From positions 5,741,501 through 5,805,500 of the forward strand of contig OX359195.1 in the NCBI GenBank assembly GCA_947172415.1: 64,000 bases of DNA. The letters are read 5' to 3'. The translations under genes and the position numbers were made by a program. Below the pieces are notes generated by a model that searched no databases, was not told the DNA's origin, and worked only from the letters and a program-made list of their open reading frames with translations. Shown here in pieces: positions 1-64,000 of the stretch; the first letter of the stretch is position 1; every line of letters starts with the position of its first letter. The DNA is from Chondrosia reniformis (taxonomy: Eukaryota > Porifera > Demospongiae > Chondrillida > Chondrillidae).

Positions 1-2153
1 CTATACTCATACATTCCTGTAGTATGCTACTATACTCATACATTCCTGTAGTATGCTACTATACTCATACATTCCTGTAGTATGCTACTATACTCATACA
101 TTCCTGTAGTATGCTACTATACTCATACATTCCTGTAGTATGCTACTATACTCATACATTCCTGTAGTATGCTACTATACTCATACATTCCTGTAGTATG
201 CTACTATACTCATACATTCCTGTAGTATGCTACTATACTCATACATTCCTGTAGTATGCTACTATACTCATACATTCCTGTAGTATGCTACTATACTCAT
301 ACATTCCTGTAGTATGCTACTATACTCATACATTCCTGTAGTATGCTACTATACTCATACATTCCTGTAGTATGCTACTATACTCATACATTCCTGTAGT
401 ATGCTACTATACTCATACATTCCTGTAGTATGCTACTATACTCATACATTCCTGTAGTATGCTACTATACTCGTACATTCCTGTAGTATGCTACTATACT
501 CATACATTCCTGTAGTATGCTACTATACTCATACATTCCTGTAGTATGCTACTATACTCATACATTCCTGTAGTATGCTACTATACTCATACATTCCTGT
601 AGTATGCTACTATACTCATACATTCCTGTAGTATGCTACTATACTCATACATTCCTGTAGTATGCTACTATACTCATACATTCCTGTAGTATGCTACTAT
701 ACTCATACATTCCTGTAGTATGCTACTATACTCATACATTCCTGTAGTATGCTACTATACTCATACATTCCTGTAGTATGCTACTATACTCATACATTCC
801 TGTAGTATGCTACTATACTCATACATTCCTGTAGTATGCTACTATACTCATACATTCCTGTAGTATGCTACTATACTCATACATTCCTGTAGTATGCTAC
901 TATACTCATACATTCCTGTAGTATGCTACTATACTCATACATTCCTGTAGTATGCTACTATACTCGTACATTCCTGTAGTATGCTACTATACTCATACAT
1001 TCCTGTAGTATGCTACTATACTCATACATTCCTGTAGTATGCTACTATACTCATACATTCCTGTAGTATGCTACTATACTCATACATTCCTGTAGTATGC
1101 TACTATACTCATACATTCCTGTAGTATGCTACTATACTCATACATTCCTGTAGTATGCTACTATACTCATACATTCCTGTAGTATGCTACTATACTCATA
1201 CATTCCTGTAGTATGCTACTATACTCATACATTCCTGTAGTATGCTACTATACTCATACATTCCTGTAGTATGCTACTATACTCATACATTCCTGTAGTA
1301 TGCTACTATACTCGTACATTCCTGTAGTATGCTACTATACTCGTACATTCCTGTAGTATGCTACTATACTCGTACATTCCTGTAGTATGCTACTATACTC
1401 ATACATTCCTGTAGTATGCTACTATACTCATACATTCCTGTAGTATGCTACTATACTCATACATTCCTGTAGTATGCTACTATACTCATACATTCCTGTA
1501 GTATGCTACTATACTCATACATTCCTGTAGTATGCTACTATACTCATACATTCCTGTAGTATGCTACTATACTCATACATTCCTGTAGTATGCTACTATA
1601 CTCATACATTCCTGTAGTATGCTACTATACTCATACATTCCTGTAGTATGCTACTATACTCGTACATTCCTGTAGTATGCTACTATACTCATACATTCCT
1701 GTAGTATGCTACTATACTCATACATTCCTGTAGTATGCTACTATACTCATACATTCCTGTAGTATGCTACTATACTCATACATTCCTGTAGTATGCTACT
1801 ATACTCATACATTCCTGTAGTATGCTACTATACTCATACATTCCTGTAGTATGCTACTATACTCATACATTCCTGTAGTATGCTACTATACTCATACATT
1901 CCTGTAGTATGCTACTATACTCATACATTCCTGTAGTATGCTACTATACTCATACATTCCTGTAGTATGCTACTATACTCATACATTCCTGTAGTATGCT
2001 ACTATACTCGTACATTCCTGTAGTATGCTACTATACTCATACATTCCTGTAGTATGCTACTATACTCGTACATTCCTGTAGTATGCTACTATACTCATAC
2101 ATTCCTGTAGTATGCTACTATACTCATACATTCCTGTAGTATGCTACTATACT
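1..2153. repeat. 29-bp satellite array, about 74 copies
   Basis: Head-to-tail 29-bp units fill the window from base 1 (the array continues beyond the left edge) to 2153. Units are almost identical; eight carry an A-to-G change in CTCATAC (at 473, 966, 1314, 1343, 1372, 1662, 2010 and 2068), all in the same unit position, spaced by multiples of 29. Each unit contains ATTCCTGTAG followed by TATGCTACTATACT, which is exactly the 3' splice site and first 14 coding bases of the tetraspanin exon starting at 2140. Internal CATAC...GTATG inverted repeats are present in every unit. There are no spacers, so it is a satellite and not a CRISPR array. Confidence 0.97.
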
Positions 2154-4348
2154 GGTGTTCGTATTCTTGTTCCTACTTGGCGGCGGTATTGCAGCTGCTG
2201 TGGAGAGAAATTCTGTGAGTGTGTTACTGCATGAAAAATCTAAGATACCATTTTCCTACATGCTATGCCTATTCTGTAAAAGAGCCTATAGGGGAACTAA
2301 ACCTGAAGAGAGCTTTGGATGAAGATACAAGAGTCTTTTCTTCCTTCTTTTCCCTTCTTTCATCTTCTTCTCCACTGGGTCAGACAGCCGTGATACTGGG
2401 AGTCTTTGTCTTTTCTTTATCTTGATCTCCTGTGAATCCTTGGCATGTACATGTTGCACCATTGTACAATTGCTGTATTTATATGAGTTGTGACTATAAG
2501 TGTTACTACCTAAACAGTAATTCCATCTGAGCCTGCATGATGTGGAGAATATTCCAGACATTTTATCAATATCCTGTGTATAGTATGAAGGTGGGAAGGC
2601 GTTGGTCTGTCCTACAGCTTTGTTATGACTTTGTTACTGAGCTTCTGAAAGGAATGATATAGTTTTTTTTGGAGTTGCAATATAGAGCTAAACTATATTT
2701 TATATAAACTATATTACGACCAGAAGATTTATCAAAACAAACTGCATTTTTAGATGCTCAAAGAGTCGAAAGATGTACCATCTTAAAGATAACTATATTT
2801 TGTGATTTTAGATTGAAGATGCTTTGCAAGGTGCAAGTAATAAAACCCTCCACTCTGCTACAGCCAACCCTGAAAATATCCCTGAAAATAATCTTTACAC
2901 CTCATGGAATTCAGTGCAAAACGAAGTGAGTACATGTATTGTTATTGTACAGTGCTGTGAATTCTTATTTTAATGTGTATCTATGTAATATACATGGTAT
3001 AAATGTACATACTGAGCCTAACCAATTTATTTGTTAGTCTATGATTTGTATTTGTGAAAAATTTACAGTAAATCACCATCAAACATGAGACTTACTGTAT
3101 GACTTACTCTATATCTTGTCTTCTTGTACTGCTAGTTCCACTGCTGTGGAGTGATTGCCTACACTGATTGGTTGAGTGCAGACTGGAACACTACTTGTAC
3201 TAACAATGGCACTTATTCTTGTGTGCCAGCCTCCTGTTGCAAGGATGCCAGTAACTGCACTGTCATTGCTTATACTAATACTACTCTCTATTATGATGAA
3301 GTAAGAGAAATTCATACTCTCTATGTTTTTATTTGTTCAGCAATTATTGTTCTAAATTAAATTTCTATTTAATATACATATTAATCTGTGTCTGATTAAG
3401 AAAGTGACACTTGTGGCTTTAAAGCTAGCATTTGATTTGCATATACGACGAGAACAGGAATTTATAAAATATGATAAAATTGCAAGTTTATTTTTTGTGT
3501 TAATAAGGAAAATTTATATGAAGTGCGTACATCTTTTTTGTAAATGGTCTTTTTGAGATCTTCACACTGAATGTCTACTGGTACTTTTGTTAGTTAGGAT
3601 TTATTACCAGTCTAAGTCAAAAAGGATTTTTACAAGCTACGTAGTTCTTTATTTTATGTGCTCCAAAGTGTCCAAATTAAACTGTCCAAATGTTACCCAT
3701 ACATGAATGAGGCATCCAACTATTATTATTATTCCTATGCCTGTATATGGTATTCTGTAGGGATGCATTTCAAAGCTGAGATCAACCCTGGATCAGTACA
3801 TAGGAGCTGTGATTGGAGTTGCTATTTTCCTTGCTATAGTACTCGTGAGTTACTGTACATGCCCCTAGATGTAACATAGAGAGCCAAGGATTCACAGAAA
3901 ATCAAGATAAAGAAAAAGACAAAGACTCCCAGGATCACTGATGTGACCCAGTGGAGAAGAAGATGAAAGAAGGGAAAAGAAGGAAGAAAAGACTCCTGTA
4001 TCTTCATCCAAAGCTCTCTTCAGGTTTAGTTCCCCTATAGGCTCTTTTACAGAATAGGCATAGCATGTAGGAAAATGGTATCTTAGATTTTTCATGAAGG
4101 AATGGTAATAGTACTAATGTGCTTAATGGTTTCTGGTCTATATTAGCTGGCAAAATCCAAAATCCTTTACCAATTGTGTAGAATTTGTCTTTCATGTTTT
4201 TAATGTTATTTTGTTGATCATTTTATGTTGTTTATATTTACAAATTGTTGTTTTATTTGTTTAGTTGGTTATTGCTATCATCACCTATATTGTCACTTTC
4301 TGCAAAACTGATTCCAACTCCTATTCCCGTTTTGATGAGCCAAAATGA
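2140..4348 (+). CDS. Tetraspanin, 5'-truncated (last five exons)
   Basis: Exons 2140-2214, 2812-2925, 3136-3300, 3761-3844 and 4265-4348 (TGA) join in phase 0 with GT-AG borders to give the last 173 residues of a tetraspanin. The first exon encodes the end of TM3 (LGGGIAAAVERNS). The large extracellular loop has the family CCG motif (FHCCGV), the PxSCC motif (VPASCCKD) and a GC pair before TM4 (GCISKLRSTLD), with several N-x-S/T sites. TM4 (IGAVIGVAIFLAIVL...) is followed by a short cytoplasmic tail ending SRFDEPK. Tetraspanins organise plasma-membrane microdomains. The N-terminal half (TM1, TM2, small loop) must lie left of the satellite, outside the window. An inverted pair of a dispersed repeat sits in its introns. 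The exact first-exon start rests on the acceptor at 2138-2139, since an in-frame TAG lies immediately upstream. Confidence 0.9.
2230..2444 (+). repeat. Dispersed repeat family R1, full-length copy
   Basis: About 215 bp, nearly identical to the reverse complement of 3883-4096. Diagnostic strings are CCTATAGGGGAACTAAACC, GAGAGCTTTGGATGAAGATA and CTCCACTGGGTCAGACAG. Shorter, more diverged pieces occur at 16391-16475, 23085-23140, 26488-26610 and about 60478-60510. Non-coding, with no transposase; SINE or MITE-like nature is inferred from dispersion only. Confidence 0.85.
3883..4096 (-). repeat. Dispersed repeat family R1, inverted copy
   Basis: Reverse-complement partner of 2230-2444 with only a handful of mismatches over about 214 bp. 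It lies in the last intron of the truncated tetraspanin, so the two copies flank exons at 2812-2925, 3136-3300 and 3761-3844. Confidence 0.85.
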
Positions 4349-5310
4349 ATTTGAAATAGAAACTCCTGTGCAAGAAAGCTATTTTATAAGAATATTAATC
4401 ATAATCCTAACAATGCACAACTTAATTATTAAGGAACACCATTAGCCTTGCAAGTGATGTAAGCATCTTTATTGGCTATTGTTTTCTTTAATGAATTGTA
4501 ATGGAACGCTTGTTGTAACGTCCCAACTAAACCAACTTACATATCAAGACAAGTACTGCATGTTTATTGGTCGGATGCATGAGAGATCACAATTATGTAG
4601 ATATGCATGTTTGTACTGTCACGTACTGGCATGTATAGATGTACGTACGTAAAATCCAAAATCATGAATTTGTATGTTTGTAGAACATATACACTGGTAT
4701 GGTTATAGTACATATGATACATTTGTATACGTGCATGCATAACTTTAGAAACTGCACTTTGCAGATTCCTATAACAGTTACATCACCTGACACTGTATAC
4801 TTATTTCAATGTTTTAAAACTCATAGAATTATAGGAAGTTGTAATTTCAAAACATATTAGCTTAATAAGTACGTATATAGACAATATGAGTATACATATG
4901 TAATAGCAATTATATATATTCCAGCACTTAGTGTAAATTACTATATAGTTTTACTACCACTATAGCCAGATGTATGTTATTGGGTTGTAAATTAAACTAA
5001 TAATAGACTTAAACAAATCAATTTTCACTTTGCATTCTAAAAGCTATACTATATATAGTTATATATGTATAGTATCTATATAAATATATAGTCGGAAATA
5101 ATATCCTACTACGTATATACACACTTGCCTACCTAAAATAGTCTAGGTTTTTAACCAACTCAAGAAGGAAAGGCTCCACTTCAAACTTAGTGTAAATTTA
5201 TATCGAAGGGTATACAGTAAGTTGTACACTACAACATTCTTTTTATCTCTCTTATATAAGTGATGTATACCTGGAGATGATTTTATATACACTACTAATA
5301 GTTAAGAGTG
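4349..5310. other. Intergenic spacer between tetraspanins
   Basis: AT-rich, with scattered TACGTA and TATATA strings. No open frame with coding character was seen; it holds the 3' UTR of the first tetraspanin and the promoter of the second. Confidence 0.6.
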
Positions 5311-7086
5311 ATGAAGTTCAAGGCAAAGCTCTCAAGTATTGGTATCTGTGGAAACATTATCAAAGTACTCTTTATCGGCTTTAATGTGGTATTTCTGGTA
5401 AGTAATATGTTTATTTAACATTAACATTTGTATATTCATTAGATTTAACTTTATATTATGTATCTAAATAAAGACAGAAATATTTATAAGCCACATGTAT
5501 TTGTTCACAGTTGAAATTGAAGGCAGTAACACCTATATAATATTGCATATGTATAGCTACAGTATTTACTCTACACTACGTATATGTAATATTCCTTGTA
5601 TTGGCTAACACTCCTCCAATTAGTTTCAGGTGCCCATATCCCAGACATTTATACTTCTCTCCCTCTTCATCTGCAGCTCATTGGTCTGGGAATAATTGCT
5701 GGAGGCATCTATCTCATTGTTACTAATAATTCCTTTGCGTTCATCACCCAATCAGCTGTTTCTGCTGCTGCAATCATTATTGCAGCAGGAGTGGTCACAA
5801 CAGTGTTGGCTATTTTTGGGATCATTGCTGCATTGGCTCAGTGGAGATTCATACTCATCCTTGTGAGTATGTCATGACTATGAACATGTAGAATCTATTT
5901 TGATTTCCCACTTCTATATGCAAAGATGTTTCATCATCATATGGCATGTGTACAATTATGATATATATTTTAGTAATTTCTTTCTAATTTACTTGCGAAT
6001 AGTATTCAGTTATTATTGTAATCATAATCCTTTTGGAGATCGCAGCTGGAATTTATGGATTTATTGAATGGAGAAACATAGTGAGTTATATAATTAAGTG
6101 AATTATGTGTGATAATCACTTTTCTCATATACACACATGTACAGTATATTATGCACATTTAGGGAGTACTTATGCAAGCAATTTATACAGTATTCTGACG
6201 TTTTAAGCTCAATACAGTGCTAATTATAGAAGGGCCTACGTACGTATATATGATCATTATGTATAGAGTATTATGCCAATGCATTGCATACGTATGTTGC
6301 AATTGTTTTCTTAATATAATTCCAAAACTGTTTATTATTATATTTATATATGTTTTGACCACTCTGCTAATGTTCTCTCAATTATCTTTATGTTATAATA
6401 ACAATATTGCAAGTGGTATATACATATATTAAGAACCAGGATATAGTTTGCCAACTGCAAGTAAGTACAGTATATACGTATGTGGTATATTGTTATAGAT
6501 CAATGGACAAGTCAGAAATAGGTTTGAAATAGCTCTTAATATGTTTGGTCAAGGGAAAAGTGATGTTGATGCTGCTGTGAACTTCTTTCAAACCAGAGTT
6601 AGTATACATGCATAAAAAGATTACATGTGCTCAAATCAAATTTTAGACTATGATTTATACATGTTACATAAATATCACCCTATACATTTGTACTTCCTAC
6701 AGTTTTCCTGCTGTGGTATTGATAATGCAAGTGATTGGATGAAGAACACAAGTGATCGGATGAAGAACACGTTTATTGATGATGCAAGTGATTTGATGAA
6801 GAACACAAGTGATAGGATGAAGAACACAAGTGATTGGATGAACAACACGTTTTATAGCAACATTAGCTACCAGCTCCCAAATTCTTGCTGCAAAGCCAAT
6901 ACACCTATTTGCATGCTGAATAACAGCTTTACCGAGGGCTGTTTCAATGCAACCATAGACTTCATATCAACCAACATTTATGCTATTGGAGCAGTTGGCA
7001 TTGCTGTTGGCATTGTTGAGCTGATTGGAGCTGTCCTGGCAATGATACTTTGTGTATGCATACATAGAGCTATTAAGTTGGAGTAA
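5311..7086 (+). CDS. Tetraspanin, complete, with repeat-expanded large loop
   Basis: Exons 5311-5397, 5677-5862, 6003-6080, 6499-6597 and 6703-7086, all phase 0, give 277 residues. TM1 follows a short lysine-rich start (MKFKAK); TM1, TM2, TM3 and TM4 are all visible as hydrophobic runs, with a polar residue or Gly/Ala pattern typical of tetraspanins. The large loop has FSCCGI (CCG motif), LPNSCCK (PxSCC) and EGCFNAT. Just after CCG lies an imperfect heptapeptide repeat, (S/T)D-x-MKNT, five times, each with an N-x-S/T sequon. The tail ends HRAIKLE. It lies head-to-tail with the truncated tetraspanin, sharing its intron phase, which suggests tandem duplication. Start chosen at the first ATG before TM1. 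Confidence 0.92.
6730..6849 (+). repeat. Coding minisatellite in tetraspanin loop
   Basis: A 21-bp unit (AGTGATTGGATGAAGAACAC plus A) repeats about five times with substitutions and one short in-frame interruption (FIDDA). It encodes (S/T)D(W/R/L)MKNT heptads and keeps frame throughout. Confidence 0.9.
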
Positions 7087-7275
7087 CTGGCTCAGATCCA
7101 GGCCAGCTGCTGATTCTATTAATATACACCAGATAATATAACTGTTTAAATTTTAATACTACACTACTGACATATGTATACTCTATACTTGTTTTGACGT
7201 ATTAATGCCATAAAATTTGAAGCATTTCGAATTCAGCTGACTATAAACGCGGAAGTGGGTGTGCGCTATTGGAAT

Positions 7276-10200
7276 ATGGCTGCCAATACTTCACTCCTGC
7301 AGTTCGCCCCGTTTACGAGCACTATAGAAAGCGGATTCTGGCACACGTTTACTAAATTAAAACTAGAGAAATTGAAGTTGAGCGAAGAAGATATTCCTAT
7401 TACCGGATACTATTCTAATGGTAATGTTTGGCAAATAAAAGTGATTAGTCTATGGCTTGTATTTCGGTAATGAAGTTGCAATTTAAGATTCACTTATCAA
7501 GAAGTGTATTATATTGTTTATTCGCGGAGAGAATTTGTAACAACCCTTTGCAAACTACATCTCTAAAAAGATCTTCGGGTTGACATTTAGCTGGCTTCTA
7601 GCTGTGTCTCTCCATTAGGTGTATCTCTAGCGTAACAGAAGTTAGTAAAACCTTGATAATTGGTAGTCTATTAGAATATTATGTGCTATTCATTTTCATT
7701 GGGCCAATGCTTTAATAACATGTCTTCCATAGCTTTAATAACATGTCTTCCATAGCTGAATGTAAATATGAAGAGAGATTACAATGTATGCATACACGTA
7801 GTAGCTACTGTACTATATATATATTCTCCCCTATATCTGTGTACATGCACGTCAAGGTGATCGTGTTGGTCTACCAACAAGACTGTCTGTAGAACATGAT
7901 GCTTTTGAAAGGTGAGAGTAGTAATTGAAAAAGATGTGTCTCTTTATAGCTTTCACATTCAAGATATATTGAAAATATTGGTAATCCTGAAATTAATATG
8001 CTGATTGTTTCCTTTGTTGAAATGTATTCAGTGTAAACAGTCTTTTCATTCAGTTGACTTTGTTAGGAGGCAAGTATATATATATTTTCAGCTATTTAAG
8101 AAGCTTTCTACCTTTCTACCTAGAACTCATGGGGAAGTCCCTAACAATTACTATGTTGCTCATGGCAACCTCTTTAACATGAATACCATAGAGTCATTTA
8201 AGGACAAAGATAAGAAGCAGTTAATGCTCCAGTTTGGACAGAAGGTGGGCGTGTCCTCGTAAATAAACACATAATTCACAAACTGTTGTGAATAAGACTT
8301 TAGTTACTTGGCTGGTTTGACATAGTAATTCCAGTGATTATTTATATTTTCATCATAGCCTTTGAACAAGCTTTGTGCAATTAGCTCCCCTTTCAGTATG
8401 CATGTATGCCCACATGCATGTATGTATGTTAGTATGTATGTAATCTAACCTTGGTCACAGGATTTAACTCTTTTACTGCCTGACTGTGTTAGATTTGGGA
8501 TGACATCTCCAATGGTAAAGCTTTGGAAGACCCTTCGCTGCTTGTTAGATTTCTTGTGCTCTCATTTGCTGTAAGTTAAGAGGATTGATCTAGGTCATGT
8601 GATAGTCACATGTCCTAGTCTATCCTTTCTATAGCTCTAGTAATGTGTTATTTCATTAATAGTGTGTAACTTCTAATCCCTTCATAGAACATATTTACTT
8701 TTATTTGACATATATATTTATTTTATTAGCGGCTACCTCCTGAATAGGAGACAAAAGCCTGTCTGAGTAATAATAACTTCTAATGACAGAAATGGCTATA
8801 TATACTGAACTATTAAACTTGAAGGGGAGACTCTGATTCCCATTAAGTAAACTTTGGTTCCTCCCATTAGCTCATTGTGCTACTCAGGAGACATGAGTGG
8901 GTGGGGGAAATCCAGAGTCATATAATACTGAAGATTTGTTTTAGATAGTTAAGTCTAAAAGTAAAATTTCCAAGAGTTGAACTATAATTTTACTTTACCA
9001 GCCACTTCTTTGGTCTGTTTAGGATTTGAAAAAGTACAATTATGTCTACTGGTTCGCTTTCCCTGCCTTGAGCCCTGAAGTCCCTGTTACCATGGAAACC
9101 GTTACCTCCCTTCAACAAGCATGGAAGCCCGAGCCAATATCTGAACTCTTAAAGACATTTGATGCATTTAAAGCAGAAAACAGAAAAGGTACCGGCTTCT
9201 TTCTTGTGAAGAATAACAGTGGGAAAATTTCACTTGAAAGTCTAGCAAAGTTTGACACATTTTACTCAAATGAAGATCAGGTAAGATCGTTAGTTAGACT
9301 AGTTATATCAATAAAGACTATACTGAATATCCTATGCGTTACATACATGTGTGTATGTATTTTTATATATATGTACATATACACATGTTTGTAGCATGTT
9401 TATCCTCCGTACCAATATCATTAGATGATTTGTTAATACATGCAGGTTGTATTAGGAATCTGTGACCCTTGTACTCTGGACTTTAACCCTGGATGGCCAT
9501 TGAGGAATTTCCTTATATTGGCTGCCAAGCTCTGGTCAGTGGCTATCACTACTTTATACAACACCTTTGTAGTATAGAATTACAAAATAATTATTCCAAA
9601 GGTGCAAAGTTAGTTTGAATAGTTGACTTGCTAAAACTTGTTACTGTATGTTTCACGCCTCTCTGCCCACAACACTATGCCCCAACCTACTTATTGACCC
9701 AACCTACTTATTGACCCAACCTACTTATTAACCCAACCTACTTATTGACCCAACCTACTTATTGACCCAACCTACTTATTGACCCAACCTACTTATTGAC
9801 CCAACCTACTTATTGACCCAACCTACTTATTGACCCAACCTACTTATTGACCCAACCTACTTATTGACCCAACCATCTAATTATCTCTTTGACCATGAAA
9901 TGTCCCGTGGCCAATTGTTAAGGACAAATTAATTTCTTTTAATGCTATTTAGTGGCTTGAAAATGAATGTAATTTGAAGATGTTGACAGTAGCAAATGAG
10001 TTATATAAGCCAACACTTTGGTGAATTATGTTTATTATTTTAATGTCCTACCAATGGCCTGTCAATACATGTCTTATATGTATGTATGTATGGTCCATAT
10101 TTATGTCATACACAGGTCATCAAAGGTTTCGAAGGTTGATATATTGTGTCTCAGAGACTGTTTCCATGAAGGAAGGAGAACAATCTCTCACTCCTTATAT

Positions 10201-13200
10201 TTGAAGGGTGTCGATCTTCCAAACCTTCCTGACGGAAATAGTGAGTTGAATTTACAGTATACATCCATCCCCATTCATATGCGCTGGTAATATATTTTGT
10301 GTATGACTCAATTATGTACGTATATATGAGAAAACATCCATTTGTGGTGTTGTATTACATTTAAGTGGCTTCTATCTCTTTATGATGTTTACTTATTGTT
10401 TAAGTGCATGTATCTGTAAACTATAAACAAACACATGACTATTTTCTGTTCTGTTTCCATAGCGATGCCAAGGGTTTTGGGCTGGGAGAGGAATGAACAT
10501 GGTAAACTTGCTCCAAGAACAGTTAACCTCAGCAGGACTATGGATCCTGTAAAGTACGTTTCTAAGCAACCCTAAAATGTATGTACGTAACGTATACCCA
10601 CCATACTATATTATTGTGCACGTATGAATTTATAATATTGTGTTCATATGTATTGTTATCATACCATACTATATATGTATAATAATGTGTCCATGCATAC
10701 TTGTCATATTATATTGCACATACCATACCCTATAAAGAAAGAAATTCAGGCAATACGTATATTAATACCATACACTGTAATCCTAAACATCCACTGAGGA
10801 AAATATATATGAAATATAACAAATAAATAAATTGTATATGAAAGTCCTGTAGATTTTGTTTTAAGTAAAGAATTTTGAAGCTTTTAATACATATGTTTTA
10901 TAAATATGTTTACCAATGCAATATTATGTACATTTTATAATCAGGTAAAGGTCAGTTAAGGTAAAGGTGAAATAAGTTAATAATATTTATGTGAATGAAT
11001 TTCTTGTTTATTAAAACATCACTAGTATAAAAAACAAACAAACTAGTGAGCAAATCTAACAGCTGAAATTGAAAATAGTGTAGAACTTTTCAATCTAAAA
11101 GATTGACTTCATCAACTGCACAATACAAAGTACATACTATTTTCAGGTGATTTACTAAAAATATCCTTTATATTTGCATCATTGAGGTAGCTACGTAGTA
11201 GTCTCTATTAGATTAGTTATACAAGTTAATGGTTTGCTTAAATTGTACTTTTCAACAAGTCCTCATTAACAGAATAAGGATTTCTCATTAGTCAATTTGT
11301 ATATAATTTAGCATTATGTGGGTTTATCACCAAATGCAGTCATTTGACAATTTTGTTACTTACACTTGACTTAGTATATATACTTCTCCCAAAGTCTTGA
11401 AATGAATGGATCCAAGATTTTCCATTGTCACTTCTTCAGACTAACTTCTTCTGCTGTTGACCTAAACCTTAAGCTCATGAGATGGAGACTCATGCCGAAT
11501 TTAGATCTGGAGATTATGAAGGGAACAAAATGTCTTCTCTTAGGGGCTGGCACGTTAGGATGCAATGTGGCCAGGGCACTATTGGTGAGTTTAAAATTGT
11601 AGTCTTATTTATGCTCATATTACAAGAAAAGTGGGTTTCATGCAGTAATTGTTATCCCTTTGTATGTTCTGTAGGGATGGGGTTATCGTCACATTACTTT
11701 AGTTGACAATGGTAGGGTGTCGTACTCCAATCCAGTGAGGCAGACATTGTATATGTTTGAGGACAGTCAAGATGGAGGAAAGAAGAAGGCCGAAACTGCT
11801 GCAGAAATGCTAAGAAGAATATTCCCTGGAGTAGTTAGTTTAATGCCTTCAATATATATCCAACCATCTATTTACCCGCTTCTGTTCATTTATCTGTCCA
11901 TCCCTCCATCAATCCATCCATCCATCCATCCACCCACCCATCCATCAATACATCCATCCACTCATCCTTCCACCCACCCATCCATCCATCCTCTATTCTT
12001 GATATAGAATGCTAAAGGAGTGTCATTCACTATTCCAATGCCAGGTCATGCTATTGGCAGTGAATGTAAGCTTTTGAAGCATTTCCACTGTTTCTCTCTC
12101 AATAATACGCACTCTTGCCTGCTAATAAATGTGTCTGCATGTAGCTGCAGCTAAGGAGGAGACATTGAAGGCTGTGAACACTCTGGATGAGCTCATCAAG
12201 GAGAGTGATGTTGTTTTCCTCTTGCTGGATTCAAGGGAGGCCCGCTGGCTACCCACTGTCATGTCACTGGCACACGGCAAGGTGACTGCATGGGCCAATG
12301 AGCCACTTTCAAGTCACTGTTACCAACTCCACTCTATTCCAATCCCAGATCTGCATCAATGCTGCTTTGGGATTTGATACATATATGGTGATGAGACATG
12401 GCTACCGCTCCCTCAAGGACAGCCCGCCCTCTGCCCCGCCCACCTTACCTAAGACCTGTATAGCTGGCAATATACTTGGTTGTTATTTCTGTAGTGATGT
12501 AGTTGGACCTACAAATGTGAGCATTTGGCAAGTTTACATGAGACTATTTTGTGGTGCTTACGTACAGAGGAATTTCTTCTGTGGGAAGACTTGTTTCTTA
12601 TCTCATGTATCCTATCTTATGCAACACCTTGTACTTTCTATAAGAGCCCTGCATACCTATTTAGAAATGGTTAAATCATCCAGTGGAGGAAAAAAAGAAA
12701 CAGACGAGCTCTGCCATTATTCAAAGTTTTGTGTCTGTCTGCATGAAAACATTTATCTAGTTTTGGATAAGTAAATATGCCACCTAATAAATTATCTCCA
12801 AATTTAGTGTAATCTTGATAGATAATTAATATCAAACTGATTTTTGTGAGTACATACGTATGTATCTACCATAGTCACTCAAAGATCGTACATTGGACCA
12901 GCAGTGTACAGTGTCAAGACCTGGTACCTCAATGATGGCAAGCTCCCTTGCTGTTGAATTGCTCACAGGACTATTGCAACACCCACTAAAGTACTTACGC
13001 AATACTGCACTGTACATGCAATACTATGCAGCAATTAAATATAAGTGTCCCCCTCCCTAGGGGACTGGCACCAGCCTGTTTGCTGCCACCAGATGAGGCT
13101 GAGGCTATTGAGATTGTCCCCTCCACCCTTGGTCCCATCCCCCATCAGATTAGAGGGTCCCTTTATCACTTCACCAGTGTCCTACCAGCCAGTATGGCAT

Positions 13201-14357
13201 TTGGACAGTGTCCAGGATGTGCTGAGATTGTGAGTGACTGTGTTATTTGAGTTTTAGTCAAATTAGTATTAATAATTACTCATACGTAAATGTTGCTTTG
13301 ATTTCATGGACTAATTAGTATTTTATATACTACTCAATTTAATTGATAATATGCTCTATACTGCTTTAGTTAGTCTCACATAGCCAGACTGTTATTTCAC
13401 CTCCATATTTGTTGATGATGTAATAAATTTATAACCTTTGTACCTTCCGATAGCTCTATATTTGACACTTTCATCATACCGAGCATCTTGTTTCATCTTT
13501 ATAGGTTATCAAGCATTTCAGAGAAGAGGGATTTGATTTCCTTTTGAAAGTATTTAATGATTCTGAATACCTTGAGGATCTGACTGGACTGAGTCAATTG
13601 CACAAAATCGCTGCAGAAGTTGATGTTAGTCCGATATTGTATTTGCTGTATTGTCTAATCCTTATGAAGCTATAGATACCCACATAACTTTCCAGTTTAT
13701 ACTTAGAGCATATCAACTCATTTAGTCTGTTCCATTATTACTATTGGTAACTATTCTATTGCTATTGGTAACTATTCTATTGCTATTGGTAACTATTCTA
13801 TTGCTATTGGTAACTATTCTATTGCTATTGGTAACTATTCTATTGCTATTCCTAACTGGAATTTAATAGTTGAATAGAGGGTATTATATTATTCTCTATT
13901 AATCTGTTAATTTGAATAACACATACTCACTGTTAAACTATCTACTTAAGAATTGTATTAATAAACACACAAAATGTATATCTGAGAAATGAGCTGCAGG
14001 ATAAATAGCCTAAATACATGTTCCATATACATGTACGTATGCAGTTTTATTTGTATTTTTTAGTCGTTGTACTATACGTGTATTTATACATAAGTAGTTT
14101 ACCACACTTGAGTGTGGTATAATTAATATATATCACTATGACTTAATCAATTGTAAAGGTGATGATAAGTAAACATACGTAAGTAGGCCTACTGGTGATA
14201 TAGCATTTATCACTAGTTCAAGTATAAGGTTTGTAACACCCCAGATATCACCCGGTTGCCCTGGTAACGTGATATATAACCAATATTAATTGTAATTATG
14301 TATATTATGTCCTTCTGTACATAGATACTGGAACTCAGTGACAATGAAGATGCTTAA
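7276..14357 (+). CDS. ATG7: ATG7, E1-like ubiquitin-activating enzyme of autophagy
   Basis: Seventeen exons: 7276-7420, 7857-7911, 8124-8244, 8493-8570, 9023-9280, 9446-9534, 10116-10240, 10463-10553, 11440-11584, 11675-11833, 12008-12065, 12145-12281, 12349-12516, 12875-12990, 13061-13229, 13505-13624, 14325-14357. All junction phases agree, giving 688 residues (human about 703). ATG7 activates ATG12 and the ATG8 family with ATP and passes them to ATG10 and ATG3. Seen: N-terminal LQFAPF and GFWH, the nucleotide-binding GAGTLG at about residue 356, [17 protein letters not shown], and the catalytic cysteine in [11 protein letters not shown] at about residue 554. The extreme C-terminus is acidic as in homologues. 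Small introns hold minisatellites. Unusual donors are GTCAGT (exon 6), GTTAGT (exons 10, 16) and GTACTT (exon 14). The start is the ATG preceding [12 protein letters not shown], as in human. Confidence 0.97.
9680..9874. repeat. 17-bp minisatellite in ATG7 intron 6
   Basis: CCCAACCTACTTATTGA repeated about 11.5 times, nearly perfect, with one G-to-A variant copy. Confidence 0.95.
11905..11990. repeat. CATC tetranucleotide microsatellite in ATG7 intron 10
   Basis: Imperfect (CATC)n with CACC variants, lying in the pyrimidine-rich half of the intron before exon 11. Confidence 0.9.
13738..13848. repeat. 21-bp minisatellite in ATG7 intron 16
   Basis: Unit CTATTGGTAACTATTCTATTG in about five perfect head-to-tail copies. 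Confidence 0.93.
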
Positions 14358-14382
14358 TTAGCGTTGCTTAGAATATACAGAA

Positions 14383-14388
14383 AATAAA
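14383..14388 (+). promoter_or_regulatory. Candidate poly(A) signal of ATG7
   Basis: AATAAA about 25 bases after the ATG7 stop codon. Position and sequence fit; cleavage site not verifiable. Confidence 0.6.
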
Positions 14389-14567
14389 GAATACCATTAC
14401 CTTGTTTACTGTATGCATCTGTTAGCTGTATGAATATTTTATATACTAGATGTCCTTCTTGTGCAGCATACACAGGTCTGTCTATATGTGCATGCATTTT
14501 AGAGAAACATTTCTTATATACTGTTTCTAGTACTATTTTACAGTAAGTTTAAGATTCCTTTTTGCTA

Positions 14568-15909
14568 TTATGGAGTAATTGCCATGACAACCACAAGAAT
14601 GATCCTGCAGTTAGAGTCACTAAATATCAGAAGAGATACCTCGTGACAACTGTGTAATGTTTGTATGTATATCCTAAAGTAAGTTTTAGATATGTCTACA
14701 CTACTAACCTTGAACTTTGACCCCTCCTGCATTTTCTACTGACTGACTGACTGAATGTAAGAGTGAAAGTAGTTGTTCCAGCTGTATTGTTGAAAGTAGC
14801 TACATATGTCCCATTGTTTTCACTTGATACGTTCACAAACTGCAATCCATACTCAGTAATAATCACCCGGCCGTTTTCCATCAGAGCTAGTTCATTAAAC
14901 CTCCAAGATGGAGGAAGAGACACAGCTGGATTTCCATTATAAGTAACATTGAATGAATCTCCTTCAGTGATAATTAACCCCCTCTAGATCGATCTGGAAA
15001 TGTCTCCCTTCAAGTTCAAGTGGCCCTTGTATAATAAAAAATATATTCATAATAGGTAAATACTTGACACTAAAAAAGATATGAATGTACATCTTCTATA
15101 ATTACATATATTTGTATAATCATACAGTCCAGTAATTTCATTTAACATGCATATTAATGTTCGATCCAACCAACTCATCTTAACAGGCTTTGACTGTATA
15201 TCAATTTTTACGGTTTTTGAGTAGCTTATCATATTCACAAGTAGATATATGTGATTACCGAAAGAAACTGGTTTCAGGAATGAAGGTTATAATACAAATA
15301 TACAACAACCCAACTTACAGTTAACAAATATTACAGGAATTGGTTCTGGCTGAACCTCACTTTCAGCTGCACACCTCACAGTTACTTTATTCCAAGACCT
15401 TGGAATACTGGACAGGTTGAGGGGAGAACCAAAATTATCACTTATTGTAGCCACTGCCCCGCTTTCAAAGATCTGATTTGAAGTTATATTAATCTCTAGA
15501 TCTTCATCAAAAAGATTAAGAATCCAATGAACAAAAATTACATCCCTTCGACAGCGATCTTTATGGATACATCCATTTATTTCCCGTTTCTCTTCTCTGG
15601 TGAATGATACACTTCCTCCTTCTACAACAGTTACATTTTCACTTGTAGCTGTAATTACTGTCTCTATAGAGTCAAACAAGATAAATATTTAATATGTAAC
15701 TCATGTACTTCTTTAATTTTAGTACTGCAACTGGTTATAGAAACAGCTGCTAGAGTATTATATATATATATAGGGATGTGGTTTGGGATATGACAGTTGC
15801 AGAATTGGTTTTGTTTGCATTGCCATATACCTTGAGGTTCAGTCACATATGCATGTTCAGTGATCACTGCTAAAGCCACTATCAGCTGCAGTTTAAAGCA
15901 CGCACACAT
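14568..15909 (-). CDS. Ig-domain secreted or membrane protein, model uncertain, possible frameshift
   Basis: Exon 1 (15831-15909) encodes a signal peptide (MCACFKLQLIVALAVITEHA). Exon 2 (15319-15663) joins in phase and encodes an Ig-like segment with VTVVEGGSVSF and a late VRCAAES. A third exon (14709 to about 15025) encodes a second Ig-like half: EGDSFNVTYNGNP and the Ig hallmark SSENNGTYVATFNN (the D-x-G-x-Y position). Joining exons 2 and 3 in the right frame requires one base fewer in the C5 tract at 14978-14982, so the copy is either broken, mis-assembled there, or spliced in a way I did not find. A short last exon (14568-14604) would add a brief hydrophobic tail (IILVVVMAITP) and stop. 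Typical Ig cysteines are not clearly paired. Function unknown; a receptor or adhesion role is only a guess. Confidence 0.55.
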
Positions 15910-16991
15910 GTTTACTCCTTGAATCTGTATTCTGTAAATTGGTAATACAAATTTAATGTAACTTTACACTCTGTGTTCTTGAGAATATAATAAACATGAT
16001 CGTGATACATTAGGCTTAGAAATAATATTATTAAAGGGCTATACTAACCTTTAAATTTGATCCTTCGAATTCTCAAGCAGGTTACTACGTATACTGATTT
16101 AGAGAAATATATATAAACTATGGATGACATCTATAAATATAACCACGTATAATGTAGCAACTTTGGTATTCTAGGCATTAAAACAATTTCAAAAGTAATA
16201 TACTCTATCACAAACATACAAGATCAGAGCTATTATATGTAACAAAATTGTGAAGAATTCATACCATAATATCCATTCATGACATGCATGCTATATATTT
16301 ATTTCATAATCTGGAACTTATGTTTATATACTATTTGTTTACTATATTATATATATATATCGGATGCTCAAATTTGTATAACATATATATTTAAGGCCCA
16401 GTGGTCCAGGAGAAAATAAAGAGAAGACTCCTATATCGCTATACCCTCAGGTTTAGTTCTCTATAGGCTTTATATTTTATATATACATTAATTACATCCT
16501 ATAACCACATTTATATTTATGGATCCTATATATTTTCTATCATAAGAGGTCTTTTTAGCCTGTATAGGTAATTATGCATGGTGCAGTACATAGTATTTAT
16601 AGGTAAATGAAAAATTCTTTATAAAGAGGCAATACAGTCAGTTACTTACGAAGACCCTATGGCCACGGTCAAAACACTCCTCAAAAGCCAAACGTGTCTT
16701 TAGAAACTCAAAAGCCTAAAGATGTACCATTACTTTGGCACAGTTAGAAGAAATCCCTATTATCTAAAAATTTATATAATAAGTCGGGGAGAATAATTAA
16801 TTGTGCAGCTAGCTATATAGCTACATGTATTCTTCCTACACTTGGTATATAGCATGACAGTTAATTAGAACTGAGCACGTGTTTTATCTGGAAAAGGTTT
16901 ACACAACTACACATTGTTATGCGCAGCTTTTATTGTTTTTCACTGTATCACGTTTACCTTGTACATACACGCCCACTTAGTGTTGGGTAAG
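15910..16991. other. Intergenic spacer with R1 repeat fragment
   Basis: AT-rich. 16391-16475 matches the inverted form of dispersed repeat R1 (AGAAGACTCCTATAT...GTTTAGTTC). The 16914-16991 stretch is open and hydrophobic in frame with the downstream kinase-like gene but is taken as 5' UTR. No other coding signal seen. Confidence 0.6.
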
Positions 16992-19075
16992 ATGGCTGAA
17001 GGGCTTGCTAAACCAGAGAGCAGCTTAGCATCCGTCTTAGAGAAATTATTTCGCCCAAAACCAGCTACATTGACGACAGAAGCTGAGATTAGTAGAGGAA
17101 CTTACGGATCGCTGTATTGCGGCGACTATAACGGAAAGGGCGTATCCATAAAGAATCTTGGAGGCGTTTTCCTGCATCATTACAAACATAAAGAACAAGT
17201 TACCATCGAAGCGACGCTGTTACAATTTAAGAAAGACTTGAGAGTCTTGAAATCGTTAAGTCATCCGTATTTGATTGAGATACATGGGACTTTTTGTGAT
17301 GTTCCGCACGAGGAATTGTTGCTTGTCGCAGAGAAATCAAAGGAGGATCTAAAATCTTACTTGTCTCGTCACGTGGGGCGTCTCAAAGGACAGGAACAGA
17401 TAGTCATTACTTTACAGATAGCTACAGGATTGCGATATCTTCATCTTTTTCAACCGGAGGTTCCATTTCACGATCTTTCAGACCGAAATATTCTCATGTG
17501 CGATGGTATAGCCAAGATATTTCACTATGGCCAGCATCAGATAAGGCCCAAAACAGCCGATAAATTGCAGCATCTCCTCCCTTATCTGCCCCCAGAAACA
17601 CAAGGAGATGATCCCCGATATACTAGTAAGGGAGACGTATTCTCCCTCGGCGTCATCATTCTCCAGATAGCCACTCAGAAGCCCCCCATCCTCGCCCCCC
17701 TGTCAGAGGGGCAAAATGAGAGACCAACTGAGATGGAAAGGAGAAAAGGGGATCTTGGACTACTGGCAAAGGATGGCAACCCGTTCAAACACATCTGTTC
17801 CATGTGCCTTGTAGATGATCCAGACAGCAGGCCCAACATAATTACACTGCACAACCAGCTATCAGTAATAGCTGAGGGAGGCAATCGCGTAGGTACAATT
17901 GACTATATATATAGAACACCAATAATCAATAATATTAGCAACTTTTACAGACACCATCAAATCTAAGATATAAGTTACGGATTTAGAATAATATTAAAAC
18001 TAAAAAATGATAATTTTGTCTTTTTCAATTAATTCTTAATATACTTTATAGATTTATTAATATCTTGATTACCATCTAATATTAGTTATATCAGGTATAT
18101 TCTTTTGTTTAATAGATGTTTCGTGCTGAGCTGTTGACACAAGGGAAACACACACTGCTCTCTTCACCACTCCCTGATATTCCCAAGTCTTCTGCTTTTG
18201 CTTGTGGCCTGTACCTCAGTGGGAAGGTCTACATTTGTGGAGGACGTAGTGAGAATGCTGAGTCAGCACGTTATATTTATGTGTATTCTTTCGCCGACAA
18301 TTCTTGGAGTACGTTGCCAGCCGCTCCACAAATTTATGGTCAAGCTGTTGTAGCTTTGGGCCTAATCACTCTGATTGGAGGCTGTACAGCGGATCAGTGG
18401 AAGGTTACAGATAACATTGTCTGCTGGATACCAAAGGACCAGACTTGGAAGGAGGTCCTGCCCTCCATGCCCACCAAGAGAGTGAGACCAGCTGTCATTA
18501 ATAACAAGGAAATACTCATTGTTGCAGGAGGCCTTGGTGTGGACTTAGAAACCACATTAGATTCTGTAGATGTGCTAAATCTGGTTGATCAGAAGTGGTA
18601 CTCTTTGCCAAGCCTGAAGATCCCAAAGCCTCTAAGCTGTGCTCATCTAATTGACTGTGGGGAAGAAATACAGCTCCTTGGTGGGATTGACCAGACCAAA
18701 GAAGGCAACCTGTTGTCATGGAAACTCAAATGGAGTGAGATACAATTACATGCAGCAAAGAAGGGTAAAAAGAGGACCCCAGCTGATTGGATTCCAGCCA
18801 AGGACACTCCTCTCAGATTTGCTACATACATTTCTGCTGGTAGTAACCCTTTGAGTGTGGGAGGAACAAAGAATGACAGACATACCACCAGCCAGATTTA
18901 TGCCTTCACTCCCCAGAAAGACAAGTGGTCCCAAGTTGGGAGGCTGTCCCAGCCAAGAGCACATGCCTGTGTGGTCCCCCTTAGCAACACAGCCCTCTTC
19001 GTAGTGGGTGGGTGTGTGAATCCAAAGAATGTTGAGGAGACCTTGCTCACCTCTGTAGAATTCCTTTATCTTTGA
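16992..19075 (+). CDS. Pseudokinase-Kelch fusion protein
   Basis: Exons 16992-17888 and 18116-19075 join in phase 0, giving 618 residues. Residues about 25-290 are a protein-kinase fold: glycine loop GTYGSLY (36-42), a lysine in VSIK (54), LSHPYLIEIHG, the catalytic loop FHDLSDRN (159-166), PPETQ and GDVFSLGVI. The HRD histidine and arginine are F and H, and the DFG motif is HYG (178-180), so the metal-binding aspartate is missing and a pseudokinase is predicted. Residues about 300-618 hold about six Kelch repeats (CGG, IGG, AGG, LGG, VGG pairs with W and Y/F following), a beta-propeller for protein binding. An upstream in-frame ATG at 16914 would add a hydrophobic N-terminus; I prefer 16992 because of its better context (AAGATGG) and because the added part looks like UTR. 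Confidence 0.85.
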
Positions 19076-19571
19076 CCAATCTAAAGTACATTTATTATAG
19101 ATCATCTAGTAGTTGCATTAATAAAAACTGTTTTAGTACACTTTGTAAATTAAACCCCTTGTTTCTTGTAATAATTATAATAATATTGTATTGCCGTGCA
19201 TGTTTGTGCTATATATATATGTATACGCCCTTCTATAGGTCTGCATGGTTGTATATACATTTATATGATATTATGTATGTATCTCTGAGATTTCTTACAA
19301 GGAAAAACAAATAAAATGAAAACCCTCTAAGCCTATAGGATTAAATTCAATCATTTTTGTATATCACAGCCAAACGGTATACAGTAGTTATAATATTATC
19401 AATCACACTTTTTATTTGAAAACACTGCACTCTGTAGTGTAAAGTAATACAAAACATAATTAAAATCACTACATTATTCAAATTGGTCAATACTACTATA
19501 AAGTACAAATTGCTAGCTACGTATATAAGGAACCAAAGAACCAAAATACGTATAAGAGAAATCAGTTATAA
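19076..19571. other. Convergent 3' ends
   Basis: Holds the 3' UTRs of the Kelch gene (+; AATAAA at 19310-19315) and the TRAF-like gene (-). No coding signal. Confidence 0.6.
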
Positions 19572-20802
19572 TCAATCTTTTGACAGATCAATGCTCTCCA
19601 CTTTCTGTTGCAGTTTACGGTAGTCCTTGAGTAACATGCTGAGATGAAAATGGACAGCCTCTTCTAAATGGTTTGGCATGTCCTTTCGTTTAGCTTGACA
19701 ATTGCACCCAAACTCAGCAAATTCACAATCAATAATAGCTTCCATACATTCTTCAGTTAGATGCCTCTCTTTGTCCATGCGAACAATGAAGCGATCCTTA
19801 CAATGATTTGGGCATCGAACAGGGCAAAAGAGGCATTCTTGATAGTGTACTTCTATCATGGACTTATAAGTGATTGATCGATTACATCCAGCAAATGGAC
19901 ACTTTATTTTTCTCAAAGGACACTCCTCTTCAACGTGACGCTTCATTTGAAAGCGAGGTAGCTTTCTCAAACACTTGAGTGGACATGGAACTGCTTCAAA
20001 TTGACAGGTCTTTGCCAAATGATCAGCTACATCTCTCAGCTCTCCATTCCACTCACAACCAGAATTATAATTAGTGCAAAACAGCTTTAAATCTTTTATC
20101 AGACGCTCAGTTCGGAGATCCTTGTTAAAGGAAAAACCATCCTTTCTTGTCTTTCTGCAGTGGGGACAGGTGGCAGATGACTTGGCCCATTCCTCAATAC
20201 ACTTGAGGCAGAAGGAGCTTCCACAGCACCCTGTCTGCACAGGAACACTGGCAAGCTCCGTACAGATGATGCAAGATACCCAATCCTGTGGCTTCTCCTT
20301 GGATATATACATGTTACCTTCGTAGTGAACTTCATGTCCATCAGGTTTGCCTCGACCTTTGGTCAGCTCCTGTAAATACTGCAGCCTGGAGACAAGAGGA
20401 TTGTATTCAGTGGTGCAGGCGGTATGAAAGAAACCTGTTTTCCCGTTGCATGTTCCCAAGGCCCAGGTAGATCCATCTCTGTCCCACTGGATGTTTGTAA
20501 TGTGGTCATTCACTTTCAGAGTGAGTTCATCTTCATTGACAGCAATGAGTGGATATACAGCCTTTGCCGAAGCAGCTAAAGTAATAAAAGTGTAGTTCAG
20601 TTTAGTTATATAACCAATAACAACGTACAAATCTATTCTGCTCTTTTATAATTAGCCACATGAATTAGCAGTAGTGTGAACATAAGCTAGAAAAGAACGT
20701 TTCTATAGTACTAGGTACTACAAGATACGCTACTACTCTCTCCGAAAAGCCATTTCTTCAGCTAAACTTCACGTTTATCCTACCTCTTTGTGGAGAAGAC
20801 AT
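19572..20802 (-). CDS. SH3-RING-TRAF zinc-finger protein 1
   Basis: Exon 1 (20784-20802) supplies MSSPQR and the first base of codon 7; exon 2 (19572-20575) the rest; 340 residues. Domains in order: an SH3-like domain (about 12-65: AVYPL, DELTL, WALG, GKTGFF), a RING-type finger (about 108-150: CIIC, CCGSSFCLKC, CPHC), then TRAF-type zinc fingers (about 170-295, repeated C-x2-6-C...H...C patterns such as CPLKCLRKLPRF and CPNHCKDRF), and a short coiled coil (LSMLLKDYRKLQQKVESI). No MATH/TRAF-C domain follows. The usual RING histidine (C-x-H-x2-C) is serine here. TRAF-like proteins act as ubiquitin ligases or adaptors in receptor signalling; which receptor is unknown. A paralogue lies at 31555-32652. 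Divergently transcribed from the IDH gene 300 bp away. Confidence 0.88.
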
Positions 20803-21110
20803 GGGAGGCCTATACGAGGGGATTACCCTTTACTAGTCCCTCCTACTAAAGGAAGCGCCCCGCGAATCATCAATGTAAATTTAGCAAATTTGAGAGATTT
20901 TCTCAGCTTGAAAGTGTCTTTTAAAGAAAATGTGCGTATATAAAAAAGATGGCATAAAAAGCGGAGTTCACCACTTCCATAAACTCGAGTCTGATCTATT
21001 TCAGGGTCTTACCCATTTATCCGCAAATTTAAGGGCGTGGCACACACACCCTTTTTACCCCAAGTTCACGTGTTGTAAAAGCCCCTTAATTTTGGGTTTC
21101 GTCTTGAAGA
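20803..21110. promoter_or_regulatory. Divergent promoter region, TRAF-like gene and IDH gene
   Basis: About 308 bp between the two start codons, less AT-rich than the introns around it (for example GGAAGCGCCCCGCGAATCAT near 20851). It must hold both promoters and 5' UTRs; no TATA box can be assigned with confidence. Confidence 0.5.
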
Positions 21111-26890
<5,780 letters not shown>

Positions 26891-27118
26891 TTTCAAATTA
26901 GCTGGAATTGTTTACTTGTTTAGGATGATTTTTAAGGAACCCAACTTTAATCCATAAAATGTAGTTGTGTTTATAGATTCCTATACATACCCTGACTACT
27001 AAGTTTATTTCTGTTAACTTAAGTTGAGGTTATTTCTGATAATGAAGTTTGAAAGTGTAAATACGATGTCATACAATTTGACTTTGAGATAACTGCACTA
27101 AATGTATATTGTTGAGAT

Positions 27119-27179
27119 GGTTCATCTTTAGTCTTTAAATTTAAGCATCTAGCGACATTCATAAGACTAAAGATGAACC
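27119..27179. repeat. 17-bp perfect inverted repeat
   Basis: GGTTCATCTTTAGTCTT (27119-27135) is the exact reverse complement of AAGACTAAAGATGAACC (27163-27179), separated by 27 bases. It could be a terminal-inverted-repeat MITE remnant or an RNA hairpin in the IDH 3' region. Confidence 0.9.
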
Positions 27180-27528
27180 CCTATCATCTGAAATACATAT
27201 AGTTGGATGCATGTAGCCTTACTTTGTCATAACTCAGTTATTGACTTTTTGCCTGTATAAAGTTTGTAAATAAGCATTCTTACAGTACCTCTCCAGTGAT
27301 CCTTATATTCACAATATTGAGAGGTGTTTGGGGATATGCCAAAAAGATTTGTGTGATATCTATATATAGGCAGTGAATCTCCAATTGGGAAGGTACATAT
27401 ATATTGACAAGAGGAGGTGTCACCATAGATGGGTAGGTATCCAGATGGTCAGACTGTGTTGGTGGAATTCCAAGAGGGCTGCCTTTAAGTTGGTGGTATG
27501 TATATTAAAAAAATGTGATTTAATAGAT

Positions 27529-27705
27529 AGGGATGGCGGTGCCTGCAACAGTGACTGGCATGCACATCTGGAAAAGTAGTGATACAAGAGACAATGATCT
27601 GGTAAGGTTAACCATGCAGACTTAAGGTCATGCTGTAACTTAACCATATATACACATGTATCATGCACTTCTACATATGTTTGGGCACATCGTGATATAT
27701 AGCCA
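27529..27705. repeat. Dispersed repeat family R2, copy 1
   Basis: Aligns in order with 49243-49408: AGGGATGGC, CATCTGG(G)AAAAGTA, GATCATG/GATCTGG, TTAACCAT/CTAACCATA, CACTTC and TTTGGGCACATC. Diverged, non-coding. Confidence 0.6.
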
Positions 27706-28557
27706 ATGCAAAGTAGGGATGATGCACCCAAAGAAATAAACGTTCTACCCATATATCGTAAATTTGGCAACTTTAGCCATGCAGTGCTTGGAGAGAATCA
27801 TGCTGTGTTAAGTACACATGGAGCACGCAATAATATAAAATCGAGAAAAAAAGAATGCAGGCATGCAGGTCACTTTTTGAGGCACCAAAGGTGCCCTATA
27901 TTGTTTTCAGAAATTATGTAAATGTATGGCTTCTTGTTTGTATAAAAATTACAGTCAAGTACTAGCTACACAGTGTAAGTTACAAATTTGAAGAGATCCA
28001 TATGACTCTTATATTAATCACAAGTATATTAAACAGTACAAGACTTTAGTCACACTGCATGCTGCAGACTTTGAAATCCTCAACTACTGCATAGAGAGTA
28101 GTAATACAAATCTATGTAAGGTAGAACACATGTACATGGTCTACCAATAACCTTTTTACAACTTAGTCTATAGGCTGAAGATGATAATGATGCATCTAGA
28201 TGCCATATATCAACAAAAGTTCTGGTCTTAAAGGGATCTCAGCTAATAACCACAGCAGATTTGATTTGCCTTGAGAGGGAGTTAGGAATACTGACGGTTG
28301 GTTGCATGCATTCACTATAATCAACAGGGTTAGAGGCCACTTGGTAACTTGCACACAAGCGACATCATACACTGTCGGAATCGGTTAACCGGACCTCTAA
28401 GAACCAGCAAGTATAGAGCTCGAAATCCGAGTTTGGGGCCGAGGGCACCAGGCACCCCACGAGTTTTTAAACTAGATGGTTATGCATCATTCAATAACCC
28501 TAATCATTTCTATAATCACAAGCAAAATGCAACAAATTAAATTTGAAATCAATAAGA

Positions 28558-29394
28558 TTACAATTTAAATGTCTTTCTGGCTGAAACAAAAATAAAACCT
28601 TTGAATGATGGACATGTGGCACCATCTGGGATCCCTGTAGTCTTCTTATCTATCATTCTAGTAATAATATCACAGCATCCGGCGCTCTCCAAAGCAGTAC
28701 GAACAATACCCTCATTTAGACCCAAAGCAAAGAATCTTTCTTCGCCTACTTTATAGAAGCATTGCTCGTCAAGTGAACTTGGCTTCTCCATGATGGTAAA
28801 ATGTATGACGATCCGTCCGTCTGGTTTCACGTAGTTTTTGACGATGCGAGCTACGGTAGCATTGCAATCTTCTACTGTCCTACACGCAGCGGCCAAAACC
28901 AGACTAGAGAAGACCACGTCATAAGGTCCTTTGTGCTCATCAGGTATCATCTCCTTTTTGGTAACATCACAAGGAATTACGGACTTTACGGCCTGGCGAA
29001 GTTCATCCTGACGCTTCTCAACATCGGCATCGCTGCCACCTTCCAGTTCTTTGACCACAAAGTTAAAGGCAAATGTCCAATCTATACACGATGGATCTTT
29101 ATTCAGCCACTGTTGTACAGCCTGTCGATTGTTACTTGTGTACTCGGCCAGAACTATCTCCGACGCTATTTTAGCAGCACTGATCTGATAAACGATAATA
29201 GGCCCGCATCCCAACTCCAATATATTCCAATTTCTGTTCTCTTCTTCGATACAGGTACTGTAGAAGCTATGCAACTCCTTTAAAAAGAAAGCTATCGTGG
29301 CAGACACTGATTCACCATTCCTATTTTTGTAATACTCCAAATAGCTCTCGATGTTAAATTTCGTTTCGTAGTCTTTACCAAAGCTTAATGCCAT
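28558..29394 (-). CDS. NNMT/INMT/PNMT-family N-methyltransferase
   Basis: Single exon, 278 residues, close to the family length (about 264-282). Class I SAM methyltransferase: motif I is ILELGCGPIIVYQIS, followed by EIVLAEYTSNNRQAVQQWL, which parallels the nicotinamide N-methyltransferase pattern of a DY(S/T) acid loop and a W-L helix; then DWTF, LRQAVKSVIPCDVT (the family's conserved RxAVKxVxxCDV block), PYDVVFSSLVLAAAC, and KPDGRIVI. Such enzymes transfer methyl from SAM to a small amine (nicotinamide, indolethylamine, phenylethanolamine); the substrate here cannot be read. Cytosolic; no signal peptide or TM. Intronless, unlike most neighbours. Start is the ATG at 29394. Confidence 0.9.
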   Translation of the reverse strand: MALSFGKDYETKFNIESYLEYYKNRNGESVSATIAFFLKELHSFYSTCIEEENRNWNILELGCGPIIVYQISAAKIASEIVLAEYTSNNRQAVQQWLNKDPSCIDWTFAFNFVVKELEGGSDADVEKRQDELRQAVKSVIPCDVTKKEMIPDEHKGPYDVVFSSLVLAAACRTVEDCNATVARIVKNYVKPDGRIVIHFTIMEKPSSLDEQCFYKVGEERFFALGLNEGIVRTALESAGCCDIITRMIDKKTTGIPDGATCPSFKGFIFVSARKTFKL

Positions 29395-30582
29395 GTGTTT
29401 CGGTACAAAAGATGACAGCCAAAATTAATGTATATAGCTAGACTGGTGGTAACTCGCCATAATTACCGAGCGGTATAGCGAGGTTAATTGTTTCCGTCGA
29501 TAGGGGAGTCAGATCGAGCTTCCCACGCACATAATTGCTTTAAGGTGTGGCAAAGAAATTTTTCCCGTTTATTTAGGCCCATATCTAAATTTTGTGTCAA
29601 GTGTAGCTAAAGTTACAAACGGGCTAGAAGACCATCTTACCCTACAGCCTAAAGGGCCAACAGTGAGGCATCGAACGACGGTTGACATTTCAATGTAGAC
29701 AACTTACTCGATGCGTAAAAGTGGCTTAAATATTTTCCTTGGGCAAGCGCCCCGAGATCGAGGTTGGGCCTTAGGATAATGTCCATCGTCTCAAAATTAC
29801 AACAAGAACAACCTTAAACTTTCCTGTGGAAAACATTTTTCGATTCACTTACAGGAATAGCGGGGACTACTAATTTCTCTTCGGGACAATCAAAACGAGC
29901 AGCCATATTGACTTCCATATTTTTAATTTAACGATATATCATGTTACATTTCAAAATGGATGGCAGCGAGGGTCTGAACTGCGTTCATGCCTAGTATTAT
30001 TATAGAGAATCATGTGACTTCCGGAAGTAATATATTTATATGCATATACCTTAGGAGTAGGTTTAATAACGGGTACGATTTAGATCGAAATCGCAATACT
30101 TAATACACGCGAATAGTACTCGCAATTAAATCTGTCCTTAAGGTAATAATAATAATAATAGTTTATGGTTAAATTATAAGATTGGGAAGGATGGCACCCA
30201 ACCAGTTGTACTTGGAAGTTTATTGCTCCTCTGGGATTGACAGCTAGGTATAGGGTGGGGGTGCATGCTCTATAAAAATCCATGGTAAATAATTAGCTAA
30301 GCTAGGGATTTGTGCTTAAATACATATCATAAATAAAATTGGTGATTTGTTTACTAGGATATGATAGAGTAAAAAGGCACTTTTGCAAGGGTGTTAAAGA
30401 AGTGAGGGTGATATAGTTAATGCATTCATTAAATAACCTACATCGAAGATTATTAAAAATGGGTGCCACTGGAGGACCGGGTCTGTAGACTGTAAGTGCA
30501 ACCTCTTGATGAGATTGAGGATACCACACATGTACACTTTTTGATCAAATGTCCCTATAGGATCTCTGATTCTGCCAAGTAC
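29395..30582. other. Intergenic region, possible short 5' exon
   Basis: 29460-29900 is less AT-rich than surroundings. On the minus strand an ATG at about 29920 opens a short frame (MEVNMAARFDCPEEKL...) that runs into a good donor (CCT then GTAAGTG near 29854), and could be an upstream exon of the NNMT-like gene or of an uncharacterised transcript. Its coding continuation was not found. The rest is AT-rich with an (AAT)n run near 30145. Confidence 0.4.
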
Positions 30583-30955
30583 ACAAGCTGTAGCAATTTT
30601 TATAAAGAAAATAGTTACGCCCTCTTAACAGTTCAGTTGGTCTTTTCCCTTTGTCCAAATATGGAATCATCATGTGATCTTATAATAACTAAGGTCATGT
30701 GCACACTCAACAAACTATTCCAAATCACACAAGAAAAACAACATAAACTGTACTGTATATGTATTGTAAGTAAAGAGTAAAGGTTCCCTATATAGCTGTC
30801 TTATTTCTTAAAGAATACATCAAAGGTTGACCACATTTCTACATTAAGAGACACTGTTTCACTATTCTGATAGTCCAAATCATCAAAATTCCAAATTGCC
30901 AGACCCCTAATCTGGGCCCGGGCAGCATAAAGGTACTTGTAGCCCAAGCTCTCTT
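30583..30955. repeat. Direct-repeat copy A of a 370-bp duplication
   Basis: Near-identical (with small indels) to 32868-33231, same orientation. It includes ATAGTTACGCCCTCTTAACA, CAAATATGGAATCATCATG, GGTCATGTGCACACTCAACA and the 3' end of a chitobiase gene. It ends abruptly after AGCTCTCT. Confidence 0.93.
30801..30955 (-). pseudogene. Chitobiase gene tail, truncated duplicate
   Basis: The minus strand reads the last about 51 codons of a di-N-acetylchitobiase (YLYAARAQIRGLAIWNF, then MWSTFDVFFKK and stop) with a few substitutions relative to 33078-33231, and no upstream exon sequence. It is part of the duplicated segment, so a dead fragment. Confidence 0.9.
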
Positions 30956-31422
30956 TTTAATCTGACATTGAAGACAACAAGCTTCTTTAGACACTTTAAA
31001 AGTTCAAAGATGATATCCTTTCAAAAAACAAGCTTAAGTTCAACGTAGTTAAAAGAAATCCTTATTCTATATACGTATTATGGTTTAATTTCGCAGAATA
31101 TCCTAGAATATCCTGTGCAGGTTATATTAATCACCTTTTTAAATCCACAATGAAATGACTAATTATGTAACATACGTAACTTATTGCACTTCACATGCAG
31201 GAGAAATGAATGGTGGGGTAAAATCTTGGACTATAGATTTCACAGCAACAGAGGGATGGCTGATCAGTCATTAAGACAAACAGCCATGCAAGACATTTTT
31301 AACAATTTCATTTTTTGTTTCTGTTTTTCTTGCATTATGTACGTATATTTGTACTATTATAAAGCCATTTACATGAATGAACGTATATCAAAGTATGCGA
31401 TTAATTGCATACTCCTATTACT

Positions 31423-31453
<31 letters not shown>

Positions 31454-31554
31454 ATTCCCTCAGTCGAGAGAGGCTATATGCAAATAAAGAGGAGTCCACA
31501 TACTGACCTATATTAAATGTACGTATACTATATCGAAAGTATTTCAATTTTGGA
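30956..31554. other. Spacer with TA microsatellite
   Basis: AT-rich. A (TA)n tract of about 28 bases lies at 31424-31452. No gene seen; it holds the 3' flank of the TRAF-like gene 2. Confidence 0.6.
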
Positions 31555-32652
31555 TCACTTCTTTAATTCAGTTACTTTTTGCTTTAGTTGCAAGTGTTCT
31601 GACATTAACTTGGCATGGTCCTTCATAAGAAGAGACAGGTGGTCGGCCATTTTTTCATTTAAATGCTGTTTCATGTTCTTCCTCTTAATCATCTCTTTAC
31701 ACTGAACTGATTCAAACTGGCAAGCTACGTCTTGTTCAGGGCAATCATTACTCAAGTGTGCTGTCAATGTTTGATTTGTCAGACATAGCTGGGAGTCACA
31801 TCTATTAGGGCAGCGGTGAGGCCATTCAGGGCATCTCCTATAGTGATTGGTGGTTATACCATTGTATGTAAACAAGCCACTATCTACCCAAAGAAATGAT
31901 AAAAATGCTCTATTCCCTTTTTCTTTATTACACATTGGACTCCTTTCTTTTTTACACATTGGACAGACTACTCTTCTGTATAGACATTCCTCATCCTTAT
32001 GACTCTTGAGATGAGCTTTTAGAACTTTGGCTTCTTTGCATTGGTCACAGCAGACCATTTGCCATTGACAAGTTGCTAGGTGACCATTCATATCTTTTAG
32101 GAATCCTTTCCAGTTACATCTATCATTGGGGCAGTGTGTCATTAGTGTGTGAATGCGCTGTTTGGCTCTTAGGTCTTCACTGCATTGAAATCCATTTTGT
32201 CTACAATTTGGACAATTTTGCTTCTTGTTTTTACACTTTTGAATGCATTTCTGGCACATTGTCTTCACACAACATTTAGTGAGTTGTGGTTCTTCAGGCA
32301 GTTCGGTACATATAATGCACTCCAGCCAATCTTCCACTGGCTTCTCTGCAAGGTGGTATTTCTGTCCTTTGAAGGCCGTCTCAATAATTCCCTTGTCTTG
32401 TAAAGGTGGGAGCTCCTTTGGTTTAACTGGCTTTACTTCCACAGTGAGAGGCTTAAAGAAAAATTTTGGTATAACTCGTGTTTTTTGAGAATTTAAGACT
32501 ATAATTCCTTTGATCCATTTATTATTGGAATGCCACTCTTCTCGGGACACTTCAATCTCATCTCCAGGCTTGATAGTTAGCTCATCTTCAATCCCAGTAT
32601 CATAAGGATATAACACCTTCACCCTCATAGATGGTCCAACACTGTAAGCCAT
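31555..32652 (-). CDS. SH3-RING-TRAF zinc-finger protein 2
   Basis: Single exon, 365 residues. Same order of domains as the 19572-20802 gene: an N-terminal SH3-like domain (about 9-67: VKVLYPYDTG, EDELTIKPGDEIEV, WIKG), a RING-type finger (from about 112: CIICTELPEEP, CCVKTMCQKC, CPNCR), TRAF-type zinc fingers (CPNDRCNWKGFLKDM, CQWQMVCCDQCKEAK, CPNRCDSQLC and others) and a terminal coiled coil (LMKDHAKLMSEHLQLKQKV). The RING position normally histidine is lysine. A short insert (RSPMCNKEKGNRAFLSFLW) interrupts the zinc-finger array compared with paralogue 1. No MATH domain. Probable signalling adaptor or E3 ligase; partners unknown. It is flanked on both sides by the 370-bp direct repeats. 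Intron loss relative to paralogue 1, or a missed tiny first exon, is possible. Confidence 0.87.
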   Translation of the reverse strand: MAYSVGPSMRVKVLYPYDTGIEDELTIKPGDEIEVSREEWHSNNKWIKGIIVLNSQKTRVIPKFFFKPLTVEVKPVKPKELPPLQDKGIIETAFKGQKYHLAEKPVEDWLECIICTELPEEPQLTKCCVKTMCQKCIQKCKNKKQNCPNCRQNGFQCSEDLRAKQRIHTLMTHCPNDRCNWKGFLKDMNGHLATCQWQMVCCDQCKEAKVLKAHLKSHKDEECLYRRVVCPMCKKERSPMCNKEKGNRAFLSFLWVDSGLFTYNGITTNHYRRCPEWPHRCPNRCDSQLCLTNQTLTAHLSNDCPEQDVACQFESVQCKEMIKRKNMKQHLNEKMADHLSLLMKDHAKLMSEHLQLKQKVTELKK

Positions 32653-32867
32653 ACTTTAGCTGAACCTGTATATTAAATACATACAAACATCTTTCTGAGA
32701 TTAGGCCACTAAAACTTTGAAATACAATCACCTCAGTAACAGAGCTAGCTATAACTTATAATAAATCTTATATTAACTATAGATTAATCTTGGAAAACAT
32801 TGATTAAACATCAAATTAAGAAGGAAAAGATGTAACAAAAGGAACTTACAAAACACTTACTGGGTAA

Positions 32868-33231
32868 ACAAGCTGTAGCAGTTTATAAAATAGTTACGCC
32901 CTCTTAACAGTTCAGATTTCTTGGTCTTTCCCTTCGTCCAAATATGGAATCATCATGTGATCTTATAATAACCAAGGTCATGTGCACACTCAACAAACTA
33001 TTCCAAATCACACAAGAAAAACAACATACTGTATATGTATTGTAAGTAAAGAGTAAAAGGTTCCATATATAGCTGTCTTATTTCTTAAAGAATACATCAA
33101 AGGTTGACCACATTGCTACATTAAGAGGCACTGTTTCACTATTCTGATAGTCCAGGTGATCAAAATTCCAAATTGCCAGACCCCTAATCTGGGCCCGGGC
33201 AGCATAAAGGTACTTGTAGCCCAAGCTCTCT
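32868..33231. repeat. Direct-repeat copy B of the 370-bp duplication
   Basis: The intact-locus copy: it covers the 3' end and downstream flank of chitobiase gene 1. Compared with 30583-30955 it has a few substitutions and short indels. Confidence 0.93.
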
Positions 33232-34512
33232 GGGTCATCATACCAGGCCTGATGGATGGAGCCATCTGTGGAATTGAAGTTGAAAAAGGGAGACTTCATT
33301 GTGTTGTTCCACATTCGACCAGTATCGGACAACTTCAAGTACTTGTAAACCATTTCAGTGATAGATCTCTGGCTGCCTGCTGCATCACTACAGGGGATTC
33401 CCCTAAATGGTACATATGCCAGTTCACATTCCCCTGCATTGTTCATTTTAGTACAAGAGTAGTCATACCCGTACCACGGCAAACCCAGTACCAGCTTGTC
33501 ACGTGAGACACCATTGTTTATAAACTCTAGCAGTCCCTGCATTGTTTTAAGAAGGGGAGAGTTTGCCATAGCAATGCACGGCCCCAGAACCTGGCTGGAC
33601 TCATCGTAGGCCATGATAACCATAAAGTCAACAAACTTGGAGAGGCCGTAATGATCAAAGCACCTTCCGTCAATGCAAGCTGGACTCCATGCCACATCAA
33701 TGGAGAGCTGAGATCCTGGGACTTCTTTTTTCAGTTCCACATACAGATCTGCTATCAGTTGAACAAAGGCAGTATTAACATCTGTTTGGTTGTATGAAAT
33801 AGGATCCTCAAAATCCACATTGATTCCATCAGCATAGACATCAATTACATTCTGTACATAGGTTTGAATCCACTTTACACGATAGACAGGGTCTGTTACC
33901 CGTGTGGGATCAAAGTTTGCATGCAATACAACACGAACATCCTTCTCATGAGCAGTGCATATTAACTGTAAAATAAAAAGGTTGTAACTATAACTGAGTA
34001 TATCAAGATATAGCAGATGTATATATCATTACTCCAAGGCCATAAAATCACCAGTAATCAGACCTTAAATTTATGCAATAATTGCTGAAACATAAAGTTT
34101 AGAGTCTCATTTCATCAGTCACTTTGATCGATCCACTCTTTACATATAAACAACAACTATATCATTGTAGTAAGGAAATCATTTAAAAGATCATTTAATT
34201 TCAGATGTTATAGTATAAGAAAACGGTTACCTAACTCCAGATTCAAATAGCTCAATACAATTAACAGCCTACCTGTGGATCCCAGTCGTCAACAAACACG
34301 GCTATAGTAGTGATGTAGGTGTAATTGTAATACTTCCAGTTTGTACCGTTCGTTATGAAGCCCAGAAGCTCCGGACGGTCTGGAACATTCAAAGGCTTGC
34401 AAAGGGAAGGATCGGAGCAGGGACAGGCGTTCTTAGCGCGTGTGACAGCAACCGCGGGAGTCAGTATTGCAGGGATTATAAGTAGTAACGCGGATAACAG
34501 GAGAGCAGCCAT
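33078..34512 (-). CDS. CTBS: Di-N-acetylchitobiase 1 (GH18)
   Basis: Exons 34273-34512 and 33078-33965, phase 0, 375 residues. The lysosomal enzyme trims the reducing-end GlcNAc from chitobiose cores of N-glycans. Seen: a signal peptide (AALLLSALLLIIPAIL), the family Cys cluster NACPCSDPSLCKPL, KYYNYTYITTIAVF, the GH18 catalytic strand DGINVDFEDP with the acid Glu, DVAWSP, VIMAYDESSQVLGPCIA, LVLGLPWYGYDYSC, FRGIPCSDAAG and HQAWYDDPESLGYKY, which all have counterparts in the animal CTBS family. N-glycosylation sites fit a lysosomal protein. Strongly similar to the neighbour at 34796-36075 with the same intron position, so a recent tandem duplicate. Start is the ATG before the signal peptide. 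Confidence 0.94.
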
Positions 34513-34795
34513 TTTATTAGCTCATGTGATGTGCGTATATTGCGTAATAGTCAAACGTTCATAAATTAGCTTAGCAATGTGATCCCTGACCCGATACTTA
34601 TGTATCAATTCGACTATTAGGGTATTGGCTGGTATATAATATTAATAATAATATAACTGCATATGCATCAAAATTGAAACGCTACAACAAATGAAATACA
34701 CAGCATCTGAAAATAAGTAATGTTTTTGCCAATTTGTAACAACTAAACACTTTTACAATCTGCACAACTAATTTGTCATGTGTACGTGTAGGCAG

Positions 34796-36075
34796 TTACT
34801 TCATGAAGAAATGATCCAACATTGACCACATTTCTATGTTAAATTCTTTTGTTTCATCATCCTGAAACATTAGACATTCAAAGGTCCAAATTCCCAGACC
34901 TCTGATCTTTGCTTGAGATGCATAGTAATATTTATAGGCTAAACTCTCAGGATCATCAAACCAGGCCTGATGATACTTGTTTTCTGAATCTTTGTAATTA
35001 AAAAATGGCGTCTTCATGGTATTATTCCACACTCTACCTGTGTAAGACTGCTTCAAATACTTGAATATCATGTCAGTACTTGACCTTTGTACTCCTGCTG
35101 CATCACTACAGGGTATTCCCCTAAAGGGGACCTCTGAGAGTGAACAATCACCACTAGTGCTAAGTGAAGTACAGGTATAGTCATAGCCGTACCACGGGAC
35201 AGCCAGAACTAGTTTGTCACGGGGAATGCCATTGTTTATATATTCTAGGAGTCCTTGCATAGTCTTCTGAATGGGAGAATTTGCCAAAGCAATACACGGT
35301 CCTAGAATCTGGCTGGATTCATCATAGGCCATTAAGACCATCAGATCCACATGCTTAGCGATGTTGTAATGATCAAAACACCTTCCATCAATACAAGCTG
35401 GACTCCATGCCACATCTATGGTTAGAAGTGATCCAGGCACTTGAGCTTTAAGTGTGGTATTCAGGTCTGCCATGAGCTGAACAAAGGCAGCGTTTACAGT
35501 GGTCTGGTTGGCAAAAATGGGTCCCTCAAAGTCGACATTGAGACCATCTGCATAGACTGCTTGTACACGCTGTGTCTCATTCTGCACCCACTGTTTGCGG
35601 TACTCTGGATCAGTCACTTGGGAGGAGTCAAAGGTTGAAGCAAGAACAACTCGCACCTTCTTCTCATGTGCATAACAGATTAGCTGAATAATGCACAATA
35701 TTACTAATCAGACCAAACATTGAAGGGTAAACATAGTCATAGAATCATGGATTAATTTAGCATTAGAATATTTCCTAATTTACTAATGAATTTGATTAGG
35801 CATAGACTATTTACTATAAAAGTTGTGGTTGGGTACAATTTGATTACCTGTGGATCCCAGCTGGCGGCAAACACGGCTATAGTAGTGACATAGGTGTAAT
35901 TGTAATACTTCCAGTTTTCACCGCTAGTTATGAAGCCCAGAAGCTCCGGACGATCTGGAACATTTGGAGGCTTACAGAGAGAAGGATCGGAGCAGGGACA
36001 GGCGTTCTTAGCCTGTAGAGTGGATACCAGACCTGAAAGAACTAGAGCGCTGATTATGAAAGATATGGGAGCCAT
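34796..36075 (-). CDS. CTBS: Di-N-acetylchitobiase 2 (GH18)
   Basis: Exons 35848-36075 and 34796-35683, phase 0, 371 residues. The second exon is exactly the same length (888 nt) as in copy 1. Seen: a signal peptide (SFIISALVLSGLVSTLQA), NACPCSDPSLCKPP, LLGFITSGENWKYYNYTY, catalytic DGLNVDFEGP, DVAWSPACIDGRCFDHY, MVLMAYDESSQILGPC, WYGYDYTC, FRGIPCSDAAG and HQAWFDDPESLAYKYYY. The active-site Glu is intact. Role as for copy 1 (lysosomal chitobiose and chitin-fragment hydrolysis). Confidence 0.94.
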
Positions 36076-36379
36076 TTTCTAATTATGAAATAGCATGGCG
36101 CTAGCAGCGCTACACGGGAGCCATATTTCTAATTAATACAATAAATTGTCCTAGGCGCTAGGCCAGAAGATTTGCTTTCAACATACAGTAGCATACATCA
36201 ATGCAGAGCCAATTTCAGGTACGCGTAGGCCTACCTACCAAAGCACGCGCCTCTCTTCAATTTTGAGTTAGCACTCCGTCAGCCATTTTGTATCTATTGC
36301 GATATAGGTGTGAAATCCCAAGCCAAATTAAGTCTGACGTCATCAAAACACGTGACTGTAATTTCCTAATTTGGAGTTT

Positions 36380-37060
36380 GCGCGGGAAAAATGGAATGCA
36401 GCCATATAAAAGATGGCGAGGTGTGAAAATTTCAGTTTTACCCCCAGTGGCTTACTTGACGCGTGAGATTGCTAAAGTTTCTGTGCCTGACGGTGGTCTT
36501 TCCTTATCCCGAGTAGTCCTGTTCGAAGCGCTAGACAAGTAGACCCAGGATTCCCCTCGGCTCCGCCAGCGAGCTGAGAATGCGGCCTGGTGTCACGTTG
36601 GATATGCAATTTGATCAGGAACTCAGTGGGAGGGTTGGTGCTTGGGATTGGTCCTCACTAGCTCTGGCTTCGGCTGGGGTCTGACGGCACGGTGATTGAG
36701 GTGATCACGTAACTATGTAAGTTGAAGTCGGTTGTCGACACCTGATTTGGGCAGTTGTTTCGCCAGTCCCCACTTCAAGGACGTCATCCGATCCTGAGGA
36801 GTTAAAGGTGTGGCAACACACTGATTCTCATCGGGGCAGTTTGCGGTTCGGGAGGGTCGGACTTGGCATAGGCTGAAAGTGAGGCTAACGCCGATCGATT
36901 CCTATGTCATGGCTAGTAACTCCATGAGTGCAGATTACTGCGCAGTTACAGCTTCTGTTACACAATAGTTAGTGTCAACGCTGTGGGGTGGGGCACGATG
37001 TACTTTCACCTCCTCGTGGTGTGCCCTGGGACAGCTCTACTTGAGTTGTGCTGAGAGAAG
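36380..37060 (+). other. GC-rich ORF-poor block, candidate non-coding transcript or 5' UTR
   Basis: About 680 bp that stand out by base composition from the surrounding AT-rich DNA (for example CCCCTCGGCTCCGCCAGCGA near 36555), with frequent GATC, no repeats, and no long open frame on either strand. I compared it by eye with SRP RNA, RNase P and RNase MRP RNA, 7SK and vault RNA and saw no match to their conserved cores. Strand is a guess. Confidence 0.3.
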
Positions 37061-38092
37061 TACATGACCAGTTTCAAGATTTATTTTTCTCAAGTTAAGT
37101 CACTTTTGAAATGTAAAATTGCATCCTTTTATTTCATGCATGCATTTTCATTCTGTAGCATATTGAGGTGTCTCCAGCTATTTTGTGAAATGCAGATTGT
37201 GTGTATGTCTGCGGATTGTTTTCATAAAGTTGTTCATTTGACAGAGCCAATTAAGTTACTGTGTAACATACTCTTATAATCTAACTTTTGAATAGCTATT
37301 TACTGTTACTTTTGAACTTAAATTTAATGACAATAAGGTTATGGTTTGTTCTACAAGTGAGAGCCACATGCATTAACAATTAATTGAATGGTAGCCATGG
37401 AGTTGCACCTATTTATAATATATGAACAAAACATAATATGAATGTTACATATACAGATCTGATAAATAACACCACTGGTTTTTGTATAGTATGATTCAAT
37501 GTGGCTGACAATTGCGCAATTATAAGGCATTGTTTGCAATTGGTTAAGTAATGTGTTTGGATAATTGAAGTTTGCAGATAACCAACTAACTACCATGGTC
37601 ATACATGGCTGTAGATTATTTGTGTTACAATGAACATGTAAACAATGAGACATTATAAATGAAAGACCATGAAGAAGTCAAATGAAAATGTGCTGAAAAC
37701 ATGATTCTGCTGTTGCCGTGGTAATGAAACCAAACCAAGAGAACATATCGTGAGATTGTGTAAATGGGTTGGAGACCCTATTAGGGCATGAAATAAACCT
37801 CATGAATACAAGCTGGTCTATAATCTATAGCTGCAACCAAGATTAGAAACATTCAATATTACAAACAACAGAGTTGAACATGAAAAATATTCAAGTTGGA
37901 TGATGTAGATGTCTATATTTCTAAATAGATGAAAAGCATCAAGTAACATAAAATCTACAGTAATTGCATGGAAAACTCTGTGTATGTATATATATATCAC
38001 CTGTTACCGGGGTAACCACCCCTTGATATAGCGCTAAGGGTACTATATATATTACATATAAACTACAAAACCATATAAATATAAAATGAAAA

Positions 38093-38135
38093 GTGGACTG
38101 CATTTCATGTGTATAGTTGAGGTCATGTAAAGATA
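38093..38135 (-). repeat. Partial tandem duplicate of chitobiase 3 tail
   Basis: GTGGACTGCATTTCATGTGT and the bases after it repeat 38197-38238 in the C-terminal coding end of the adjacent gene (DLNYTHEM(W/Q)STF). About 42 bp, roughly 100 bp downstream of the source. Confidence 0.85.
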
Positions 38136-38169
38136 ATGTTTTGAGTTGCATGGAATAGAGTGTCACTTC

Positions 38170-39562
38170 TCATAAGTTCCCAAAAAACAGATCAAAGGTG
38201 GACCACATTTCATGCGTATAGTTGAGGTCATGTACATAGTCTAGACAGTCCAAATGCCACACTCCTACTCCACCAATCAAACTCTTAGCTGCGTAATAAT
38301 ACTTGTACCCAAGGCTCTCGGGGTCATCATACCACACCTGGTGGACTGCACCTTCTTTACTTACGTAATTGAAGAACGGTGACTTCATGGTAGTGTTCCA
38401 TTCCCTACCAGTATTAGACATGTTAAGCAGACCGGGTACTATGTCCTTGTAGGCTACCTGAGTTTCAATCCCATTCCAAATATTGGGACAATTCTGGAGT
38501 GGGTCCTCAAAACTTGCACAATCTAGTTCACATTCACCCATTTCGTTCACTTTGGTGCAAGTAAAGTCGTACCCATACCACGGGACAGCCAGAATGATGT
38601 TAAAGGCTGGTACGCCTGATTGAATATAGCCGAGGATACCTTGCATGGTCTGAAGGAAGGGAGAATTTGCCTTGGCAATACAAGGCCCAAGACCCACTCC
38701 TTGTTCATCATACGCCATGATAATAAGGAAGTCAATGTGCTTACCCAGTTGATAGTAGTCATAGCAACGACCATAGGTACAAGGAGGGCTATATGGAACA
38801 TCAATACTGAGCAAAGCATTTGGCAAAACCTTCTTCAAGTAGGAGTTCAAATCTGAAACCAAATCAACAAAATAGGAGTTGTTCTTGCTATAAATTGGAA
38901 GAGCCTTTTCAAAGTCAATGTTCAGACCATCTGCAAAGTTGCTGATGACTCTCTCCACTTGTTGTAACGCCCACTTGTCTCGATAGTCGGAGTCGCTGAT
39001 CATAGTCAAGTCAAATGCATCAGCTACCAGAATGAGTCTCACTTTGTTCTCATGAAATGTGCAAACCATCTACAAAGTATTGGAAGAGGAAGGAGCTAAA
39101 CCTCTTTTGAGATTTTCATATAGTGTATAGCTAGTAGGCAGTTTAGTTAACCAACAAATGGTTTAAGAGTATAAATATGACATCTTTCATTTCGACTCAA
39201 TTTCTAAAACATCTTGACTAGTGTATACTTACACGTTACATTTTATACTGAACACGAGAATCACGACCTAAAAGGACCTATCCCCGTGGTCTTACCTCTG
39301 GCTCCAGCTCTCCAAACACTGCCACTGAAGTGAGATACGTGTAGTTGTAGTTCTTGTAGTTGGAACTGCTTGTCATGAACCCGAAGAGCTGAGGATGGTT
39401 GGGGACCTTCAGCGGTTCACATAGTCGCTCCTCCTTGCAGGGACACTTTGTGGGGACAGCAACTAGTTCAGATATATCCTCCAGTTTAGAAGAGGCAGAA
39501 AGAAGGAGGAGAGCGACAAACAAGAGATGCAAAGTAATCTTGGCAGCAGCCATCTTTTTCAT
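38170..39562 (-). CDS. CTBS: Di-N-acetylchitobiase 3 (GH18), diverged copy
   Basis: Exons 39296-39562 and 38170-39069, phase 0, 388 residues. Same intron position as the two upstream copies. Seen: a signal peptide (LHLLFVALLLLSAS), CPCKEERLCEPL, FGFMTSSSNYKNYNYTYLTSV, catalytic DGLNIDFEKA with the Glu kept, SIDVPYSPPCTYGRCYDYY (DVAWSP in the other copies), LIIMAYDEQGVGLGPCIA, LAVPWYGYDFTC and HQVWYDDPESLGYKYYYA. The FRGIPCSDAAG block is replaced by a rearranged stretch (FEDPLQNCPNIWNGIETQ), so a loop near the active site differs. Older or faster-evolving copy; activity likely but substrate preference may have shifted. Confidence 0.92.
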
Positions 39563-39720
39563 ACTAAAAATGGTTGGCCTAGCTCTCGCGTGGACATGTG
39601 TTTAGTTTATGGTAATTTGTGCACTATTATATTGCAGATTAAAAACGTTATTTTACCTTATATTGGTCGCAATATCTACTGTATGTACGTATGTATGCTA
39701 TTATAAAGTATCTACGTATG

Positions 39721-40766
39721 TCAAGGCCGTTCCTGTGGCTTATTCCAGGCAATTGGAACACCTGCATCTCTAGGATCAGCAGAAGAGTGCTGTAAAGTAT
39801 TATGCAAATCCGATACTGGAGGTAACCTCCTAGGAAGACGAGGTGACTGTCCGGGAGAAGTTGGAATCAGCTGCTCCGTGCTACCAGTGTTGGACAGCGG
39901 TGGAGAATCTTTAGGAGAGTTTGCTAAAATGTCAGAAAGCTGTATATTAGTATTTAAATTTAAAAGCAAGCCTGATAACTCTTTTAACTTCCTTTCTGCC
40001 TCTCTAGGAGTAATATCTTGATATTTGCTGCTTAAATCAGTAATTATAGGTCCAGCATCTCTAGCAAAACCAGCCAAATTATCCTTTTCTTTTTGTATAT
40101 GCTGTAGATTTTCTAGTTCTTTTTGGTATTTATCCTCATTTGCCTTAAGTTGTTCTTCAAGCTTGGAAATCTCTCTATCTTTTTGTTTAATTGTGCTTTT
40201 GTACTTTTTACATTCTTTCTCAAGAGTACAATTGTCAGCCTCTAACTTGCTGTTCCTTTCTAGTAATTGCTCTGTTGCTGCTTCAAGATTTCTTTGGTGT
40301 TTTCGAACGTTGTCATGTATACCCTACATAATACATCTCACAGATCAATTCATATGTATGGACAGTATAGTGTTAATATAGTGTTGGTACATACGTATAG
40401 TTTTCAGTGCAATATATACGTACACACCTGGCTGGACTCTTCTGTAGACAGAGAAAGATCTGATAATGTATCTTGTGTACTTTCATCTTTAAAAATATGG
40501 TGTTGGGGTGCTTTTGGAGGGTCAGTCTCCACACTGGACTTAGTAACTGTGGTAGCCCTTGGGCCATGGCCAGTTGCAGAACTGACTTGAACCTTTTCAG
40601 CTTTACCAGTACTCTTGAGCATAGCCCTATCAGTGATGCCTTTAGTTGTTCTTCCAGAGGCAGAACTCCTAAAATTTGCTGGAGAATAACCTTTCTTAAG
40701 AAGTATTGATTCAATGTCAACGTTGTCCTTGGTTAATAATTCGCTGGTAGCTTTCTTCGTAGCCAT
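39721..40766 (-). CDS. Coiled-coil array protein 1
   Basis: Exons 40428-40766 and 39721-40323, phase 0, 313 residues; not recognised. The N-terminal exon is Ser/Thr/Lys-rich and acidic near its end (DTLSDLSLSTEESS). Exon 2 begins with a long coiled coil (about residues 114-200: heptads such as LEKECKKYKSTIKQKDREI and ISKLEEQLKANEDKYQKEL), then a helical block FARDAGPIITDLSSKYQ, a Ser/Pro-rich stretch (PTSPGQSPRLPRRLPP) and the tail VSDLHNTLQHSS...AWNKPQERP. The last two blocks resemble the 43189 pseudogene (FADQAADIITDLN, SPVQSPVFIRQHPRVADLH). No signal peptide or TM; cytoplasmic or cytoskeletal scaffold is a guess. Confidence 0.75.
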
Positions 40767-41661
40767 TCAGCCAGTGACAGTACGTAGACTATCTATTCAC
40801 TTCAACCTTGGAGGTAACCCTTATCATAATATGCATGTTTCTTGCTGCATAATTTAATTAAGGGTCTCTAATGCATAAATGGCTTGTTTTGATATTTGAA
40901 TGGTAATACCTTTCATGCTATACACCCATTGCTCATGATCATGTACAGTACTTACTATTTTGTCTGTCAGCTGTGCATGTATATATATACTATCAAATTT
41001 ATACTTTATAAATTAAATTTTATCATATATATCTTGGTAGGTGCACATACATGTATACACAGTGTATATTTTAGTTGTTCTTTTGAGCAATTCAGGAAGA
41101 AGGATTGATGAAATGTGTATGACGGTATGCTGCAGTGATTATTCAATTCATCCCTTTGTACTGGCTATCACAGTATATATACATAAAGGACCAAGTATAT
41201 ATTTCACTTATTTGAACTTGTGGGTGAAAGTTTGTTTGTCGTCCTTGCCTTTTTGGAATTGTAAACTATGTTGGTTCCAATTTTGTATGTATGTAAGTAA
41301 GTAGGTAGTGTTTTCATATTCAATGTCTATAGATACATACCTTATATCTTTAAATTTAAAGGAATGAGCCAGAGACATGCAGCCATTCCCTTCTGAACAC
41401 AATAAACCCTTTAATATGTAATTCATAGGTATATTATAAGTTAAGCATTTTATGAACATGTTACATAAACATATACCATAAACATCTCTCTCATGATTAT
41501 ATAATAGGCTATCTTGTGAGCTTCATGCTTTACACATGCACTTTATGTATGTATTTATAATTAGAACAAGTATACAAACATGCATATGATCACTAGCTAG
41601 TTTATTATTCTATTTGTGTTTGTACATGTGTTGCTGTCACAGTGGTATCCATGAACAATTA
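40767..41661. other. Spacer in coiled-coil array
   Basis: AT-rich. 41213-41290 contains a spacer repeat (AACTTGTGGGTGA...TTTG...GTAAACTATG), also near 46290 and 50872. No gene seen. Confidence 0.55.
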
Positions 41662-42522
41662 CTAGTCATATTCCTGACTAGAATGGTCAGTTTGTTCTCT
41701 TTGTACAGGGATTCTAACGGATGCACTGGAGAAAGAACTGGAACTGCAAGTGCTATCAGCATCATCATTTTCATTCAATATGGGAATTTTTGGTTGCTTA
41801 GAATTTGCAGCCATGAAATTATTAATATTCTCCTGATGACCAGTGTTAACATCAACCCAATCTTGAATAGTATAAGGTTTGTTTTCTGTAATTAACTTTT
41901 TGAGCCTATATATCATATCCATTGGACTTGTTATGAATACAGTATCTTGTATATTCTCAATACCTTTAACTACTTCGATAAATTTAGATTTTAAGAGGGT
42001 AAATTTCTTATTCTGACTTTCTTTCTCTTGTTTGAGACTTTTGAGGGCTCTACGAAGATTTTCATTTACCTTTTTACTTTTGCCCAATTCTACTTCAAGT
42101 TCTTCCTTCTCTTCGTTAAGTTCTTCTTTTTTCTTCTTAGTTACCTTTAATAGATCTCGAAGCTTCGAATTTTGGTCTAAGATTATCTTGCTTTCACTTC
42201 TCAATTCATTGGCCTTCTTTTCGGCTACTTTCTTATCTTGGAAAATTTTACGTATTTTACTCGTGAGTTCTTCCTCCTCCTCCTCCTCTTCCTCTTCTTC
42301 TATTTCTCTGAGACGCGGACTATCCGATTCCTTCGATTGTGTCCTAGGCCTCTTTCGTTCTACAACGTGAGGAGGGGGGCGGAGGGGATACTCTGGGCTT
42401 GATTTACCTAGAGTTGTTGAGCTGGTAAAACCTAGTCCTCTTCCTGGAGGGAGGGTATTGACTGACCTTGCGCATTCCAAGCTTTGGGGTTGATTAGTAA
42501 TGGAGAGGGGTGGCCAGGACAT
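41662..42522 (-). CDS. Coiled-coil array protein 2, glutamate-rich
   Basis: Single exon, 286 residues; not recognised. Order: a Pro/Ser-rich head (about 1-70), basic PRTQSKESDSPRLR, an acidic run of ten glutamates followed by EEL (about 74-88), then a continuous coiled coil to about residue 200 (IFQDKKVAEKKANELRSES, EELNEEKEELEVELGKSKK, ENLRRALKSLKQEKES). A more globular part has MDMIYRLKKLITENKPYTI and QDWVDVNTGHQENI; the Ser-rich C-terminus (DADSTCSSSSFSS) ends SSQEYD. Sits between array members 1 and 3 on the same strand. A missed upstream exon is possible because other members have two or more. Confidence 0.75.
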   Translation of the reverse strand: MSWPPLSITNQPQSLECARSVNTLPPGRGLGFTSSTTLGKSSPEYPLRPPPHVVERKRPRTQSKESDSPRLREIEEEEEEEEEEELTSKIRKIFQDKKVAEKKANELRSESKIILDQNSKLRDLLKVTKKKKEELNEEKEELEVELGKSKKVNENLRRALKSLKQEKESQNKKFTLLKSKFIEVVKGIENIQDTVFITSPMDMIYRLKKLITENKPYTIQDWVDVNTGHQENINNFMAANSKQPKIPILNENDDADSTCSSSSFSSASVRIPVQREQTDHSSQEYD

Positions 42523-43188
42523 TACTTTAACTTTTTTTTAAATTGGACAATTTATCAAAAGAAATAGGCCTTGGAGCTACTGTTGTTTCATCATATCACA
42601 GAACAGACCTTATTTATAGTCTATTTTAGTACGTCACCAAGTATAAGTTATATAAACATAGTCATAAACTTCCGGAGCAGCAAGGCTTCTCACAAAATGG
42701 CAGGCACTATAGCCTATTTTAAAAAAGAAATATGTAAAATTTTCATATCATGACAATTAGAGCTTGTCAGTGAGCTGCAATGAAGTGGTTTTTGCTATAT
42801 ATATATTATTATGTTTATAAGTAGTTTTAGTTAGTTTTCCAGAGGCAGATCCATGACCGTTTGTTTGAGAATAATCATATACATGTATGTCCTTTTAAGT
42901 TGGTACTAAGTTTATTATACAACATGAACTGTGTCTGCTTGCACTCCCTGTTTGCCACTATAAATATATTTAGCCATGGGTTTCTTGTATATGAATCACA
43001 GATCATTACTCCCACACATGCACAGCTTTCATACTTTACATACGTACGTATGTACTTGCAATTTTGTAGCTACAATAGGAGCCTTAATTATATACCTCTG
43101 TATACATTACGAATATCTTTTGTTTTTTTATATCTATAGATACCAGAACCACTAAATTAAACAATGTAATTTTATCTGAATAAAAGAG
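42523..43188. other. Spacer in coiled-coil array
   Basis: AT-rich, no coding signal recognised. Confidence 0.5.
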
Positions 43189-45349
43189 TTATTTATTGTT
43201 TTGTTTAGAAGAGTCCTTTGGATGCCAGGCTTGTACATTGTCTCTTGCCGATCCTTGATGTAAATCTGCTACTCTTGGATGTTGTCTTATAAATACAGGT
43301 GACTGGACAGGAGAAACTGGCGAGTCACTTCGTGGAGATAACTCAGCTCTCAGCTGCAGTCTATTTTGTACTTCACAGGACCTTTCAAATAGTACTTGTA
43401 TTTTACCCATTACTTCCTGAAAACTTTTGCTGATGAAATTTCGGTTGAGATCAGTTATAATGTCGGCAGCTTGGTCAGCAAATTGTTTCAATAGTTCCAA
43501 TTTTCTCCTCTTGCTGATGAGATTCAACCTCACTCTGATATTTCTTTTCGCTCTCCCTAAGTTCCTTCTTCAATCTTTCAATCTCTCTTTCATGGTCTGA
43601 GCACGTTCTTTTACCTCCTTGCTCCTTGCATTACACTTACTTTTGTACGTCTCCAGCATAGTCTCCATGTTTTCACTTTTATTTTTAACCTCTTTGAAGC
43701 CTTCACAAAATTCATTTAATTTACCTTCTAGATCTCTAATAGATGCCACATTCACATGATAGTTATATAGTTATAAAAAATTAAAGGATATCCAAAGTAC
43801 ATAATATAGGTATACACAATATGAATATAAGCAAACATTTACATAGTATACGTACATTATACAGACTCATATGTTGTGTGCATAGTAACGTACAATGCCT
43901 ACAATATAGTGCATGCTTTTCTGGCTATATGTAAAGAGAATGTAACTGTGTATAAGAGTGACAGTGCCACTGTTTAATCCTATTGTAGTATATTGTAACA
44001 TAAAAAACAAGCTGTTCGTGTACATGGCCTAGGAAAATGTTTTGTGAAATCTCTTTTTATCTATTGTTTATCTACGTATACCCTCTTTGGATCTGACTAT
44101 CTATGTACTTAACCTACATGGTCATTATGATGTATTGTTTAGACTGTATACACATGCACACAACATTTCTAGTTGTAAAGCGTAGTGCATGTTTGAATAT
44201 TGCACAATCATGTATACTGCCTTGTGAGGTTTGTAAATAAAAGATTCTGAAGGAGTAGCAGACCATGGCAATTTGACCTCTGCAGACTAGTAGGGTGTGG
44301 CACCAAAATCACAACATTTGCCCTATGATCCCATATTACTCTTGTAATGAACGACATGCAGAACAGGTACATTTAATCCTTGATTAGCTGTTGCATTGCA
44401 TTTGTAGTAAATTATGGATTGTATAACCCACTTTTGTCTAATAAACCACCGTCAGCTCTTTGTTGAATATTCCCTGGCCCAAAAGGAGCTGTTATATGCC
44501 TTGTTTAAAGTCTGTATAGTCATCGGTCAATATGAATGGCCAATGAGTGAATTTGATGACTAAGATTAAATTCTTACATACATATTTTTGTCTATGCAAT
44601 TTGTTCAGTTAACCAGGCTTTATAATTGTATATGTTAGGAACATTGGTGGTAATAGTTAATACATGTACACTATTCCCTTTACCGATCATTAAAGGAGGT
44701 GTATGCACCTCAGTGCCTTTGTATTTGTGCTTGAAAAACATTTACATTTACCACATAAGATTTTTTACATAATTAAGTGCCTTTCTATACTATATTAACC
44801 TAAGCTCGAGGCATGGACATTCAACTAGTCAGTCCCATACAGTTAATGTTGGCTTGTGAAAGTTACACAAGCTTGAGGTAGTATTTAATGAAAATAAATA
44901 CATACATATGTGAAAATTTGCATTATATGGCAAAAGTACATAACCTGTATATACCTGTGTTGATTCTTGCTTAGGACAACTTAGAGATGAATCAGAGCCG
45001 GATAGATCTAGGTTATCACAGGTAAATCCACTTTCAGTAAAGTCAAACAAATTATCTCCAAGATCTTCACGTGTATCTCCTTTTTGAGAAGTGTGGATTG
45101 ATTGTTGCCAATTTTGGATTTACATTCTTGGGATTGGCTTATTCTTTTCCAATCACTCTTTTCCAAGTATCACTTCCAGTTCTCACTGGTCCCCGAGAAG
45201 CTCTTTGAGATGAATGTTTTAATTTGTCACATCTTTACTAGATGACTGAAGTACTGAAGTTTCTGCATGTCTTGCCAAAGCTGACATTTAGTGCTTCGCT
45301 ACTGCTTCTCTTCAGGGCCTTACTGCCTTGTTGTTCTCTGGGGGAGTCT
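43189..45349 (-). pseudogene. Coiled-coil array member 3, multiply frameshifted
   Basis: On the minus strand, coding-like text is split over all three frames. The 3' part (43189-43755) reads a coiled coil (LNEFCEGFKEVKNKSENME...) to a stop, continues in a second frame (LKKELRESEKKYQSEVESH), and again in a third (LELLKQFADQAADIITDLN to SSKQNNK). The last block resembles array protein 1. The 5' part (44940-45349) shows DSPREQQGSKALKRSSSEAL, SSQRASRGPVRTGSDTWKR and GDNLFDFTESGFTCDNLDL in different frames, ending in CPKQESTQ before a GTATAT donor. At least four frame changes within about 1 kb of exon-like sequence, against clean neighbours, argue for a pseudogene and not assembly error. Confidence 0.7.
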
Positions 45350-47575
45350 AACTGTTAATAATATTCATTAAATTTTAAATACATTCATAGTTTCCTGTTT
45401 ACACTCCCCTGTTCTCATGAGGTGTCACCTTCTGTGCTTGCCTTGAATTGCCCGTGTACTTAGCCTCTTTGTCTATTGCGTTATGTATAATGTGTGCATT
45501 ATTAGTCCTTGCATGGCATGGATTCATTATGAGGTTATAGGTATTCAAAACTAAATGCAGGGACAATCTCATTTAAGCTGACACTTCTTAGTTATATGGC
45601 ATCCAAATTGAGATTTCATGCAAGACCCAGACAAACAGGTTATACATCTATGTATATATACAGCTTTTCTACCTTGAAGATTTTTCTATAACATATATAC
45701 GTATTATCCATTTGATATACTATAATATGCAGCACATAAACCAATTGGAAATAAATCTTTAATTAGTACGTAAGAAAGCAAACAGTATACATAATATAAT
45801 ATGTCTCTATGATCCTTTAATCATGTAACTCAAAGACACAACTGAAATTATATTAAAGTGTTTTGATTTTAAGATATACTGGGTAGCTGTTTATATCACC
45901 TTTTGTGTATATGTTTTGTGGTTTATACTTCAATCTGGGTATATTTATATATAATTTTCTCTTTGTCAATAAGTGTAATTTTTGGTCTTACATTTATACA
46001 CATGCACGTGCACTTTTATTATCTCATAAGTGCTATGACCTATGCATGCAACCTCGTGCAGTCCATGCAGATCTTAAGGTATTGGTGACTTAAATTAATT
46101 ACACTTTACCAGGCTAAAGGGGATACACTAAACTCTGAACTGACTCTAAAGTTTTGAGATGGTTAATAATCAATAACTCTCTTTTAATTAGGAGAAGGGG
46201 TGTACATGTTTACCTGTACAATTGTTTCAATTATTATTTCATTACTTAGTAGGATTATAAGTATATCCACTTAGTGCTTAGTTATCTTAAACTTGTGGGT
46301 GACAATTGTTTGTTGTCCACTTTGTACATGTAAACTATATTTAAGAGGGTTCAAATATCTTTTGGCTATATAGGAGTTTCATATCTATATGGTTAGGAAT
46401 TAATCAGGATCAAAGAACCACAGGATTGTACAGGATTAAAACAATTGACCAAAATGACTATATAATACAACTGTTCTTAACTATTGGATGACAAGCATTG
46501 AACTTAAGATAGCCATTAACCATTCAAAGTAGCATGTACCTCATTTGAGTATATATGTATATAGATGTAACTGATTATAATTAGTCTGTATTGTAGCCAT
46601 GGTAACAAGCAAAAATGAAACTAGACATACGTACATATATACAGTACTAGTGCATCCTGAATTATGTAACCAGCTGCAGTCAATGCAAGTGGCCAAAATC
46701 TTATCTTGTCTAGCCAGGGGACTGAAATCCTATATAAATGGCAACCAGTGATTGTCTCCCATGCAGTCATCCAAGATGAAAAAAAATGAATTTATTATGA
46801 TCAAAAAACCACAGACATGTACAGTTATTTTGCCCTCCTTTGGGCTCATCATGATTAGTAAACTAATTGGCTAACTATTGTGCTCAGCAAATTCTGAAGC
46901 AATGAATACTGTATATATTGTGTGTCATCACAGACATATGTCCCATCCTCCCACTCAAGCATGCATTCTTTAAGCCAGGGAGGGCATGCCCTTGAGGATT
47001 TATTCATAATTAACTTATGAATACTATTTCTAATGTTAAGGTGATCACGAATTGTGCTATTATATGCTCAGCCTGACAAAATTAAAGTCATGATCATATG
47101 AAGCATGTATGTACGTATATATGGCATTCAAAGAATGTTTCCCCTTTTTTAAGAACATATAAAATATTTCATTGTTTATAGAATGTGTATAAATTATACA
47201 AGTAACTTATAATAGCTGTATGTTTATTAAAGTAATGTTTAGGGTGAGCATTCTGTTGCAGGGGATCCCTAAAGGGGGGCAATTGCTCCCAGTGCCTCCA
47301 CCCCCTGGATCCGCCACTTCTCATGTCATATACCCTACACTCAATTACTTTATTCTCACATTCGTTGTAAATCACTCATTCATTCTCTTTGATCCATATA
47401 TGGTTTTATAATGCATGCACCCTGGCCCTGGTCCTTGAACTGAACTCTGTTTAATACTCTGCCAGTGACTTGTAAACCCACCATTGGTTGGACTATTCTT
47501 TAACTGATCGTTTCAGCATTGTTATATAGCATGTCACATTAATAAAAATCATTATAATTATTATCTATGATGTAG
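45350..47575. other. Long spacer in coiled-coil array
   Basis: AT-rich. The spacer repeat AACTTGTGGGTGACA recurs at about 46290-46370. 46680-46790 weakly resembles 57300-57390 (GTGATTGTCTCCCATGCAGT and GTCATCC(A/G)AGATG). No gene recognised. Confidence 0.5.
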
Positions 47576-48752
47576 TTAGATTTTCTTGCTAGTATGTGTG
47601 CGGTGATACATACTTGCATGTGTTGGTCCAGACTTTGGCTGATCTCTTTGTGCTTTGCTGTTGGTATTATAGTTAGAAGGCTTCTTTTTATTATTAAATT
47701 TATCAGACTTTTGGGTTTGATCATGAGGTGATGGTTTCTTTGAACAGGCATTCGTATTTACTTCAGGTTTACTCACGCTAGCTACACTAGCGACCGATTC
47801 GGTTGATGGGCTATTCAGGGATATTTTAGTATTTAGCTTTGAGTCGCTTGGAGATGCTATATTTTCTCGGGAGGCCGACTCTTCCACTGGGCTAGCGATT
47901 GGCTCTGCTGTGTCGTTGATTGTTTTTAAAATATCGATGTAGATTTCACGATGTTCATCGGATGTTAGTTTTCCATGTTTTCTCTTTCCCTTTTCGGCAT
48001 GAGCCATGATAGTGTTTAGTTTTGACCGTGACTTTTTCAGCTCTGTATCAGTGAGACTTTTCTTGGCTTCCAAGTCTTCTGCCATTTTACTTTTCCTCGC
48101 AATTTCGTCTTTCAATGAAGAGTTTTCTGAACGTGAACCTTCCAATTCCATTGACCGTTTGGCCATATCAATGATGTGAGTTCTATTGAGTGTCTGTACA
48201 TCTCTCAGTTTTTTTTCTAATTCTTGTGTTCGCTCTTCCAATTCTTGTGTTCGCTTTTCCTTTTCTTCTATTTGTTGGTCCTTTTTTTCTATTTGTTGGT
48301 CCTTTTCTTCTATTTGTTGGTCCTTTTCTTGGATTTGCTCTTCCATATTTTGGATTTGCTTTTCCATTGTTTGGATTTTTTTGTCTCGCTTTTCGATTTC
48401 TTGGATTTGCTCTTCTCCTTCTCGTTTCTTTTGCTGGTCCATTTGTTGGAGTAAGGATTTTAAATCTTCTATCTCCTTTACTTCTTCTGCATCCACTTTC
48501 ATTGAAAAAGAGTGCAAGTCATCAAACAGTGTATATATTAGCTTCCTCAGTAGTTCTACGTTATCCTATAAATTTAGTGATATATAGGTCACAGGCACGA
48601 ACATATGTATTATATAAGCACAGATTAAGCCTTAAATTTGCGTATTTTACTAAAATGCTTACAGCTCTGCTTCTTCCATAACTTGCTACAAAGCCACTAT
48701 CGTTGCTGATAGTACTTATCCTCCTTATAGGTTCAACTTGGTTTTCCTCCAT
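47576..48752 (-). CDS. Coiled-coil array protein 4
   Basis: Exons 48663-48752 and 47576-48565, phase 0, 359 residues; not recognised. The head is IRRISTISNDSGFVASYGRS, including the DSGFVAS motif shared in form with array members 6 and 7. Exon 2 opens DNVELLRKLIYTLFDDLHSF, then a highly repetitive coiled coil (about 60-170) with 7- to 8-residue repeats of the type EKDQQIE and EKRTQELE. The C-terminal half is Ser/Lys-rich and low in hydrophobics (SPVEESASRENIASPSDS), ending HRTHTSKKI. An in-frame ATG at 48821 would lengthen the N-terminus by 23 residues; the start at 48752 is preferred without strong evidence. No TM or signal peptide. Candidate scaffold protein. Confidence 0.75.
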
Positions 48753-49929
48753 TGCAATATAGCTTACAGACAGAAGTCTCCTTCTTACATAGGCTCTCTC
48801 ATTAATTGTGTCAACTTGCAAGAGTGCAGCTCATTATATATATAATCCCTAATGCTTATAAGGATATAATCCGATTAGCAAACGGATAATCATATTATAG
48901 TCATGAATATCATTAGATTTAACTTTAAGTCAAACTACATATGTTATTATCCCTATAGAAAATGCTTGTGTATATATATACATGTGCAAATTATATTATT
49001 TGTCAGTGCAACATGCAAGAATCAGAGAATATATATTACAGTATAATACTCTTTAATAGAGGTATATAGGAATAACTATGTGTATATATATATTCATACT
49101 GGAAGTCGACATACATTTACTTTGCAATTGGCTCACTAAATATCTAGCCCTTTATTTGTCAATTTTAGGATTAATATGTATGTTATTTCACACTCCTCCC
49201 TGAGTGTACACACCTAAATATGAAATAAAAACATGTCAGAAGTAGGGATGGCCAGTGTGCAATAGTGGATAGTACATCTGGGAAAAGTATCGAAACAAGA
49301 AAGTGATCATGCATGAGGGATACAGCTAACCATACAGAAGTGGCATACTGAGATTTAAGTTACTTATCCATACACTTCACTTCTGAGTTTGGGCACATCA
49401 TGGATAGCTGAAGTATTCATAGGAAAATAACTGAATTCAAAGTTGGTTTCTCTATACATATACATATACACCATGCATGATGTAACCATCTGACAATGTA
49501 ACAGCTGATATAAAAAGGACAAACTATAGCCCACTGCTAAATGGTATTCATTTAAAAGTACCATAATCATAGCTGAACCCACAGCTGATTAGGTCACCCT
49601 TTGGATTTATTTAATGATGCCCATTATTATATAATTAGGGGTTCTTAATCAAAAGTCTTCAGTAATTCAACAGTTGGTCTTGGGCAGCTGCAGGTACACC
49701 ATTGCGTATGCATTTAACCTTTGTACATACACGTACTTATATCACATCAGATGCATGAGCATGACAATGCATGGTGCATTAAAAATATTTGCTGTAATTG
49801 TATCAAAGTCATTCATCACATCATTATTGATTGTGTGTAGTAGTATAAAAATCTAACTTACTCAGCAAAATCTGAGCAATGAATATAATCAATTAAGGTG
49901 GAGCTTACTTTTAGGACCTCCTGGTACGT
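48753..49929. other. Spacer with R2 repeat
   Basis: AT-rich. 49243-49408 is a copy of the dispersed R2 repeat (compare 27529-27705). No gene seen. Confidence 0.55.
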
Positions 49930-50512
49930 ATATCATGCTTAAAACATACATTCTTATTAGCATGGGACTATAATGCTTGAAGCGTTTACTTCATGAATAC
50001 CATTACATCAAACAGTCAGGTTGCAAAAGACAAAAAGACACATGTATTATAACAAAACTTGTTATAAATATCTATTATACCCTAGGCCCTAATGTAGAGA
50101 CTCAAACTTTTGAAGTGTAACATTACAAATGTACACAAACATCATAAATAATAAGAGATACAGTTTTTTATAAGTACGTATTTTAAAAGGAAACTGTTAT
50201 ACATCATCTTTTGAACGTACACCTTGAACAGCATTTTGTAGTTTAGGACTAGTTTTAGGTTTCATTTTTTTAAATTTGGTTTATCTTGTAATTTGGTTCT
50301 TGACTAGAGGAAGTATCATCTGAGGCTGACTTAGAGGCAATTGGCTTCTCTTTAGAAGTTCCTGATGACTTCTTCTGTGAATGCAAAAGTGGCGATGGTT
50401 CAGTATTATGACGGAGCCTTTGAGGTGGTTTAGAAGTTGGTGGTCTCTTGAAGGATTGGCTGATCTTCCTTACTAGTTCCTCTTCAAACCAGAGAATATC
50501 TGAGTGTAACAC
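49930..50512. repeat. Tandem segmental duplicate, copy A
   Basis: Collinear with 51026-51570 at about 1.07 kb offset: shared CATGAATAC(C/T)ATTACA, GACACATG, AGACTCAA(A/G)CTTTTGAAG, ACACCTTGAACAGCA and TTGTAGTTTAGGACT, then the gene tail. Confidence 0.85.
50270..50512 (-). pseudogene. Truncated duplicate of coiled-coil array member 6 tail
   Basis: The minus strand reads SQSFKRPPTSKPPQRLRHN then SPLLHSQKKSSGTSKEK and ASKSASDDTSSSQ, nearly identical to the C-terminus of the 51342-52599 gene, then ends early (EPNYKINQI). It has no matching upstream exons. Expression is unknown, so 'pseudogene' is an inference from truncation. Confidence 0.75.
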
Positions 50513-51025
50513 TTCTTCAAAATGAGACAGACCTTGAGTATTTGAATAGTCTTAATTCAGAAGAGATATCTACCTATACACTGTTAATGATATTCATAAC
50601 ACATTGGCCTCCTTCAAGTCGCCGTCAGACAGTCTGTTACCGTAATTATGTACCGTAGGGGTAGCTAACTGTTAGTGTTTGCAAGAAATAAGACACTGTT
50701 TTCATTCTGGCCTGGCTCCATGGAACTTGTACAGTTATTTATTTGGATTTGTCGTTTGTGTAATATTAGTTAAACAGTTGTGATTGGAAAGTCACTTGGG
50801 TTGCTTGTTCAACTGTTGCATGTTTATATTATCTGTAATTGTTTCATATATAATATTCACTTTTTATTTTCAACTTGTGGGTGACATTTATTTGCTCTCC
50901 ACTTAGCACATGTAAATTATGTATAAGAGGTTCAAATATCTTTGGTTTTTGAGTTCTTCATAATTATAGGAAACCTGGTAAGCTTATCTCTTGTACCTAT
51001 TATATATTGCATACACACTAGTTTA

Positions 51026-51570
51026 GAAGCTTGGGACCACTAAAAATGCTTGGAATGTGTATTCATGAATACTATTACACCAAACAACCAGATTGACAAT
51101 AAAGACACATGACAAAAAAATCGAAATAAATATCTCTATTATGTAACCTAGGCCTTAAACACTAATGCAGAGACTCAAGCTTTTGAAGTGTATCACTGCA
51201 AATGTATATATACGTACGTACACTCAAAAATTGAATACTATACCGTTCATTATTGACAAAGTATTTTTAAAGGGAATCTTTTCATCATCTGTTGAACCTA
51301 CACCTTGAACAGCACTTTGTAGTTTAGGACTGTTTTTGATTTCATTTTTTAAAATTTGGTTTTTGTTGTGATTTGGTTCTTGGTCTGCCTTGACTAGAGG
51401 AAGTATCATCTGAGGCTGACTTAGAGGCAATTGGCTTCTCTTTAGAAGTTCCTGATGACTTCTTCTGTGAATGCAAAAGTGGGGATGGTTCAGTATTATG
51501 ACGGAGCCTTTGAGGTGGTTTAGCAGTTGGTGGTCTTTTGAGGGATTGGCTGACCTTCCTTTGAGAGCCT
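51026..51570. repeat. Tandem segmental duplicate, copy B
   Basis: Source-like copy that includes the intact 3' end of array member 6. Compared with copy A it has several short indels, one of which changes the reading frame after TSSSQ. Confidence 0.85.
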
Positions 51571-52599
51571 CCTGAAACTGATTTTTCGCTTGTTTTTGTC
51601 TTATGTACATCTCCTTGTTTCTTAGGAAGTCCTGAAGCCTTAGGGACCACTTTTACCTGGGATTGAGTAGAATTAGGATCAGATGTACCATCTGGCCATG
51701 GTGATAGATCATGTGTTTTGTTCACTTCAGATTGGGCTGCAAGGGGGCTGCTGACAACAGGCAATACATTCTCCACTGGTGAGTCTTTTTCAGAGCTGAT
51801 TATTGGTATCTTTTCCGTGGGTGTAGCCACCTCAAGGCAAAGTTGTTCATTTTCAGCTGTTTTCTGTGTGCACTGTGTCGGAGTATTGTCTTCCAATGAA
51901 TGGTCTTCTGTCATCTCTGGTTTCTCTTCTTGTGATATTTCAACAGGATTCCCAGTAAGCGTTTCTATAATTTGCTGATATTGTACTTTATGTTGGCCTG
52001 GTGTCATATTATCAGCCTCAACCAGTCCTTTTGAAGCTAACTGTATTGCTTGATCTTTCTGACTTCTCAGTGATTGTAATTCACCTTCTTGTTTGGCAAT
52101 TCTATTACGTAAGCTGCTTACGTATGGTTGTGCATGTTCACACTAATAGGAAGATAATAACATAACATATAATGGAGGACTAGGTAAATATATATAGGCC
52201 TATATAGTGATGGCAATTGTCAAACAGCAACTTTAATATACTGATGGTTATCTAATTAATCCAGCCTTTAAGAAGTGACGATTGTAGGAATTTTAGAAAG
52301 TATACTATACTTTTTAATGTTGATATAGTTTTCCAATGTTATCAGAGATACATGCGGAGGTATATACATTAGAGGTATATATATGCTTGGTTAATTAGTG
52401 TTGTGTTTCTCACTTTATTTAAACTATTAGTGGAACTACTCTGAAAGCCACTGTCAGTTGATGGATAAAGTTCTTGGTGGCTCTTTAGTTGGCCATCATT
52501 TGAAGAGGCAGGGTGATTTTGTAAATGGCCTGTACTGGCACTGTTTAGAGGGCCTAAAGAACCAGTTGAACTCTGTGACGAAGGACATCCCAGATCCAT
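51342..52599 (-). CDS. Coiled-coil array protein 6, Ser/Pro-rich
   Basis: Exons 52414-52599 (possibly from 52632, where an acceptor allows DSGHPEHTERE upstream) and 51342-52142, phase 0, at least 328 residues; not recognised. Exon 1 is Ser/Asn/Pro-rich and ends TDSGFQSSSTNSLNK, with a DSGFQS motif. Exon 2 starts with a short coiled coil (LRNRIAKQEGELQSLRSQK), then a long disordered acidic and Ser/Pro region, and a basic tail (SQSLKRPPTAKPPQRLRHN). A further conserved stretch (SPKLQSAVQGVGSTDDEK) lies in another frame just after the stop and is also seen in the duplicate, which suggests the original C-terminus was longer. An upstream exon is likely because the 52632 acceptor is in phase. Confidence 0.65.
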
Positions 52600-52632
52600 C
52601 TCTCTCTCTGTGTGTTCTGGGTGGCCACTATC

Positions 52633-53784
52633 CTATAATGTAATGAATATCATTAAGCTACAAAGGAATTTCATTCACCATTCCTAGGCTTGCCCATCTA
52701 TTGCAAAACTTACAAAATGGCATTATATTTCATCTATCGATATAGATAACCTTTGATAGCTGTACATGTAATCTCTGAGTATACATATACGTACATATAA
52801 GTGTGTCAACCTTAATTTTAGTGTATACATACATATATATGTATTTTGGTGAGAAATTATATAAGTTATATCTGCATGCACCATGTGATATATATGATAT
52901 ATGATCACATTATGCAAATAACATTTATATACTAGGAATATTTTCATTGCACTTATTAATGTACAAAATCTAGCTAATTTAAAGTTTAAAGGAAATAAAG
53001 ACTGGAGACCTTAAGGAGAAATGGATAGGAGCTATATATTTCTTAAATTGTATAGCTACAATGTATACACAAGCACTGCATATCTTAAGTTAATTGATTA
53101 GCTTACTATAGCTTAAACTGAAGTTAGTTTACACACACATGTATACATGAAGTGATAGGAGGTATTTGTTGCGATCATAATATAGGATACTGAGATTATT
53201 GAGCAACTGCAATATGAATTCTTTTAAAGAGAACGTTTAAACCCCGGAGGTCTTCATCAGCAATATGGGGGTGGTGTTTATGATGCATGATTATATATAT
53301 AGGCCACATCATGACCAATTAAGTATACATATAGCGAAATGGTGAAATCACAGCTTATATAAGAATTGCATCTGATGTACATAATTTATCATTGTATATT
53401 GCATATATACACCAATTCCTGTCCAAGTGCTTAAAAGGCACACATGCATGTACAGAGGGAGAGACGTTAAATGCATGCATACTTGAGGTTAATTATACAG
53501 TGCTCTTGCTGTACTAGTCTTATTCAAACTCAAAAACTGCAACAATACAAATTAAAAAGCAGGCCACACACACATTAATTAGTCTATATATTAAGCATAG
53601 TAAACCAATATGAGTTATTAACAATATATGATGTAACGATCATGACCAGTCTATATTAGTGATATTCATAGTGTATATAATAATAATAATAATTGATCAA
53701 AGAAGTGAGGGAGCATCCCTTAAGAAATCCCTTTTTTAAATGGTACAGGTATCAAGAGAGGTTGTGCATGTGAGAGATTTAGTT
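52633..53784. other. Spacer in coiled-coil array
   Basis: AT-rich with many TATATA and TACGTA strings. It should contain the 5' end of array member 6, but no convincing exon was found. Confidence 0.45.
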
Positions 53785-55689
53785 TTAGCTTAATGTGATG
53801 TCATTAATATCATCATTGCTTGGAACTTGATGTGGCAGTACAGTTTCTTCACTAGTCACTTTCCAGTTTGTGGCGTACGAAGACTTGACACCAGCCACAC
53901 CCACTCCTACAGGACTACCAAGGGTCTCCACCTCAGTTGAGTTGGACTGACTATACTTTGGCCCTTTGACCAATTCACTGTGATCTGGCAACTATAAACA
54001 GAAAGACATACAAACCTATACAGGGTATTATTAAGCATCGCAGGAAGATTGTGTAAGGTATTACAAGGAATTAGAATCTTAACTATTTGTGAGTCAAATA
54101 CTGGGGACATATTCTTACAAGGTGAAAAATTATATTTCACATCGTAGTAAATTAAATGAAATGGATAGAAGCTTACACAATGCATATTACAATGAATAAT
54201 AAAAATGGATAAGGTCAATTTCTAATACTTTTCTTTTTAATCACTCAAATAATCATTGTGACATACGTATGATTAACTTAACTTCAAAACACTCGAGTGG
54301 CTAGGTACCATAATAACTTTGCTTTTTTCGTAACTACTCTAGCCGTATTCGGCTAGAGTAGTTATGAAAAAAGCGAAGGTATATGATTAACTTACTCCTC
54401 TGGGATCTCCAGAAATTACTGTAATGATCTCCTTCTTTGCAGACCAGAGAGGATTGGTAATCTCTGTAGATCCGGATTGCTCTGCAATGTTTTCCAAATT
54501 ACCTCTTACTTGGTTTGGAGAGAGGTTGTAATATTCCTGTATGGTAGTCTTCAAGTGAACATGTAGTTCTGATAATTTCTTCTGCAAAATGTCTTTTTCT
54601 CTCCGAAGCTGCGTGTGTGAATTTTGCAAATTTGATAACGTTTCTGCCACTACCTGATGCTCCTGTTGAAGTGTGGCATACTTATTTTCAAGAGCAGAGT
54701 GCTCTGTTACCAATGCTTCATGGGTTGGCTGAATTTGGTGAAGCTCTGTTTCTCTTTTCTCAGAATCTAACTTGACATCTTTGAGACGAATCAGTAGTCT
54801 TTGTGTCAATTCTTCCATCTCTTCAAACTTGTCCTGTATGTGGGATAGGACTACATAAAACCTCCAGACACCTCCAGCAAATGACAGGAATATCCTCAAA
54901 AGGTCTGCATTTATTTATTATTACTATTATTATATTATTTATATGTTTGTTAGTTAATTGGGACCATGTCATGTGACTATCTCTTTATAATTACCTTGGC
55001 AGAGTGTGTAGACAGCACTGAGTGACATTGTGACGTTGTGTAGCCACTATCTGCAATGCTTGTAGGAGACTGGGGTCGTTCTTCAATTTCAGTTATTTCG
55101 TTTCTTTCAGTAGTGCTTGCCCGGAGCTTACTAAACGTAATTATACAAATAGACAAGGGACATGATTAGCAAGTTAGATTATACATATTTCTCTTTAGTG
55201 AGCTAAATAAATTGAAATTTGTAGTTTCCATGAAAGGGTAAAATAAAGTCATAAAGTATTGGTAGATATAGTGTATTTATTTCAGTACCTGACAGCTAAA
55301 TGTGCCCTAATCAGTTGCATCTTGACCAACCCTTAAAACGTTTATATTTACAGCATGTACAGTTCACAAATTTCGCTTGCCATAAAAATTAAATATGCTT
55401 TATATATGTCGTATATAAAGGCAGCACTTAATAGCACTGACCCAGCTATAGGTAACGTCTTCTTTGTCCCACGCTCTGGTGGAGCCGACTTAAGGCGTCG
55501 CTTCTTTTCTTTCTTGGCCTGCAATGGTCTACCACTCGATGAGTCATTTTCTACTTCCGTAATGCTGAGCTCTTCTTTCTCCTCAGGAGTCGGCTTAATT
55601 CTGTTTGACGAGAAATTTAATAGCGAGAAACGCTTTGGGGATGTCGTTCTCTCCTTTGAAGAGGGCGTAGCATCCTCTAGGTCTGCCAT
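53785..55689 (-). CDS. Coiled-coil array protein 7
   Basis: Exons 55442-55689, 54995-55130, 54396-54833 and 53785-53991, phases consistent, 342 residues; not recognised. Exon 1 is basic and Pro/Ser-rich (MADLEDATPSSKERTTSPKR; KKEKKRRLKSAPPERGTKK). Exon 2 carries RPQSPTSIADSGYTTSQC, another DSG-type motif. Exon 3 is a coiled coil (FEEMEELTQRLLIRLKDVK, ENKYATLQQEHQVVAETLS, LRREKDILQKKLSELHVHL). The final exon is short and polar, ending NDDINDITLS. The exon 1 donor is GTCAGT, the variant also used in ATG7 and IDH here. A long hairpin lies just inside the intron after exon 3. Array end; the next gene is TMED. Confidence 0.75.
54317..54378. repeat. 29-bp near-perfect hairpin with 4-nt loop
   Basis: The arm 54317-54345 (ending ACTACTCTAGCCG) pairs with 54350-54378 (beginning CGGCTAGAGTAGT); 27 of 29 positions match, loop TATT. 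It lies 17 bases into the intron after exon 3 of array protein 7, close to the donor at 54394-54395. Confidence 0.92.
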
Positions 55690-55779
55690 TTGTAGTTTAT
55701 AATCCACGCCCACTTGTCGACAATGCATGTAATATGTATATAAGATAGAAAAAAGACTATTAGATTTATAAAATGAAAT

Positions 55780-57845
55780 TCAAGCTCTAAGTTTATCCTT
55801 TCTTGGTTGCCTGAATAATCTTCTTAATACTACAACCTAAAGATACAGAATACAATATACATGTAATAGCAGCAAGAGGGCCAATGAATAGTAGAGTATA
55901 CATGTATCATTATATGTATTCCTACCTGAATAACAGCTACTGTAGCCATAATAATGAGATTTAGTAGCGAAAAGAAACCAACTCTAAAACGATTTCCTTC
56001 AACAGTGTACCTGGAAAAGGAGAGAGAAGAGTACTAGTGATGGAGGGAGGGAGTGAGGGAGAGAAGGAGATGTAGAGAAAGAGAGGGAGAATAGGAGAGG
56101 TATATAAGCCTAAAGTAATTATTTCAGAACCAAACCAAACACTTGTAATTTCCCAGGAAGTCAAGTAGTAAACCATAGAACTTCATTAATTTTATAATAT
56201 TATAACCCTTTCAACATGTAGGCACATTGTTGGATAAATTTATTGTCTTTTAAAATTGTACAGCTATGGTACTGACCTGTGTCTGGCCTCCCTGGCTCTG
56301 AAGTGTGCCTGATCAATCATCACTTTGGACAGTGACTGCTTGATCTTTTCTGTTACATTCTAAACACAAAACAGACATTCCATAATATAAACATTAAATA
56401 GACCTTCCTTAGTATAAATGTCATATAAGTGTTACTACATTAAATAGACCTTCCTTAGTATAAATGTGATATTAGTGTTACTACATTAAATAGACCTTCC
56501 TTAGTATAAATGTCATATAAGTGTTACTATACTGTGTTCTTTCATAACAGGCAATCCCACACACATGGTCCACTGGATATGGGACTCTGGATTTGTAACC
56601 ACCCATTCATGTCTACTGAGAAGCACAATGTGCTAATGGGTGGAACTGATGTTAAAGTTCAAGATTATCATTATAGCATATCGGATACTTTGATTAAACT
56701 GCATTACATCACAAGTAAACTGACTTACCCTGATCAGTGACAGACTAAAGGCTTCTGGATCCTCTGTCTCCTTCTCTACATTTTCAAAATCATCAAAATA
56801 GTCTTCATCATCATCAGAATAAACTGCCATGAAGATGATCTTTTCAGATAGGGTACTAAACGAGTTGTCAAAACATATTTGATATTCTCCAGGTGTTTCC
56901 ACTTCAAAATGATGAAAATTATCTCGTTCCTTGTACGTTGAGACGACAATGCCAACCGGTTGGGGCCCAGAAATAAAGAAATTGATATCTAAATTGCCAC
57001 CACTGATCACCTAATAGATATACACTAAGGTAAAGTCATAGTTGGGTACTTTGGAACTAGGTACTCTATATACTCTACTTAAAAAATTATGCATTTCACG
57101 CACAACTGAAAAATCATGGTATAAAGATGTATGTATTTGTAGTTCAGAATTAAATACATACTGTACATGGGTTTGTTTGGTCAATTACTTTGCTATAACG
57201 GTATCAGTGAAGAGGTATTTAGGTCTATATCTAAGTTTCATATACACACCTGGTGCATACACTTATATGTAACATAGGGGAAATGAATATCATTACACCA
57301 ACCAGCCAAATGACTGAGATCTAACCTTGGCTGGGCATACATAGCATGGGGACAAAAGTGATCGTCTGCCAGTCATCCGAGATGGAAAACAATTACTTGC
57401 ACAGGCTCAGTGCAATTAACTCCATACTTTATGTAACATAAGACATGCACATGTACACACACACCTGATATTCCACTTCTATTTCCTCTGTAACCTTAAA
57501 ATTCTCTAAAAAGCATTCGAATTCGCCCGCACCCAGTATATACGTGAGAGATTCATCGATAGCTAATCGAAGGAAATGAAAAAGGGTGAAGTTCATCTTT
57601 AAGAGGCAGATGAATAAATACCGCTGGTTTTGTAACTTTGATTTAAATTACTCAAGACACACTTTAATCTGTCACAAATTTAGTTTAGAGCAAAGTTCAA
57701 TATTTATATGAAACATAATAATATAGATATATAAAGATATAGAGGGTGTCGAGACTATCACTGTATAGCTTTACCGACTCCTACCTTGACTAGCTGAGAG
57801 TATATGAAAAATCAAATAGATTTCCTTTAAACTTAATGCTGCCAT
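55780..57845 (-). CDS. p24/TMED-family cargo receptor
   Basis: Exons 57785-57845, 57465-57562, 56729-57010, 56277-56359, 55926-56010 and 55780-55836, all phases consistent, 221 residues (human TMED1/5 about 227-229). p24 proteins cycle between ER and Golgi in COPI/COPII vesicles and sort cargo such as GPI-anchored proteins. Seen: a signal peptide (ALSLKEIYLIFHILSASQA), a GOLD domain with the two family cysteines (GEFECFLENF and EYQICFDNSFS), an acidic stretch (DDDEDYFDD), a coiled-coil segment (EKIKQSLSKVMIDQAHFRA), then a TM helix (about 185-207) and a basic tail RQPRKDKLRA. The tail lacks the usual FF COPII motif. Closest to the TMED1/5 (gamma) group by the GOLD sequence; subtype is inferred. 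Confidence 0.9.
56393..56530. repeat. 46-bp tandem repeat x3 in TMED intron 3
   Basis: Three almost identical 46-bp units containing ATTAAATAGACCTTCCTTAG. Confidence 0.93.
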
Positions 57846-58234
57846 TTTGAAAACTGACCTCTCGGGGGATAGATTTGTGGCCACCACTTCCGGCGACTGG
57901 CCCATAGTATAGGTCATATAGATAAACTTCAAAGTTTATAGGATTCTATAACACGAATTTTAAGTGTCATCTATAAACATGCACTGTGTATTATATTTTT
58001 CACTGATTATGACTGCGACTATCACCATAATAAAATGATTGCAAGATGTATAACATTAGAAAGATAATACACATAAACTTATCAGTTGTGTGCATAAACA
58101 CTATCATAGGGTGATTGTATTATATGGAAGGATATTGTGCATGAATATATCTGATAGAAAAATATGGACTTAAAAAGGCAATACATATTCATAAGTTAAC
58201 AGCTTGGTTCTACCCATAATAAAATTATGGGGTT
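57846..58234. other. Spacer between TMED and SNX genes
   Basis: Promoter of TMED (GC-richer at 57860-57905) and 3' flank of the SNX gene. AT-rich; no coding signal. Confidence 0.55.
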
Positions 58235-61200
58235 CTACTCATCATATTTGCTAAGAGACCCTTGAAGCTTCTGAACAATCTAAATGAAGAGAAGTAAACC
58301 AGTAATAATAACATATTATACATACTGTATGTACATACATACATATATGCTACAATATAAATAACACTAGGGGAAGTAAAATTTAGAATTAAATCTTGCA
58401 AATGCAAATTTCAGAATTATTTATAGACTGATGTGAGTAACGAAATACAACCTTCAAAGGCTACCTCCAACACACTCTAAAGTGTAGACTTCAAATAATA
58501 TGTAAATTTGTCTATTTAGTGGAAAAAAAACCACGAAATGTATTCTGAAGGCATAGACAGTCTTTCAATAGAAGTCTGCACACATGCAACATTTTCTGAG
58601 ATATACAATATTCTCATAAATTAAAGTTTCTTTATTTCAAGTAAGTAAGTAAGATCTGTCAAAATAGGAATTTGGATTAAGAAAGTTCCTACTGTGTATC
58701 GAGTTTTGCTTGTGGATGTATTATTGCACACTGAATTAAAGATTTCACCAAAGACAACCTTATAAGTATTTAATAGTCTAATGTACTCACATTTTGATAG
58801 AAGGTAATTTGTGATGTTAACAAATTTTGCATCATCAATTTAAAATCAACAACACGTTCGTGTTGAAAATGATGTATCTCAGCTGCAAGCATAGAATAGA
58901 AGAACATTAATAGTTGAAATATTCTGACATGTACATACGTATATACAAGAAATTGTGGGGTATACCTAAAAGTGCTGTATTCACAGTCTCAGCTCTGCTT
59001 CTAATGTCAGCCAATTCAGTGAACTGGACAAAAGTGAAAAAAAAACAAAGATGATTAATCCAAAATCTGATTTAAGGCCATTTCTGTGTGACTCCCACAA
59101 CGTAACCTTGTGACATTATACGACAATGGAGTCATAAACGTATGTATACTTACATCAATGACTCCGTCCAACTTCTCTCCTTCCCTCACTTTACCAGTTG
59201 ATTTCTAAAAAAGAGGAAAAAAAGGGAAAAAGAACTACATACATTACACCAATAGAGACTATCTACGTAAATGGGTACATACACACTAGCAGTAGGACAT
59301 TTCATACTTGGAAAAACGTGCACTTACGTACGTATGTATGTGTGTACATATGTATGCAGTTCAGTCTACAAGACAGAGATGTCACATTTAAACAATGCCA
59401 ATTCTGAGAACAAGAAGGCAGATGACATATGGGGGAGGCACTCATCCTATTTGTTTAAATAGAGCCCCGGGCCTCTATTTCATATCAGTCATTTTGGAGC
59501 CTGCCTCAATTTGACCCTGGCTTCTATAATATAATTCTCTTGGTGTCAGCACTCAACTCCTGGCACTCAACTCCTGGCACCCAACTCCCGGCACCCAACT
59601 CCCGGCACCCACTCACTTAGTCTTCGCTGTCTTTTACTTAAAGGAGACACAGTAGCTAGGACTATTTCTTTGGTTTTGCTACGTACCCAATGTTTTGATT
59701 CAAGAGACCCTGGCCTCTATTCGTTGCCCAGCTTATACATGGACAAATACAGTACCTACGTACGTATGTTAAGTATCCTAGCCTCATCAGCCTAGCTTTA
59801 TTGAGCCTCATCAGCCTAGCTTTATTGAGCCTCATCAGCCTAGCTTTATTGAGCCTCATCAGCCTAGCTTTATTGAGCCTCATCAGCCTAGCTTTATTGA
59901 GCCTCATCAGCCTAGCTTTATTGAGCCTCATCAGCCTAGCTTTATTGAGCCTCATCAGCCTAGCTTTATTGAGCCTCATCAGCCTAGCTTTATTGAGCCT
60001 CATCAGCCTAGCTTTATTGAGCCTCATCAGCCTAGCTTTATTGAGCCTCATCAGCCTAGCTTTATTGAGCCTCATCAGCCTACGTAGCTTTATTCAGAGT
60101 ACAGCTTCAAGGGTCCCAGAATATGAAGAGTTGACTCACCTTAGCCAAGTGTTGTGTATCTGGAAACTCTTCTAGTAGACCAAGATACTCCTTCAGGATA
60201 TCCAGAGCTGGGATCATATCGTGTTTAGGCTGCTCAGTGTACAAGTCAGCAATTTGTTCATACACTTCTCCAGTAAACTGCATGGCCTGATTTACACCCT
60301 TTGCATCTACATACGTACATACATACATACATAATATATACGTACGTATTTACAAAATGTACGTACGTATATCATACGTTTTGCCTTGGAATAATTTAAA
60401 ACACCATTTTCTTAAAGAAATGGTTGATATATATATTAGGCTGAGAATATATTTAGAATAAACTGTTTTCCTAGAAAACCTATAGAGCTTTAGATGAGGA
60501 CCTGTTTGGTTTAATAAGGTTAAAGATAATACATCTGATCTGTATGTATGTATGGTTTAATAAGCAATTGAGGGGCTACGTAACTGGGAGTGTGCCTTAA
60601 GAGCTTACATGGTTCTGTTTCTGCAGCAAAGCAGTCAGACATTGTTCTGAATACCCCAGCCATACGATGAAACTCTCTCATAAAAGCTGCAAAATGGAGA
60701 TTATAGATTAGAGAGTATACGTAGCTGTTTTATATACAAATTGAGTAAGCTACGATGCTTGCTGTGCAAGGAAAATGAATTTCAAAATCGACTTCACAAT
60801 TGGTATGACAGAAGCACTTTACATTCAATTACATGTCAGTTTCAATTTAATATACTATGCAATTAAAGAACTGACATTTAATAACATTGGCAAAAGTTAT
60901 AAAGACATACGTACTGCACGGAATCCTTCAGAGTCTGATGGAAAACTTACGTCCTGACATCTTGGTACAATGATCTTCAAATTTTTCTTTCATTTTCATG
61001 CAAGAATCAGTCAAGGTTGTGTGAAAGTGGTCAAAATTGTCAATCCTGCCTTCACTAAACACACAAGTGTAGAATATATGACTTGGTCAACACTTATGAA
61101 ATCTTTATTGTATGTACAAATGAACATATACGTATGTAAGTGTACATATAGGTATACGTATAGTCATATGATACAAGACACTATAGCTCATATGGTTTGG

Positions 61201-63987
61201 CTGTACAATAAACACTTTAGAAAGAGACACGAGGACAGTATCACTTACGCATCATCTAGCTCCACATGAATCTCAGGATGCTCTATGCACATCAACAAAG
61301 CTCCACCTGCCACTTCATCCTTCTCTGCCCTTCTCTTACCAGCCTTCCATTGCTAAAGGAACAAAAGGTGTTTTATATATACAGTTGAACCCACTTAATT
61401 AATTAGTGGTCCCAGCCATTTTATCTTAACAGGGTTCAACTATACGTAGGTGTAGATGAAGGAGTGGAGGTGAGAAATGGATGGCAGCATGTATGGAGGA
61501 ACAGATACATATAGTCTGGCTTTCTAGACCATCCCTAAACAAGAGTCCAGAGACACCTAGAAGTACATATAGTGACTTTCTAGAAGTATAGTGACTTTCT
61601 AGTGGCACTTAAATTAAATTACACCTTTCGAATAATCATATGCAACTACTCAGATATGTGAATACGAAATTGAGGTGTTAATACATACGTAGATCACACA
61701 GAAGTTTAATTTAATTTATAGTGCCGCTAGACTGTCACTACATTTCAGTTTCTGGACACTTGCTTAGAGATGGTCTAGCAAGCCAGACTAAGGAACAGAT
61801 GGTCGGATGGATGTATACATGAGGAGGAAGATACAAGTTAATGAAATCTTACTGCATCATCTTCACAAGTTAAAAAGTGTCTAAACACTTCTGATCGTGA
61901 GATGATTGGATGTCTTGCTAGCCTATTAGTCCACATTTGAAGCTTTTCCTTCCTCTTTTCTATAAAATCTTCACCGTATCTTCCATAGTACTGCTTATCA
62001 GGAAGTGGAGGAACAGACATAACAGTAAACTTGTGGAGAAGTCTATCATGCAGCCAGTCGTAATGCTTGTATCTACGCTGGACCGGATTCCTCGTATCCT
62101 GGATCAGAGGAGAAGTAACAGTTACTGGACATGTAACTAAAAGTGTGATTCTAAAGGCATAATTACGTACCTACAGATATACAGAGTATTGTAATCTCAA
62201 TTGCAACAACAGATACGTACGTACACTTTGTAACACATTGAACCAGTTAATTTACGAGGCAGTGTTAATAGGTATGTACATACATATGTACATAAGTAGC
62301 CACATCAGGTGACTGTTATATTTCATAAGTATGTAGATAAGATGAGTGGCGAGTGTCTTTATTTGAACTTCCACTTTCACTTACATCTGGGATAATGGTG
62401 TAAGCAATGAAGGACTTAATTCCCTTGAACTTGCTCTTCTTTTCAGGATCTCTCACTTCAACCTGATAAGGTCGTGGATTTGGCTCCCACATTGGCTGAC
62501 CCTCATTAGAATACTGGAATGGGAATGGGAATGGGAAATATATATACATAAAAGTCTTTACACAAGCATTAATATTGTACAATTAATTTCCATATTATGA
62601 CAATACATAAATGTAAGACTTAATAATCTCTTCAATTGATACAATCTTTATGTAAAATGAAAATGAACTGGCTGTATAAAATCTGAGAGTTACAAACGTA
62701 CCACAACTCTAATCTTCTCTTTCTCCGGTACAGGTGATATTGCACCCTTGCGGCCGGTATTTCCGAGGATAAAGGATTCCGTTCCAGTTTTAACAAAATC
62801 CGAAAACCTGTAAAAATGCATTTCAATATAAAACTGTACCAAACCTACCTATTATACATACATACATATCCACACAGCTTCTTTTAGGGGGTGGGGGAAT
62901 TGCCCACTCTTGAAAATTTTTGCCCCCTTAAACATTACATACGTACATAAATGGAGCCCTAGGGAAAAATTAAAAGTTAGTTTCATGCCAGCATTACCTG
63001 TTTATATTTCTGCGGACTGTTTTTGACTGTCTAGTTCCATCTCCAGATTGGCTTCCAGTTAGGGCTACAGTTATATATACAAGTCACAGGTAACATAAAT
63101 ACAGTACCAGACTATATGGATTATGAAAACTGTAGTCTGAAACTCTGGCAAATTTGCTAACAAATTCAATGTGTACATATGTAAGAAACTCTGAAATGCA
63201 AAAACCTCTTTATTCCATATTGAGACCAAATACTCGAGTATAAAATGAAACTTAAACACTTTTTAATATTTTTATTCCATAATTTGTTAACGTACAGGGT
63301 TACTGTAAAATGTTCAAATTTAGAAAAATAGTTTTCTTAATTCTTACTTCTTTTTGTTACTACAAAACATACACACAAAGTTTAGTGTCTAATTACTGAG
63401 CTACAACAACAGTAATTTCCTCAGAGTTGAACATTTTTGATCCAAAGATCTATATCATTTATCTTACTCAATAACCAGCCAGGAAGGACCAATTTACATA
63501 CGTGGAAACCAGTTCTAAGAGCGTGTTCACACCGAGCCCTAATCTGGATCAATTCCAAATAAATCAAATGAGATACAATTTATTTCAAATTGCGATCAGT
63601 TTTGATCCAGATTTGTTCAATTTGAAGTCTATTATATTATAGCAGGGTAATCATTATAAGTAAGGTTTGTTTGACTGTATACACACGTATGTACGTATGT
63701 GTATGTATACGTATAGTGTCATCTAGAAGACAGTTTTGCTTACTTGAGTCTCCTGGTTCTCTGCTGCTGGTCCTGTCAGATTGATAGCGTCCATAGCTGG
63801 TGGCTCCTCCGGTGACATTGGTCGGACTGGTTACCTGCCCTCCGTCCTCGTCCCATTCCTCCCAGTCCGGGGGATCCTCATCATAGCCTCCTCCTTGAGG
63901 CTGTGCGTTGTAGCCGTCAGTGTTAGTCTGGTTGTAAGGCTGCATGTTACCATATTCATTATTGGCTGTACCATTGCTGTCTATAAC
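58235..63987 (-). CDS. Sorting nexin, SNX9/18/33 group, 5'-truncated (last 13 exons)
   Basis: Exons 63744-63987, 62998-63064, 62702-62807, 62385-62513, 61853-62098, 61249-61352, 60951-61054, 60609-60686, 60140-60306, 59154-59204, 58966-59023, 58791-58882 and 58235-58279; all phases agree; 496 residues in the window. SNX9-type proteins couple membrane curvature, dynamin and actin in endocytosis. Seen: an acidic low-complexity linker (DPPDWEEWDEDGG), the KTVRRNINRFSDFVKTG block before the PX domain, PX residues KSKFKGIKSFIAY, RRYKHYDWLHDRL, PPLPDKQYYGRYGEDFIEKR and RHPIISRSEVF, then a BAR-type helical domain (KAGKRRAEKDEVAGGALLM; NQAMQFTGEVYEQIADLY; FTELADIRSRAETVNTALL) ending KLQGSLSKYDE. The N-terminal SH3 domain must lie right of the window. 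The model is built from splice junctions alone but each is canonical. Confidence 0.93.
59548..59610. repeat. 15-bp tandem repeat x4 in SNX intron
   Basis: Units of the type GGCAC(C/T)CAACTCC(C/T)G, four copies. Confidence 0.85.
59782..60093. repeat. 24-bp minisatellite in SNX intron
   Basis: CCTCATCAGCCTAGCTTTATTGAG-type unit (24 bp) in about 12 copies that are essentially identical, between exons at 60140-60306 and 59154-59204. Because the period is divisible by three, both strands stay open, which produces long but spurious open frames. Confidence 0.94.
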
Positions 63988-64000
63988 CTAAGGTAGTGAA

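Follow-up and report, generated by a model that had tools for sequence, protein, structure and literature searches.

Many copies of one acceptor: a minisatellite built on an intron-exon junction of a tetraspanin gene in the sponge Chondrosia reniformis

The minisatellite of an interferon-induced transcript (IFI6/G1P3, gene name 6-16), the subject of a 1995 paper, reportedly repeats a splice donor; it belongs to the donor side, unlike the acceptor-side array that we describe here from a sponge. Intron 18 of human ABCA7 likewise holds a minisatellite beside an exon, a 25-bp VNTR whose unit is described as beginning with a splice donor and of which one unit can be retained, causing a frameshift; here too the donor is repeated and not the acceptor. 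Nearer in kind is the 844ins68 variant of human cystathionine beta-synthase (CBS), at which a duplicated intron-exon junction of 52 intron and 16 exon bases places two acceptors before one exon (PMC2630376, PMC7490669). The downstream copy is strongly favoured in splicing according to PMC2630376, which speaks of a “donor”, while PMC7490669 gives the duplicated site as a 3′ splice site. CBS carries one extra copy against 77 in the sponge, and it is in CBS that the splicing outcome is known. Finally, internal tandem repeats in human segmental-duplication genes resemble the sponge array in their units of ~30 bp on average and in altering splicing at exon-intron boundaries, yet they have ~4 copies on average, half of them lie in coding sequence and the reported boundary effect is that of novel introns (PMC2812944).

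The sponge array is a repeated splice-junction sequence on the acceptor side, at a scale that we did not see described among the open-licence PMC papers listed. Among these no report of a minisatellite repeating an acceptor was seen either, although one may well have been published. A preliminary description, made from the sequence alone, had called the amplification of such a junction unusual. This needs qualifying: duplicated or tandemly repeated junctions are documented in humans, in CBS 844ins68, in ABCA7 and reportedly in the interferon-induced transcript, from which the sponge array differs in scale and in its acceptor side.

The window analysed is a stretch of 64,000 nucleotides on chromosome 7 (C7; 8,459,200 bases) in an assembly of 117,379,552 bases and 15 contigs; in the genome note of this kidney sponge the figures are 117.37 Mb for the genome, with 14 chromosomes and a mitochondrion, and 8.46 Mb for chromosome 7 (PMC12181767). 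The alternate haplotype is GCA_947172445.1. Tandem Repeats Finder places window positions 1-2153 in a single array with a period of 29, 74.2 copies and 99% matches. The array is cut by the window edge: its first core lies 104 bases ahead of the window, starting at C7:5741397, its last core occupies 2130-2153, and the total is 2,257 bases. The 24-base core ATTCCTGTAGTATGCTACTATACT, laid out as 10 intron bases followed by 14 exon bases, has 78 exact copies on the + strand and none on the - strand in the 74 kb examined; 74 of the 78 start inside the window, the last of these at 2130. Positions 1..2129 (+) are the decoy array of the intron 3-exon 4 junction, and 2130..2139 (+) the last copy of the intron end ATTCCTGTAG with the terminal 3′ splice site, while the splice-site sequence TGTAGTATGCT is found in 78/78 cores. 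Between the cores lie 77 spacers of 5 bases, 69 reading CATAC and 8 CGTAC, and no base outside this A/G position varies, which leaves one variable site in 77 units. A higher-order structure was considered, with variant units 37, 49, 61 and 73 spaced by 12, and was dropped at a permutation value of 0.276. A coding array was rejected as well, the longest open stretch being 28 codons in any forward frame and 27 in any reverse frame.

The preliminary description had counted about 74 acceptors and had taken the unit to be the intron end plus the first 14 exon bases. The repeated acceptor stands, but the count becomes 78, that is 77 decoys and the terminal site; likewise the unit does contain these intron and exon bases but also holds a 5-base spacer that is absent from both junction edges. 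The term satellite is better replaced by single-locus minisatellite, given units of 29 bp, in the range of about 10-100 bp usual for minisatellites, 99% matches and one locus.

The host gene was correctly recognised as a tetraspanin. Its model with the terminal acceptor encodes 263 aa, which match Pfam PF00335 (Tetraspanin) with an E-value of 9.6e-37 and 127.3 bits against a gathering cut-off of 32.1. The CCG motif of the large loop is present as FHCCG in exon 6, and C156, C157 and G158 are invariant in three aligned C. reniformis tetraspanins. Exon limits were inferred from frame, splice motifs and paralogs, with exons 1-3 taken from the DNA upstream of the window (exon 1, C7:5738999-5739067; exon 2, 42 nt; exon 3, C7:5741170-5741328). 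Intron 3 begins with a donor-like GTAAGT at C7:5741329 and would measure 78 nt to the first acceptor and 2,311 nt to the last. Exon 4 (2140..2214, +; 75 nt, phase 0-0), presumably transmembrane segment 3, has its first 14 bases closing the last repeat core; the last unit does run straight into it, as first described, and the exon is open from 2140 to 2214, reads YATILVFVFLFLLGGGIAAAVERNS and is followed by GTGAGT. The remaining exons on the + strand are exon 5 (2812..2925), exon 6 with the CCG motif (3136..3300), exon 7 (3761..3844) and exon 8, stop codon included (4265..4348).

Further features were seen in and next to this gene. At L013:9364-9669, which ends ~330 bases short of the window and begins ~640 bases ahead of it, the array-bearing gene has a putative intron 2 with no counterpart in the window paralog. 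This intron holds an ATCC-type array, GTCAGC is its likeliest donor, and the frame of exon 2 stays open through the ATCC-type array until a single TAA just 5′ of exon 3. It may be a recent intron built from a repeat insertion. Exons 5-7 are surrounded by an inverted repeat of 159 nt (98% complementary) at 2224-2382 and 3944-4102, in introns 4 and 7, belonging to a dispersed family with at least 44 matches from the 40 scored of 2,121 first-look candidates; if paired in the pre-mRNA, it could promote circular RNA or exon skipping. Within L013:7381-7499, ~117 bases separate the tetraspanin start from one on the other strand; the frame opened there begins MATATSIATAPEKVFNFNLGVLGHIDSGKTSL and resembles a translation GTPase such as EEFSEC. 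Perhaps the two genes share a promoter.

The consequence of choosing one acceptor or another was followed in silico for 11 of the 78, lying 0-7, 30, 76 and 77 units upstream of the terminal one. Among these only the terminal acceptor yields the full-length protein; the acceptor one unit upstream yields 168 aa and that at two units 135 aa, while all eight tested at three or more units (3-7, 30, 76 and 77) yield 118 aa, a product scoring 29.0 bits with PF00335 and so below the cut-off of 32.1. Thus the frame arithmetic put forward at first, with a stop in the third unit and a frameshift from one or two units upstream, was borne out for these acceptors, and since every forward frame of the array is open for at most 28 codons, the remaining ones should act alike by periodicity. 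With their premature stops 230-2,584 nt ahead of the last exon junction, the decoy transcripts would be expected to undergo nonsense-mediated decay by the 50-nt rule, if this rule applies to sponges. The joined exon 3-exon 4 strings that RNA would carry, ATTATTCTCTTTATT|TATGCTACTATACTGGTGTT for the terminal acceptor and ATTATTCTCTTTATT|TATGCTACTATACTCATACA for a decoy with an A spacer, are absent from the 74 kb of DNA checked.

Acceptors were scored with a matrix of 23 sites picked by eye, 10 from the two tetraspanin genes of the window (the array's own excluded) and 13 from a downstream gene, presumably ATG7, of which at least two further acceptors, whose place is unclear, were left out. The ordinary internal acceptor and the terminal one both score 5.5; an acceptor preceded by a G spacer reaches 7.2 and the first one 8.3, against a median leave-one-out score of 5.0 for the 23 other acceptors. 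Judged by sequence, every unit (78/78 cores) holds the acceptor that belongs to the neighbouring exon. By itself this score is not discriminating, since 7.3% of 4,267 AGs outside the array score at least as high as the internal site. The branch-point-like TTAAT at -31 of the first acceptor is the only YTNAY in the 78-nt intron, and within 40 nt upstream of the terminal acceptor the sole YTNAY is CTCAT at -14, whose putative branch-point A is destroyed by the A-to-G spacer variant. With 78 copies of near-identical local sequence, splice-site strength is approximately constant and it is mainly position that differs. On local sequence the last site cannot be told from the others, and these features favour the first acceptor with its 78 nt from the donor, its TTAAT at -31 and its score of 8.3 vs 5.5. 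RNA structure was rejected as a selector: in a model of 12 units with the terminal core and exon, each of the 13 acceptor AGs checked is predicted to be paired, that of the terminal site among them, so predicted folding does not set the last site apart either. Nor is this structure exceptional: of 300 arrays built from dinucleotide-shuffled units, 18 were equally stable or more so.

Earlier work on acceptor choice used test genes that carry a few competing splice sites (PMC9225289), and at the sponge locus the known rules pull apart. In scanning, the first AG downstream of the branch point is chosen (PMC1431707), and when acceptors compete across a short intron, proximity decides for the upstream one (PMC9225289); both lead to the first acceptor, whereas the CBS 844ins68 precedent leads to the downstream one. 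Proximity across the exon, which has been demonstrated for donors (PMC9225289), would by analogy favour the terminal acceptor. Use of the first acceptor in the sponge would then speak for scanning or proximity, use of the last for exon definition and a spread for stochastic choice. Public RNA-seq from the same specimen (ERR10177766; PMC12181767) should separate the last from the not-last, although short reads are blind to which decoy is used.

Our bet is on a mixture of acceptors, with all functional protein coming from the last site. In the account that we consider probable, a single-locus minisatellite arose by tandem duplication of the tetraspanin's own junction and expanded recently, it was not selected for, and functional protein is made from the terminal acceptor with substantial loss to upstream ones. 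The terminal acceptor would be picked across the 75-nt exon 4, by exon definition with its downstream donor, and upstream acceptors, in all likelihood the first, would divert a substantial share of the transcripts, which would end at early stops. The allele would be a hypomorph, its output set by which acceptor wins.

A preference for the first acceptor, whether from its features, from scanning or from proximity, could leave the allele close to null. It is possible, though unlikely, that the first acceptor, which would keep the donor and branch point of the ancestral 78-nt intron, is used almost always, so that translation halts after 28 codons of the array and this haplotype yields no gene product. 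Its nearness to the donor, its higher score and the TTAAT at -31 agree with this, as do both the scanning rule (PMC1431707) and the proximity rule (PMC9225289); the inferred downstream exons are nevertheless open with canonical GT/AG ends, a point of little weight given how recent the expansion looks, and the CBS 844ins68 precedent runs the other way. Exon 3 joined to TATGCTACTATACTGGTG in RNA would be a junction at odds with such a loss. In CBS, G-runs are reported to act as silencers of the competing site, which counts against carrying the CBS outcome over to the sponge.

Doubtful, in our estimation, is the opposite extreme, in which the sponge spliceosome reliably takes the terminal of 78 locally identical 3′ splice sites by exon definition, past 77 competent acceptors that lie nearer the donor, and allele length sets the productive fraction. 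If true, this would run counter to simple first-AG scanning in an animal of an early-branching lineage. It is improbable that the array is a selected rheostat, its length tuning, by way of decoy acceptors and nonsense-mediated decay, what fraction of the tetraspanin mRNA is productive. All 10 decoys tested end in a premature stop, the core is exact in 78/78 copies and the sole variable base is the A of the one YTNAY motif lying within 40 nt upstream of the terminal acceptor, as a rheostat would allow; yet such homogeneity is equally expected from recent expansion, and the positions of the G units are without significant pattern (permutation 0.276). Nothing shows selection for the array.

That the real array is much shorter or longer than assembled is very improbable. 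Near-identical tandem arrays are indeed prone to misassembly, but 2.26 kb should fit well inside the HiFi reads of this genome (ERR10224860), of which 0.80 million amount to 10.31 Gb (PMC12181767), and the repetition is interrupted by the eight variant units.

As to the origin of the unit, the search of the genome suggested in the preliminary description was carried out over all 117,379,552 bases of the assembly, tolerating as many as 3 mismatches, and gave 77 forward matches, all in the array at the tetraspanin locus, and 0 reverse ones, with none at other loci; the reversed control pattern gave 0 matches, and an exact search for the unit in the viral contigs gave none. The three C. reniformis tetraspanins align through the core codons (IYATI, LYSVI and IFAVT); overall identity is 27% for the window paralog and 25% for the C9 paralog. 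In the C9 paralog the frame is uninterrupted. In the adjacent paralog (exons at 5311-5397, 5677-5862, 6003-6080, 6499-6597 and 6703-7086) the corresponding exon starts at the same tyrosine codon TAT after ...ATAG. Because the paralogs align through these codons and the adjacent one has the same exon border, it is well supported, on alignment grounds, that the core represents the gene's own intron 3-exon 4 junction, an ancestral sequence that was amplified, as had been supposed from the start. This identity, together with the uniqueness of the unit in the assembly, makes the array a local minisatellite and not an inserted satellite. An unrelated satellite that inserted in the intron and supplied the acceptor of the exon, a case the preliminary description had allowed for, is scarcely credible: the outer GGTGT pair can be read as a 5-base target-site duplication, but the assembly-wide and viral searches and the alignment of the core codons contradict it, and exon 4 minus the core would be without its acceptor and first codons.

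The same GGTGT flanks the array on both outer sides, at 2154..2158 (+) directly 3′ of the last core and directly 5′ of the first, in the spacer position and the 29-base register. There are 44 occurrences in 74 kb, and the chance of the register match is near 0.0006 before allowing for post-hoc choice. The flanks suggest slippage between copies 29 bases apart. In the local-duplication account, the first duplication would be a slippage event, perhaps between two GGTGT copies flanking the core, with expansion and homogenisation coming after it; slippage does not explain why the edges read GGTGT and the inner spacers CATAC, which speaks against this model. Expansion or homogenisation looks recent, because only one site varies in 77 units. 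The array would not have been selected for. The 94 kb of neighbourhood hold 20 non-overlapping tandem arrays, 16 of them with a period of at least 7, among which this one has the most copies (77.8, against at most 12.6 in the others). In such a repeat-rich neighbourhood, an ordinary expansion that happened to span a splice junction is a sufficient explanation.

Other repeats were observed in the window. The adjacent paralog has an in-frame 21-nt repeat (SDWMKNT-like) at 6717-6848, just past the CCG motif in the coding exon 6703-7086. At 59780-60082 lies a 24-bp array of 12.6 copies with 100% identity, two of whose three + frames are open in the part viewed, with SLISLALL and PHQPSFIE repeats.
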